Assembly: GCA_025602905.1 (NCBI GenBank)
Contig: JAHLKI010000021.1
Coordinates: 186,001-250,000, forward strand
DNA length: 64,000 nucleotides
Direction: 5' to 3'
Origin: Phlyctochytrium arcticum
Taxonomy: Eukaryota; Chytridiomycota; Chytridiomycetes; Chytridiales; Chytridiaceae
Positions within the stretch are counted from its first letter, which is position 1, and the number at the start of each line of letters is the position of its first letter. Positions 1 through 64,000 of this stretch are shown here, piece by piece. The translations under genes and the position numbers were made by a program. Below the pieces are notes generated by a model that saw only the letters and a program-made list of their open reading frames with translations, did no database searches and was not told the origin of the DNA.

Positions 1-430
1 CTTAATGAAAGCTCCCACTCACTCCCCGTAGTAGCTTTCCCACCTTGTTCCCTGCTACCCCGAACTGGAACAATTCAATCCCGTTCTCTTCCATGAACCG
101 CCGGTTCTGATCCGGGTAATCCTCCAAAATTAGCGTTCTGAAGCATCCTCAGCAAACCCTTCCATAGGACATCCATGGTCTCATCACTCACAAAACGGAT
201 TTCAACCCGAGTTTCTTCAAAAATCCAAAGTTCTTCTTTTTTGGGAATGCGCTTCGATAGACACCTTTCACAATCATGCTGAAGTTTTCCGTGGGGTATA
301 TCTCGTCGTCTGCCAAATCGTCGTTGATTGGTTGCACTAACTTCTGAGGCGCATCCGTCGTTGGAGGTGCAACAATTTCTACTGTTGGAGCCAGGAGGGG
401 AATGGCGCTCGGTGCTGCCGGAACAGCCAT
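1..430 (-). CDS. SIW14/OCA-family atypical dual-specificity phosphatase, partial (runs off left edge)
   Basis: The visible exons are 192..430 and 23..137, with a 54-base intron between them and another GTGAGT donor at 17-22, so the gene continues beyond the left edge. The start is the ATG at 430, which opens a short Pro/Ala-rich leader. After it comes the family signature PTENFSMIVKGVYRS (about residues 50-64), then FPKKKNFGFLKKLGLKS and, after the splice, LILEDYP. This is the N-terminal half of the plant and fungal atypical phosphatase family (yeast Siw14/Oca1), which hydrolyses inositol pyrophosphates or acts as a tyrosine phosphatase. The catalytic CX5R loop would lie off the window, so activity cannot be judged. 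The ATG choice is moderately sure, since an upstream in-frame extension exists but is not family-like. Confidence 0.8.
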
Positions 431-765
431 TGGATGCAAACGAGTCCCAGGCAAGATTGCCCAGAAGATTGTGCCGTAGTACGTGTAGCGTAGCTTGCTG
501 GAGCTTGCCACAAGGCATTTGCAGGCCACGGTGCACTCGCCGCCCAAACTGAAATCTGAACTTTTTGAGTCTAAATGAAGTGCTGTTTTGATTTTACTAG
601 TTTCTACATACATACAATCGCTATGCTGACCGGATAAACAGTGACAGAATATACCAGCTAGCATTGCATTAAAATAGATAAGTTTGACTGCTTACATTGT
701 TAGCAGTCAATGGAGGCTATCATTTGCTCATGAAAATACAAATTTATCCTGAGCAAGTCGAAGTC
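431..765. other. Intergenic, upstream of the SIW14-like gene and downstream of DIA4
   Basis: This 335-base gap lies between two minus-strand genes. It holds the presumed promoter of the phosphatase gene and the 3' flank of DIA4. No further gene, RNA or repeat is recognised. Confidence 0.5.
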
Positions 766-2413
766 TTACGAAAACGACCGGAGAAATGGTTGGTTCGCCT
801 TGAGAACATCAACTTCGGGACCGAGAAAGTAAGGTCGCAGCTTTGTAGGAATGTACACGTCTCCGTTTTCACGCTGATGAGTCTCGAGTAGCGCAATTAT
901 CAGCCGCGGAACGGCACATGCCGTTCCGTTGATGGTATGCACAAAATCCGTCGCCTCAGTAGCGCTGCCCCCCGTAAAATGACGGATGTTGAGCCGTCGA
1001 GATTGGTAATCCGTGCAGTTAGAGGCGCTCGAAATCTAGAAGAAGGGGGTCAATGGAAATAAAAATGCAATTAAAACTGATTGTACCTCGCCCCAAGTCT
1101 GGCGTCCGGGCATCCAAGCTTCCATATCAAACTTTTTGTATGCCGGCGCGCCAAGATCATGTGTTGGCATGTCCAATATACGGAAACAGAGCTCTAGATC
1201 TTGAAAAAGGCTCTTTTGGATTTGTGCGATTTCTTGTAGAGCTTCGTCACTTCCATCTTTGTTTGTGATGCTAAACATCTCGACCTTGGTAAACTGGTGC
1301 ACGCGGTACAGCCCACGATTGGTTGCACCTGCAAGTCCTTCCGCGCGGAAAGCTTTGCCCATTGCCACCATCTTGGTTGGCAACTTATCCAAAGTCAAAA
1401 TTTCGTTCCCGTACATTGCGGCCAGAGGGAATTCCGCGGTGGCCGACAAACACAACTGATTGGGGTTGCGCTTACTTGCACTGGCATCCTGACTTGAGGT
1501 TTGGCCATGCTCAGCCAGGAAATACGTTTGCGGGTCATCAGATCGAGGATTGAACCCACAGGCCTCCACTACCTCGTGTCGGATCACATCCGGGGTCATT
1601 ATTGGAGTGAATCCCGCCTCCATGCACCGTTGCATTGCAAAGCGTGTCAATGCCATCTCCAACAGCGTCCCAGCGTTCCGTAAATAATAGAAACTTGAGC
1701 CCGTGACCTTGCCCGCTCGCTCAAAGTCTACCATATCATGCATGGCAGCAATAGCCATGTGATCACGCATCGACTGCTTGCTGGTGCCTTCGAAAAGGTC
1801 GGAGTTTACAACCTCTACTACTATCGCATTCGACTCGCCGCCTATCGGCGTAGAAGGAGAGGTAAGATTCGGGATGTGTCGCGCTTCGTCATATAATCTT
1901 TGCTGTAAAGAGTGGCATTCAGACTCCTTTGCTGCAATCAGCTGCTTTAGATCCTTCCCCTCATTTGCCAGCTCTTTTTTCCGCTGATTGAGGGTTTTCA
2001 TGTCACTCTGCGAACTCGATTTCTGTATCAGTTTAGACATTTCAGCTGCCACATCGTTCCTTCGCTTTCTGAGTCCTTGGATAGAATGCTCAAGGGATAC
2101 CAGCTCATCATACGCATCGGCTACGAGCTTCACGTTCGCATCCTTGACGTTGCGATTTTCGGCGTTCTTCTGTATCGACTCTACATTTTGCCGGATGTAT
2201 CGGTAATTCAATTGGGGATTAAATTGAGGGCTTTTCGTTGGCGGGAGTTCTTGTGGTGACCTTCTACAGGAACTACTTGTCGAGAACGATCTTCTATGGG
2301 CACCTGGAGGTTGGAGTTAAAAGAATTCTTCAAAGTTTTGGGGGCTCGAACGCTTGTGTACCATTCCTCCACAACGATCTGCATAAAGCTGTGAACTCTT
2401 TTCTCAAGGACAT
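766..2413 (-). CDS. DIA4: Mitochondrial seryl-tRNA synthetase
   Basis: Exons on the minus strand are 2362..2413, 1087..2303 and 766..1035, giving 512 residues. The enzyme charges tRNA-Ser with serine. Exon 1 plus the start of exon 2 encode an Arg/Ser-rich leader beginning [18 protein letters not shown], then RRSFSTSS, a typical mitochondrial presequence. It is followed by the coiled-coil tRNA-binding arm (about residues 80-170) and the class II catalytic core. Motif 2 ([20 protein letters not shown]) is present, and motif 3 (TWGEISSASNC) is created by joining exons 2 and 3. Joining the first two exons removes an in-frame stop at the 3' end of the intron, which supports the model. The bacterial-like core and presequence indicate the organellar enzyme rather than the cytosolic one. 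It shares a 189-base divergent upstream region with CDC8. Confidence 0.92.
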
Positions 2414-2602
2414 TCTCTGGTGAGCGAGTTGTTGTTCTTCCAATTCTTTCAAAGTCACACAGTTGAAACTTTGAAAGTGGCGAGCCCTCCCTGGATACGC
2501 GGAGCCAGACGCGGAGCTTTGCCTTTGCCTTCCTCCGGCTCTGATCGCGGCAGATCGTTGAAGTTAACTCAGTAATTCAGTGAGCGACTGTGAGCAAGAA
2601 GG
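2414..2602. promoter_or_regulatory. Divergent upstream region of DIA4 and CDC8
   Basis: These 189 bases separate the start codons of two genes transcribed in opposite directions, so both promoters must overlap here. A short inverted pair (GAAACTTTGAAAG near 2465 and CTTTCAAAG near 2447) is visible. No convincing TATA element is seen. The regulatory role is inferred from position. Confidence 0.45.
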
Positions 2603-3244
2603 ATGACGAATCGTCGGGGGGCCTTTATCGTTCTCGAAGGTATCGATCGAAGTGGAAAATCGACACAAACTCAGCGAATTCAACAAGCGCTGAAGGAGCG
2701 GGGGATTCCCGCGGTTCTTCAGCGATTTCCCGATCGAACAACTCCAACTGGCATTTTGATATCCGATTATCTGAGCTCACAGACCGCAACATTGAATGAT
2801 CAGACTGTACATTTGTTATTCTCTGCGAATCGCTGGGAGGCCACCAAAAACCTCAAGTCACTGCTGGAGCAGGGCACCTCTATTGTGGTAGATCGATATG
2901 CGTACTCTGGAGTAGCCTATTCCGCGGCCAAAGGATTGGATTTAGAATGGTGCAAGGCTCCTGATAAAGGGCTGATAAACCCAGATCTAGTTATATATCT
3001 ACAAACATCACCATCGGTTGCAGCATCAAGGAGTGGGTACGGGGAGGAGCGATACGAAAAACAAGACTTCCAAGAAAAGGTCGAGAGCGTTTATCGTCAA
3101 CTCGGATCCGGCGCCAAGGAATGGGTTATAGTGAATGCGCAACAAGACATAGAAGACGTCCACCGTGATATCTGGAAGGTGGTTGAGGCAACCGTGGAAC
3201 GGGTCTCGGGTCAACCGATTATGGAAAACCTGTGGCAGCAGTGA
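2603..3244 (+). CDS. CDC8: Thymidylate kinase
   Basis: Single exon, 213 residues, close to the usual family length. It phosphorylates dTMP to dTDP with ATP for DNA synthesis. The P-loop is GIDRSGKST (about residues 13-21), followed by the substrate-binding RFPDRTTPTG. Next come the DR(Y/H) catalytic motif in VDRYAYSGVAYSAAKG (about 96-111) and a LID-like GYGEERYEKQDFQ segment. The start is the first ATG before the P-loop, at the normal distance for the family. A second plus-strand frame that begins slightly upstream is a shadow. It is divergent from DIA4 and convergent with VPS20. Confidence 0.95.
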   Translation: MTNRRGAFIVLEGIDRSGKSTQTQRIQQALKERGIPAVLQRFPDRTTPTGILISDYLSSQTATLNDQTVHLLFSANRWEATKNLKSLLEQGTSIVVDRYAYSGVAYSAAKGLDLEWCKAPDKGLINPDLVIYLQTSPSVAASRSGYGEERYEKQDFQEKVESVYRQLGSGAKEWVIVNAQQDIEDVHRDIWKVVEATVERVSGQPIMENLWQQ

Positions 3245-3361
3245 TGGGAGACTTCCTTGAGAAGTCGGGAAACGGCGCAAATGCTCTCACGCAGGGAGCG
3301 GTTCTTCCAGTCGTGCCCGCTCCTTGATTTTGGAGGGTACTAATGATGATGATGCACTCTT

Positions 3362-4294
3362 TTAGAGGACTGTGAAGAACTTTGGACGTGCGCTCTTACC
3401 GTTTGGTTCTGATTGAGGGAGAGGCTTGCTTGGGACAGAGGGCAAGTCAATGATGCGGTCTTCGTCCGAAACTTTGGTCTTGGTAGGATCAGCAACATCC
3501 AATGGAGTTCCAGGGACTGGAGGTAACTTTTCCGCCAACTACGTCAAAATGATCAGATGCCACCCACAAGAGAAAAGCTCAAGATCCTTACTGCTTCGTC
3601 TTCCAACGCATCCAATTGGGCCATTATGTCTTCTTCATCTTCCGCTGTAATTTGGCCGCTAATGAGTTCATCGATTTCCTGTCGTACGTAAGTTAGTATC
3701 TGTAGATGCGAGTAGATAGAGCCTTCTGGTAAACTCACAGCTTGGTATGCAATGGCATCTGCAGTATCATCCATCAGTTTTTGGACCGCGTCCAACGACG
3801 TTTCTTGATGAATTTGCTTCAAGATCTCATTTCCTTGCTCCAGACCCTTAATGACGTCCTGTTCCACGAGCGCATATTCTATTTGTCCCGTCTTTGGAGA
3901 TTTATCAGCCTCTTAGTTGCCGCAATTAGCATTTGAACCACACGCACCAGTTGCTCCAATGTAAACAGTTGTTGATCAGTCTGAATCAACAGTTGTTCCT
4001 GATACTTTTTCTTTTTCAATGCAAGAAGAGCACGGCCCTGGTCACCGGCCTTCAAATGATGCTTTGCGACTGCAACTTCCTGGTCCAAGACAGCTTGTAT
4101 CTAAAAGTTGCAGAGAGCGTCGGTTATCCTCGCCGCTAGACCATGACAACTATATGCAATACCTTTTTCTGATATTGTTTCAGTTTATCACGTTGGATTT
4201 TGAGGTCCAGAATAGCCTTGTCCTTTGGAGATGCCTTGTCTCTTGATATTGTCCTATGGCCCTTGGCCTTGTCTTTGGAGATTAGTTGCCCCAT
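3362..4294 (-). CDS. VPS20: ESCRT-III subunit Vps20/CHMP6
   Basis: Five exons on the minus strand (4163..4294, 3948..4100, 3739..3891, 3592..3678, 3362..3538), all in phase 0, give 233 residues. The protein starts MGQ, so Gly2 is available for N-myristoylation, as known for Vps20/CHMP6, which nucleates ESCRT-III on endosomes. Family hallmarks in order are DLKIQRDKLKQYQKK (helix 1), EVAVAKHHLKAGDQGRALLA, IEYALVEQDVIKGLEQGN and KLMDDTADAIAYQAEIDE. ITAEDEEDIMAQLDALEDEA is the acidic tail motif. The C-terminal extension is Pro-rich with DEDRIIDLPSVP, a possible MIT-interacting motif. It is convergent with CDC8, and the start lies 154 bases from the upstream CWC25 pseudogene. Confidence 0.93.
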
Positions 4295-4448
4295 GGCCGC
4301 AGCTGGTAGAAATTGACAGATTCGCTGAATCGCCGCAAGGCGTGTGTCATCAGCGCCACTCCGCAGAGTTGGTGTCTTGCAAAGTCGAGCCAGCGGCAAC
4401 GCAACTTATTCTTCTTCCTTTTATTTCACACTGTGAAGAATAGTCAAT

Positions 4449-5040
4449 ATGGGCGGAGGCGACCTGGTGCGTGCTACTCCTTTCTTTGTGATTGCTAACT
4501 GACGGCATCCCGGGACACTTCGAAACCAGGAGAAAGTTTGGAAAAAAGAGCGAGAAGCTGGCGAGGAACGGAAGAAGAAGACCAACTACTGAAGGAAAAG
4601 ACCGAGGAACGCCAGCTCATGGAATTGCAAGCCCTGTCTGAGGCTGCAGGAGGAAAGCAGCGAGCGACTGGATGTACACCGGAACCGCTGGTACAAACGT
4701 CGTAATGGAAGATGAGCGGGAATTATACCTACTCGGAAAGAGAAGACTGGATCGCTTGGTTGACCAGGGACAGTCGGCACGGGAGATGAATGCGGGAGCC
4801 GCTTTCCAGAGAGGGAATGCATATGGGATGGCAGCGAACTCGCTTCAGATTACCCAAGCGAAAGTTAGGGAAGATCCGTTATTTGCCATCAGACGCCGCG
4901 AGCAGGCATTGTTCAAGTCCGCATTGAACAATCCTGTGGAGCTCAAAAGGCTAAAAGGATCGAAAGTTGAGAAGAGCAAGGGCAAGCAAAGAAAGAGAAG
5001 GTTCCAGGGGTCTAAAGTACCTTCTCCCTCTCTGCTGAGC
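4449..5040 (+). pseudogene. Degenerate tandem copy of CWC25
   Basis: This stretch aligns base for base with the start of the intact CWC25 gene 940 bases downstream. It has the same ATG-GGC-GGA-GGC start, the same GTGCGTGCTACT intron donor, and the same block from the CIR_N domain to the lysine-rich linker. It is broken by a deletion spanning the intron acceptor and the first codons of exon 2 (near 4502), a one-base deletion near 4585 that produces TGA, and a ten-base deletion near 4665. The downstream frame still reads family-like sequence (TAGTNVVMEDERELYLLGKR) to about 4980 and then degenerates. Full-length protein cannot be made. This looks like an old local duplication that decayed. Confidence 0.85.
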
Positions 5041-5388
5041 CGAGTATCCTCAAACAAGAAAGACTCTGTAGTTATGCACATAACATTTGTATTTTTGATG
5101 TTTAGTGCAGCTGTTATGATGTGCAATTTGATTACCAGTTCATGTCTTTCTGATGCCGGCCAAGAGGATGGCCGGACGTACAGGCCCCAGAGTGACAATC
5201 AGACATACTGACGACGTTTTTTGGTTTCGCTCGCTGCGAACTCCGCAGCGCAGCTCAAGGCGTGTGTCACGATATTCGCCGATTCCACTGGGAGTGATCT
5301 GCAAACCTGCAAATTTAGAATCTAGCAGGCAAACTTCGGTGCACTCTGGACTTCTACCTATATCTATCGTCGTGAAACAACAGTAAAA
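5041..5388. other. Gap between the CWC25 pseudogene and CWC25
   Basis: The 5' part is decayed sequence after the pseudogene. The last 150 bases are the presumed CWC25 promoter. A stretch around 5255-5275 (AGGCGTGTGTCA) resembles 4338-4352 upstream of the pseudogene, suggesting that the duplication included some promoter sequence. Confidence 0.4.
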
Positions 5389-6910
5389 ATGGGTGGAGGC
5401 GATCTGGTGCGTGCTACTAGTTCTTCATGACAGTCCATTGTCGACTGACTGGTGTTTTGGACGTTTGTAGAATTTGAAGAAAAGTTGGCATCCAGGTACA
5501 CTCCGGAACCAGGAGAAAGTATGGAAGAAGGAGCGAGAGGCCGGCGAAGAGCAAAAGAAGCTGGATCAGCTCTTGAAGGAGAAGAATGAGGAACGTCAGC
5601 TGATGGAACTCCAGGCCTTGGCCGAGGCTACTGGAGGAAAGAAGCGAGCGGAACGGTTAGACTGGATGTATTCTGGAGCTGCTGGTCAAAATAAAGTGGT
5701 GGATGATGAGCGTGAAGCATACCTGCTTGGAAAGAAACGAGTCGATCGGCTGGTCGAGCAGGGACAGTCGGTGCAGGAGATGGACTCGGCAGCAGCTTTC
5801 CAGAAAGCAAATGCATATGGAATGTCAGCTAACTCGGTCCGGGACACACAGGCCAAAGTCAGGGAAGATCCATTACTTTCCATTAAACGACGTGAGCAGG
5901 CTTCGCTGCAGTCCGTCTTGAATAATCCTGTAGAGTTGAAAAAATTGAAAGAATCCAAAAAAAAGTCGAAATCGGACAAGAAAAGCAAAAAGGAGAAGAA
6001 GGGCAAAAAAGAAAAGAAGGAGAAAAGGGAGAAAAGGGACAAGCGGTTAGTCAGTGACAGTGGCTCTGAAGAAGATATCGCTCATCGGTCCAGAAATGGA
6101 AGTTCGTATGAAGAGGCCAGTCGCCAGGGCCATGTCGAACGTGCACCAACGCGCAGAGGCCATTTGTCACGCTCCCCGTCACCCCAACACCGTGGACGAT
6201 CTCGCTCTCCCTCACCAGACTACTCCAGACGCGGCTCCTATACCAATAATAGTTACCGAGAAAGGCCTAGAGCATCCGTCCAACGCCGCCCGCGCTCGCG
6301 TTCTCCCTCTCGCTCAAGATCCCCAGCCTACCGGCGCTACCCATCGAGCTCTTACCATCGAAGACGATCACCCTCCCGCTCGCCCTCGCCTAGACGCTCG
6401 CGTCGCTCCCCATCCCGAACACCTCCCCGACGACGGCTCAGCCCATCTCCGGACAGACGAGTGCGTCGGCCCGCGTCTCCTCCAGTACGAACCTCCCGCC
6501 TTCCGACAACCGCCCCACCGGCATCAGCACCTGCGGCAAGTGTAGCGCAATCGTCCAGCGACAAAGCGGATGCCCTCCTCTCTTCCGTACAGGTTGAGTA
6601 CGAGGCCCGAACGTCAGCACTTGAATCTGCTCGGGAAAGCCGTTTGGCCGAAATGCAGAAAGACGCTCAGGATTGGGACCAAGCCCGTACCGAACGCGTG
6701 GAGCTGGAACGGAAAAAGCAGGCGGAGGAGGACGCCAAAGATCTTGCTGCGAGGATGAAGCGTCTTGAGCAGGCGGGGGGAAGTAAGGGGGAAAGCTTTG
6801 TCCGGGACATGCACCGCGCAACTGTCATGCAGGGAACTAGTGCTGCCGACATGATTAAGCGCAACAGGGCTTTTGTACAAAGGAGTGGTGGAGACTTTAT
6901 GGGTAAGTGA
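5389..6910 (+). CDS. CWC25: Pre-mRNA splicing factor Cwc25
   Basis: Two exons (5389..5406 and 5471..6910) give 485 residues. The 18-base first exon encodes MGGGDL, and splicing joins it to NLKKSWHPGTLRNQEKVW, the invariant N-terminus of Cwc25, which enters the catalytically activated spliceosome just before the first step. After the CIR_N region (about 1-40) come the conserved block ERLDWMYSG (about 80) and a long Lys-rich tract (about 170-200). An Arg/Ser-rich stretch (about 215-340) and a C-terminal coiled region ending SAADMIKRN...FMGK follow. The RS-rich insertion is longer than in yeast Cwc25 and like that of animal CWC25/CCDC49. The intact gene is immediately downstream of its decayed copy. 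Confidence 0.93.
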
Positions 6911-7026
6911 TAGATAAATTTATAGAGTTGAGATTGTGATTCAATCGCCAGTACACAAAATTGCGAATCGACATTATATATACAGGAGTTGCGAGCGCCG
7001 TGGCGCGTGTCTGCATGAGGTCCATC

Positions 7027-8434
7027 TTATCGCCACAAAACATGCATTTCATCTGTGCGGAATCTACAGGGTTTCGTTAGTTGTGCCACACTAGGGTCTC
7101 CTTCTTACAACTCATACCGTTGCGTACACCACGTTTCTGACAAGGGAGTCGTGTACCCAGTTTTGAACGCGAGAAGTCCAGCTTGCGCGATCATTAGACC
7201 ATTATCGATACAGAAGCTTGATTGACTGAATGAGCAAAGAGAAAGTGCTAGCGTGAGTCGGATATCCTACCGCTCGTCGGTTGCAAACAGGTGTCCTCCG
7301 CGCTGGGAAACCATCTGACCCATCATCTCCTGAAGACGTTCATTGCCTTTGCGAAACACTATTAGTGCCATGCTCGAATCACAAAATAGGTACAAACTCA
7401 CATCCAACTCCTCCTACAATCAGAACCTCCCTGCTTCCAATATGCGCCATGGCTCGTTCCGTAATTTCTACCAACATTGCAAACATGTTTTCCTGGAGCG
7501 AGAAGCAAAGGTCATCGGAGGTACACTCTCCGCTTTTCAAGGCCGTCTTTGCAAGGCCTTCGACAAAGGACAGAATGCCGGAGAAGGAAACATCCATGCC
7601 TTTAACGGTATATGGAAGTTCATAAAACTTCTTTCCTCTAAGTAATAGTTGCTGAGTTGTCGATCAAAAATCTTTGCGACGCGATTCCTACCGCTTAGCG
7701 CCTTGTTCAATGTTGTATCCTGGACTTGGATCGTTTGGCAGATTTATTATTCGCGCAAACCGGTCCAGGCAGTTCCCTATGGCAATGTCTATTGTCTCGC
7801 CGAAAATGCGGTACCTATAAGTTTCCCATTTAGCCCTTGCATTGCATCTCAAAAGTGGTACAGGACAAGCCAACCTTTGCTCCGAGTAGGCAACCACTTG
7901 CGTATTCCCCCCACTGACATACAGAACGACTGGGTTATCAGCCCCGGTAATCATCCTTCCCATTTCAATGTGACCAATGCAGTGATTCACTCCCACTAGT
8001 GGCTTTCCCCACAGAAGTGACAGAGTCCTTGCAGCTAGAGCTACTGAAGCCAGGGGTGCTCCCATACCCGGACCTACTAGATGTATCATTCATCTGTCGG
8101 TTCATAAACAAATGGTCCAAATGTACCCTTTGTAAAGCAGATGACATCAATGTCCGCAGGCGTTAATCTAGCTTCTTTCAACGCTGCCTTTGTGAGCGGT
8201 ATCACTTCCCGGCGATGATGAGCAGCTGTGTCTTTTGGCAGGAAACCTTGTCCTGGTGGTGTAATGTAGGTTTGGCGGACATTGGCTAGAACAGAAACGG
8301 TACCGTCCGGTGCATGGCGGAGGATTCCGACTCCAATCTTATTCGCAGAGCCCTCTGATATTCTCTTTATTAAGTATCTTTCAAATTTGAGTCACGCTCA
8401 CGCATTGAAACGTACCAAATCCTATTGCGATCAT
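7027..8434 (-). CDS. KAE1: KEOPS subunit Kae1, tRNA N6-threonylcarbamoyladenosine transferase
   Basis: Eight exons (8416..8434, 8127..8354, 7875..8073, 7692..7814, 7402..7637, 7271..7346, 7118..7216, 7027..7063) give 338 residues, the size of human OSGEP. The first exon is only 19 bases (MIAIGF). The enzyme transfers threonylcarbamoyl to A37 of ANN-decoding tRNAs. Signatures are [13 protein letters not shown] (metal-binding His pair), [59 protein letters not shown] and the C-terminal [15 protein letters not shown]. The last is recovered only by splicing the final 37-base exon. There is no mitochondrial leader, so this is the cytosolic KEOPS form rather than Qri7. Confidence 0.93.
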
Positions 8435-8659
8435 GACTGCCTTACTCACTCTGGGATTCCGAACGACGGAGTGTCAACCAATCCTGCAACTGCGCCACAT
8501 CTTGCATTCATGTCAACTGTACTTCGAGACTCAAGTTATATGGCTATCGCTGGTCAGACCAATGAGATGATTGTAAAATAGAGGATGGATTTCTATTCAA
8601 GTAAGCATTGCAGTGAGCCTCGCCGGCATCTGTAACATCAGTAGCATCTACGACCGCAT

Positions 8660-9055
8660 CTAGCGAGTTCCCTGCGAGTACCCTGATAAGTAGTGCATAT
8701 TTTGACGCATGTATCGCTGTTCTTCCTTTGGCCCAAATCGAGGGAGATCAAGATACTTCGAGAAGGCCTAGTAAATGCAATGTTTGTTAAGTGTTTGTTA
8801 GTGTTAGTGTTTGTTGGACGGAGCTGAAAATTTGCCGGGAGGCGCAAGGGTCCTTTATAAAGGGCAGCATGTCCTGGATATGCTGCAGATCTATGGATTC
8901 CTTTCATCAAAAATCCGCCTAATGTATCCTCGAAATCTGTTGACAGTGTCGTAGATTTTATCTGCAGCAATTCCAGCAAGTCGTACGCGGCAGAAACCCC
9001 GATTTCGCAGCGGTCAACCCCTCCAGAATTTTGACCACCTGGCGGTTCGAGCAAC
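8660..9055 (-). CDS. Small uncharacterised gene, 5' end unresolved
   Basis: Four compatible exons can be placed on the minus strand (9019 up to about 9055, then 8945..8961, 8820..8900 and 8660..8767) with introns of 57, 44 and 52 bases. The joined product reads ARTARWSKFWRDKIYDT, ESIDLQHIQDMLPFIKDP, then AFSKYLDLPRFGPKEEQRYM and stops at 8660. The frames join cleanly across three splice junctions, which is unlikely by chance. No family is recognised. No convincing start ATG exists before the start of the oppositely oriented zinc-transporter gene (9086), so either a small 5' exon is missed or the gene is truncated. An alternative is an unspliced reading over the same bases, which looks less protein-like. 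Confidence 0.4.
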
Positions 9056-9085
9056 TTTGCAAAAGAACGGAAAAAAGAGTCGGCA

Positions 9086-10651
9086 ATGCTGCACTCCATC
9101 ACCATAGGCGGGAGCAACGCCGATCTGCCGCTGTATAAGAGTACCTCGGCAGGGTATACAGAGCTCGGCTACTCGTCTGGAAAGCACCGACAAGGAGACT
9201 ATCTTGGCTTGGTCAAGCGTTATGTACGCTCCATTATCAGCGACAAGGCAACAAGAAACATCTTTTTCTTTCTTTTGTTGAATATCTCGTTCACGGGGGT
9301 GGAGTTTCTCTACGGATGGTGGACTCGCTCTCTGGGATTGACGGCCGATGCCGTGCACATGCTGTTTGACTCTACAGCTATCATATTCTCATTGGTAGCT
9401 AGTGTTATCGCTAAATGGGCATCAAATGAGCGGTACACCTATGGGTATGCAAACCGACACTGTTATGCGCCAAGCAGATCCCTCGTGCTAACATAATAAC
9501 TGACATCTAGCTATGGACGAGTCGAAACGCTGACTGGATTTATCAACGCACTTGCATTGCTATTTGCAAGTTGGAATATCATTTGGGAGGCATTTGAGCG
9601 ATTCTATGATCCACAAATTATCGAGGAATCGAATCAGCTTCTCGTGGTGTCAGTCTTGGGATTGCTGGTCAATCTAGGTAATAACATTCTGGAGCACGTT
9701 TGTAAACGGGCCGTTCTGATTGAGCCTACCATCTAGTTGGCATATTTGCATTCGATCATGGCCACGCCCACGGCCACTCGCACGATCACGGTCATTCGCA
9801 TTCCCATTCTCCAGCGCACGACCACGGTCATTCCCACTCCCATTCATCACATGATCATTCACACGGACAGGACCATCACGGTCATGGTCATGATCATAAC
9901 CATGGCCATGACCACGGCCATGCGCACAAGCACGACCACGACCACAGTTCTTCTCATTCACACTCGCACGCTCATCATGGTCACGACCATGGTCATAGCC
10001 ACGGCCACAATCATCTCATGCATGGTGAGCTTGCTTGGAAAGAATCCGTGCACTTACACCGTCTGACAACGTAAATAGGAATGTTTCTTCACATCCTATC
10101 CGATACCCTTGGATCTGTTGGCGTCATAATATCATCTCTCCTCATAAAGTTCTACGGTAAGAATCATTGAAATAGGACTTAATGTCGGACTTCATTTTAA
10201 TCACTGTTATTTTCGGCAGGTTGGCAATGGACTGACCCTCTTTGCTCCTTATTTATTGCAATATTGACAATCGCCAGTCTGTGGCCCTTGTTGAAAAGCT
10301 CTGGGCAAACACTCCTACAACGTGTGCCGCTTGAGCTGGATCATCAACTAACGGACGCATATCGAAAGGTCAGATCACCGCTGCCCCTCTGCAAATAAAT
10401 ACATCTCATAACATTGTGTATAATAGGTTAAATCTCTTGAAGGCGTTGTCAGTTTTTCCCAGGCGCACTTTTGGGAGCTGACGCAAGGACGCCCGGTGGG
10501 AACCATCAAAATCTTGATGCGGCCAGACGTTACGGACGAAGAGAAGTTGCGAATGCAAGTGCTCGGCATATTTGGAGAGATGGGAGTTCGGGATATGGTT
10601 GTTCAGATGGAGAAGACTCCTCCCATCGGTGGGACCAGTTTTGTTCATTGA
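9086..10651 (+). CDS. Cation diffusion facilitator, ZnT5/ZnT7/Msc2-type zinc transporter
   Basis: Six exons (9086..9444, 9511..9677, 9737..10024, 10079..10156, 10220..10368, 10427..10651) give 421 residues. CDF proteins exchange zinc for protons, and this subgroup loads zinc into the early secretory pathway. The zinc site is visible as HxxxD pairs: HMLFDSTA in TM2 (about residue 91) and HILSDTLGS in TM5 (about 274). Between TM4 and TM5 lies a very long His-rich loop (about 185-270, mostly HGH, HSH and HDH units), typical of ZnT7 and Msc2. A C-terminal cytosolic domain ends in [15 protein letters not shown]. Six TM helices can be drawn. Orthology to ZnT7 is probable, but Msc2 cannot be excluded. 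Confidence 0.9.
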
Positions 10652-10799
10652 AAGCGGGGGGTGGACATTCCTTTTTTGATTTTTTTGATGAAACGCATAC
10701 CAATAACTTATTTTACACCTACGATTTTGTTTTGTACACTATTTTCAGTCTATAGCGAGATACACGCAATGTTCAGGATCTTGAGTGCATGGGAAAGTA

Positions 10800-11486
10800 C
10801 TATGTCATCAAACTTTGCTCTTCGCGCTCTGCTTTTTCTTGCATAGCTGTCCATACATTTACCAAGAATGCGTCAAATTCGGCTTTAAGAGCGTCTGGCG
10901 CATCTGCCGCTGTCACTACGGCAGAAACTCGACCCAATGGGGAGGAAGAAGGGATACGTGGTTTCTTGACGGATGAGGATGTAGAACCATATGCAAAGAT
11001 TGTCATCTGCTTGTCGGTGAGATTTGGAAATAACCGGTACCTGTGTATCATGCATGAGTAGGCCACAAGCTGAAGCGGGGAGTCCTTTTAGCAACAACAC
11101 TAACCAGTCCTCCATTTCTCGCTCTATCCGAATGTCTCCAGCCATTACATAGATGACCGCATTGGCGCCATTAGCAACTGCTGGCCAGCAGGGTTGGAAC
11201 TTTGTATCCCCACTACAATCCCACAATTCACAAGCAACAGTGACATCCTTTTTGGATGTATCGGGTTTGATAGTTCGATCAAATTCCAAAATTCTGCGGT
11301 AACATCATGAGTTTAGGCGCATAAGATTTTGACTTTAGATCCATTGACCCACCGAACCCCTTGAGTTGGATGATACTCCTCGGTGGAAACAAGTGTTTCG
11401 GCGAAATCGGCGAGGAAATCGCTGATGGCGCTTTTTCCTGTCCGTGGGGGTCCTACTAGGAAAATAACGAGTTTGCTGACGGTCAT
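10800..11486 (-). CDS. IFT22: Intraflagellar transport protein IFT22 (RABL5), Rab-like GTPase
   Basis: Exons are 11353..11486, 11105..11293 and 10800..11040, giving 187 residues (human RABL5 has 185). IFT22 is a subunit of the IFT-B train that moves cargo along the flagellar axoneme. The P-loop is GPPRTGKS (about 10-17), the switch region is EYHPTQGVRILEFDR, and the G3 equivalent is ELWDCSGDTKFQPCWPA. The family C-terminus EREEQSLMT matches the REEMSIMT tail of animal RABL5. There is no prenylation motif, as expected. The first exon begins at the second of two nearby ATGs (MTVSKLVIFLVG); the upstream ATG would add nine residues. Its presence implies flagellated zoospores. Confidence 0.93.
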
Positions 11487-12024
11487 GGTCAGAAAGATCG
11501 AACGCGTCAAGCGCGATGGTTGGACGCGTCGAGAAGCTCAGGAGCTGCTGGATGCCAAGTTTGATGCAACAATTATTATGCTCTGATGACAATCAAGTCA
11601 GACAGAGTATGGTGGTAGAATTGTTGGAGTATCTCATTCGACGATTGTTTTATCAAACAAGACTCTGCTTCCTTTTTCGCTCCAGAGTAATTTGCCAAAT
11701 CTTGATTACGGCCGGGACTTGTGTACCTGGCCTTGGCCCGTTTTTTTTTACATTTTACCAGGACACCAGATCCCCAAGAAACTTTCTGATGTCGTTTCTT
11801 GGGAGGAACGGTGATGTTTGGGTCGTCCGCAAGTGCTGCGCAAGGCGCGAGGGTCGACCCCCATTTGACCGCTTCTGGGATGAAGCAAATTCTCGCCCGC
11901 CGGCGCGCTCAAAGCAGCTCAAGAAGCGGAGCTGCATTTCGGGTCGCCTCGCCTTGCATCACCTACCCCCCAACCAACTTCTATTCCCTATCCGCCCGCT
12001 GCAAACAGACCATAACACCTCACA
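11487..12024. other. Divergent intergenic region IFT22 / ECM33-like
   Basis: These 538 bases lie between two divergently transcribed genes. Open frames run across it, but they have no family likeness and no splice support. It is probably promoter plus 5' UTR for both genes. Confidence 0.4.
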
Positions 12025-13197
12025 ATGCACCTCATCCGCCTCTCGAGCGTTGGTGTCCTCGCGCTGGCCTCCTCTGCAGTATTCGCGCAATCAACCACTC
12101 CCATTGCCCTTCCTCCTACTACACTTACCGCTCCTCCAGCGACAGGAACAGCTTCAGGCCCTGCTGCCACGGGTACTACCCTGCCTGCTCCGGCCGGCTC
12201 GACATGTGGAGTGCTGAATCAGTGGTCTTATGCCGAGAACGCTGCTGCTTTGAAGGCTCTCATCCCGGCCACCTGCACAAATTTCCTCGGGTCACTCAAG
12301 ATTACGGGTGGAGATATTGTTGATTTGAATGCGCTGGCCAACATTCAGAGCATTCAGCTCTCCCTGGACTTGGCCGTCACTAGTCTCAAAACACTGACCG
12401 GTCTGGCAAATCTTCGCACTGTTGGAGAGAACTTTTTCATCCACGACAACCCACAACTCGCCAATGTTTTCGGTTTAAACACGTTGACAAGCGTCGCGGG
12501 AGGATTACTCATTTACCAGAACCCAGTACTTGTCTCGATCGCTGGGTTGGCATCATTGACGTCAATCAATGCGGACAAGTCGCCCAAGTACCAGTTTGGT
12601 CTTTCTATATATTCCAACCCGCGGTTGGCGGGTCTGGACGGCATTGAAAACTTGAAGAGTGTCGGAATGATGGTTGACCTCAGGAACAACACGCTTTTAA
12701 CCACCATTGACAAGATTCCTGCGGGACCTTTCGCCATCAATGCCATCTCTATCGAAGGAATGCCCAACTTGAAGTCTCTGGCTCCACTCTCAGCCTTCAA
12801 CTCGGGCGTAAACGGCACAGCCGTCTCCATTAGCCGCCTCGATTCGCTCACTTCGTTGGATGGTTTGAAGCTGGCTACAATCTCCAATCTTACAATCACC
12901 CACAATGGTCTTTTGGCGGACGTGAAAGCTTTGTCGACAATCAAGGTCGCTGGTCCCTCTGTCGTTGTCGACGATAACTCCAAACTTTGTGATCTCTCTC
13001 CCATCAACACAGCGGTCGGCTCACTGGCTGGAACGCAGATCTCGGATACATGTGGGAAGCCGCAACGTGAAGGGTCATCCACTACCGGTGGTAATGGAGG
13101 ACCACAGCTGGATATTCCAGGCGCGGGATCACTATCTGCCATCCCCAATGCCCTGTTCTCCTTGGCGGCATTGATTGGTGCTTTTTGGGCGTTTTGA
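12025..13197 (+). CDS. ECM33-like GPI-anchored cell-surface protein
   Basis: Single exon, 390 residues. An N-terminal signal peptide (MHLIRLSSVGVLALASSAVF, cleaved near AQS) is followed by a Thr/Pro/Ala-rich stalk (about 23-65), a likely O-mannosylation region. Two receptor-L-domain-type leucine-rich segments follow (about 75-330), with repeats such as LTGLANLRTVGENFFIHDNP and LTSVAGGLLIYQNP, as in Ecm33, Pst1 and Sps2. A Ser/Gly-rich spacer and a C-terminal hydrophobic tail ending SLAALIGAFWAF fit a GPI-attachment signal. The family helps assemble the fungal cell wall. Assignment to the Ecm33 family is good; the particular paralogue is unknown. Confidence 0.85.
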   Translation: MHLIRLSSVGVLALASSAVFAQSTTPIALPPTTLTAPPATGTASGPAATGTTLPAPAGSTCGVLNQWSYAENAAALKALIPATCTNFLGSLKITGGDIVDLNALANIQSIQLSLDLAVTSLKTLTGLANLRTVGENFFIHDNPQLANVFGLNTLTSVAGGLLIYQNPVLVSIAGLASLTSINADKSPKYQFGLSIYSNPRLAGLDGIENLKSVGMMVDLRNNTLLTTIDKIPAGPFAINAISIEGMPNLKSLAPLSAFNSGVNGTAVSISRLDSLTSLDGLKLATISNLTITHNGLLADVKALSTIKVAGPSVVVDDNSKLCDLSPINTAVGSLAGTQISDTCGKPQREGSSTTGGNGGPQLDIPGAGSLSAIPNALFSLAALIGAFWAF

Positions 13198-13356
13198 GAA
13201 GAAGTTGTTTCCAATTAATTTAGAGTATATATTATAGAATCCGGACTCTTCATCTGTCTCTTTTCAAACTGAATCAATGTATCCTATGTACCTAACTAAA
13301 CCCGAACATTTCTGATCTAATTGAGTACGCAGTGAACGCACAGGTTGCCTGACAGG

Positions 13357-13550
13357 TACACCGAATTCAGTATTTAGTCTAGGTCGAGAATTCGTCGAGG
13401 TTCAGAATTAGTCTAGGTGGACTCACATATTAAAATGTGGAATGTTGAACTTGAGTTGAACCCACCCATATGAAATTGACCTAGACTAATTCTGACCGGA
13501 TTTCGAGTTCAGAATTTGTCTAGGCTAGACTAAATACTGAATTCGGTGTA
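13357..13550. mobile_element. MITE with perfect 26-bp inverted termini
   Basis: Bases 13357-13382 are the exact reverse complement of 13525-13550. Ignoring the outer TA on each side, the termini read CACCGAATTCAGTATTTAGT inward, and the TA pairs look like a target-site duplication of the Tc1/mariner type. A second nested pair (CAGAATTAGTCTAGGT near 13402 and its reverse complement near 13481) makes the whole 194-base unit almost foldable into one hairpin. It has no coding capacity. Perfect termini suggest a fairly recent insertion. Family assignment to Tc1/mariner rests only on the TA flank. Confidence 0.75.
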
Positions 13551-13681
13551 GCTTTGTTACTAGGCTGGTAGCCCTACTCGTCCCCGAAACTCCCACGATT
13601 CTCGGCGATTCTCTGCTCGAGCCCAGGGTGGTGACAACCCATTGCGCAGTGTCCATTTTGGACACACGTGACACTAGTTGG

Positions 13682-13723
13682 GAGTGCACAACTGCCTTTT
13701 TCACCGAAATGAACATACCAGCC
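13682..13723 (+). repeat. Left arm of a diverged inverted repeat
   Basis: GCACAACTGCCTTTTTCACC and the following GAAATGAACATACCAGCC match, in reverse complement, bases 15092-15133 with a handful of substitutions. The two arms are about 1.4 kb apart and could be the ends of a decayed DNA transposon or two opposite copies of one repeat. Confidence 0.6.
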
Positions 13724-15091
13724 TCGCTGAGGTAATCGGAGTTTTGACGCGCTCGCGAAATTCAACTTGCAAAATCAATATGGACCTGTCAGTCAACAAA
13801 AAATGTAGTAAAGTTACGCTTAAGTCTTCTGAAACTCAAGATTGAGTATGCTGCGGTAGACCTGTGAGATTTCATGCAGCACTGTATGGTTATGGTATCA
13901 GCTGTGTGCCCTTTGTTGACGGCGATTGTCATTTTAGATCACCCCCCCTGCCAGGACCTGCCACTTCATTCCTCCACACAGTGAAGCGATCAGGATCCCC
14001 AAATCTCCTCAATTACCACCTAATCTCGCTCTAGTCCAAGTTTGAAGCAAATCCACCGGGGCACATTCGAGCAATCATGGTGGGTAGCCCCCCCAAAAAC
14101 AGGTCACCGCTACGATGTGGAGGCCGACTTTTGTCCCCTAACAGAGGTTCAGCTCGTAAACTGAAGACTCCAGAGAGCAAAAGAAAGATGCATTCACCCC
14201 CGGGTGTATTATTCGCAAGACCAAGAACAGTCCATCGTTATCTCACGGAGATCTTGGCCGGCTCATCACCGCCTTGACAAAGACATTACATTATATTTTA
14301 GTACTGATGCCAGACATAAGGACGCCTCGCTATGTAAGAATTTTTGGTTTTTTTGGGATCTAAATCGTCTACCCCCACTGCTCCGATACAACTCAGAATA
14401 AATTCAAGACATATTTGACAACTTAGAGATCATCTCTGGTCAGTATGACTGCGCAAAATGTTGGAAAAGCGCACTATCAACTCCTCCAACATCTACATCT
14501 AAGGCAAAAAAAATATTCTCAAACACGGCAACAAAGAGAAAGGTGCGCTGTTATCAAGTTTGGTACATAGATGCCCCGCATAAGCATAATTTGCCATCTG
14601 CAGCTATTGTGGGAAAAAAGCCTAATTGGACTCACCCAAAGTTAGCTACATTTACCAATCCAACTCCAACGATTATTGTTATTGTAAAAGTTTGTGCACG
14701 ATTGCTTCTGCGATTACCGAAGAGTTATGTTGCGTATTTTCATGTCTCTACTATAAGCCCCGGGGGTGGCCACTTTCAAGCACACAATTGACCGCATCTA
14801 CAGCCTTGAGCTCATCACATATCGTAGAATACATATAAACGAACAATATACTTCATTTTCAGCCAATTCCACCGGGGCACATTTTTCCTCCAAATGTACA
14901 TCCTCCCCACTGTTAACCAAGAATGCCTCAAAAAGCCGCACTTTTGGTGTTGTTTTGGGTCCCTGGTTGCTACAACATAAACTTAAATCAATATAGAAGG
15001 ATCCCAGTCATATCTGGGTACTTGTCTGTGAGGTTTTTATTAATCGACTTGCGTCCAGAAAAAAGTCTGGGAAAAAATCGGCCGGGTCAGG

Positions 15092-15133
15092 TGGCTGTAC
15101 ATTTCATTTCGGTGGAAAAGGCAGTTGTGCGCT
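15092..15133 (-). repeat. Right arm of a diverged inverted repeat
   Basis: The reverse complement of this segment contains GCACAACTGCCTTTTCCACC followed by GAAATGAAATGTACAGCC, matching the arm at 13682-13723. The interior (13724-15091) contains no protein-like frame longer than noise. Confidence 0.6.
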
Positions 15134-15659
15134 GGGGAGTGAGATTCAGAGTGGTGGCTTGCATGTCACATGATCAGATTTTTGCTTTAAATTCTGTCAA
15201 TTTCTCCTACAGATCCAGATTCATTCCCAGCATCTCCCAACAATCCGACTTTCGAAGTCCAAAGATCTCGAGGCGTTTTGAACACGCAGAAAACCTGTCT
15301 TCTTCCGTACCTTTCACTGCGGAAGAACGTCACGTTTGCATTGCGGACTCTACGTCTGGGCCAACCCCGACCCCCCATCTCTTATATGATGAACTTTTAT
15401 ACACAAACTCAGCTCACCTCGAGTATCAAAAATGGTACAGTGAGATTAATGTTTGTTCTGACACCAGAGATTGGGGACCCGTCTTGTTTTCCGCTCGTCC
15501 ACAGAGGCTGCATGGCAGCATGTGGCCCCCGGCATGTGGGCGTACGTCGTATTACATGCATCGTCGAATATTTCATAATGGCAATTCACAAGTTGGAATA
15601 GCTCGTATTCCGTACTTTTAGATCAAGAGTACGGATTGCATGCAGCGCAGGCTACCACA

Positions 15660-16414
15660 GGGTAGCAATTCGTTAGCAATTCATCGCTGTTCCTAATCGA
15701 CGGGATCCATTCTACGCTGTCAACAACATGGGAAGGGAACACAATGTCACCAATCACCACTACTATAAACTCTGTGGATTCACTGATGCGAAGCGGAGAC
15801 GGGAGAAGTGGCTACGTAGTGCAACCACAGTTTCGCAGGCGATCGACCTCTTGTCGCCGGAAACGTACAAAACTCTTCGGCGGTTATTGGAGCGTTCTCC
15901 TACCCAACCTGACCCTTATCCTCGACCACTACTTTCGCCCCCGTCATCGTCGCTCGAATATCAACAGCTACATCCGGAAGGAGAAAGCGTGGCACACCAT
16001 CTCAAACCGTTCAAAGGTGGAATCGCTTGGCGCTGGCCTTTTCGCTCACAACAGTCGAGGCAACCGCACTGGACCAGGACAGGCGGATTGAGAACCATTC
16101 CATAATATTGCTCGTACCTAAGTCAAGCAATCAAGAAAACAACTGAAACGTCGAGTTTTAGAACTCCGACTCATTGGCGAATATAACATCAGTAGAGTCT
16201 GTCATCTCTGTGAAGGGTTCTTCGGTGGCCGTCAACGGTGGTGGGCCTTGAGGATGTGTCGAGACGTTTTGGTGGGCGGGTGATGAATCGTGATTACATC
16301 GCTGCCATGAACATACTCGCCATTTCCCTCTTCATGAACACTCAAGGAGGACAACGACCAGAAACTTTTTTTTCACAAGTGGGATCTTTACCTCCACAAC
16401 CGGGAGTCCATTAG
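15660..16414 (+). pseudogene. Fanzor-type (eukaryotic TnpB-like) RNA-guided nuclease, degenerate
   Basis: Three frames must be combined to follow one protein. Segments in order are PNRRDPFYAV (the RuvC-I neighbourhood, where the expected Asp before PNRRD is missing), HYYKLCGFTDAKRRREKWL, ILDHYFRPRHRRSNINSYIR, LFAHNSRGNRTGPGQAD (the RuvC-II-side block), and LIGEYNISRVCHLCEGFFGG with a later C (zinc-finger region). NRDYIAAMNILAISLF, the RuvC-III RDxxAAxNI motif, follows. Stops and frameshifts lie near 15890, 16091, 16112 and 16282, so it is inactive. The order and spacing are those of Fanzor proteins of fungi. Family recognition is from remembered consensus, not a search. The N-terminal part before about 15660 is not recognisable. 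Confidence 0.75.
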
Positions 16415-16882
16415 CGACACACTTTCAGAACATTGACGAGGCTGGGACACTCGGAAGGAGCTGTGGGGAGGGCCCTCTGTCAGCGATGAAACCGATCATA
16501 CCAGGCCGTTAAGCTAGTGGATGGATGGTAGTGAAAGACGTAGTAGTCTAGACTACCATAGTATTGCGTATTCCAGGAGACTCGTCCTGGAGTTAGGGAG
16601 ACGTGTAATATATGTTGCTCATAAAAAGGCTCGTTCAAGCGCGGGTTACTCCCCTACCTAACAAAGTCACACTAGAAACTTGACCCCATCCGTATACACT
16701 TTCCACCCATCTTGTTGACTATCACAGAATCTTGTCAGAGTCAATTGGCGGACTTGGATGTGTGTGAAACCTGGTTAAGGGGGAGTTGGGTTGCCTGGGT
16801 CGCGCCCGCAAAAAGATGCAATCCTTCGTTCCCCCAAGGCCTCTGACAATACAGACACTGCCTACACCTCAGAATTTCATCG

Positions 16883-16953
16883 GCGCTGGTGGTGAAATGG
16901 TATCATGCTTGCCTTCCAAGCAAGCGGCCTGGGTTCGATTCCCAGCTAGCGCA
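16883..16953 (+). tRNA. tRNA-Gly (anticodon UCC)
   Basis: The 71 bases fold as a standard tRNA. The acceptor stem GCGCTGG pairs with CTAGCGC (one G-U), and the D arm follows as TGGTGGTGAAATGGTATCA. The anticodon arm is CTTGC-CTTCCAA-GCAAG with anticodon TCC, and the T arm contains the B box GGTTCGATTCC. The discriminator is A. There is no intron and no encoded CCA. A run of Ts follows five bases later as the Pol III terminator. Confidence 0.95.
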
Positions 16954-16957
16954 TTCA

Positions 16958-16964
16958 TTTTTTT
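16958..16964 (+). terminator. RNA polymerase III T-run terminator of tRNA-Gly
   Basis: An uninterrupted T tract begins a few bases after the tRNA 3' end, as expected for Pol III termination. Confidence 0.75.
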
Positions 16965-16970
16965 CTCGTC

Positions 16971-17022
16971 GTGATCAGGTCGTGATCAGGTCGGGATCAG
17001 GTCGGGATCAGGTCGGGATCAG
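16971..17022. repeat. 11-bp tandem repeat (about 4.7 copies)
   Basis: Units are GTGATCAGGTC (twice) then GGGATCAGGTC (twice) and a partial GGGATCAG. The array starts 17 bases after the tRNA and is too short and too regular in spacing to be a CRISPR. It may have arisen by slippage. Confidence 0.9.
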
Positions 17023-18193
17023 ATTTTTGTCGTCTCTGACGATGATTTGAACAACAGTCTTTCTTCTACTCGAGTACAGTCTACACACCGTTTTGTAATA
17101 TGCCACAAATCCACAATAATTGCGCGGGATGGCTAACCATTCTCACACATCCCCGGGCTTCTGCACCTGCTCCCAACATATTTTTGCCGAGCAATTTCTG
17201 AACTAAACGTTTCAATGTGAACAACGCTAATAGCTAGATGAATGAGATTCTCCTATCCACGAGAGGTACATATCTGTCGCCATACATCCGTGGCCAGTAA
17301 TGTATAATGCTTTATGGGAATCCCACGATGTATGCACTGTAAAAATTTTCACCTGCCATAAGCCGTGCACTGTGGATCAGATTGTAGATCATGCTCGCTT
17401 TGCAAACGCTGCATAACGCAGTCCATCTTTGTCCGGCCGCGTCTGCATCTACAAGCGTAATCGTTCAAGGTAATCGCGTCCTGTACAAAAGGTCCTACGG
17501 TACTTTCACGTTCACAACATTGAATTTGCCTACTTTCTAGAACCAGACTTTCATCTGGTTATTGTAATTTTATATATGCGGACTGGTCCGGTTGAAAGAT
17601 TCCGTTATTTGGAATGAACTGGTGTACAAGATAATACACATTTCAATGTTGTCGTCCCTGCAACGTAGTTCGTCGGGTCGTCCATAATTCACATCTAAAA
17701 TGCGCGATATGTTGCAGGTCGAGATGTTGAGTTTCATATCAATCGGACATTCGATCCAATCGGCCAGTTTGATGCTTCTCCTCGTATCTCCGAGGTAAAA
17801 TTCACAATCAGCTGTCTTCTTCGTTGATTTGAACCTTGACGAAGAGGTTGGCAATAAATCTCCACCGCCTCCGTTCAAACCGTCCTTGTCAGCCGCTAGA
17901 TTCTAAATAAGGTGGTTTCTCAAACGAGAGGCAGGGTTGAAAGTTTTCCAAGAAGCCAAAGGACCCGGCAGCACGGAGATTGGTCCTCACCCTATTTCGT
18001 CGCTCATATTCGGTAAAGATCGGCAGATCACTCGGTCGGCGCTTTCGAACTTTCAACTTTGGCTTTTCCCTGAAATGTGAGTCATCAACGCTGGTCAACT
18101 CAGTCCAAAATCCGCTTTGTTTTGTGGACGACCTCCAGAATTCCAGGATCAAGACGTTATTATCAAAAGCAGCCGGAGGATTTTCGAGTTACG
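17023..18193. other. Intergenic region upstream of SET1
   Basis: These 1.2 kb contain no family-like frame on either strand. Minus-strand frames at 17570-17878 and 17889-18152 have no recognisable motifs. The last few hundred bases presumably hold the SET1 promoter and 5' UTR. An in-frame ATG at 18077 could extend SET1. Confidence 0.45.
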
Positions 18194-21100
18194 ATGCACG
18201 GTGGGGAGGATCCGCCGTCGGAAAAGATGGTGGAAGGCAGGGACAGCAGTAAGATGTCGACGGCAGGCGGTTACTTTCCCGCAACAAACACTCTCGATAC
18301 AATATTTGGAGGAGCACCGAACAAGGCAACTTCCGACTCCAAGCCTTCAATAAGAAACTCCTCTCCTCCTAAAACTCATGCAACAAAGGAGAAGCGACAT
18401 TCGGAAAAGAGAAAGTCGCAGGCATCTGGAGTGGAACGCGCTTCCGGATCTTCATCAAAACGCCATGTATCTTCTACATCATCGTCCCGCAAATCTTCAT
18501 CAACCAAACATCGACGACCCCCATCATCGGGTGCTCCTCCGCCTGGCGTGGATTGGAAAGTTGTCTATGAGCCCGATTTACCCAATCAGCGCGGTAAAGG
18601 GACGCGAGTGTATCGGGTTGAAGGGAACCCGGTCAAAGTCGGTGACAATGAAGTAGAGGATACACCACTGAAGGATCCACGAGGGGAATGGAGCGGGCAC
18701 GCAAGTTTTGGGAAAGGCAGAAAGCGACTGATGCGGGTTCTCAAGAAAGTGATGTATAGTGAGAGCGTAAGATCATGCACATTTTCGACTTTCACTTCTT
18801 CTTTTTAATCATTCGCACGCATAGAGTGAGAGCAACCCCAAAAAAACTGCAGCTTCACGAAGCATATTCGTCTCCGGCCTTCCGTTAGATACTTCATCTC
18901 AGGCACTGAAAGACCTATTTGCTCCGTTCGGAGAACTAGTATCCGCGATTCAACATGTGCACCCACATACGGCGCGGAATGCGGGGTTTGCGTCTGTAGT
19001 ATTTGGTGGAAATAGTGGATCTGCGGGGAAAGCCGTCAAAGCTGCTATTGAAAAGGTTGATGGGAGCGTTGTCGATGGTTGTGTAGTGAGCGTGAAGTTG
19101 GATCCCGATGGTAAGTTGATGGATCCATGAGTGTCCAGGCAGCCGTATGCCTAAGATGAGATACAGGAGTATGCAAGCGAGCCGCAATTGACGATCTACT
19201 GAAACCGCGGTTCCCATCATCATTACGTCTCAACTCTCGGCAAACCTCGCCATCATTCAGCGCTGCTATCCCAACTTCTCAACTTCCTCCACCCCCGCCA
19301 CCACCTCTGCATTCAGTATCATCAAGCTCCTCAGCGAACAAATTGTCGTCTAGGCCTTCGGAGAATCTTCCGCCACCACCTCCTCCACCATCGGGTCGTC
19401 CAACCTACACGGAGCCATTAGGATCCGGTGCCACCCGACCGCCAGGTCTTCGATCTACCGATATCCCTCCACCCCCACCTCCGCCGTCACACCGACTGAG
19501 CGGATCTTCTTCACCTCGTTTGTCATCTTCACGGCGCCTTTCCGAGTCACTCTCCGCTGTTCGTCTTCCTGCTGGCGTTGTCATAAAACGGGCTTCAATA
19601 ACTGATGGGCCCCAAATCTCCCAGCAATCCACGTCCATAGAACCTGTCACTGGCAATCTGCCGTCGCAGAAAAAGGAAGTGGAACCTAAATCATCGGAGG
19701 TGCTCGCGCCTCCTGATCTAGCAGTGAGATCACGAATTTTACGCGCAGCGCACACCGAACCTGTTGCATCGCGTCCGAAAACGTCGAACTCAACCACAAA
19801 AGACCATGCCGCTCAAAATTCACCAGCCAAATCTTCTCTCTCACTTTCAACGCACGCAGGTGCCCAACCTTCATCCTCCCATACTTCTCCCCCGGCTCAA
19901 CAAGATTCACATATATCTGCAAAGGCCAGCTCCACTAGAGATCCCCTCAACCCACAACAATCCCGACCCTCTGCCCCTCCCGCGAAACGCAAAGATTCCC
20001 ATGCGCCCCATACATCTCCCTTGGCTCCTGCTCGAGTGGACTCCTCTCTTCCGGCCAGGCCTACTAAAACCGATTCATATGTCCCAGTGTTGGCTGCCCC
20101 TCGGAAGGACTCATTTGCTTCTACGAGGGCAACCAAAACTGACACTTATATCCCAGGGTTGGATGCACCTGCACGGGCCACCAAAACCGACTCTTACGTC
20201 CCAGGGCGAGATCGTGTCCCAGGCACGGATGCACCTGCAAGGGGCACCAAAACTGACTCTTACGTCCCAGGGCGAGATCGTATCCCAGGCATAAATGCAC
20301 CCGCAAGGGGAACGAAAACCGACTCTTATGTCCCAGGGCGGGATCGTGTCCCAGGCTTGGATGCACCCGCAAGGGGCACCAAAACCGATTCTTATATTCC
20401 AGGGCGGGATCGTGATCACTCAACTCATCGCGGGCGTTCTATCAGTCGCAGTCGCAGTCCAATACGTCGGAGGAATTTTTCGAGGCAAAGGAGCCCGCGA
20501 TGGAGCAGATCTCGCTCCCGCGGTAGTCCCAGCAGGAGACGGCACTCTGGCACGGGGCGAACTCTTTCTCCTCTCCGTTCTCGCCGACGCTCACGAAGCC
20601 GTAGCACAAGACGTAGTCGGAGCGGTGGTAGACGGAGATCTATCCGTCAAAGCCGGAGTCGCAGCCGGTCTCGTTCCTTGGAGAAAAACCGTGTTCGGGA
20701 TCCACAAAGAAGCCGTGATCAAAGGCGGCGTCCTGGATATCGTTCCCAGTACAGCCCTTCGGGTCTATCCCGGGCAAGGTCACGCACACGATCACAGTCG
20801 CGTAAAAGATCTGCATCACGCCCACTTCAAATTGATAGTTATCGTCCGTCCAAGGGAGACCCGCCTGTATCGAGGGCGGGTAGGCGTGCTAGCCTTTCTC
20901 GTTCGAGATCGCGGTCACGCGGCCGCTCTGGGACCAAAGCGCGGCCTAGACGACCTTCACGCATATCACGCAGCCCATCACGAGGTCGGGCTGGTCAAAA
21001 TATACCCCAAAACGCCAAACCTTCACAGACGAATAGCAAAGCGAGTCCGACCAAGCCGGAGGACCGTCGATTGTCCGTCGTAGATGATGACAGGGAGGCT

Positions 21101-24100
21101 TTGGCTCGTGAAGCGATTGTCAAGCTGGAAAAATCCAAGAGTGCCCCCGTCGTTTCAAAAGCTAATGTCATAGAGGAACCGACAAGTACTCCTGCTACCG
21201 CTGATGTTGAGTCGGGATCATCGGGACTGGACCGCGAGGAGAGTACGGCCCCTAAAATAATTGAAACAACTGAAGACGAAAGTGCAGCTGAAGTGAATTT
21301 GGATTCCAAATTGGACAAGCGCAGTATTCTGGCGGGCCTGCATATCAAGAAACGGCCGGTTCCAAGGAAGTCACCTCCCACTGCCCCAAAACCTGTGTCA
21401 AAACCTGATACGAGCAAAGCAGTAGCCCCGACACCCAAGGCACCAGCTGTATCTGACACACGCAAGGAAAACGAGGCTGTTGCCGAGAAGCTCTTCGAAA
21501 AGTCTGTGCCGACTTCTCCTCCACGGAAAAATAAGCGATTCACGACGGCTGCCCTTATATTCAGTAGCGAGGAGGAGGAGGAGGAGGACCTTGTTCCAGT
21601 CAAGCGGCGGAAGGCCGTTGGGAATCAGGCCAAGAAGGCGGTCATTGTACCTGCCCCTCAAGTGCCGGTCATTAAGCGGGTCGAGTATACGACGTCGGAA
21701 GACGATGAAGATGATAACGCCCTTCCGCCGCAGAAGGTGTCCAGCCCTGAAGAAGATGAGTCCGAAGATGAGGAGGCTGCGGCCGTTGATGATCAGATGG
21801 TTTCTGGAGGACAATCCGATGAGGAGGGAGACGAAGTGGACAAAGGACCTACGAAAGAAGATAGTCCAGAACTACCGACTCCAGATTCACCAGTATCATC
21901 AATATTAGAACCGGAGCCAGAACTCACCCTAGAAAAGCTGATCGAAGCATCCGCACCAACCATTCCCGAAGTCGTTCAACAAAAGATCCCTCTAATACAA
22001 AGATCGAGAGTCGAGTATGACAGCGACGACGAAGTGGAACCGGAGCCGAAACCACAGCCGGAACCAAAAGCGAAACCACAGCCGGAACCAGAAGCGTTCA
22101 TGGCAGGGGAAGAAACCGTGACTGAAACTGAGGATGAAGTGCCGAAAGTCCCACAAATATCAGCTAAAGCGCGAAAAATTCCGAAAGCGGCTAGCGCAGC
22201 ATCCAAGGGGGAAAAGAAGGGAAGGAAAGTTAGTGCGTCAAAGCCGTCCGCTGTGCCTACAAAGAGTACCAAGTCGAGCTCAAGTACAAAGATTGAACCT
22301 ATACCATCTGATTTGCTTGCTGTCCACCGAGCTCTGAATGGTCTGCGAACGCGTGTCTCCTCGTCGGCCAAGGCCAGAGTTACAACGGAGTCGCTGCCGG
22401 CCAAGTCTGGGCACGACACACCTGCAGGCACAGAGAGTGCCGCCGACGACGCGGATGAAGAGGGAGAAGACATGATGGAGCTATCAATTAATGAGTCGCC
22501 TGACCCATTGGTTGAAACTGAAAAGATGGACGTGGACTTAGACGTCGACGCTGGAGATGATGGACTGCTTGATGTAGTGGGATCAATTTCGCCAACGGAG
22601 AAGCTGTTGAATTCAGAGAAGGCCGCCAAAATTGGAGCCGATAGCGACATGGATGTTGATGTTGATAGCGCATCCGCAGCATTGAAATTGGTAAAAGGAA
22701 CCTCTGCAGGAGGGCGTGGAGGATCAACTACAGCCATACGCGGAGGCAGCCGTGGTCGCGGTCGGGGTAAGAATTCCGCATCCGCCCCGCCCTGGCAAGC
22801 CGGCGCTACTACTACCACAAGTGCCAAACGGAAAAAGACCAATCCCATCAAACGCGTTCCTGCAGCCCCAAGCTTTGTTTTGCCTCGTGTCCCAAACTCA
22901 CCACCTCCCTTGGACTTGTCGAGTGATGACGAGGCTGATTTAAAAGAAATTGAAAATTTGCTCCGTGAGCCGCTGGAATGGTCATTGGCCCCGAGCGACC
23001 GATTAGTACCTTCCAGTTCGGAAGCACCACTGGATACCCAGGATCCTATGCTCCTGAAACATCTCGCAGAACTAAGCGAGGAAGACCAATTTTACGTAAA
23101 TCAGCTAATAAAGGAAGAACAGGTTCGCCGGTTCGCCAAGCGAAGTAAACGACGCGCGGACCTCGAATGGGCCGAATGGATTGCGTGGGGTACCCACACA
23201 TTTTCCCCAGAAGCTATGACCCATACTCCTATCAGTCTCTTTGAGGGACCAGAAGCCATCACTGCTGCCTTGAATGCCCCAAAAGATCATACACTGATTC
23301 TTCCTGTTCCACACACTTCTGGCTCGGCTCGAACCCAAGGATTTTACCGATTAACAGAGGAAGCCAAAGCTGCGGCCGCAAAAGCCCGCGCTGATACCCT
23401 ATTTGCTCTCACCCACGGTACCCCGACCGCCAATACCCTTCCAGTAACCAGCACCCCAACCCATCCAACATACCTCCCACCCCCGTCCACCACTACTACT
23501 TCCACCAAGAAGCCGCCTGCATCGTCAGCCCGCGGCAACCGCATCCACCATCGACTTCTTTTGGCCGCCAACGAGAATTTAAGCGACAGCACAAAGTTTA
23601 ACCAACTAAAGGGCCGCCGGAAGCGCCTCAAATTTGCTAAAAGTAAGATTCACGATTGGGGGTTGTTTGCTATGGAGCGCATCGAGATGAACGAATTCGT
23701 GATTGAGTATATTGGAGAGATTGTCCGCCAAAAGGTAATATTTCTTTCCTCCTGCCCCGTCCCGCGCTCTCAAAGGCTAATCAAATACAATAATAGGTTG
23801 CAGACCACCGTGAGAAAAACTACGAGCGGGAAGGCATCGGATCGTCTTACCTCTTCCGTATCGATAATGACCACATCATTGATGCCACCAAACGGGGCAA
23901 CATGGCCCGATTTATCAATCACAACTGTGAACCAAACTGCAGCGCAAAGATTATTACCGTGGCCGGCAAAAAGCGGATCGTCATTTATGCCAAGCGGGAG
24001 ATTGAAGGTGGGGAGGAGATTACCTATGACTATCAATTCCCCATTGAAGACGATAAAATCCCGTGTTTGTGTGGAGCTCCTGGGTGTCGGGGAACGCTCA

Positions 24101-24105
24101 ATTGA
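18194..24105 (+). CDS. SET1: Histone H3 lysine-4 methyltransferase Set1 (COMPASS)
   Basis: Four exons (18194..18766, 18825..19110, 19167..23734, 23797..24105) give 1911 residues. Set1 methylates H3K4 as the catalytic subunit of COMPASS. In order: an N-terminal region resembling Set1 ([20 protein letters not shown]), an RRM (about 205-290, [19 protein letters not shown]), polyproline tracts, and 66-bp repeats (about 586-703). Then come an Arg/Ser-rich block (about 706-894), a long acidic/Lys-rich linker, an nSET-like region (about 1580-1780), SET ([39 protein letters not shown]) and post-[16 protein letters not shown]. All catalytic SET motifs are intact. Yeast Set1 is 1080 residues, so this one is greatly expanded in its linker. 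The start is uncertain, since an upstream in-frame ATG at 18077 would add 39 residues. Confidence 0.93.
20066..20415 (+). repeat. 66-bp in-frame tandem repeats inside SET1
   Basis: About four near-identical units encode [12 protein letters not shown] followed by VPG-x-DAPARG. Two shorter degenerate units precede them ([26 protein letters not shown]). Unit length is 22 codons, so copy-number change would keep the reading frame. Confidence 0.9.
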
Positions 24106-24283
24106 TATATATACAATGTAGATTTCGGGATTATGTATTTAGAGTATAAAGGAAAATCTGAAACTCGGTAGCCCAAGTAATAGTAAGAAAAGAGTGCATG
24201 TACCATTATCCCAAAAATATCTAGAGAAAATTTGACGTAAAACTGAAATCAATAACTGGCCAGGGCATAAAGCGGGATACCGG

Positions 24284-25865
24284 TTAGACTTTACGCCTCC
24301 TCAAACCCGGTCCACCGGCAACTAATGGCGCGTCCTCTGCATCCTCTACGTCTCCGTAGCCAGGTGGGCCTTCCTCGCCAGCCTTGTACGCCGGTGGCCG
24401 ATCGTCGACTTCCTCCTCCTCTGGAACAAATTCGGGATGCTGAGGCGGAATGTATAGGATGATGGGCAGGGAAATGTGCGTCGTGGTGGTTGTCGTCTTT
24501 GGGGGATCCGAGGCTGTTGGAGACGAGGATTTGGATTCGTCCTCGCGAGCAACTGATTCGGGAGAAGAGGATGATTCAATTGGGTGAGTGTATGTTAGAA
24601 TAATGTCGGCGTAGTGATGGATCTTCAAGACCTCGGTCTGATAATTGGTTCGACGCGTTTAGCAAAAATAGGTAAGAATTTAGTGGCGACAGAGACTCAC
24701 ATCTAAACTCTCGCGGACATCCTCAAACACAATATCTTCATCCAACAGCGGGACATTAGCGTGCCAGAGCGCCGTGCAATCGACGTCGGTCGAGTCGCCC
24801 ATTTGCCATTCGCCTTCAGGTAAAACACTCTCGGCACGCAGTACCGCCTCAACTTCGGCTTCCTGCGCTCTGATTGCGTTTTGAGGGGCATCAAGGTTTG
24901 ACCTCTGGAAGCCTGCTACATGTGTAAAAGTCAACTTTTCGTGTTGGCGGAGCGACCATGTCATGGAGTCAAAGTTGGTGAGAGAGGATGTGCTGGTCAG
25001 GGTGACGGGTAAGGGGGTAGGAGGGTTGGTTAGGGGGTGGCGAGCTGGGTATGCAAGTGACAGGGTAGAGTGAGGAGACCAAGTCAAGACGGCAGGTAAC
25101 AAGTCCATGAACGCGTCCGGCTCGTCCTCATCGGCTGGTAAGGCAAAAGACGACCGCGATGGGGACGTGGCGGATTCCACCACCGTCACGCGTTTTTCCT
25201 CACCGTCGTCTGTCACCTCCTGCTGAACGCGTCGGACCATATCCTCCATGCGACCGGGCACTTTACGGACAATGACTTCGCGTTTGACTACAATGTTACG
25301 CCAACCGCGGAACCCGGGGATGGCGATTCCCCAACAGGTGGGTTCCCATTCGAGGGACGCGACCAGCATGTATTGAACTTGTCCACGGGGGTACTTCATT
25401 GAGGGGGGCATGTGAGTCGGCAGCTTTAAAGCAAAGTGAAAGGTGTGGGTCGTAGCCGTGAGGGTGGGTGGGGATGCCTCTGAGTTGGCCTTTTCATACA
25501 GATATATGGATCGATCAAACAGCTTCTGAGGTCCTCTGAGCTGAACATCACTCTACTCAAGGGAAATTTCAGTAAGGCATTTCACCAATGATAGGACATC
25601 TAAAACTTACCGAGTCGGCAACCCGCTTGGACACGACACCTCCCACAAACCGCAACGTCACAGCCCGCACATTGGTCATTTCCTCCAAACAGGCCAGCAC
25701 GACCTTTCCCTGTAGGCGCGGCACATCTCCTCTCGCCCGCCCCGGATCCGTTACTCCTTCATCAGCACGAAGAACCACTTCCGGGTGGTCTAGCTCAATT
25801 TGAAAGTCGGCCAGACAGGTCGGCAAGTCCTGGGACATGTTCCACGACGTGTACGAGACGGCCAT
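24284..25865 (-). CDS. Alpha-arrestin-like protein with a PPAY motif
   Basis: Exons are 25611..25865, 24701..25552 and 24284..24637, giving 486 residues. The N-terminal segment (QIELDHPEVVLR, QGKVVLACLEEM, RAVTLRFVGGV) and the following LFDRSIYLYEK and HTFHFALKLPTHMPPS match arrestin-N strands. The central ACIL-like region and the C-terminal LPIILYIPPQHPEF fit arrestin-C. DDRPPAYKAG near residue 450 is a PPxY motif that binds WW domains of Rsp5/NEDD4 ubiquitin ligases. Alpha-arrestins of this kind recruit the ligase to plasma-membrane transporters for endocytosis. The start at 25865 is chosen as the first ATG of the arrestin-like frame. The exact client is unknown. Confidence 0.85.
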
Positions 25866-26121
25866 GTTCTTGATGCTGAATACCCTGCAAATCCAACGTC
25901 CTTGGTGGATGATATTGCTAGGGAGAGTAAAGTTGCGCTTGACCAAGAGGTGTGCTTTGTGATTTTGGCAGGTTTCAAAGTGCTGGGTCCGCGGCAACAC
26001 GGGCGGCTCTTTTCCATTTGCTCAAACAGGACAAATCAACTCGCGGCGTCACCTCGTTGTCGGAATTTTTGGTCCCAAAACATTCAGAGAAACGTTTCTT
26101 GAACTGCGAATCTTCCATATA

Positions 26122-26740
26122 ATGTCTATCTCTCCATCCGACGGTAAGTTCCCTCGCACCCAGGACACCCAAATCGTAAAGATCTTCTTCTCATTCATGT
26201 TTAACAGAGGGCTTTTGGGCCCGCACAGGCCGCAAAAACCGTGAAAATCCCTTCATCTTTCCCGCCGTCGCAGCAACGATTTTTGGCTTATGGCGAATGT
26301 CCAAGGCCATGTACAAGAGTGATGCGATCGGGTTCCAGATGGCCCAGCGGTGGCGGGTGGGTGCTCAGGTTGCGGCCTTGGCTGCGTTCGGGGGAGGCGT
26401 GATGTGAGTAGTTTTCTTTGTTTATTTCTTGGGGGGTGGATGAACTAGAGGGGAAAGTCTTGGCTCTGTCAATCTTGAACATCCCAGGAGAGGCATCCCA
26501 TCTTCTGTTTACTGCGCTAATGAGGGTCTGAAATGGCAACCGGTTCTGATGTTCATTCCATTGTTTAGGTTTCAAGAATGGAATAAGCATCAGAAGCTAG
26601 TGGAAGCCCGTAATCTTGAAATGGCCGGCACAACTACTCCTCCTGCACCTGCACCATCTCCATCTCCACCACCACCACCTCCAACGTCATCATCATCATC
26701 ATCATCATCATCAGACACTAAAACAAGCACCAAGTCATGA
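26122..26740 (+). CDS. RCF1: Respiratory supercomplex factor with HIG1 domain
   Basis: Three exons (26122..26143, 26208..26403, 26569..26740) give 129 residues. The 22-base first exon encodes MSISPSDE. The HIG1 domain spans about 10-75, with NRENPFIFPAVAATIFGLWR and QRWRVGAQVAALAAFGGGVM forming the two membrane helices, and the QxxxR motif appears within FQMAQRWR. Rcf1 sits in the mitochondrial inner membrane and stabilises complex III-IV supercomplexes. The C-terminus after EWNKHQKLVEARN is low complexity, Pro-rich and then a run of nine Ser from a TCA microsatellite. Confidence 0.88.
26687..26713 (+). repeat. (TCA)9 microsatellite in RCF1
   Basis: Nine in-frame TCA codons encode polyserine near the RCF1 C-terminus. 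It is likely polymorphic. Confidence 0.9.
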
Positions 26741-27140
26741 TACCGTGGATAATTCTCCTGTTTCCTTCTCCCCATCCAGCACGTTTCCCAAATTTCCCCC
26801 TCTCAAATCTGTGAACAAACAAATACAGAACGCACAATCACTCAAAGCACAAATATCTATAGATTGGAAATGAATACACATGATATATATATAAGAGACG
26901 ACTTTGCTTTCAAAATCCGGGAGAACAAACACAAATATACAGATGCTCGAGGTATTAATGGTGTGGTGGTATGTACAGACGGTCGGAGAAGAAGAGAGGG
27001 GGAGAGAGAATATGTCCATGATGAGGGTGTGTATGTGTTGTTGTTTTTGGCTATGTGGCAGATATGGAGGAAAAGGAAAAACAGAGTGGTGGGGTGTTGA
27101 CAGATGATAAGAGGTTTTCGTTTGAAAGGGTTGGTTTTTC
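26741..27140. other. Convergent 3' region RCF1 / noxR
   Basis: These 400 bases lie between two stop codons of converging genes. They hold an AT-rich stretch (TGATATATATATAAG near 26880) and purine-rich tracts. No gene is recognised. Confidence 0.5.
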
Positions 27141-28713
27141 CTAGTAACGGAGTTCGCTGACCCAAAATTCCATTCGGGAGCCCATGACTTCTCTGGCGAC
27201 CGACAAGTCATCTTCATCCAAGACAGAAATCAACCCTGCGGCATTTTGGTCCGTATCGTCCGAATCCCGATACGACAGTGTCAATCGACCTTCTGACCCA
27301 CACTTTTCCGACACGCGGCTCATGAAATTTTTGTAGGCCAAATCTTGGGGGTTGACCAGCATCAGAATGTTGCGTTCGGGGAGCGGGGCGACCGTGTGCA
27401 GTTTAATCTTGATGCGGCCGCGGAGGGCTTGTTCGTAGTTTTCCAAATCGGGGGATGAGGGAGAGTTGGTCGGCGATGGGTATGGACGTTGTTGAGTTCT
27501 TGTCATGGACGCATTCAGGGTGTTGTTGTTACTGCGGGCGGAGGAGGGGAACGAGCGTTGGGAGGGAGAGGAGGTGTCTGCTCGCAGGGGAAGCCGCGTC
27601 GGTTCTGAGCGTTTGAAAGAGCCATTTGTGTTGCTGAAAGATGCATTGGAAGGGTTAAGTGCGTAGCCATTGTAGCTCCTATCCATACTCATGTCATCCC
27701 GCTGCCGCGAAAACGAAGATCCGGCTACACTGCCGGGTCCCTGGCTGGCTCCTGTCCGGAGAGGTAGAGATCCCGCACGCACCATACGTTCTGGCCCGCC
27801 TCCCGTGCTGCTCCCGCTGCTCCCACTGCTTCCGACCGTGTTGTTGCGGTTAGGTAGCGTATTGGCTCGAGGTCGCATGGAGTTGTTCATGTCATCAGTT
27901 GACTGGCTGCGGTCGACGCGACGAACGACTGTTCCACCCGTTTTGCGTTCCATGGTTGGTCCACTGGGGTTATTGCTGTCCACCACCAAAGCCCCGTCAA
28001 AACCGGCCCAACTCGGTCCGTTTTGTGTGTTGGAGTTATCGACCACGACTTTGGCGTCCTTGAGATACTGTCGACCCCCCGCATTGCGCACTTTGGAATC
28101 TGACACTTCAAAGACGGCATCAGATGGAACAGTAAACAGGGTAACGGCTTCCACGCCCATCCGCGCCGCTCGATCAATAATTCGCTTCTGCTCCTCGGAC
28201 CGCATGACGCGCTGAGCATAGTTGAGATCCTGAGTACACGATACAGCGTCATTGATGGAGTGGGCACACATGGCCCGGTTAAAGTGCAGTTCACAGCGAT
28301 AGAGCCGGTATTTCAGTCCCAGTTGCGAGTAATCAATGTAGTCGTTTTCTCGGAGGAGTGTCAAAGCAGTGGTATAATCACTCTCGGCGCGTTCATACTC
28401 TTCTTGCATGAACCAGGCGTAGGCACGCTGGAAGTAGGAGACGGCTAGGTAGGGGTCGGCATCGGTTGAGCGGGACGTAGCATCGACAGCGTTGCGAAAG
28501 TCTTGCAGGCGGAGATAAATCATGCCCGTATTGAAATGTATCCGTGCGTAATCTCCCATGTTCTGTTTTTCTTTTAGTTAGTACTGCGCGCGTCACCCTT
28601 CAACCGACAATGGTGCTACTGACCTGAAAAACATCCAACGCTCCATCGTAGTTGCCATTGCGGTACAATTCTATTCCCTCGGCCCAAAGGAGCACTTCCT
28701 CCTTGGTTGTCAT
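27141..28713 (-). CDS. noxR: NADPH oxidase regulator NoxR (fungal p67phox-like)
   Basis: Two exons (28624..28713 and 27141..28562) give 503 residues. The N-terminus MTTKEEVLLWAEGIELYRNG and the following DYARIHFNTGMIYLRLQDF and AYAWFMQEEYERAESDYTTAL are the TPR repeats (about 1-150) that bind Rac in p67phox. A long Ser/Asn-rich linker follows (about 200-395), then a PB1 domain (about 400-503, IKIKLHTVAPLPERNILMLV to WVSELRY). Fungal NoxR lacks the SH3 domains of the animal protein, and none is seen here. It activates membrane NOX enzymes that produce superoxide in development. No NOX gene is in this window. Confidence 0.9.
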
Positions 28714-29717
28714 CTGGCAGTATCAAGGCGCTTCCCAATCGGCCGTGGTTGATAAAAGTCGGTGGATGCAAAGGGTTGTTTACTGCGAAAAAACTGGGTG
28801 AAACACGGGCCGGTCGTGAAAAGAGGGAGAGCCTGCTCCAAAGGACGTTTGTAGAGAAGAGTTCTAAGTATATCGTTTGCGCTCGGGCCAGCCCAATCGT
28901 CAAACACGTCTATAAAGGTCGCTTGGTTGCTGCTAAGGCGTTGTTCGCATCAAGACGGATGCTGTTGGGATGTCCGTAACTTTCACGGATAGAACTAGTC
29001 GTTGCCGGCTGGAGCAGTGCTGTTAAAGTTAATGCTTGTCTATGAAATGGCCTGGTTGAAGAGATTTGTCCTTTGGGATTGCTGCGGAGCCGGACTGCTG
29101 CGGAGTTCTTTTGTACAGCGATTGACCGTCGGCCGCGGTGGTGTGGCGGCGGCCAATTTCTGGCGGCGGCGCTGTTCCGCCCATCGTGAGTCAAACACAA
29201 TCCGCGACCCGAACAAAAGTTGGAGCCACTGCCGCTGGCTCGAGTTTATACTCGAGTATTGCACTCTAGATAAGTAAGTGCTGCACATTAATTAACTGCT
29301 TTTACTGCTTCTTGGCCCCCAACCAGGTGCATGCATGTAGCAGGTTTGGACCCCTAGGACATTTACTGCTGGCTCAGGGTCACTTGCGGCACTTACGCAT
29401 CAGGCATCAGAAAGTGTCGCAGGAACTATGGAGGAAGGTCGGCGCAGCAAGGCTATACCGAGTCCCCATTGAAAGGGAAAGACAAGATGATAGAGCCTCG
29501 CGCAGCAGCAGGAAAAAATGTCGTGGCCCGCTCCGCCCGCCGCTGCTGTTCACACACCTGGCCATGACGTGTAGAGTGTCAAGGTCCCTCGCTCACGCTC
29601 ATCTACGCCTACTCGCGGAATAGATGGATAAGACTCTTTTAAACCGTAAAAGCAAGTGAAAGAAAGGGAAAAAGAAAGTGTGTGTTGGGTATGTACATAG
29701 GAGAAAGGGCAGGGACT
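28714..29717. other. Intergenic region between BOS1 and noxR
   Basis: About 1 kb between two minus-strand genes. CTCGAG appears twice in CTCGAGTTTATACTCGAG near 29238. No protein family, tRNA or transposon remnant is recognised on either strand. Confidence 0.4.
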
Positions 29718-30586
29718 TTATCCCCAGTAATGGACAATGGCCCACATCAGAATCACTGTCCCCGTCATTCCGCTCAACAGAATAATCTTGTCGGCCGCCG
29801 ACCGCCGCTCAATCATCCGAATGACGGATGTCGACAACCCCAGGGTGTTGGCTGCATCATATAGCCGTCGTTGCGTCCCCTACTCCAGCAAATGAGTGAC
29901 ACGATCCACAATTAAATGTTCAATAAAGAGAGACCAGACCTTGAGCATCTCCCGCTGCTCGACCAAATCCTGCAACACATTCCGGCCCATGTTAATGTAT
30001 TCTTCCACATTCTGCCCGCTGTTGGTCAGACTTGTATGGTCCTTGATGGCCGCATCCATCGCCAGAATCGACTCGGCCGTTTCGTGCGGGTTCATGGAAG
30101 CCGTCCGTCGCTGTAATGACGCTGAATCAAAGGCAGATCCACTCGCATCCGACAGCAGGGCAGCTCGATCGTGAGCAGACTGTTTTTCACGCTGAGCCGA
30201 TTTCCAGGCCCCAAACGCTGATGAAATGTCATTGAAATCCAATCGTACTTTTTTGGCCCGTCTACATTGGACAATGAAAGGAAAACGCAAAGAGAAAAAT
30301 AGTTTAGCTTTCCAGTCCATTTTTGCAAAATATCACAATCAACCCCCATCTCCCACCCGCCCAACGCGCCTACCTACGCCATGGCCGTCTCCCGTTTGCC
30401 CCCGCTCACTTCCCGCTTGGCCATAGCTTCCAACTCATTGACGCCCCGTTGGAGCGTTGCTAGTCCCGCAGTCAGAGATCCTTGGATGGCTGCACTCGTG
30501 TCCTCTCCCGATTCGAGCTTGACGAGATCTTGTTGGAGGTGGTGGATCTGTTTGGTTGTCGTGTTGTAGAGGATGGTAGATGACAT
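29718..30586 (-). CDS. BOS1: Golgi Qb-SNARE Bos1 / membrin
   Basis: Three exons (30378..30586, 29940..30261, 29718..29879) give 230 residues. Bos1 drives fusion of ER-derived COPII vesicles with the Golgi. The N-terminal helices (TKQIHHLQQDLVKLESGEDT) lead to the SNARE motif, where NMGRNVLQDLVEQREMLKG splices onto TQRRLYDAANTLGLSTSVIR and MIERRSAADK. The protein ends in a single membrane anchor (IILLSGMTGTVILMWAIVHY) with three lumenal residues. Length and order match yeast Bos1 (244). Confidence 0.93.
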
Positions 30587-31860
30587 GTTTGCCGAAACTT
30601 TTGTGTGTCTGCTACGCGTGCGTTCGCCGTATTCTTTGCGTGGTAACGGAACCCTCCTCCTTCCTCTGGCAGTCTTTTGTGTGGTGGGTTCTATCGTCGC
30701 TTCCTTTGATCCTCTCACTCCAAGGTCAAATCCAAGATCTCACCAAAAATTCCGTTTCTCGAACCGTCATGACACATCCACCCACGTGACCAACCAAACT
30801 TGGGAAAAAAGAGCTGGAAAAATAAAGTATTTGGCAGAGCCCAACCGAACAAAAACAAAGGGCGGTGCACACACTCCGAAAGAAAAGAATGGAAAAAGGC
30901 GATTGAGTTTTAGCAAACAAAGATACGGTTTTAGAGAAGGAACGCCCAAAGATTCCAAATATCCGGTTCAGCAAGGTTTTTTGTTAGTTGTTTCAGACAT
31001 ATGAATTGATGACGTCCTTTCAACTCTGTACTTATCAACTGTGTGGCGAACAAAAGTCATATTGGAAGGCTTTCGTTTTGATAGTGTCTTGGAGGGTTGT
31101 TTCTTATTGCAGATATATACCAAGCTTCTGTTTCTGAGCCGCTACATTCCTAGGGGAGTTCCAGGCGGCCCACCAATGTGTGTGTGGCAAAAGTATAAAG
31201 AGAATCTTTGTTCCATGCCGCAACCTAAACCTTGCTTCGCCAAGAGCCAAGAATGTATAGCGAACCTACAAGTATGATACACTTTCGCTCGTTTGGTTGG
31301 GCTTGCTCAATTTAGGTCAAAAGACGAACAACCTTCTAACTTTATAAAAGATACAATGGGTTTCATGAAGATGCTATTTCTCTTCCTTTCGTCTCTATTC
31401 GTCCTAGACTGTGATTTACGTTCTTATTGTGATGGAGTTGTCTTGCGTCGCAATGAACCTCTCGCACCTCATCGTACTCTTAGCTTGCACAATAAGCTGT
31501 GTCCTGGCCCAAAATGTCAGTCTCACTTGGTACGCACCCTCCCCGACAACAAACACTTTGGGTGAGAAAGAACCCTCAGCATACTTTTGATACTTTTAAG
31601 CATGAGATGTCCCATCCTGGCTTTGTCCGGTGTTGTTGCCCAGGTCCCGCAAGAGCAACAAGAGAGCTGGGAAGAGTAAGGGAGCTGCAGACTCTGTGGG
31701 AGTGTGGGAACAGTGGGAAGAACTGGGGAAGAAGCTCCAGGCCATTTATCCCGAAAAGGCCAAATGCTTGGTCATCAGTCCAAGCCACTCCCAGCAAGAG
31801 TTGCTCTTCCATAATTTTTTTTTAGTTTTTTGAAACTTTCGACATTTCCCGCAAACGAAT
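30587..31860. other. Divergent intergenic region BOS1 / DBP3
   Basis: About 1.27 kb with no conserved gene. It contains one small frame with a signal-peptide-like start (listed separately) and promoters of the two flanking genes. AT-rich tracts occur around 30960-31100. Confidence 0.4.
31453..31590 (+). CDS. Possible small secreted protein, low confidence
   Basis: A 45-residue frame starts MNLSHLIVLLACTISCVLAQ, an excellent signal peptide with cleavage after a small residue, followed by NVSLTWYAPSP, which includes an N-glycosylation site. A GTGAGA donor inside the frame (31562) and a CCCAG acceptor near 31645 could lengthen it, but neither downstream frame is convincing. It could be a real effector-like or wall protein, or chance. 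No family is recognised. Confidence 0.25.
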   Translation: MNLSHLIVLLACTISCVLAQNVSLTWYAPSPTTNTLGEKEPSAYF

Positions 31861-33799
31861 ATGAGTAAAGATACCGATCCGACCACCGCCGTCGTAGAGG
31901 CCACCGACTCACCGGTCGCGAATGCCCCGAAGAAGGATAAGAAGCGCAAGGACAAGAAAGAGTCCAAGAAGCGACCTGCTGAAGACGCGACTGTTAGCAA
32001 TGAAGTGAAGAAGGCCAAGAAGGACGGGGCGGAGGAGAAGAAGGAAAGGAAGAAGAGTAAGAAGGAGAAGAAGACTGAGAGCGAGGAAAAGGAGAATGGT
32101 GAGGAGGAGGAGAAGAAGGTGAAGAAGGTCAAGAAGGATAAGAAGAAGAAGGTCGAGAGTGAGGGTGTTAAAGATGCCATGGAAGTGGATCAGGTCAAGG
32201 AAGTTCCTGCGGCGGTTACCACCAAGCCAAGCAAAAAGGAGGCAAAGAAGGCCTCAAAATCAAATTCATCATCCGGAACGTGGTCCTACTCTGAAGACCC
32301 GTCCCTGACGGCTCTCCCCGAATCCACCATTACCGAATTCTACAACTCCAACCAAGTCCAAGTCCACCCCTCTGCCACCTCACCCACCCCCCTCCGTCCC
32401 ATTCTCGAATTCTCACAAGCGAATTTACCCGCCCATTTAGCCAAACCACTCTCTGCGTTCCCGAAACCGACTGTGATTCAGAGCGCGTGCTGGCCGTATA
32501 TTCTGGATGGCCAGGATATGATTGGGATTGCGGCAACAGGGAGTGGCAAAACGGTTGCGTTTGGGATTCCGGCGTTGATTCATGTGGCGAATCGGATTGC
32601 TGCTGGGGATGTCAAGAGGTTTAAGCCTCAGGTACTCATGTTGTCGCCTACCCGAGAATTGGCCATGCAGATTCAAGAGCAGATGGTGAGTTGGAGTATG
32701 ACCGAGTGCAATGAAGTGATAGTCTAATGTCTATGATTTTACAGGAAAAGTACTCGGGTAAAGATCTCAAGTCTGTGGTGATTTACGGCGGTGTGTCCAA
32801 GTACGACCAAAAAGCTCTTCTCCGCAGCGGGTCTGGCGCGCACATTTTGGTTGCCACCCCCGGTCGTCTGCTCGATTTGGTCGAGGAAGACTCTAGCGCG
32901 TGTGACCTGTCTGATGTATCGTATCTTGTGCTCGACGAAGCCGACCGGATGTTGGATCAAGGGTTCGAGGAAGCCATTAAAAAGATTGTTGCTCGGTTGA
33001 CACGGAAAAGCCGGCAGAATGTCATGTTTAGTGCGACGTGGCCTACCGCCATTCAAAAGATTGCCAACCAGTATTTGAACAGTGCGACCAAAGTGACTGT
33101 GGGCAGTCTGGACCTGTCGGCCAACATCAACATTGAGCAGCGGGTAGAAGTCGTCGACCAGCGGTCCAAAGAAGCCAAGCTGTTGGAGTTGCTCAAAAAG
33201 TACCACAACAAGGCCCGAACCAACCGGATCCTGATTTTCGCTCTGTATAAAAAGGAAGCTGCGCGGATTGAACAGTTTGTGCGGCGCCAGGGGTACAACA
33301 TTGCTGCGATTCACGGGGATCTCTCCCAGGACCAACGCACACGGGCCATTGAAGGATTCCGATCGGGTACAGTGCCATTGCTGGTTGCGACAGATGTGGC
33401 TGCCCGCGGTATTGACATTCCCAATGTCGAGTACGTAATTAACGTGACATTCCCTTTGACGGTGGAGGACTATTGTCACCGAATTGGACGGACGGGACGA
33501 GCGGGAGCTAAGGGGGTGTCGCATACGTTGTTTACGGTGCTGGACAAGGCCCACTCGGGAGCGCTCATTAATGTACTCAAGGATGCTGGCCAGCCTGTCC
33601 CTGATGAATTGCTCAAGTTTGGCACCACTGGTATGTTTTTGCCTTTGTTGTTGTGTTTTAGCACTCTGAACTAACTCGTTGTGGTTGTTTTCCAGTCAAG
33701 AAGAAGGTTGACCCCAACTATGGAGCGTTTGCCAAGGATGTGGATATGAGCCAGAAGGGCACCAAGATCAAGTTTAGCAATGATTCTGATTCGGATTAG
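31861..33799 (+). CDS. DBP3: DEAD-box ATP-dependent RNA helicase Dbp3
   Basis: Three exons (31861..32685, 32745..33630, 33696..33799) give 604 residues. Dbp3 assists pre-rRNA processing in the nucleolus. A Lys/Glu-rich N-terminal extension (about 1-130) precedes the core. Motifs are the Q-motif region [22 protein letters not shown], Ia PTRELA, Ib TPGRL, II DEAD ([10 protein letters not shown]), [32 protein letters not shown] and [12 protein letters not shown]. The C-terminus [20 protein letters not shown] is characteristic of Dbp3/DDX5-type nucleolar helicases. Confidence 0.93.
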
Positions 33800-34334
33800 T
33801 TTCTGCTTTTTGCTGCACACCCACACACACATCTCGTTCTATAATTTATTTTTCATTGGCTATATTTATTGTCACTTTTTTCCTGGTATCCCTTGGCTTG
33901 CTCCATGCACTAATCTAATTTCCACCAACCCTTTTCCCTGCATTGTCAAGGAATCCCTTGGGGAGTGTTCCTTTGCCCAGCCGCTGGGAAACGAAATCCG
34001 CGTGAAACGTGAGGTCAGAGTCCCCGACGTCATGTTTTGGCGCGGTGATGTCGGAGCCGATAGCCCAAAAAACTTTTTTTTGGTGGGATATAAAGCCGTG
34101 CGGGGCATTGCATTCTTTAGCCTTTTAGACTTTTTTTACCTCCTGTTTTTTTCGTTGACCGCCATTAGGAGAGACCCTTGTTCCCTCCACAGGGCCATAC
34201 GACACGGGCAACCGCAACACGGCAAACAGCCTGAAAGCAACCACAAACAGAATCTCTTTGGGGACTACTGGGGACTCAGTAGCTAGTGTCCTTCTCTCCC
34301 CTCAACAACCAGCAACAACAACAAACCACACGCA
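33800..34334. other. Intergenic region upstream of CSC1-like gene
   Basis: These 535 bases are the DBP3 3' flank and the presumed CSC1-like promoter. GATATAAAGCC near 34088 is a TATA-like element about 245 bases before the ATG, and CA-rich leader sequence precedes the start. No gene is recognised. Confidence 0.4.
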
Positions 34335-37300
34335 ATGTCTACGCCCGGCGCAGAGGACATCAAGACGGCCAACGCTTCCGTCGCTTCCTTTGTCTCGGTC
34401 CTCATTGCCAACGGCGCCGTCGCTGTCGCTTTCTACTCGGCTTTCACCATCCTCCGAAAACGCTACCCTCTCATCTATGCTCCCCGCACGTTTCTCGTCA
34501 AGGAGAGGTATTACTTATTTCCTCCTTTTTAGTTTCATTTCACACATGTTGTCTAAACTATAGCATATAGATTCCGATCATCACCTCTCGCAGGACTGTT
34601 CAGCTGGCTGTCACTTCCTTTTAGAAACAAAGATGAGGAACTGATTAGGAAAATTGGGCCCGACAATTGGGCCGTCATTTACTACATGCGTTGGATGTTT
34701 CGCTATTTTGCCATTATTGCTCTGGTCGGCATTGTCATTCTGTTTCCGACCTACGCTACGGGCAATGTCGGCAATGTCGGATTGGACCGACTGACTATTG
34801 GAAATGTCGGCGAGGATCAGAGTGCCCGTCTCTGGGGGACTTTGTTCCTGACTTGGCTTTTTGTTGGTGAGTTGACGAGGCCGAGGATCCGACGAGCCCG
34901 TAGGGCGAGGAGCACTGGCGTAGTGAGTCATTTTTCTGCAGGAAAAATAACGAGCGGAGCGAGGATTGGTCCAGCGAAAAAAATGGATGGGCGAGGGATG
35001 ATTTTGCAAAGCAAAATCGAATGCGAGCGGAGCGAGGAGGCTCAACGAACCCATAGGATGAGGAGCAATTTTGCAAAAGTGAAATTGAATGCGAGCGACG
35101 CGAGCTCATAAGAGGGTGGGAACATTTGGACGAGCCCGCTTGGGCGAGGGTTTTATGAACTTGATTTATGGACTTAACATGGTTTTTTATGGATTGCGAT
35201 GGCCATCTGACTGCGCACGTTTTAGCAATTGAAAGAATTCAGTACTAATAACAGAATCTATCCCACAGCCTTGACCTTGTTCGTCATTTACAAGCTCGTA
35301 CGGACATCTTCCGGTCTCCGACACAAGTTTATTTTGAGTAGTGACCAGCGCGATGCGCTTTCTGGGTACACCCTTGTCGTTCGTGATATTCCCCACCACC
35401 TCCGGGACCCCGTCATCCTCCGTCAACTCTTTGAGCGCATCCAACCCCACAAGGTTCTTGATGTCATCATCACCCGCGACGTTTCCAAACTCTCCAAGAT
35501 TCACAAAAAACACGTCAGCAACCGCGACGCCCTCGAGAAATCCACCTGCACGTACTTTAAGAATGTCGTCAAAGGCTACCAGAAACGCAACAAGACGAGC
35601 GGAAAACAACAACACACGGATCTGAATGCTGAAACTGCCGGCAGTGCCGCCCTATCCCCCGAAGACATGGGAAACGACAAGCGGCCCACGCACAAGTCCA
35701 AGTTTGTGATTGGTCACAAGGTCGACTCCATTACTCAATACACCAAAGAGCTCCGCGAGCAAGAGGCCGAACTCACAACTGAACGCTCTGCCATCTACGC
35801 TTCCACTACCCGCTACGAATCTGCCGCCTTCATCATCTTTGCCGACTTGTTTGCCCCCCACGTTGCGGCCCTCGCCAACATCCACGGAACTCCCGGGACC
35901 ATGGACTCCAAGCAAGCATGCGTAGACCCTGACGACGTCATCTGGGATAATCTCAACATGCCCATGTACCAACGCCAAGTCCGAGGCCTGATTTCGCTTG
36001 CCGCTTGTATTGCTCTGATCATCTTTTGGGGTACCATTACCACCTTCCTGTCCAGTATCTCAAACTTGGACAATTTGACCAAACAGTTTGCGTTCTTGGA
36101 TTTCTTGGATTTCTTCGATGACCTGCCTCCTGTCGTCAAGGGTGTTGTACAAGGTCTTTTGCCCACGGTGCTCATTGTCATTCTCTTTTCGCTTTTGCCC
36201 ATGATCTTGCGCTGTACGTATTTTGCTGCATTTGACGCTTATTGACTACACACATGGCTAATGTGATTTCTCCATCAGTCATTTCGAAATTCTCTGGCGT
36301 GATGACCGAAACTGCCATCGAGCGAACTCTGATTCAACAGTACTACTTTTTCCTCGTATTCAACGTTTTGCTTATCGTCACCATTTCCGGATCCATCTTT
36401 ATCACCATCGGAGACATTATTAAAAACCCTTCCCTCGTCTTTGAGATTCTCGCCAACTCTCTTCCCGGTGTATCCACCTTTTTCGTCAACTACATTACCT
36501 TGCGCGCCCTGTCTGGTCCCGCCGGCGAACTGCTCCAGATTGCCAACTTGATTATCAAACCCTTGATGCTCAAATTCATGGCCGGTACCCCTCGCGCCAT
36601 CTGGACTAAATCCCAACCTATGCTCTTCAAATCCGGTGTCGTCCTCGCCAACCACTCTTTTATCGCCACCGTCGGTCTGACCTACATGACGCTCGCCCCC
36701 CTCGTCTCCATCGTGACCATGGTCTACTTTGCCATGTACTTGCTCGTCTACCACCACCAGATGCCCTACGTCTACGACTCGCGCAACCAAACCGGCGGAC
36801 TGTACCTCTTTTCCGCCGCCAAACAACTCTTTGTCGGCCTCTACATCCACCAAATCATTATTCTGGGTCTATTCCTGCTCAAAAAGGCCTGGGTCCAAAC
36901 CGCCCTTATCGCCGTCGTCTTTGCCATCACCTGCTTTGCCAACCGCTACATTAACCAGTACAACAAGCTCATGTTGTCGGTACCCGCCAAAGCCGCCTAC
37001 GACGAAAGCAAGAACCGGAAGATTACCATGAAGAGTAGTGTCGCCAAAGAGTTTATTTCAAACGAGCCCTGGAGAAATGAAGTCGATATCGGCACGGCTA
37101 CCCCGCCCGTCACCAACGGAAACACAATTCATCCCCGGGATCATTCTCAGCAACCCAATACCGTCAGTCCTCAAGCCGGATATTTCCCCGCGGTCGTCCA
37201 GTCCAATAACTTGACTGACCCGGCCGTCATGTCCACCCAAACGTCTCCCACCGCCGACGAATTCACCCGTACTCAATTCGACCCCCGCCCGTCTACCACC

Positions 37301-37594
37301 TCCACCCAGCATCACCCCCGGGAAGGAACAGCCACGACGCAATCCTCAGGTGGAGAAGAAAACTATACTGGCCCTGACGACTATGAAAAGAAATTCCTCC
37401 ATCCCGCTCTCCGTCCCGACGCCTTAATCGTCTGGCTCCCCGCTGACGCATTCGGGCTCGAGCCGGGCGTCCAACAAGAAATTGAATCCGGGTGTCCGCG
37501 CGGTCTGGTCGTGTCGACTGAAGGCGCGTATATGGACGAACAGGGCAAGATTAGTGTAACGACGGATATGATTTCGCATCATAAGGCTCCATGA
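34335..37594 (+). CDS. CSC1/OSCA-family (DUF221) calcium-permeable stress-gated channel
   Basis: Four exons (34335..34507, 34571..34866, 35269..36213, 36279..37594) give 909 residues. OSCA/TMEM63 channels open on hyperosmotic or mechanical stress. The order is an N-terminal extracellular start with TM0 (SFVSVLIANGAVAVAFYSAF), the RSN1_TM helices around 110-170, the cytosolic loop with YTLVVRDIPHHLRDP and DPDDVIWDNLNM, then the DUF221 pore region from RGLISLAACIALIIFWGTI to ALIAVVFAITCFANRYINQY. The C-terminal cytosolic tail (about 750-909) is Thr/Pro-rich and ends in LWLPADAFGLE-like sequence typical of fungal members. The third exon is preceded by an unusually long, repetitive intron. Confidence 0.92.
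34867..35268 (+). repeat. Repeat-filled 402-base intron of the CSC1-like gene
   Basis: Introns elsewhere in the window are about 45-65 bases, and this one is seven times longer. It contains about three diverged units, each ending in GCGAGCGGAGCGAGG or a variant (near 34954, 35022 and 35090) and with a small palindrome such as ATTTTGCAAAGCAAAAT. Two hairpin-like elements, CGAGCCCGTAGGGCGAG and CGAGCCCGCTTGGGCGAG, lie near its ends. It looks like a small non-coding repeat family inserted in the intron. Confidence 0.75.
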
Positions 37595-37917
37595 ACGATA
37601 CTCTAATTTCTTATTTACTCCTCTTTCTGTGCCTTGTCTTCTTCTTGTGTATGGTTTCTTCTCTTTTTTTTGGATCATTCTTACTGTTCTTTTATACAAA
37701 TAGTACCCAAATCATAACAGGGGACATTTTGACCGTAGTTTCAAAATCCCATGACGGGGGTTTATTCTTTACACAACTTCCATTCACACACACACAACAA
37801 CAAAAAAAATATAGTCATACAGCGAGATAGAGGGGACAAGAACCAGACAAAAAAATAAAGGCGCGCGTCATATATCATAGAGATGCATTTTTACTGGTTT
37901 TTCTTTCTCAACACTCT
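37595..37917. other. Convergent 3' region CSC1-like / CHC1
   Basis: These 323 AT-rich bases lie between converging genes, with CACACACACAACAACAAAAAA and AATAAAG tracts suited to 3' end formation. No gene is seen. Confidence 0.5.
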
Positions 37918-40900
37918 CTAAAACGAGTTGAATCCATTCACCCCGTTGTAGGCGCCGGGGGGAACCATGGGTCCCTGGGGTCCGCCGTAAGCGGGTGCAC
38001 CGCCGCCGCCGTAGTTGCCGGGCATGGGTGCACCGCTGTAGGTTATCATCAGCGGGTTACCGAGTCCGGGCATGATGGTTGTTTCTATTTATAAAAAGAA
38101 GAGTTAGATATATGGATATGACCCCGACGGATTTAGTCTCTCCTTACCTTGTTTCTCCTTTTCCTCTTCCTTGAGTGTCCGCTCCGAGTTGGATTTCTCC
38201 AATTTATCGACCTTGACACTCAGCTCCCGCATATGCTGGATAAAGAAGGGCATCGCAAAGTCATTCAACCCATGACGCCAGCTCAACTCCATAATCACAT
38301 CCGGACGCAGCAAATCATAGCACGTAAACAGGCAGGCCGCAAAACAGTCCTTTTTGCCTTGCTCGATAAAGTACGAGAGCAATTCCTCGGCGGTTTCCGT
38401 GTCCCGGGAGATGGCGGCCGTTTCCATGGCGTCCTTGTAGAGGTTGTCTTGCTTGGAGAGCGTAATGGATTGGCGCCATCGCTTGTTTTTTTTGTAGAGG
38501 TGGGCAGCGATCCGACGGAACTCGAGGAGTTGGTGCTTTTCGAGGCGAGCGGCCAGGGCCAAGTTGTCGAAATGGTCGAAATTGTCAATCGAGTCGCGGA
38601 GGGATTTGTAGTCTTCTTCCTCAATGAGAAGGTCGTTGTAGGCCGAGTTGACGGCGGGGTTGTTGGCCTGGTATCCCAAAACTTAAACATCTGGAAGAAA
38701 TATTGTGTCTTTTACGTTTTGAGCTTACCTGCTGGACAGAAATCAAGTAGGGTTTGATCAATGGCAAATTATTCGTCTTTTGGAACATTTGCACCACCCG
38801 GGTATGATCAACTCGCGGCGTCAACACTGTCAACAAATCATTCAACAAGAGCGGGTGCTCATCCAGATAGAATCGCAAGGCCTTGTAGTAAATTTCCAAA
38901 TTTGAGACTTTGACAATGACGTCCTTGAAACTGGCATGTTCAAACGCATCAGCTGAATGGGCCATGACGGTCAATGCAGCATTGTCGTTTTCTTCATAGT
39001 GCGTGTACAAAAAGACCAGCTCGGGCCACATGTGGGCCGTCTCGGTCGCGCGAATGACTTTGGGGATGTTGATGCGCTGCCAAAAGAGCTTGAGGTGCTC
39101 CATCAAGCGTTCAGGCTTGTATTTGGAGTAGAGGATGGCGAGCTCAGTAAACATGCCCATGTGGGCGCGTTCCAGTCCTAGACCGGCTTCCAAGAGCGAC
39201 ATCAATTCATCAAAGTTGCCACGACGCTCATAGAGCGAGATGAGCTCGGATAGCTCCTCGGCGTGAATGATGAGGTTCAGGGCACAAATCTGAGCGAGAC
39301 GGAACTCGCCATTGTCGATACAAGCGGCATTGACTTGCTTCCAGACCTTGGTAGAGTTGGCCTTGCGAGCACAGTCAACGGCATCACCATACTCCTTCAG
39401 GTACACCAATGTTGACGCGAGGCGACCCCAGTTGGAGACATTGTTGAACAAGATCCGGGCTGCCTCGTACATCTTTTCCTCGAAACAGCGCTCACCAACC
39501 ACAGCAATTTGCGCAAGGTTGGGCTCGTTGATCAAGCGGTGTAACTCTTCGAGATTGCCCGTCTTGGCGTACGCAAAAATCAATTCGCTCTCGACAGCGG
39601 GCTCGCGAACCTTCTTGCGCGCCATTTGCAGATAGCGAACCAAGTCCTCGAATTTGTTGGCGCGGGTGGCAATCTGGATCACTTCAAGGTAGTTTGAAGC
39701 GTCATCAGACTTGGTGTATGACTCAATGGCCTCTGTCACCCGCATATGGTCAAGTTGGGCCTTGGCCAACTTGCTCCAGACATCTGGGAGATCCACTCGC
39801 TCCGCAAATTCATTCGCGCGGTCTAGGTCACCAATATTGTCCAACAAAACCGCGATTCCGTTGGCGTGCTGCTCGTATTTTTTGTAGATGGCAAATGCCT
39901 CTTCAAACAACTCGGCACCGACAGCAATGTTGGCAATGTCGGGAGCATCGTAGTTGTCAAGACGGTTGATGTAGTCCATAACACGAGTCTTGTCTGCCTT
40001 GATGGCGGTCAAAATCAGAAGATTCTGCAAGTTGCGGTTGTCACTGAACGCCGAGCCTTCAACAACGAGCTTTTCAAGCAGCTCAATCAGCTCGTTCGGC
40101 AGATCTGCAGCCATAAAGGCCTTGACTGTTACAGACACATCCTCAGGATCTTGGGTCTCAGGCAAGGCAGTTGCTACAACCTGATCAACAAGTTGCCGAC
40201 GGAACGCATTGGTAGTCTGCAGGGCAAAGTTCCACAATTCAACGTCTCGACGCTTCACCAGGTAGCGAGCTTGATGCTTGAACATGGAGTTGTCGTTGGT
40301 GATTTGAATCAGTTCTTGGTCACATTGTCCGCGTTCGTAGGCAACAAAAGCTAGGTACGGGTCGCGCTTTTCGCAGTACTTGCCGACGACGCGCGCGTCG
40401 TAAAACGAATTGTCCTTCAAAAACTGCTCGGCATTGTTGTTGGTATCTATGTAGATCTTGGCAATGGCGTTGTATAGGTGCACATCCTGGTTTCCTTCTC
40501 GGATGCGGCCTTCCAGGAACGGAAGGAGCAGCTTCAGACGGTTGCGCTTTTCCGTCTCTTCCACAAGCTTGTCCATGGGAACGTTGCCACGAACGGACAT
40601 CAGCAGACTCTTAATCATGTTTTCGTCACAGTCAACATCCAACAAAGCTCCAATGACCTCTGGGGTACGTGTGGGGTTAACCTTTTGCACGTAGATTTCG
40701 ATGAACTTGAACATCTTGTTCTGGTACAAAAACATGACAAGGTCGTGAACAAAGTTGAATCGGTCGCAGACGATAATGAGAGGGAGCTGGTCAGGTAACT
40801 TGGCCTCCTTCAAAAAGTTCTTCACACGTTCCGGGTCATAGCAGTTGCTCTCACGACAAATGCGCTCAACTTCCTTCAGTTGACCGGTACGGCAAGCAGC

Positions 40901-43223
40901 CTGAATGTATTTGAAGTGGACCTCGCCATCTTGGCTAAAGTTGACAACTGAACCGAGGAAATAGTAGAGACCTTCGGAACTCTTGAAATCCTCAAACATT
41001 TCAATCAAATTCTTGGCGCCCAATTGTTCCGAGTATTTGGTCGCAATTTGGACGACGATTTGCAAGTTTTGACGCATGTTGTTTGTGAGCATTTCCTTCA
41101 AGCATTCCAATGACTGTTCCACTGATAGACGACCAAAGAAGGAAACAACCCACTCTGGGCTGAGCAGGTGGGTGTGAACAATTGTGCGCTTGATATCATA
41201 AATATCGGTGTAGTGCTCCAAGGCACGCTGGAATAAACCAGCCTTCTCACACAAAGAAGCGATGTAGGAACGGTCATAGTGGGTGAACATCTCGTTGCCT
41301 AGAATAGCATCCGCAACCTGAGGAGCGTGAAGAAGGTTCATTTCAAGAAGCTTGGTCTGCAGCTGAGCATGCTCAGGCTTGTTTTCCTTCAGGGCATCCA
41401 AGAGGAAGGAAGTAGCCTGCTGTACCATGTTGAGCGAGGAGAAAACATCGACAATGGATTCCAATGGCACAAGGGGTCCGCTTTCGTCATTCACGATCAT
41501 CGAGGCAAATTCACTGCCCTTCTCGGGGTCGATGCGCATGATGTACTGCAGCAGATAGGTGTAGTCAGGCTGGTATCCGACCTTTTTAGCATAAAGGACA
41601 ATTTTGTTGTACTGCCCAGTCTCCGCAAAGCAACCGACAACCTTGTTTGGGACATTCGCTCGGAGGTAAACTGACAGGGCGAGAGTCTGGTCAAATTGCT
41701 TCACAATGTCACCAAGCTCTTCACTGCACTCAAGCTTGTCTTCTTTCAACCACTTCTCAAGCAACTGCTTCCGGCCTTGCTGCAAAACGGGTCGTGCCAA
41801 CTCAATGGATTCATACTTGTTGAGCTCACCCTTCTCAAGTAAAACACCGAAATATTGAAGGATAGGGGTGATTTGGCCGGCACCAACGGCGACTTGCTTG
41901 AACCGCTCGATGGTCGCGGGCGTTCGCAGCATTCCACGGGGTGAGGTTGCAGCCAGCTTGGTAGCCTCAGCCCAGTTGTTGTTTTGTACATGGAAGTTGA
42001 ATCGTTCCAAAACCAGATTGTCAGCACCAGGCAAGTTGTTGCGGGTAGCCAGACGCATGGCCAATTCAGGGTTGTTGAGCGTACTCAAGATATATGGTAT
42101 GAGGTTGCTTTCATCGACACTAACGGAAAGCACCTGTCCCTTTCGGTTTACTCCGATAATACCCCCAGTTGATTCCAACTCTGCGGTGACGAAAATCGTA
42201 TCTCCACTGATGCGGTTCATGAAAATGCACGTTCCCGTTTCCAAGTCGTAGAGATGGATGAAACCGTATTTCGTAACAAGGTAAATGATGTCAAACTTTT
42301 TGCTCACTTGCATGGCCACTGGGAAATCATTGACTGCATCAGGTGGGAAAAAGACGTCAACTGCCTTCTTTTGGAAAACCGGTGCGCCTTCCTTGTGGTC
42401 AACTTCCACAACGTGCAACTTTGCACCGTTAGCAGTTCGCACAGCAAAGGTGAATAGTTTGGTTGGGGGTTGGGTCACGTCCAACTTTAATTCAGCGAAA
42501 GCTCCTGCATGTCCTTCCAAAGGCTGGCTTACACCACGCTCCTTGGAGTATAATTGCATGTTTCCAACCACGCGTCCCTGTTGAGCTGAAATGCCGATGA
42601 GTAGAAGCCATTTTTCATCAGCATTCACACGGTAGTTGATGATTTGCGATCCAGCCAAGTTGGTGTTGCGATCAAAAACTTTTTGAGGGGAAGAATCGCC
42701 TTCGATAGACCAGTGATGGACACTCGTTTCGGTAACAATACCAAGGGTTGTAGGGGAAATCCATTTCCAGAATACAACGTCCTCAGACATGTTGTGGGCT
42801 TTGACCTTGGCCTTCAGTTCGAGATTGAAAATTTGCAATTGGCGGGCAGCTAAAGCAGAATATGTTACAAATACGGACGTGGCATTAACGCGGCTTTCAC
42901 TCACATTTGAGGGCGATAATTTTGGTAGCAGGATTCATAATGGCCGAATCCGCAGTGATGGGCCTTCGCATCAGTTGTGATGGGTCGCTCATGTCGATTA
43001 TGACAACCTGGTTCTGCTCGCCAACCTTTTCACGAACACAAATAAACTTGTCGGATTCCATTGTAAGCGTGTTGAATCCGATGTTGGCCGCATTGATGCC
43101 AACATTTTGGAGCTAGGCGTTGCAAGAGTGAGATAACGAGCTCCCATCGTCATTCCGCAGGATGACTGAAGCTCTTACCTGGACATGCTCCTGGAACTTG
43201 ATGGGGAGCATCTGTCCCGACAT
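37918..43223 (-). CDS. CHC1: Clathrin heavy chain
   Basis: Five exons (43179..43223, 42905..43112, 38729..42849, 38148..38667, 37918..38084) give 1686 residues (yeast 1653). It forms the legs of clathrin triskelia that coat endocytic and trans-Golgi vesicles. The N-terminal beta-propeller begins [15 protein letters not shown] and contains FVREK-type repeats (residues 1 to about 330), which bind adaptor clathrin-box motifs. The linker and seven CHCR alpha-zigzag repeats follow (about 540-1550). The trimerisation region and Gly/Pro-rich tail ([18 protein letters not shown]) end the protein. The short first exon and the small last exon are typical. All junctions keep frame. Confidence 0.97.
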
Positions 43224-43696
43224 GGTGGCAACGGCTGTTGCAAGTAGACAGGGGAGAACACAAGGGTCAAAAAGCTTTGCGCTATCGTAGCGAGATTAGC
43301 TACGTACTTGGCGATTCCTACGCGGTGTTACTAAGAAATGGGGATATGACAACGCGCCCTGATGGTGCTGCAATCGTTCCACTTGTCAACAAGAGGAAGT
43401 GTGGAAAGTGCTGGGTGGTGGCTGGAGGCCCGGGATATGAAATGAGTAGCTCCCTCGTAGTCGCCTTCCGATTGTTAGGAGGTGTACGAGGCGGGTTTGC
43501 AGTTTCAGGATGGGCAGGATTCTGGATTCAGAGCTTGTTCGTTGGCGTGCGGCGGAGGGTTGCAAGTCCTGCATTCGAACCGGCCCGCGATCTGGTCAAC
43601 GCGTCACGTGCGGCATTGACTTCAAAGTTCAGTGACTTCAACGCGTCTGTCGCGTTCAGTTTCGCTGGCGGCCAATGCTTCTCGGCCAATACAACC
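43224..43696. promoter_or_regulatory. Divergent upstream region CHC1 / TPR gene
   Basis: These 473 bases separate the start codons of two divergent genes. An open frame on the plus strand runs through it, but its only coding-like part is the first exon of the TPR gene. No other gene is supported. Confidence 0.4.
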
Positions 43697-46145
43697 ATGT
43701 TGGCAAACAAATCAACAACGAAAGAAATTAACTGGCGTCCGCTGCCAGGCAATGCAGTACGGCCGGGAACAAAGATAAAGCTTGAACAAGCATACTCTTA
43801 GTTAGCACGTGTGCACTTTTCGAAGTTTGATCTGATGCCCCCGCCGCTAATACTTTCTTCACAGCAATCTAAAGGCTCTAAACATCCTTTATAATAATCC
43901 TTCGCTGAACACGCCGACAGTTGCTGCCATCACCGATGCCATCGCGCTCCTGTCAAGGGCCATCTTTCTAGATGCCGATGAACCGACCTACTACTTAAAT
44001 CGTGCAGAGGCTCTCTTTATGCTGGCGGACATGGAAACATGCATTGCCAACTACAAGCAGCATGTTCAGATAGTTGAAGCGACCAAAGCGAAAATCAGAT
44101 CAGCGACATCTATGGACTCAGCGGAAAATGAGCACACAGACAATGCAGACTTGTCCGGGCTCAAGCAAGGATCCTTGTACGTTTCCACGCGGCGCATGGC
44201 GCCAGTGGCGTATACGTGGGGACAGTGCTTGCTGGACCAACATCGATATGCTGAGGCAATGGGCGTCTTCAAGTTTGTGGGACGATTGAACTTTCCATTT
44301 GATAGCATCCTTCTTCGATGGTCGGTAAAATTCCCACGGCCCTCTATACATACTGCGCAACTAACGAAATAATTTAATAGTGCTTTATGCCATATAGGAC
44401 TCGGGGAGTTTGATGATGCCCTGGAAATCTTGTATGAACTTACAAAGATTGAGCCATTCAACATTGAATTGTTTATACTACGAGCCAAGATTTACCGCCA
44501 TTTAGGAAATGTGAGTTATTGCCAACATGATTTCTTATATCTCGCCCTGCTCACAACATGTAGGTTGACTTTGCCAATATTGATCTTCAAAAAGCCAACC
44601 ACATCGATCCTACCCATGTGGAGCTGCCCGCCTTGCGCGTATACGCAGTTACCAAGGCGGTCATCTACAAAAACAAAGCGTCCAAGCACATTTTGGAAGG
44701 CGAATCAGGCCTCATTCCGGCAGTGCATGCTCTCACCAGCGCCATTGAACTGGATCGCAACGATTGGCTCTCTTATTATAAACGTGGAATTTGTATGTGC
44801 GACCTTGGGCAGTTTGAGAGCGCAATCCAGGATTTATACAAGGTGCTTGAGAACCCGGACCGAGATACGAGTCGTGATGCTGAAGTACGAGAGAGGATTG
44901 CCAGTGTGTACAATCTTGCTGGCATCAAGGAGTTTGAGTAAGAAAGAGAGTAAAGAATAGCCTGATCAAGTTTTTGCTAATGACAGCCATAGGCAGTACG
45001 ATCTTGACTCGGCCATTCAGAGTTTCACTGCGGGTCTGGATCATTGCTCGGCGCAAGCGACTTTGTGGAAGAATCGTGGAGGTACATATGCCCCTCTGCC
45101 TAGTACTGGCCCAATATAAGAAGTACTAAGGTCAAATGCCATAGACTGCTTTCTCAGAATCGGAGACGCCCCTCGCGCGTTAGAGGACTATGCTCAAGCC
45201 GTCGAGCTTGATCCCCAGGATGTGGCTTGTCGTGAGCGGTGCGGAATCTTGTGGTCAGATATGGCCAGCAAACGTCTACTCGAAGGAGCTTGGGAAGATG
45301 CCGTCTTGATGTGGTCAACCGTGAGTATTGAAAACTTCCTGATTTATGAAGTGGTGTTCCATATCTTAAGCTGGCAAACCAGGCTTTACAGTATGATCCT
45401 GAGCCGGCACCATATTATTACAAGCGGGCGAAGGCCCATTTCATGGGTTTAGACATTGAAGAAGCTCGGCGCGACCTCAAGGAGGCGGTCCGGCGCGACC
45501 CAACCAATGTGGAATATGCTGCGCTTTCGTCCCAACTGGTGTCGGGGGCACCCTTAAGTGACCTGACTCCTTTCAGACCTCAAAGAATGAGAAAGGTAGC
45601 AGTACCTTATGCCCATGTGCCCGACAAGGAAGGAGGATTGCCAGGTTAGTTTCTTGTAACTGTAAGAAGATCTCACAAAGAAATCCAGAACTAATTCAAG
45701 CTCGTGAATAGGCAAAAGTATTCAGATACAGCTAAACGTCGCTCCCCCAGTAGCAGCGCCCAATATGATACCACGTCCCGCATCTCTGTCCACCCTTTTC
45801 CCTTCTATTCCAGACCTCAATCGTCGTATTTCACCAACAACCCGCGCTGTGCAACTTCCACAACCTTGCCATAGAAATGAGACGAATACAACTATTCCAG
45901 CACTTGTCGCTGAAAGTGTGGAACATGTGTTATCGCTGCCGCCCCGCGCATTACCAAAGTTAACTGTCAAGGAGGGAGGACCGCACCCAAAACAACCCTT
46001 CAACAAGGACACAAGCACGAAACTTCGCTCGGAACCCTCTCTTCCTACGGCAAAGGCAAGCACTCTTTCCGAAACAAGGAAAACCCAACGAAAGAGTTCT
46101 CGGGTTATTCATCAAGTAGATCTGAGCTTCAACTTTGAGTCTTAA
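43697..46145 (+). CDS. Tetratricopeptide-repeat protein (TTC16-like candidate)
   Basis: Eight exons (43697..43800, 43865..44320, 44381..44510, 44564..44937, 44993..45081, 45145..45320, 45383..45644, 45712..46145) give 674 residues. Multiple TPRs are visible: AIALLSRAIFLDADEPTYYL, MAPVAYTWGQCLLDQHRYAE, ALCHIGLGEFDDALEILYEL, AVHALTSAIELDRNDWLSYY, ATLWKNRGDCFLRIGDAPRA and APYYYKRAKAHFMGLDIEEA. The last 145 residues are Pro/Thr-rich and disordered. Architecture and length are like animal TTC16, a protein with testis and cilium-related expression, but this is a resemblance and not a proven orthology. Any TPR scaffold is an alternative. Confidence 0.82.
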
Positions 46146-46178
46146 AATAGATGCCGGTATCTGATGACACGCTGTCAA

Positions 46179-46228
46179 GACAGTTGTGACCATCTCAGCC
46201 TATGACAGTTGTGACCATCTCAGCCTAT
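46179..46228. repeat. Perfect 25-bp tandem duplication
   Basis: GACAGTTGTGACCATCTCAG plus CCTAT occurs twice head to tail without mismatch, in the gap between the TPR gene and the small membrane-protein gene. It is followed by GGATATAAAGG. Confidence 0.9.
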
Positions 46229-46385
46229 GAAGGGGGATATAAAGGTTTTCAGTTGGTATTCCCAAAAAATATCTAGCTCTCGAGCAAAAAGTCTAAGAAA
46301 AAAGTTCCGCTCATAAAACATGTGTTTCGAATGGAAAGGATGTCTGACGGCTGATGTATGTATTTGTAACAAAAACTTGCAGACG

Positions 46386-46864
46386 TCAATCGTTCGACAC
46401 AAACACAATTTCATCGTCTTCACGGAATGACACACGTCGATTCACCAAGCGCTTGCTTTGTCGAGAAGGTACATGCACGGATGTGTCAGTGTCGCTTGTC
46501 ACGGCAATGTCTTTCTTATCCTGCTCATCAAAACTAATAGGTTGGATCTGAGATGTGCTGCTGTCCTTGATGCCTTTTCTATCTTTACGCTGGCGCGGGC
46601 GCCGAGGAGGTTTTGTGGTGAATCCTGCGAAGCCCATTATTTCTCGAAAAATGGGAATTTGGTGTAAAATGAGTTTCCATGCGAGATACCAGACTGTCGC
46701 AAGAATTGTCATGCTTTGCTTAGAATGATTCCATCAAGTGCATATTCCATACCGAATGAGATACTTGCTACGAGTAGGAGAATGGTGCCAGTGGTTGAGG
46801 CGACTATCTTTCCAACACTTGCAAGTGTCTCTAACAGCTCGTTCCCATTCTTATCTGCCTCCAT
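46386..46864 (-). CDS. Small single-pass membrane protein with RVSF (PP1-binding-like) motif
   Basis: Two exons (46753..46864 and 46386..46693) give 139 residues. A short polar N-terminus (MEADKNGNELLETLASVGK) is followed by one hydrophobic segment spanning the splice site (about 21-47, STTGTILLLVASISF then VWYLAWKLI). A basic linker (KPPRRPRQRKDRKG) and a disordered tail ending RRVSFREDDEIVFVSND follow. RVSF fits the docking motif for protein phosphatase 1, and its Ser could be regulated by phosphorylation. No family is recognised. A shorter unspliced 55-residue reading exists but lacks the conserved-looking tail. Confidence 0.6.
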
Positions 46865-47171
46865 ACCGTAACTAGGATTGCAAATTTGCGGAGTATTGTT
46901 TGCCGGGTGCTGGATAACTTGTCACTTTGAGGTTCGGTTCATACTTCCCACTGGTCCGGAGGACGTGGGGCGTTGAGGAGGAGACCCAAAGCTCAAAGCG
47001 CGTTGGTTTGTCACTCGGTTGCTGGCGGCTGCTGTCATTGCATCACGTGAGCAAGATCATGTGACCGATGACTTTGCAAGTTTGCTTGCCGGTCTTGGAA
47101 TTTTTTTTGGCACAACCTCAACCAGCTCGCTACCACATTCACCTCCGTTAAAACAACCCAAACCTCCAAAA
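46865..47171. promoter_or_regulatory. Divergent upstream region of the small membrane protein and SNU13
   Basis: These 307 bases between opposite start codons presumably contain both promoters. GCATCACGTGAGCAAGATCA near 47040 carries a CACGTG E-box-like palindrome. The rest is unremarkable. Confidence 0.45.
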
Positions 47172-47623
47172 ATGAGCACTACCGTCAACCCCAAGGCGTT
47201 CCCACTCGGTATGTACAGTGCCACAGCCCAGTTCGTTTGCGGTTTGCCTAACTTTCTTTGTTTTATCATTCGGCAGCCGACGCACAGTTGAGCAACAAGA
47301 TCCTCGACCTTGTCCAGCAAGCGTCTCACTACAAGCAGTTGAAGAAGGGCGCTAACGAAGCCACCAAAACCCTCAACCGTGGAATCTCAGAATTCATTGT
47401 CATGACTGCCGACACGGAACCCCTCGAAATTCTCCTTCACCTTCCCCTCCTCTGCGAAGACAAGAACGTACCATACGTCTTTGTCCCATCCAAAACAGCA
47501 CTCGGCCGGGCATGCGGAGTCTCCCGACCAGTAGTCTCATGCTCAGTGACCACCAACGAAGGATCCGAGCTGAAAACTCAAATTCAAGCCATCAAGCTTG
47601 AAATCGAGAAGCTTTTGATCTAA
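47172..47623 (+). CDS. SNU13: U4/U6.U5 snRNP and box C/D snoRNP protein Snu13
   Basis: Two exons (47172..47208 and 47277..47623) give 127 residues, the same as yeast Snu13 (126). It belongs to the L7Ae family and binds K-turns in U4 snRNA and box C/D snoRNAs. Motifs are [40 protein letters not shown] (RNA-binding), [20 protein letters not shown] and [18 protein letters not shown]. The first intron falls after [12 protein letters not shown], a common position. Very high conservation makes the call secure. Confidence 0.97.
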
Positions 47624-48188
47624 GCGACCACCGTCTTATTTATTTAATATACTTCTGTATTTGGCAGGGATGGTGTCGACTGGGTGAATGCCCAATGGTT
47701 TCCGGGGCTTACACATGGCAGTTTCGCCTGAGCTTTTCTTGTATTTATGCCTTATTTAGTTTGGAACCAAAGACTTTTCTCTTGTGATCCTGACTGTTGG
47801 TGAAGAGCTGTAACATAAAATCTCCTGTAACGCAAACCATTTTCACGTTTACTGTTTTGAACCTACCAAGGGCGCCTGATGACACGGGGCTTGTTTGATT
47901 TCTTTTACTGTCAGCCTTTCACTTCCTGGGCTTTACCCTGTCGCATGAGTAAGAAGTGTATAAGTTCGGCGGGTTTAGGCCCCAGTGGCCCCACCAGGTT
48001 GAGTTGCAAAGTGACCATTGTCTTCTGATCTTCTGAGATCACATCCAACATTTTTCTCCGACCCAAACTTGCGTACATTAGGCCATTTGGCTGCATTTTC
48101 CGGTTTTTTCCCACTGTAACAGTTTGAATCAACTCTCGCTTATTTGCTTGTAATCAGATCTTGGCATACTCACAAACGCTCATCAATT
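47624..48188. other. Intergenic region with one small minus-strand frame
   Basis: These 565 bases between SNU13 and the esterase-like gene contain a 61-codon minus-strand frame (48096 down to 47911) with an even, protein-like composition (LGRRKMLDVISEDQKTMV). It has no recognised family, no upstream exon and no strong start context. It is left as a possible small gene. Confidence 0.3.
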
Positions 48189-50001
48189 ATGCCCGCGCCA
48201 GCTTTCAATCTTGAACCATTCGGTCAGGACCTTACCCTTGACAACCCGAAAAAAGAAAATACGAATCTTTTATCAGCCATTGGTATACCATTTCCCTTGT
48301 TTGTGTGAAGCGCTCGCCGGCATTTTAGCTGATACTGAAAGTGTAGGGTCGGCGGAAATCGTGTGCATCGGCGATGGAAGCCACGGCACCCTAGAGTTTT
48401 ATGTAAGTTTTGGTATACGCAGGCAATGAGCTACACAATGTTAACCACATTGCAGCGTGAGCGAGCGTACATTACACAGCTGTTGGTAGCCGAGAAAGGT
48501 AAGATAGAAGTACCGATATGCTCAGAATGTCGCTCACAGTGATTGTCATAATCTTAGGCTTCCAGACTATCGTGACGGAAGCGGATTTTCCGGATTCCAT
48601 GACTATCACTCGTTACGTTCAAAACACAAGTACCCAAGATGAAAAAGTCCTGGGTGCAGTCAACGCATTGAAAGATTTCAAAAGGTTTCCCTTATGGATG
48701 TGGAGAAATGAAGTGATGGTACGCTATTGAATGCGCAGCCCGTTCAAATTAAAGAAAATCTGACAAGCTTCAAATTCAGGTTCCGTTTGTTAAGTGGCTC
48801 CGCATGTGGAACGATAGACTTCCGAACGATGAGCCGAAGATTTCATTGTACGGCATGGATCTTTACAGCCTACACACGTCCCGTGCAGCAGTTTTAGAAT
48901 ACTTGGCCAAAGTAGATCCGCCCGCCGCAGCCAAGGCGCGTGAGCGCTACAGTCTTTTGGAACCATTTGGGGAAGATACAACTGGCTATGCATTTGCTGC
49001 TAGATACGGGCTACATAAGGGCTGTCGAGATGAAGTTGTCAAAGTACTTACTGATCTGGTCGCGAAACGATACGAATATATCAAGAAGGAGGCCACTACT
49101 GAAGCGGATGCGCAATTCGTTGCTGAGATGAACGCCCGGGTAGTGAAAGATGCCGAAGAGTATTACCGCTGTATGTTAGAAGAGGACGTCAAGACTTGGA
49201 ACCTCCGGGATGGACATATGGTGGATGCTATTGAGCAAGTTCGTGCGCAGCTGGATGCGCAGCAAAATCTGGGCCCGACCAAAGTGGTAGTCTGGGCACA
49301 TAATAGCCATGTTGGAGATGCCAGAGCAACTGACATGGGCCGTCGACGAGGCGAGATCAACGTAGGTCAACTTTGTCGAGAACGCTTTGGGAAGGACAAA
49401 GTGTTCACGTTTGGGATGACAACAACTACCGGAACTGTGACGGCTGCGGATGAATGGGACACCCCAGGGAGTAAGCACATATATTGCCATACTTTATTTT
49501 GCTCCATAATTAATACCGGTACGGCAGAAATCATGAGGGTTAACCATCCTTTGCCGAATTCAGTGGAACACATGATGTCAACCACCTTTCCACCGCCCAG
49601 GCACCATCCGGCTCATCACGCTCATCACACTGGTCGTGCTACGCTCTTACTTACCCACCGAATCGACGCTGAAACAAACAAGCGTGTTCCGCTGGATGAG
49701 GACTTGACTGATTTCTTGGACCAAGTGCGACTTGAACGGTTCATAGGAGTTATATACCGACCGGATACGGAAAGATGGAGCCACTATTCAGGATGTGCTT
49801 TGGCAAGTCAGGTAAGCTATGTAACAATGTTCCCGCCATTTCAAGGGGTAACATTTGCGAAAACAGTTTGACGCTCTGATCCATTTTCACTCACAACCGG
49901 TATTCGCCCGCTCGATAAATCGGCCCACTTTCCTGATGCTTCACACGATGTATCAGAAACCTTCCCTTTCGGACTGTAAGCGCAAGGTATTGTCAAAGTA
50001 G
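48189..50001 (+). CDS. Erythromycin-esterase-family (EreA/EreB-like) hydrolase
   Basis: Seven exons (48189..48282, 48329..48402, 48456..48498, 48558..48718, 48780..49470, 49528..49811, 49867..50001). Family motifs: CIGDGSHGTLEFY (matches GExxHGTxEF, with Asp where Ere enzymes carry the first Glu), IVTEADFPDS, PLWMWRNEVM, LYGMDLYSL, VVWAHNSHVGDARATDMG and ERFIGVIYRPDTER. Bacterial members hydrolyse the lactone ring of macrolides, but most homologues have unknown substrates. The annotated C-terminus (HFHSQPVFARS...) departs from the family; a +1 shifted frame reads RPLDKSAHFPDAS and ends ETFPFGL, the usual family terminus, at 49979. This suggests a one-base frameshift or sequence error near 49890. 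Confidence 0.82.
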
Positions 50002-50151
50002 CGGTCGCATCGTATCAGGGCGACGCGCGGAGTCTCCAGTCTGGAAACGGGAAGTTTGGTTGCATTTTCCGCTTTAAATATTGTAAATTCATCGTGATGA
50101 CAAGAAAAAATATACAAGCTATTGACTAAGTACATATTACACATGTTCAGG

Positions 50152-53100
50152 CTACTGCTTTGATGAAACTTTTCCCACCATAAGTAATGGTTTGTCATCC
50201 TTCTATGATGTGACTCAAGGTCAGCTATGCTGCCGTTTTGATTGAAAATAACTTGATTTACCTTCCCCTCTCCTGTCTTCGGGCGCTTTTGAAGTATGGC
50301 GCGCTCTTTATCATTGTATACCTTGAGACCGTGCAGTGCTGCCTTCTGGTCTTTGAGCTGTCAAAGGTAGGGGTTCAGCGATGATCGGAAGGGCACGCGA
50401 AGGTATAGATTTTCTTACCTTGGGATTGACCTCAGTGTCTGGTGCATAGACAAGGGGTTTGGGATGTGGGAGTTGTTTCGCCAGTTCACTCCGTGGAACT
50501 TCTTTGTAATAACGAGCCAGATTGGCGTTGGCGTCGTCGAGCTTCCCATACAGTGCCGTCTAAGGTATGAAAGACAACCATCAGATCCTCATTCATCCGT
50601 GAATAATGTCAATTCTGACCTTCTGCCATGTCCCTGGCATGCCCTCAGTAAGGGCTGAGTCTGCATTTGGCACGATTCGGAAATCTCCGGTGGCGAATGC
50701 GCGCGACAGAGTTTTGAATCGCCGGAGATAGGCGTACCCTCGTTCGAGTTCGGCTTTCCGTGACTCTTTCTCGCCTTCTGCTGGGAGAGGTACACCCAAC
50801 TTCAAGACCTGGAAAGTCACATGATAAGGGTGGGTTCCGAAACAGTACACTGGACGTCACACGTACTTCTTTGTCCGGAATACGGGCTTTCAGCAATCCC
50901 TTTGCATCCATAAATCCGGGCTGAACGGGCTCTTGAGAACTAATCGAACGATATGAGACCTACATTATAGGCACCCCCACCTAAGACAGAAATTACCTCT
51001 TCCATGTCGTTTCTTCTTCTAGAGCAACACCTAGATTTGGAAGCTGGTGTTTAGTGGAAGGAATGCCGATTAATACCCGCAGAAATTCTACCATGCAGTT
51101 TCATAAGGCGCTTGGCCTGATCACGCCGTGCCTGCTTTGCTCGCGCTGCCAAAAAGTCCTCAAATGTTCGCGTCTGATAATTGACGTATTTCTTAGTTCT
51201 GTAAAAAAATTTCACAAGAATTTGCATGGCAATGCCTTACCATATTATGGAACTCTTCAGTACGTCGTGCTACTTCCTTCTCCAGGAAGTCGACAAACTT
51301 TTCTCGTTCCTTAAGTCTCTTTGATAGTAACTGATTCTCGCTCATCAACGAATCGTACTTGGCACTCATTCCTTCGTAGTCGAAACGCAGCTCATTGGTT
51401 TCCTATACAACAGAAGCCCTTTGAGAATTTGACTTATTTAATAATAAATAGCAAGCATACCCGAGAGATGCGCTTCAACATGTTGTCAATAGAATTGTGC
51501 CCCTCCCCTTTGGCATCTAGAGCCAAACGAATAACTTTGTGTCGCAGGTGCTCTTTCTCCTGTGACAGCATATGTATCTTGGTCGACATATCATCCAACT
51601 TTTTCTGATTATCGGTATCCGCTCTTAGTCGAGCCTCTTCACGATCATTGATTGTTTTGTTCTTCGATTCAATGGTTGCCAAGAGATCCTTTATCCTTAT
51701 CTCTAACGTTTTCAGATGCGCTTGCATCTTGTCACATTTGGATTCCAGGGACACGTTGTGCCTTTGTAGGAGGCTGACGAGGGACTTTTGCTCAGATTCT
51801 TGATCAGATTTCACACGCTCGATTTCACGAGCATGATCTTTGCGAACATTTTCGAGATCCTATATTGATTGGCATTAGCAACAACCCTCGCTTGTTACTG
51901 ATCTCCTGATTCATGCCCCGTACCATTTCATGCTTCTGCATTAAGTTCTGCAGATCTGACCCTTCGATCAGGTTCATGATTTTGGCATCTTTGGCGACCA
52001 TCATATCCGCGTAGAACTTGTCCTTTGCTTGTATTACAAACATAATTTCCTGCTCATAGCGCGAAGCTTGTGATGAGAGCTCGTCCTCCAACTTGGCAAC
52101 CTCGGCATTGAAAAGGAACTCGGCAGTGTTGCGATATTCATCGAACTGGGCTTGCATCGAGTATAGTAAGCCCTGAAAGCACGGATGAGTTGGCCTTTTT
52201 TACTCCGCATCATGTTGAAAAGCTACAATATTACCTGATACTCTGTCATCAGTCGCTTCTTATCTTCAAACTGCTCACGCTTATGCGCTTCGAACTCATC
52301 GCGCAATTGGTCGTATTCTTGCTGTTTTGATTTGAAAAGTGACTCGTTTTCTAACTTTGTCACTTCAATGAACTCCTCATACTCTCTCCGCATTCCCTCG
52401 ATCATCTGTGGAAGCGTATGTCAATAAGGTCTTTAACTGGCAAGGGGCCTTGTCCGTACAGCTTCAATCCCTTGTAACTGATTTTGCTGTTCATTATGTC
52501 TACGATTCGCATCGGCGGCAATGTCAATGACTTGTTTCTTCTGCTGCTCAATGGTGAATGTTGCTGACTCCAATTTCGCCTGCAGTGCAACAATGTCATC
52601 AGGAACGACGGCTGAGCCCTCTAGTTGCGCAGCAATTAGTTTGATCCTTCAGCGTATCACTATGATGGTGAAAGAACCATTTCGGGCAGCCATCTCTGCC
52701 TCCTTCAAGGTAGTGGCTCGGAATTGTCTCAAGTCATGAAGCTCCTCCTGCATTTCCGTCATTTGTTTCCTGGTTTCCTCTAAACACCGAAAAAGAATTC
52801 AGATATCTTGTGTAACGTTGGCCTAAATTGGTAGTTGAGGCATACCAGATCGTGCGAGTTCCTCCTCATATACAGCCTGTGATTTAGACAAGTCTTCCCG
52901 AACTTGCTTCAGCTCCACAGATTTTCGTTCGAGCGTAAACAATGCTTCAGCAAGGTCCTTTGCAGCGTTTGGAGTGGAGGCTGTGGCTACCTAAATGCAA
53001 TAAGCAGGGTATCAGCATCGAAATTGCGCAGGTGTGACATCTATCTGTACCGATTCAGCTGCGATGCGTCCTTTACGTTGCGGTCCACCTTGAGTCTGTT

Positions 53101-53517
53101 GAAAGTAAACATTGGCGAATGAATGTAGTTGGAATTTTGCAGATCGAAATCATTGGGAAAGAGAAAGAAAGAAAAGCTAATGAATATTAAGTTCTTAAAC
53201 AGCTCCATCATTCTTTCCAAAGAAGAAACAACCAACAGCATAATTTGTGAATAAAAGTCATGTAAAATTCCTACCGTTGGTCTGCTTGGCGTCCGCGCGT
53301 TTTCCTCCATCTTGACCTTGAGCTGGCGTAACTCATCTTCAATTGTCTCATTGAGGACCGTCTTGTTATAAAGCTAGGAGAAGGTAATAAGTACGCATCG
53401 CTGTTTTTCTTTTCGAATTCCAAAATTTACCTCGCGCTGAATGGCATTATACTTTCCACGAAGTTCATTGTTTTCCCGAAAAAGCTGATGCAGAAAATCA
53501 GAATCAGCCTTATCCAT
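50152..53517 (-). CDS. Long coiled-coil protein, 17 exons, unrecognised
   Basis: Seventeen exons can be joined on the minus strand, starting at 53517 and stopping at 50152: 53431..53517, 53275..53373, 53051..53095, 52846..52990, 52678..52779, 52460..52620, 52235..52405, 51924..52172, 51461..51859, 51241..51402, 51077..51191, 50997..51030, 50867..50939, 50620..50808, 50419..50559, 50262..50357 and 50152..50202. They give 772 residues. Residues about 1-540 are continuous heptad-rich coiled coil (QVREDLSKSQAVYEEELARS, EAHKREQFEDKKRLMTEYQ, QAKDKFYADMMVAKDAKIM). A conserved-looking globular C-terminus follows (RRFKTLSRAFATGDFRIVP, EGMPGTWQK, LARYYKEVPRSELAKQLP). No family name can be given. Its divergent partner is a WD40 protein of similar intron density. 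Confidence 0.72.
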
Positions 53518-53710
53518 CCTGGCCACTGCCTCCTAGCCAGCACTAGAAGATGCGAAACAAAAAATAATTCGCAAGTTCGAAATTCAAAAAAGTGTGCAGA
53601 AACATTTGAGGATCGTACATTACGTAAACTACATTTCTGCGTTTGTGGTTCAGAGAATTTTTCATTTATTTTGAAATCCAACAAAGAATAATTTACCACT
53701 TCAGTTAGCC
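53518..53710. promoter_or_regulatory. Shared upstream region of the coiled-coil and WD40 genes
   Basis: These 193 bases separate two start codons in opposite orientation. The region is AT-rich (GTACATTACGTAAACTAC near 53617). Co-regulation of the two genes is inferred from this arrangement. Confidence 0.45.
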
Positions 53711-56700
53711 ATGTTTGCAGCATCAAGATCAAATTTTTCGGCTCCTGATGGGTTCGGCGTCAATACTCGTCGAGGGCCACGAGCGTCCGCTGCCAGCATG
53801 CGACCTGGTTCACAAAAACCTCGTGAAATATCAGAACAAACAAGCCAAGCGGGGATCCGAGGTAAAGAGTCTGACTTTCATTGGATTCAATCCTGGGTCT
53901 AAATGATTTGATTTTAGCCGTTGATGCATCCTTGGGGGGCCAGAATATTCGGATCGCGCGGCGGATGATTGTAACCACAACGTTAAAGCGATCATTAGCG
54001 CTTGACGTAGCTATAACAAGCTTCGATGTTTGTCTTCATGCCAACATGCTCGCCACGTGTATGGGGAAGATGGTGTACTTATGGGCTTTAGATACTTTGA
54101 CGGTGCTACAAAAGGTAACGGGATGATTAATACTACTGGTGCGTGGGAAATGTTTGCTGATGAGGTGGCTTGTAGTTTGGGCGCACGACTGGAAGTGTAC
54201 ATAGAGGTTGGAATCTTTTATTTTCGAAGCGCGAACTTATTGACTGACCTGAAACCGTTTCCAGAAAACATTCGGGACTGTAAATTTAACTTAGCTGGCA
54301 CACTCTTAGCCACATGCGGCGAAGATAAGCGCATAGTTATATGGAACTTGAAAACCAATCGATCTCAAAAGTAAGTCGCCGTCTTCTTTGTGACTATCAC
54401 GCTAGTGAACTGACTGCGCACCTTTTCACGCATCTAGAGTAATAGAGGGCCACAAAGGCGTAATTTACCAGATCGAATTTTCTGAAGACGATAGTAGGAT
54501 CTACTCTGCTAGTGATGACGGAACAATTCAGATTTGGGAGTGGAAAACGGGTAAAGAACCATCGACATTATTGGCCAGTGCGCGGGTTGGATTCTTTATT
54601 TATAATTCGCGACTACTTAGGTACCCTGCTGGCTTCTTATATCCGTCACCCATCGGCTATACGGTGTTTCGATTTCAATTATGATCATCCAGATCGGATA
54701 GTATGTGGTCGAAGTGATGGCTGTGTGGCAACATGGGACACAATGCGGGAGCTGATGATAGATGAAATCAAACCTGATCCGGATTGGTAAGTAATACCAA
54801 TATCGTTTGGAGTCTTACCATCTGAGTGTTGAAATAGGGTACAAGATGGCGTGGAACGAAACCTGATGGCTTGGGCGGATCCAGAGCGTAACCATACTGG
54901 TAGAAGACCTCGTGCACTCCGTTACCACTTCTGGCTGATCGCGCTTACCAGGCGCCATAACTTGCATTAGAATCTCTCCAAGTAATCACCTTCTGGCGAC
55001 AGGAGCGACCGACAATACGTGTAAAATTTGGAATATCGTGTCATACACCAAGGACTACAATCTTGTCCAGCAGGAAGAGCGGGTAAGCATTCTGTTTTCT
55101 GAACGCGATTTGGGAATGTCACTCAGTCTTTGATTTCCGGTACCCAGGAGTCAGACAGGGTACGAGATATGCTGGATCAACCGATCCGAGCGGATGAAGA
55201 GCGTTATAATGCCCAAATCGACCAGAGAGATTTCCGAGGACTGAAGGCTGGCGAGGTAATCATTCAGTTCGATTTCCACACGTTTGTCCTTCTTCAGTAG
55301 CTAATTTGTTTCAAGGTTCCACTGCAAATGGGATTCCATGCCGACCTGTTACACACATTTCGACACGAAGGACCTGTTATGGCTGTTCGCTTCAATAACT
55401 CCTCAAGGTACCCATCACTATTGATTCCAACCCTCATGCGAAACGCCTCCCCTTACAATCCACAAGTATAGCCATAACAGGCTGCATAGACTCAACCTGT
55501 CGACTGTGGTCTATTCGTCGCGGCGACCTGCTCTTTCAGATCAACGTTCCAGCACCCGTGACGTCTATATTTGTCGATGCTGCAGACGACATGTACTGCG
55601 CATGCCAAAACAGACTCTTGGTATGTTTGAAGCGTTTCCTTATTCACGGTCAGCTCATTTAACCTAACCTAAAAAACTGCGCAGTTTTTCGGCATCAAAG
55701 CAAATATCAAAGAAGAAGATTTGCCCAACTATTGGCAGCGCCGCTCCATCAAAGACCTGACATCTCAGCTCGAGGAAACACCGACAGGAGGTCTTGAATC
55801 CCACGTCTCCCCTGAAGCCGCAGCACTCATCACTCAGATTAATGACGAGAAACTCGCTGGCGGAATACAGAAAAGTATTTTATCCCTTTATATGGAATTG
55901 TTCTGTGGTCCCTAACCGTTGCCCTCTAATCAGTGATCACCATTCCCGAGCTACGAAACCTGATTTCTCATGGATTAGTCCTCCCGACAGTGCTGGATAC
56001 TATGCTGGAGTCCTATCCTGAAGTCAACACTGACAAGTTGGCCGAAAACATGTTAAAGGTAGGGTAAACTCGTTATAGAAACAAAGGGATGTAACTTATA
56101 TTTTTTTAGAGTGACATTACTGCCCGCGACGTTCTGCGACTATTTGTAAATTCGCCATTTCATCCTCGAGACATACTGGCCGCGATCTCAGCTGCAAAGG
56201 ACGGCGATGGGCTATGGGCAGCTATCAAGGCGGTTTGTATGCCTGGCCGGACCCTGTGTAATATGTGATCTAAGTAGTCGTTTCATGACAGGGCGCGCCA
56301 ATTTCTCAGTACATGCTCAAAATGGGATTCAAAAACTTGGATGAACTCGCACCGGGCGGTAGGAGATCAGCCAACCATCTTTTACCGAAAGGATGCTAAC
56401 CGCCTCATAGACCAAAAATCCATATTTCTTGACTTTAAAGACTTCTTCCCAAGAGGTCGAAACCTTCGTAAGTGAGGCTTGTCCCCATGATACTTCTTCC
56501 CACTAACCTCGTTTCTCAAAACATCAGTCCCAGGTGCTCGTCGCGCGCGCGCGCGCCTGCCCGGCGCTCCTGGCCCCGACACAGAATACGATTTCTACGA
56601 TTGGTCTTCCGAGGATGAGGAGAGCTACCTATTGGAAGAAGAAATGCGCGCTGATTATTACGCAGCTCGCTCACTTCCTCGGGGCAAGATTCTCCATTTC

Positions 56701-57599
56701 ATTCCTAGTGAACAAATCAAACTTCTTAAAGGTATGCAAATATGCTCCTGCTTTTTTTTCAACTTCCAGCGAATTGATGTGAATTTCTTCAGATTATCAT
56801 GCCAATCGAGACTTGAAACCCATTTTCTTGCGCGACTTGGTTCTGGATCTCAACACTGTTTCAGGATATCCCAACTTCAACGTAGATGCCGAGACCAGGG
56901 ATACCAGAGTACAAGAAAGCCTTATTTCCATCCTACACTTGTTGGTACTAACATTCATGTTTCATCTCTAGCCTCTCATGGCTCAGAAAGCAATACAACG
57001 ACAAGGCGTGCGGTTTAATGAGATGTGAGTACATCTCGAGTTATTTGACCAAACTATGAGTCTGAATCTAGTTCCGGAAAAGGTCGACACTGCAACGGGC
57101 AGGGCGCAATAAGTACGCTCGAAGGAGAGGCGACGGAAGGGTGAGCATCTTAGGCATTAATCGTCTAGCGAACACGTTAATAAGTTCAATCATTCCTTCC
57201 GAACAGCCATTTAATATCCATTCGCTCCCGTTGAACCTTGGTGCAAGCTACGAGAAAGTACGGGCAACCCTTGCCTCGTCCACACAACCTGACCAGCAAG
57301 CCAAGTAAGCGGAAAAAGGGTCTCTTTCATTGGCGGCGAAAAATGCTCATATATATCTTAGATACAAGAGGGCACGCGGACTGAATATTAGGTTTGGACA
57401 ACCTGGGCAAATGGGCAATGTTCAAAGAGGACATGTTTACTCTGAACCGATCGTGATTCGCCAAAATCGACAGGTTGGTTGCTTTCTAGAGTCGAGTGGA
57501 GTAAGATAATAACAACTTCGTCCTTTGTAGGAGGTACGACATCAATTTGTGGTTGGGAAAGGAATATCGGTTCCTGAACAGTCAGGAGGCGGTGAATAA
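53711..57599 (+). CDS. Large WD40-repeat protein, about 23 exons
   Basis: Exons run from 53711..53861 and 53918..54114 through short exons to 57531..57599; about 858 residues. WD40 repeats are clear: LAGTLLATCGEDKRIVIWNL, SRIYSASDDGTIQIWEWKTG, ISPSNHLLATGATDNTCKIW, then FRHEGPVMAVRF and AITGCIDSTCRLWSIRRGDL. After the propeller comes a helical region (VITIPELRNLISHG-like, ARDVLRLFVNSPFHPRDILA, KNLDELAPG), an acidic YDFYDWSSEDEESYLLEEE, and a C-terminus ending VPEQSGGGE. The junction between the exons at 56972 and 57072 is uncertain: the GTGAGT donor at 57025 breaks the frame, and GTGCGG at 57008 keeps it. The family is not recognised. Confidence 0.7.
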
Positions 57600-57745
57600 C
57601 AGGGTCATAGCCCAGAGAGGCGGAACGCAGTCGAAAAAAGGGACAATGTCCAAATGAAATTCTATCTACAACCAAACAACTACCAAATAGATAACGTGGT
57701 GGAGGAGAGCTGTATATGTACATATTCTACTTAAACTCCTGTCCA

Positions 57746-59123
57746 CTACTCAATTCCTAAAAAATTCTTCATCCATTCGTAGACAAAGAAGGACACCGCG
57801 CTCATGGGCATAACTTTCATGTAACCGATGCTGAGTCCCACGAAGAAACCGGGAAGGCCACGTCGGGCATAAATATACGATGCTGTCTGTGCTGTGGTTC
57901 GACGCTGTTCGTTTGCATTGCTCATAACACCAGCAACCTGCATGTTGCGACGAATGACTTCGAATGGGTATGCACATGTTTGAGCAATGGCCCCGGAAAG
58001 GGCACCGCAAGTGAGATACGCCCACCAGGTAAGATCTTGTTTTTCGGGGTATCGCGGGTTACTGCGGAGAGTGTAGCTACCGCAGGAAACTTTTGCGAAT
58101 GTTTTCAATCTTTCGTAGATTAAGAAACTTACTCTATGAGAATGGGTTTGTCGTTCAGTCAAATGCTTGCTAAATGGAAAATAGAAAGTAAGGGCACTCA
58201 CCCCGCATAGGGTATAATTCCGTAGAGCGTTGGCATAAAGCCGCGGTAAAAGTTTGTCATGCCAATCAGTGGCTTCAAAGCTCCAGAATTGGATTTGAAA
58301 AATGGACTTGGTTCCTGATAAATCATGCGGGCGATGTCGCTAAGACGGATGACTTCCTGATGATGAGAACGGACTTCGAATGCCAATCGAACGCGCAAAA
58401 GATCCAAGGGATACGAGAAGAACACTGATGTACAGCCTGGAAATCGTCAGCTTTATGATCCTGTGCGCAAGGGGAACGAGAACATGTACATACCTGCAAT
58501 GGAACCGGCTATGAGATTGCGGAACGCGGTTTGAGACTCTTTGGTCGGCATTATTCGGTGCTTGATCTGCTCATAGGCCATGAACTTGATAGCAGCATAA
58601 GGGAAGATACGTAGTAGAGTGGCAGAGTGGCCTTGGAAAAGTCCTCGCGATCCGTATTCCTTGTGTATTTCCCCGGCAGCCCGAAAAACTCCAAAGAATG
58701 TGCCTACGGTGAATTAAAATAGGCACCTGATATAAGTGTGATTTCAAGCTACGTACCAGAGTACTTTTCAAAGTGCGGGTTATTCGTTTGAAAGAGGATT
58801 TTTACGCGATCTAGAGGCGCCACTGCCGTCTTGGCCGCACATCCGGCTACTCCGCCTGCCAACAGACTCCTCCAAACATAGTCAAGGCTTTGCCGATCTC
58901 GGATCTTATTCGATGGAACAGCGATACTTTTGGGAATTGATGCCTTGTTGAGGGCGTTTGTATCAGTCGGGGAAAGCGTCCCTAGGGTTGGGGCCAGGGT
59001 GGGGGTATGTACTGATGAGAATGCAAGTGAGTGCGTTGAGGATGATGGTGATGATGAAGATGCAGTGGATGACAATGGTGGCATTGGTGGTGGTGGGTTT
59101 GGGTTCTTTGGAAAGGAAGTCAT
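57746..59123 (-). CDS. LEU5: Mitochondrial carrier Leu5 / SLC25A16-42-type (coenzyme A)
   Basis: Four exons (58757..59123, 58494..58703, 58202..58436, 57746..58133) give 399 residues. It is a six-helix mitochondrial carrier with three Solcar repeats, with signatures [10 protein letters not shown] (repeat 1), [11 protein letters not shown] (repeat 2) and [10 protein letters not shown] (repeat 3). Leu5 and its human counterpart bring coenzyme A or its precursor into the matrix. Residues 1 to about 90 form a Ser/Pro/Thr-rich extension not typical of carriers. The second matrix loop insert ([20 protein letters not shown]) and the SLC25A16-like C-terminus ([19 protein letters not shown]) support this subgroup. 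Confidence 0.88.
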
Positions 59124-60566
59124 TGTGGATAGTTTGAGGAAAGTGTGTTCTTGACTCGTGTCGCTGGTTGCTGACTCCCCAGGAAATCCAACCTTGACTA
59201 CCACCCGTCCTTGCACTTTGTGAAGGTCCTACGATCGGTGTTTTCTATCGAAGCAACCTGGTCGGAGTGGTTGTTTGCCTTTCGGCGGTGAGTTCTGGAT
59301 GAGAAATTTGGAACTGGGGTTCAATTCAAAAGTTGGAAGAATTGGCGAGCCAGAGTCTCGGTCCGCCCCACCACGTGCCGTAAAATGTCATCGGCAAAAC
59401 TCGGAAGTCAACCAAATTTTTCCCAAGATCCAACGTCCCAAATCCTTGCGAGATTACCCCAGGAAATGGACCAATTCTGTCGCGAAGAACCGAAGATGTA
59501 GGAGGACATGAAGCAGTCTTTCTAGCATTGGAATGGGTAGTTGGGCAAGATGCCTTTGCGTGACACCCCGAGTTTAGCGGATCTCAGCCAAGTTCACGGT
59601 ACGGTTCTCTGGATGGGTTTGGGACGGAAGGTTGCCCCGGAGGTTGCCAACCGGGGGCCAAGTGAGCCTGGTTAAATTTTTTTGTCCAAGATGCTTTGAA
59701 AGCCGTGGAGTCAAAGGTGGTTATCCTTGGTTGAGCCGATACTCGATCTGGAACAACAGATCTCTACTGGAGTCAACGGAAAGCTGGACAAAATCATGCA
59801 CCAAGCTTTCATACCTGACAGAGAGCATGACCTACTCTATAGGAAGCCGACCCGCGCATGGAAACAGCAACATCTCAGCCTACACTGGAAATGCCGCGCT
59901 ATTTCACTGGCTCTTACAGAAAGGAATTCCTCGGTTTTCCAGACTGGATCCTCCGCCATACAACAATTATGCCCTGAATATGCCCGAGCTTTGCATGTTC
60001 GCAACGTTCACCAGAGATACGAGCGAGCATCGCAGATGCGACATCATCGTTGGGTGTAAGTAATCTTCAAAACACTATTGCCCCTTCCGGTGGAAACCAG
60101 CGACACTTCACCCATACACGTCAAACATTGACCATAACAAAGCCGCATTTTTGTATGCTCCAGGAGATGTGTTGTTCAATGCTCTTCTGATTCCTAGACC
60201 AATGATGGGTTTGATATTTATCTCACACCACTGGTGGGTATCAAAATGCAACTGGCATCATATTGATGTGCGCCCGTCCTACATACGTCAACAACAAGGT
60301 AACATTAATGCAGGGCCCGAAAGGACAAATGCTGCATAAAATGGATCCCGAATCCTGCTAAATGCGAAATCCGAGGGGTCTCGTGGTGTGCTGTGCTGCA
60401 ATATTATTGGTAGTGTCAAAATTGTAAAGACCATCTTGGTGAAGCAAGATCCCCAGTCGTCCAAAGTCGCCAACCCATGCTCTGACCCATGCTGCGTTTA
60501 TTTGACTGCTGTTACAAAAACAAGACTGTCATCTCGCCACTCCTCTCCACCAAGGCAGCTTCAATC
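59124..60566. other. Intergenic region LEU5 / prolidase
   Basis: About 1.4 kb in a divergent position. CACCACGTGCCG near 59370 contains an E-box palindrome close to LEU5. Frames at 59632-60063 and 60151-60339 are open but show no motif or splice logic, and nothing else is recognised. Confidence 0.4.
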
Positions 60567-62078
60567 ATGACGGCCTCTTGCACATACGCCCCGCTCGCTC
60601 GCGAGAACCGCTCCCAAGTCCTGCAAAACCTGCGAAATGCCGGAGCTGCTAGTGGTGCCCTGTACTTTCGCGGTTTGGAAACCACAGAGCGTCGCTGGAC
60701 GGATGCAGAGAACCCTTTTCGGCAGGAAAGCAACTTTTTCTACCTCACAGGCGTCACAGAGGCCGACTGCCACCTGATCATTGACCTGGCTTCTGGCGAG
60801 TCGCACTTGCTCATTCCAAACTACGGGAAAGATCACGCACTTTGGTGCGGTCAACCTCCAACGGCTGCGGACTGTAAAGCAAAGTATGGTCTGGACCATG
60901 CTGCCACGGTTGCTGACGCACCCAGCATCTTGAAGAAGCTCAACCCCTCCACCATTCATGTTCTGAAGCAAGAGACCAATTTCAGTTTGTTGGGCGATCT
61001 GAAATCCAAAGTTGAGACATCCCTCCTCCTGACGTAAGAACTGTCATTTCAGATGTTTTCCTATACCATCGAGAACACTGGATAACATTGGAAGTTTTAC
61101 AGAGCCGTGACAGAGGCCCGTCTTATCAAGAGTGCCGGTGAAATCGAGCTGATGCGCAAAGCCGCCAAAATCAGCGGAGATGCCCACATTGCCCTGATGA
61201 AAGCAGTCAAGCCCGGTCACGAAACCGAGCAGCAACTTCACGCTCTCTTTGAATATGAATGCTTTCGCAAAGGCGGTCGTTACCAGGCATATACTCCCAT
61301 TGTGGCCTCTGGCCGGAACGGTGCCATTTTGCACTATGTAGACAACACCGACAACGTTGCTCAGGAGAAGCGTGACATGCTTCTTGTAGATGCTGCGTGC
61401 GAGTACCAATGCTATGCTGCCGACATAACGCGAACGTACCCCGTTGGTGGTAAGTTTGAAGGTGATTGGAAGACAACTTACGAGATTTGTCTCGACATGC
61501 AAAAGGTATTTCGCAATCATACGTTGTATCCTCGTTGTATGCGATATTGACAAAGCGTCCCTTTTTAGACTGTTCTGGCAGCGCTGAAGCCTGAAGTTGA
61601 GTATGAAGAGATGCACCGCCTCGCCAACAAGGTTGCCGCCGAGGGCTTGTTGAAAGCCGGTCTCATCAAGGGCTCCATCGATGAGCTTATCGCCAACCAC
61701 ATTCCAAACATCTTTTTCCCCCACGGTTTGGGCCATTCTATTGGATTGGACGTCCATGATGTTGGTGGCTACCCAGCTGGTGTCCCTCGTATTGACGAGC
61801 CTGGTCTCCGATTCCTGCGCATGCGACGAACTCTCAAGGAAGGCATGGTCATTACCATTGAGCCTGGAATTTACTTTGTTGATCCAATCCTCGACCAAGC
61901 GCTGGCAGATCCTGTCAAGCGCGCGTTCTTGAACGTGGATGTCGTTGAGCGCTTCCGTAAATCGGTCGGTGGTGTCCGAATCGAAGATGATGTTGTCATT
62001 ACCAAGGATGGAATTGACAACTTGACCGGATGGGTTCCAAAAGAGATTGCCGATATTGAGAAGGTTATGCGGGCTTAG
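60567..62078 (+). CDS. PEPD: Xaa-Pro dipeptidase (prolidase)
   Basis: Three exons (60567..61033, 61103..61505, 61569..62078) give 459 residues. It cleaves dipeptides with C-terminal proline or hydroxyproline. An N-terminal AMP_N domain (about 10-150, YFRGLETTERRWTD, PFRQESNFFYLTGV) precedes the pita-bread M24 fold. The di-metal ligands are visible: DAACEYQCYAADITRTYP (two Asp), HGLGHSIGLDVHDVGGYP (His), TIEPGIYF (Glu) and VGGVRIEDDVVIT (Glu). The start is the ATG at 60567, in a good position before the AMP_N domain; an in-frame ATG 78 bases upstream is less family-like. It is closest to animal and fungal PEPD. Confidence 0.94.
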
Positions 62079-62345
62079 ATTAGAGGGTCTCGTTCCCTTG
62101 CTTCTATATCTGTAAACAGTCCAGAGTAGTTGAGCGATAGGGTGTGCCTAGAGATATGAGACTTGTATAGTACGATTTTACTCAATTACATATCATATTA
62201 TCCTCACACTACCCCTTGTTTGTTCACACTCTGTTTGAGCCGACGTTTTCACCTCCCCAGCCTGATTGGCAGTCGCAATCATAAATACATTTAAATAATG
62301 TGATATGGCTATTTACAAGGTACGCTCGAGATCTAGGTATCCCTC

Positions 62346-64000
62346 TCAGCAACACCAACACATGTCGTCGTCTAATCCCGCCATGTCACCCTGTCGTCGG
62401 CGCTGCATTTCGACCTCGAAATCAAATCCGTCTTCCTCAAGTACTGGAGGAATTTCAAAAAGCTTGGCATCGTCAGGTGTAAGCGCATTATCTCGAAAGA
62501 TGCCTCTAATACGGGATTGCTCCAGGAAATCAATGTCGGTGGCGAAAAGAACGGCGTCGTACACATGGACAGCCGAGGAGGTTTCTTCCGGGCCCTGAGT
62601 AATTGGACCAGTGCCAGTGTCTGATGCCACTGTGCCTTTGCCGTCTTCAATTGTAAAAACGGTCGGCGAGAGTATTGAATGGCGGTCTTCTTGTACTTCG
62701 GGTGCAGGGCCATCTCGTGGAGAAAAGATTCCAGCGGGCTCAGTTTGACTGACACCTGCAAATGGCGCTACTTTGTCATAACGCTCGTCACGCTCTTCCT
62801 CCTCTTGAACTGCATCAGTTGCCGAGAGGACGCGGCGTTCGGCCAACATCATGGCTAGCCAGTCATCAAAAGAGGCGGGTTCGCCGGAAGCCGAGACAGC
62901 ATTGTGATAAGATAAAGTCCTTCTTCGGCCTTTTGTGGTTGGTGGGGCCACCGTCTGCCTTTCGGCAGGTGTGAGTGGGACGGCAAACCGCGTAATCTGC
63001 CCGGCAGGTACAGAAACTTTGGTATCCTCAGGGCGCTGGGGTGGGGCTGCAGCAGAGGCCGACATGGATGGGGTTTTGGAGGGTTGGCGATCTAATGAGG
63101 CTGGCTCATGCGCGTCACCCGCTGAGAAATGCCTCCGTTCCGTGGGTGAAAGGGACGCAGATGTGGGAGAATTTTCGGCAGGCACAGTTCGCTGGGTTTC
63201 TATTGCTGGCGTTGGTGCCAGGTTTTTCTTAATTTGGTGGTCTGTTGTTGCACGGTTTCGCATCGAAAATCGGGTTCTCGTTGGCGTCTCACCATTGTTT
63301 TCTTTGTTAACGGTGCTTTTCCTACGGGGCGAGAGGATTCCCGCAAATATGCTTTTACGACGATCCTTTGTTTGCGGAAGCGTTGCGTTGGCCGTCTCAT
63401 CTGACGTTGCTGGCGGAGCGCTTAGCCCCAGCAAGGCATCGTCTTCATCTGGCGGGGCTTCGACGGCACTGGGCGCGCTCATTGTCCAGGAGCATTCCGA
63501 CCCCGACTCTACTTGTCGGACTGTTGGGCTGGGAGGTACGAGTTCCCGAGATCCACCCGCGGTGTGGCCGGGCGTACCCGCCGGTGGAGTCGTTTGAATA
63601 GTCAAAGATGTAGGGCGGGCTCGCCGGCCGCCGGGTTTGGGGAGCGTTGGTAAAGGTCCAACCGGCGATCCCGGCTCGGAAATCTTTGAGCCATCAGATT
63701 CGTCCGTCCATGGTAGTGAATTGACCAAGGTGATCACTGGAGTAGAATCCACCTTGCTGCCAACATTTCCATTCAATGTCACTTCTGGAATATTTGCACT
63801 GCCATCAGGTAGGGATGTCGATTTTACTGTTGATGTGGCTGTAGCGGAGATGACTTGAATTTCAGTAGGTTCGGCTTGAACTATGAAATACTTTAACGAA
63901 TGTGTAAGTTATCCCAATTCTTAATAGTGTTGATGTTTGACGCACCGAAACATTCCCGATAATGTCTGTATTTGTCAATGGATTTAGGACGTGCAATCGA
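62346..64000 (-). CDS. Low-complexity protein with conserved C-terminus, partial (runs off right edge)
   Basis: Exons visible are 63946 to the edge and 62346..63880 (minus strand), at least 530 residues. The edge exon reads RPKSIDKYRHYRECF and splices to VQAEPTEIQV. Most of the rest is Ser/Pro/Thr-rich and disordered, with basic patches such as DRRKSIFAGILSPRRKS. A more ordered segment follows (FDDWLAMMLAERRVLSATDA), then AVLFATDIDFLEQSRIRGIF and PPVLEEDGFDFEVEMQRRRQ. The last residues are DDMCWCC, a cysteine cluster that could be lipidated. No domain is recognised. It may be a fungal signalling adaptor, but this is a guess. Confidence 0.7.

What the first reader, a model, noticed from the sequence alone, without database searches (positions are those of the whole stretch)
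15660..16414. Decayed Fanzor (eukaryotic TnpB-like nuclease) copy
Segments across three frames match the fungal Fanzor order: RuvC-I neighbourhood, central conserved blocks, CxxC zinc-finger region and the RuvC-III NRDxxAAxNI motif. Several stops and frameshifts mean it is dead, but it records past activity of Fanzor-bearing elements in this lineage, and intact copies may exist elsewhere.
Basis: partly seen in the sequence, partly recalled or inferred. Interest (0 to 1): 0.75.

Follow-up and report, generated by a model that had tools for sequence, protein, structure and literature searches.

The report
Dead fragment of a Fanzor nuclease

Summary
The reading holds. Window 15692-16414 (+) is the C-terminal (RuvC plus zinc-finger) half of a Fanzor1 gene. 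It is 84% identical (187 of 223 aligned residues) to P0002, a 573-aa metagenomic protein. A profile built only from five database proteins scores 193.5 bits here; the best of 500 shuffles scores 7.4. A profile of the family finds the solved Spizellomyces punctatus Fanzor at E 2.1e-15.

The copy is dead. No match to residues 1-341 was found in the window, the first catalytic Asp position reads Val, the frame changes four times, and a 45-nt insertion holds the only two in-frame stops. About 95 nt from the stop onward are shared with five other copies, where known Fanzor elements make guide RNA, but no fold signal was found.

Seven copies of this subfamily were found in the 31.5-Mb assembly, none with the N-terminal half. 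The C2 copy keeps a 355-codon open frame. A distant full-length 633-codon Fanzor1 frame lies on C51 (SpuFz1 E 3.7e-121).

Partial Fanzor copies in chytrids are known; this is one more.

The parts
15692..16414 (+). Decayed C-terminal half of a Fanzor1 gene, from just after the RuvC-I Asp position to the TAG stop
   Evidence: tblastn with P0002, linked E 5e-95; 187 of 223 residues identical in a frame-shift-aware alignment
15692..15874 (+). RuvC-I neighbourhood (PNRRDPFYAVNN..., P0002 residues 342-402), frame +2
   Evidence: the preceding codon GTT (15689-15691) stands where relatives have the catalytic Asp
15876..16277 (+). Central RuvC blocks, catalytic-Glu motif GEYN.S and first CxxC (CHLC), P0002 residues 408-528, frame +3, interrupted by a 45-nt insertion with two stops
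16271..16411 (+). RuvC-III NRDYIAAMNI motif and C-terminal tail (P0002 residues 527-573), frame +2
16412..16505 (+). Conserved stretch starting at the stop codon, shared with five other genomic copies; candidate remnant of the guide-RNA (omega-RNA) region; right limit approximate
   Evidence: alignment of six copies; no significant fold; no Rfam match other than the tRNA in 13000-18000

Best explanation
The stretch is a 5'-truncated, inactivated copy of a Fanzor1 gene left by a transposable element. Shown: homology to Fanzor1, no N-terminal half, damage, seven related copies, shared 3' end. Known for intact Fanzor1 from the literature: a RuvC nuclease that cuts DNA guided by an RNA made from the element's right end. 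Inferred: this copy once belonged to such an element and was functional until fairly recently. It now makes no working nuclease.
For: Linked tblastn E 5e-95. Profile without any sequence of this genome: 193.5 bits, shuffles at most 7.4. Subfamily passes the PF07282 cut-off (P0002 E 5.3e-8; C2 frame E 7.6e-9). Profile A3 hits Spizellomyces punctatus Fanzor E 2.1e-15 and Parasitella Fanzor1 E 7.4e-5. A low-confidence model of P0002 has SpuFz as its four best PDB matches, E 3.0e-7 to 6.2e-7. Between the window copy and the C14 copy, synonymous differences far exceed non-synonymous (pS 0.738, pN 0.204, 170 codons), as expected if both descend from coding genes that died late.
Against: Pfam and PDB searches with the window's own stop-masked frames found no Fanzor match. 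The C14 frame matches PF07282 only below its cut-off (E 0.00062). With the C2 frame alone, a Cas12f chain (8hr5, E 0.00099) ranks above SpuFz1 (E 0.002). No convincing terminal inverted repeats were found for the relic and target duplications were not sought, so element membership is inferred from family habit. Viral contigs gave no relative.
Confidence: 0.95

Rival explanations
1. The protein is dead but the locus still acts as a guide-RNA donor: the 3' end is transcribed and its RNA guides an intact Fanzor made elsewhere, like the 'ghost' loci of S. punctatus.
For: About 95 nt from the stop onward are alignable in six copies although coding parts are broken. S. punctatus has ghost loci with the RNA but no gene (PMC10432273, passages). 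A full-length Fanzor1 frame exists in the genome.
Against: Single-strand folds are no better than shuffles (z -0.62, 0.70, 1.77, 0.62; four of the six copies folded); the alignment's covariation term is unfavourable (+0.78). The full-length frame found belongs to a distant subfamily (25% identity in the RuvC region), so the RNA may not fit it. Shared 3' ends also follow simply from common descent.
Confidence: 0.1
2. The frame changes are sequencing or assembly errors in an intact gene.
For: No stop codon occurs in aligned codons; one frame change lies at a run of eight T.
Against: No convincing N-terminal piece lies in the window and none was found in the assembly; a 45-nt insertion with two stops and a lost catalytic Asp are not single-base errors.
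Confidence: 0.02
3. It is a living gene whose frames are joined by splicing.
For: Fungal genes often have introns (general knowledge).
Against: P0002 at 84% identity reads through the same region in one frame; the 45-nt insertion shows no GT...AG ends by eye; no N-terminal half was found.
Confidence: 0.01
4. It belongs to another RuvC family: TnpB, Fanzor2 or a Cas12-like protein.
For: With the C2 frame alone the best PDB chain is 8hr5 (named Transposase, CnCas12f1), E 0.00099, ahead of SpuFz1 at 0.002.
Against: The family profile A3 prefers Fanzor1 by far (2.1e-15 against 3e-3 for the best non-Fanzor chain), and the C14 frame matches SpuFz1 best (2.6e-5).
Confidence: 0.02

Closest known systems
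Spizellomyces punctatus Fanzor SpuFz1 (Spu-1 element; PDB 8gkh, 9ceu-9cez)
   Same: RuvC core, Glu six residues before the first CxxC, zinc finger, NRD motif; DPN after the first Asp, as in the closest relatives P0002/P0003; many full, partial and gene-less copies are reported for Spu-1 (PMC10432273, passages)
   Different: Different subfamily: sequence similarity is confined to the C-terminal half (profile positions 344-571); this copy lacks the N-terminal half and is broken
Uncharacterised Fanzor1-like proteins of Borealophlyctis nickersoniae (HK104_001820, _010636, _007151, _008541, _010414) and JGI metagenome proteins P0001-P0003, P0005
   Same: Same subfamily; the window copy is 84% identical to P0002 in the C-half
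   Different: They keep at least part of the N-terminal half, except P0009 (_010414), which is partial and starts at the linker
Fanzor1 elements with Crypton-like parts (MCi-2A of Mucor, Bao and Jurka 2013, PMC3627910, passages)
   Same: One copy in this genome (C2) lies downstream of Crypton-like recombinase frames
   Different: Comparing by eye the 21 PF07282 rows with the 131 NDC10_II rows, only the C2 place pairs within about 5 kb; no NDC10_II row lies near the window copy

Membership tests
Fanzor1 | Sequence homology to solved Fanzor1 proteins above other RuvC families | tested here: met
   Profile A3: SpuFz1 2.1e-15, Parasitella Fanzor1 7.4e-5, next non-Fanzor (LaTranC) 3e-3. Single queries are less clear: C14 frame SpuFz1 first, 2.6e-5; C2 frame 8hr5 0.00099 before SpuFz1 0.002; window frame none
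Fanzor1 | C4 zinc finger / TNB domain (PF07282) before the last RuvC Asp | tested here: met
   Over the cut-off in P0001, P0002, P0004, P0005, P0006-P0009 and the C2 copy; below it in P0010 and the C14 copy; no match in the C51 full-length frame at E <= 0.01. The window copy itself gives no Pfam match; it keeps the first CxxC, but the second Cys of the second pair is lost at a frame change
Fanzor1 | Fingerprint: DPG at RuvC-I and the alternative Glu six residues before the first CxxC (PMC10711439, passages) | tested here: met
   By eye: Glu-x6-Cys in 10 of 10 proteins P0001-P0010; DPG in 8 of 10, P0002 and P0003 read DPN, as does SpuFz1. The window copy keeps the Glu
Fanzor1 | RuvC Asp-Glu-Asp triad (SpuFz1 D383, E541, D606; PMC11423790, passages) | tested here: inconclusive
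   Present in P0001-P0009 by eye. In the window copy the Glu and last Asp are present, the first Asp position is Val, so it is filed as a dead copy, not a working member
Fanzor1 | TDG motif in the WED domain (PMC10711439, passages) | tested here: inconclusive
   By eye: present in P0001, P0002, P0003, P0005, P0008, P0010, i.e. 6 of the 9 proteins other than P0009, which starts after it; changed in P0004 and P0006, segment missing in P0007. Not testable in the window copy, which lacks the N-half
Fanzor1 | Guide RNA from the 3' end | tested here: inconclusive
   Conserved stretch from the stop onward, no fold signal
Fanzor1 | Borne on a eukaryotic transposon | tested here: inconclusive
   Seven dispersed copies but no termini found for the relic
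Fanzor1 | RNA-guided DNA cleavage | not testable with these tools

The most novel reading that the evidence does not exclude
In this fungal lineage the RNA-binding N-terminal half of one Fanzor1 subfamily was lost from every copy found, while the RuvC/zinc-finger half and the 3' end stayed. At least one C-half is still open. Such stripped copies could work in trans with other, full-length Fanzors of the genome, as half-enzymes or guide-RNA donors.
Probability: 0.05. Interest if true: 0.6.

Novelty: new member of a known kind. Interest (0 to 1): 0.25.

Why it matters
It shows that a tool-less reader can recognise a broken Fanzor from raw sequence, and records one Fanzor1 subfamily across this genome, metagenomes and Borealophlyctis. 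The genome carries both relics and a full-length SpuFz1-like frame, so it could serve to follow birth and decay of Fanzor elements and to look for a further active enzyme. The relic itself does not change what is known.

Tried and rejected
Homologue search with the 239-aa C14 piece gave nothing, probably because full-length proteins exceed the tool's length limit; the longer C2 frame worked. Viral contigs: 55 pattern matches, none a relative. Terminal repeats of the relic: no convincing pair. Guide-RNA fold: not above chance. Rfam in 13000-18000: only the tRNA-Gly.

The idea that the upstream 1.46-kb inverted-repeat element is a gene-less 'ghost' of a Fanzor element is not supported: three frames of its long relative L067 gave no PF07282, only a weak DUF6589 match below cut-off (E 0.069), and no Fanzor row lies there. 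Its left end is, however, also found beside a Fanzor-like frame in L040.

The idea that the C2 copy is a spliced fusion of a Crypton-like recombinase with a Fanzor half: a donor-like GTAAGG follows the GCR1_C frame, but the two YAG acceptors in the stretch searched do not keep the frame, so it is not supported.

The idea that one ancestral N-half loss explains all copies is not favoured: in a tree the window copy joins full-length P0002 and P0003, apart from the C14/C16 copies and the C2 copy; that fork has support 87/93 and is drawn open, and no branch is starred, so one loss is not ruled out.

Full report
What was checked. The window is bases 186001-250000 of contig C21 in a 31.48-Mb, 91-contig genome. 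Its genes include clathrin heavy chain, seryl-tRNA synthetase and a CWC25 splicing factor. The only named relatives of the finding come from the chytrid Borealophlyctis nickersoniae, so a chytrid-like fungus is inferred; the genome's name is not given.

The relic. First evidence came from the genome itself: parts of the 1.1-kb region match other places at 64-76% DNA identity. The C14 copy has a 239-codon open stretch that reads GIDPNRRDPFYAVNN...NSRG...GEYNTSRVCHRC...MNRD and matches the solved SpuFz1 at E 2.6e-5; its PF07282 match is below the cut-off (E 0.00062). The C2 copy has a 355-codon open frame over the PF07282 cut-off (E 7.6e-9); in the PDB its first match is a Cas12f chain, 8hr5 (E 0.00099), then SpuFz1 (E 0.002). 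With the C2 frame as query, five proteins were found, four from JGI and one from B. nickersoniae; P0002 then added P0006-P0010.

Alignment to the window. P0002 aligns in three linked pieces over 15692-16411, residues 342-573, E 5e-95. A frame-shift-aware alignment gives 187 identical of 223 residues, four frame changes, one 45-nt insertion with two stops, seven residues missing, and no stop in aligned codons. The TAG stop is at 16412-16414. The codon before the alignment start is GTT where relatives have the catalytic Asp. A profile from P0001-P0005 alone scores 193.5 and 154.8 bits in the two frames of the region; among 500 dinucleotide shuffles in six frames the best is 7.4 bits; tblastn gives at most 27.7 bits in shuffles against 199 for the best real piece. 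The same profile finds no convincing N-terminal piece anywhere in the window. Against: Pfam and PDB searches with the window's own masked frames found no Fanzor.

Family. Profile A3 (eleven sequences, two of them from this genome) finds SpuFz1 at 2.1e-15, Parasitella Fanzor1 at 7.4e-5 and LaTranC, not a Fanzor, at 3e-3. Profile comparison with the C51 frame gives 98.3% probability over residues 187-559 of P0002. The predicted model of P0002 is of low confidence (mean pLDDT 60.4, pTM 0.39); its four best PDB matches are all SpuFz (E 3.0e-7 to 6.2e-7, TM about 0.27, rmsd about 25), which is supportive but weak.

Copies in this genome. Merging the stronger rows of three searches (20 of 27 rows, 16 of 21, 29 of 35; E about 0.001 or better, weaker rows dropped) gives 33 Fanzor- or TnpB-like places; the tool calls such counts lower bounds. 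Of the window's own subfamily I count seven: C21 (window), C14 at 93.7 kb, C14 at 194.8 kb, C16 at 75 kb, C40 at 127 kb (the most diverged), C7 at 638 kb and C2 at 594 kb. In the 35 rows no match starts before residue 248, and a query of residues 1-240 finds 0 matches at E <= 1. The tool warns that an empty answer without a positive control shows nothing; the only control is that the C-half of the same protein gives matches in the same genome. A full-length, distant relative is present: L066 on C51, 633 codons open from stop to stop, SpuFz1 E 3.7e-121 over residues 8-631, though Pfam gives it no family at E <= 0.01. One search lists other long open frames (C6 665, C46 651), which were not read.

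Age and selection. pS 0.738 and pN 0.204 between window and C14 copies (170 codons), 0.774 and 0.284 between window and C2 (222 codons), 0.744 and 0.274 between C14 and C2 (189 codons); synonymous sites are close to or at saturation. Two other comparisons in that call, with the C16 copy, returned nothing. The pattern says that most divergence accumulated while the genes coded for protein. In the tree the window copy joins P0002 and P0003, but no branch reaches the starred support level and the C16 and C51 rows have long branches.

3' end. From the stop codon, about 95 nt are alignable in six copies, all with TAGCGAC at the start; one of them, the C14 93.7-kb copy (L008), has gaps there. The seventh copy, C2, was left out of that alignment; it aligns only weakly past its stop. 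In S. [quoted passage not shown] Folding is not above chance in the four copies folded: z -0.62 (window), 0.70, 1.77, 0.62; RNAalifold gives 15 pairs, four with a two-sided change in some sequence, but an unfavourable covariation term.

Mechanism. Established for Fanzor1 in the papers seen in passages (PMC10432273, PMC11423790, PMC10711439): RNA-guided DNA cleavage by the RuvC triad, RNA from the right end. Shown here: homology and damage. Inferred: this copy was part of such an element, lost its front half, and decayed. Transposases associated with Fanzor1, Crypton recombinases among them, are already reported (PMC10711439; PMC3627910).

Novelty. Four searches of the held library show no title or abstract start that names Borealophlyctis or this subfamily; only one paper held both 'Fanzor' and 'chytrid'. 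This says little, since only open-licence papers are held and not all matches were listed. The kind of thing, a partial Fanzor copy in a chytrid, is known: 42 full or partial loci and 134 gene-less loci are reported in S. punctatus (PMC10432273). That Spizellomyces is a chytrid is general knowledge.

Noticed in passing
window 13683-15138: A 1.46-kb element with about 31-bp inverted ends and seven further near-identical copies (97-99%) in the genome, so recently active; a longer relative (L067, C5, about 3.87 kb) has open frames, of which three were scanned with only a weak DUF6589 match (E 0.069).
   Followed up: partly
L044:1-1743 (C2, 1680 kb): One open frame holds a Copia-type reverse transcriptase domain (RVT_2, E 7.9e-35) followed by a TnpB-like zinc-finger domain (PF07282, E 1.9e-17): a fusion or an in-frame insertion into a retrotransposon.
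   Followed up: partly
L032:1260-4799 (C2, 591-595 kb): Crypton-like recombinase frames (NDC10_II E 1.6e-39, GCR1_C E 8.2e-9) lie directly upstream of the open 355-codon Fanzor C-half; a spliced fusion was not supported.
   Followed up: partly
L040:4951-6007 and the frame at 3957-4982 (C7, 272-274 kb): The left end of the inverted-repeat element family of window 13683 abuts a frame that looks by eye like a Fanzor RuvC part of another subfamily; that frame has no PF07282 match, but the next one, at C7:271774-271896, is over the cut-off. No right end was found in the fetched stretch.
   Followed up: partly
L009 (C16, 75 kb): By eye, an N-terminal frame resembling that of another Fanzor-like locus (L034) sits directly before the window-type C-half; looks like a mosaic or nested insertion.
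   Followed up: no
G000, whole genome: 131 NDC10_II (Crypton-like) rows at E <= 0.001, some with equal scores in series on C23 and C26.
   Followed up: no
window 13354-13553: A 200-bp imperfect palindrome (69% to its own reverse complement), 93% like a place on C13; a small hairpin-type repeat.
   Followed up: no
window 48804-49868: Open frame with a strong erythromycin-esterase family match (PF05139, E 2.4e-82) in a fungal genome.
   Followed up: no
window 16883-16953: tRNA-Gly (TCC), about 470 bases downstream of the relic.
   Followed up: no
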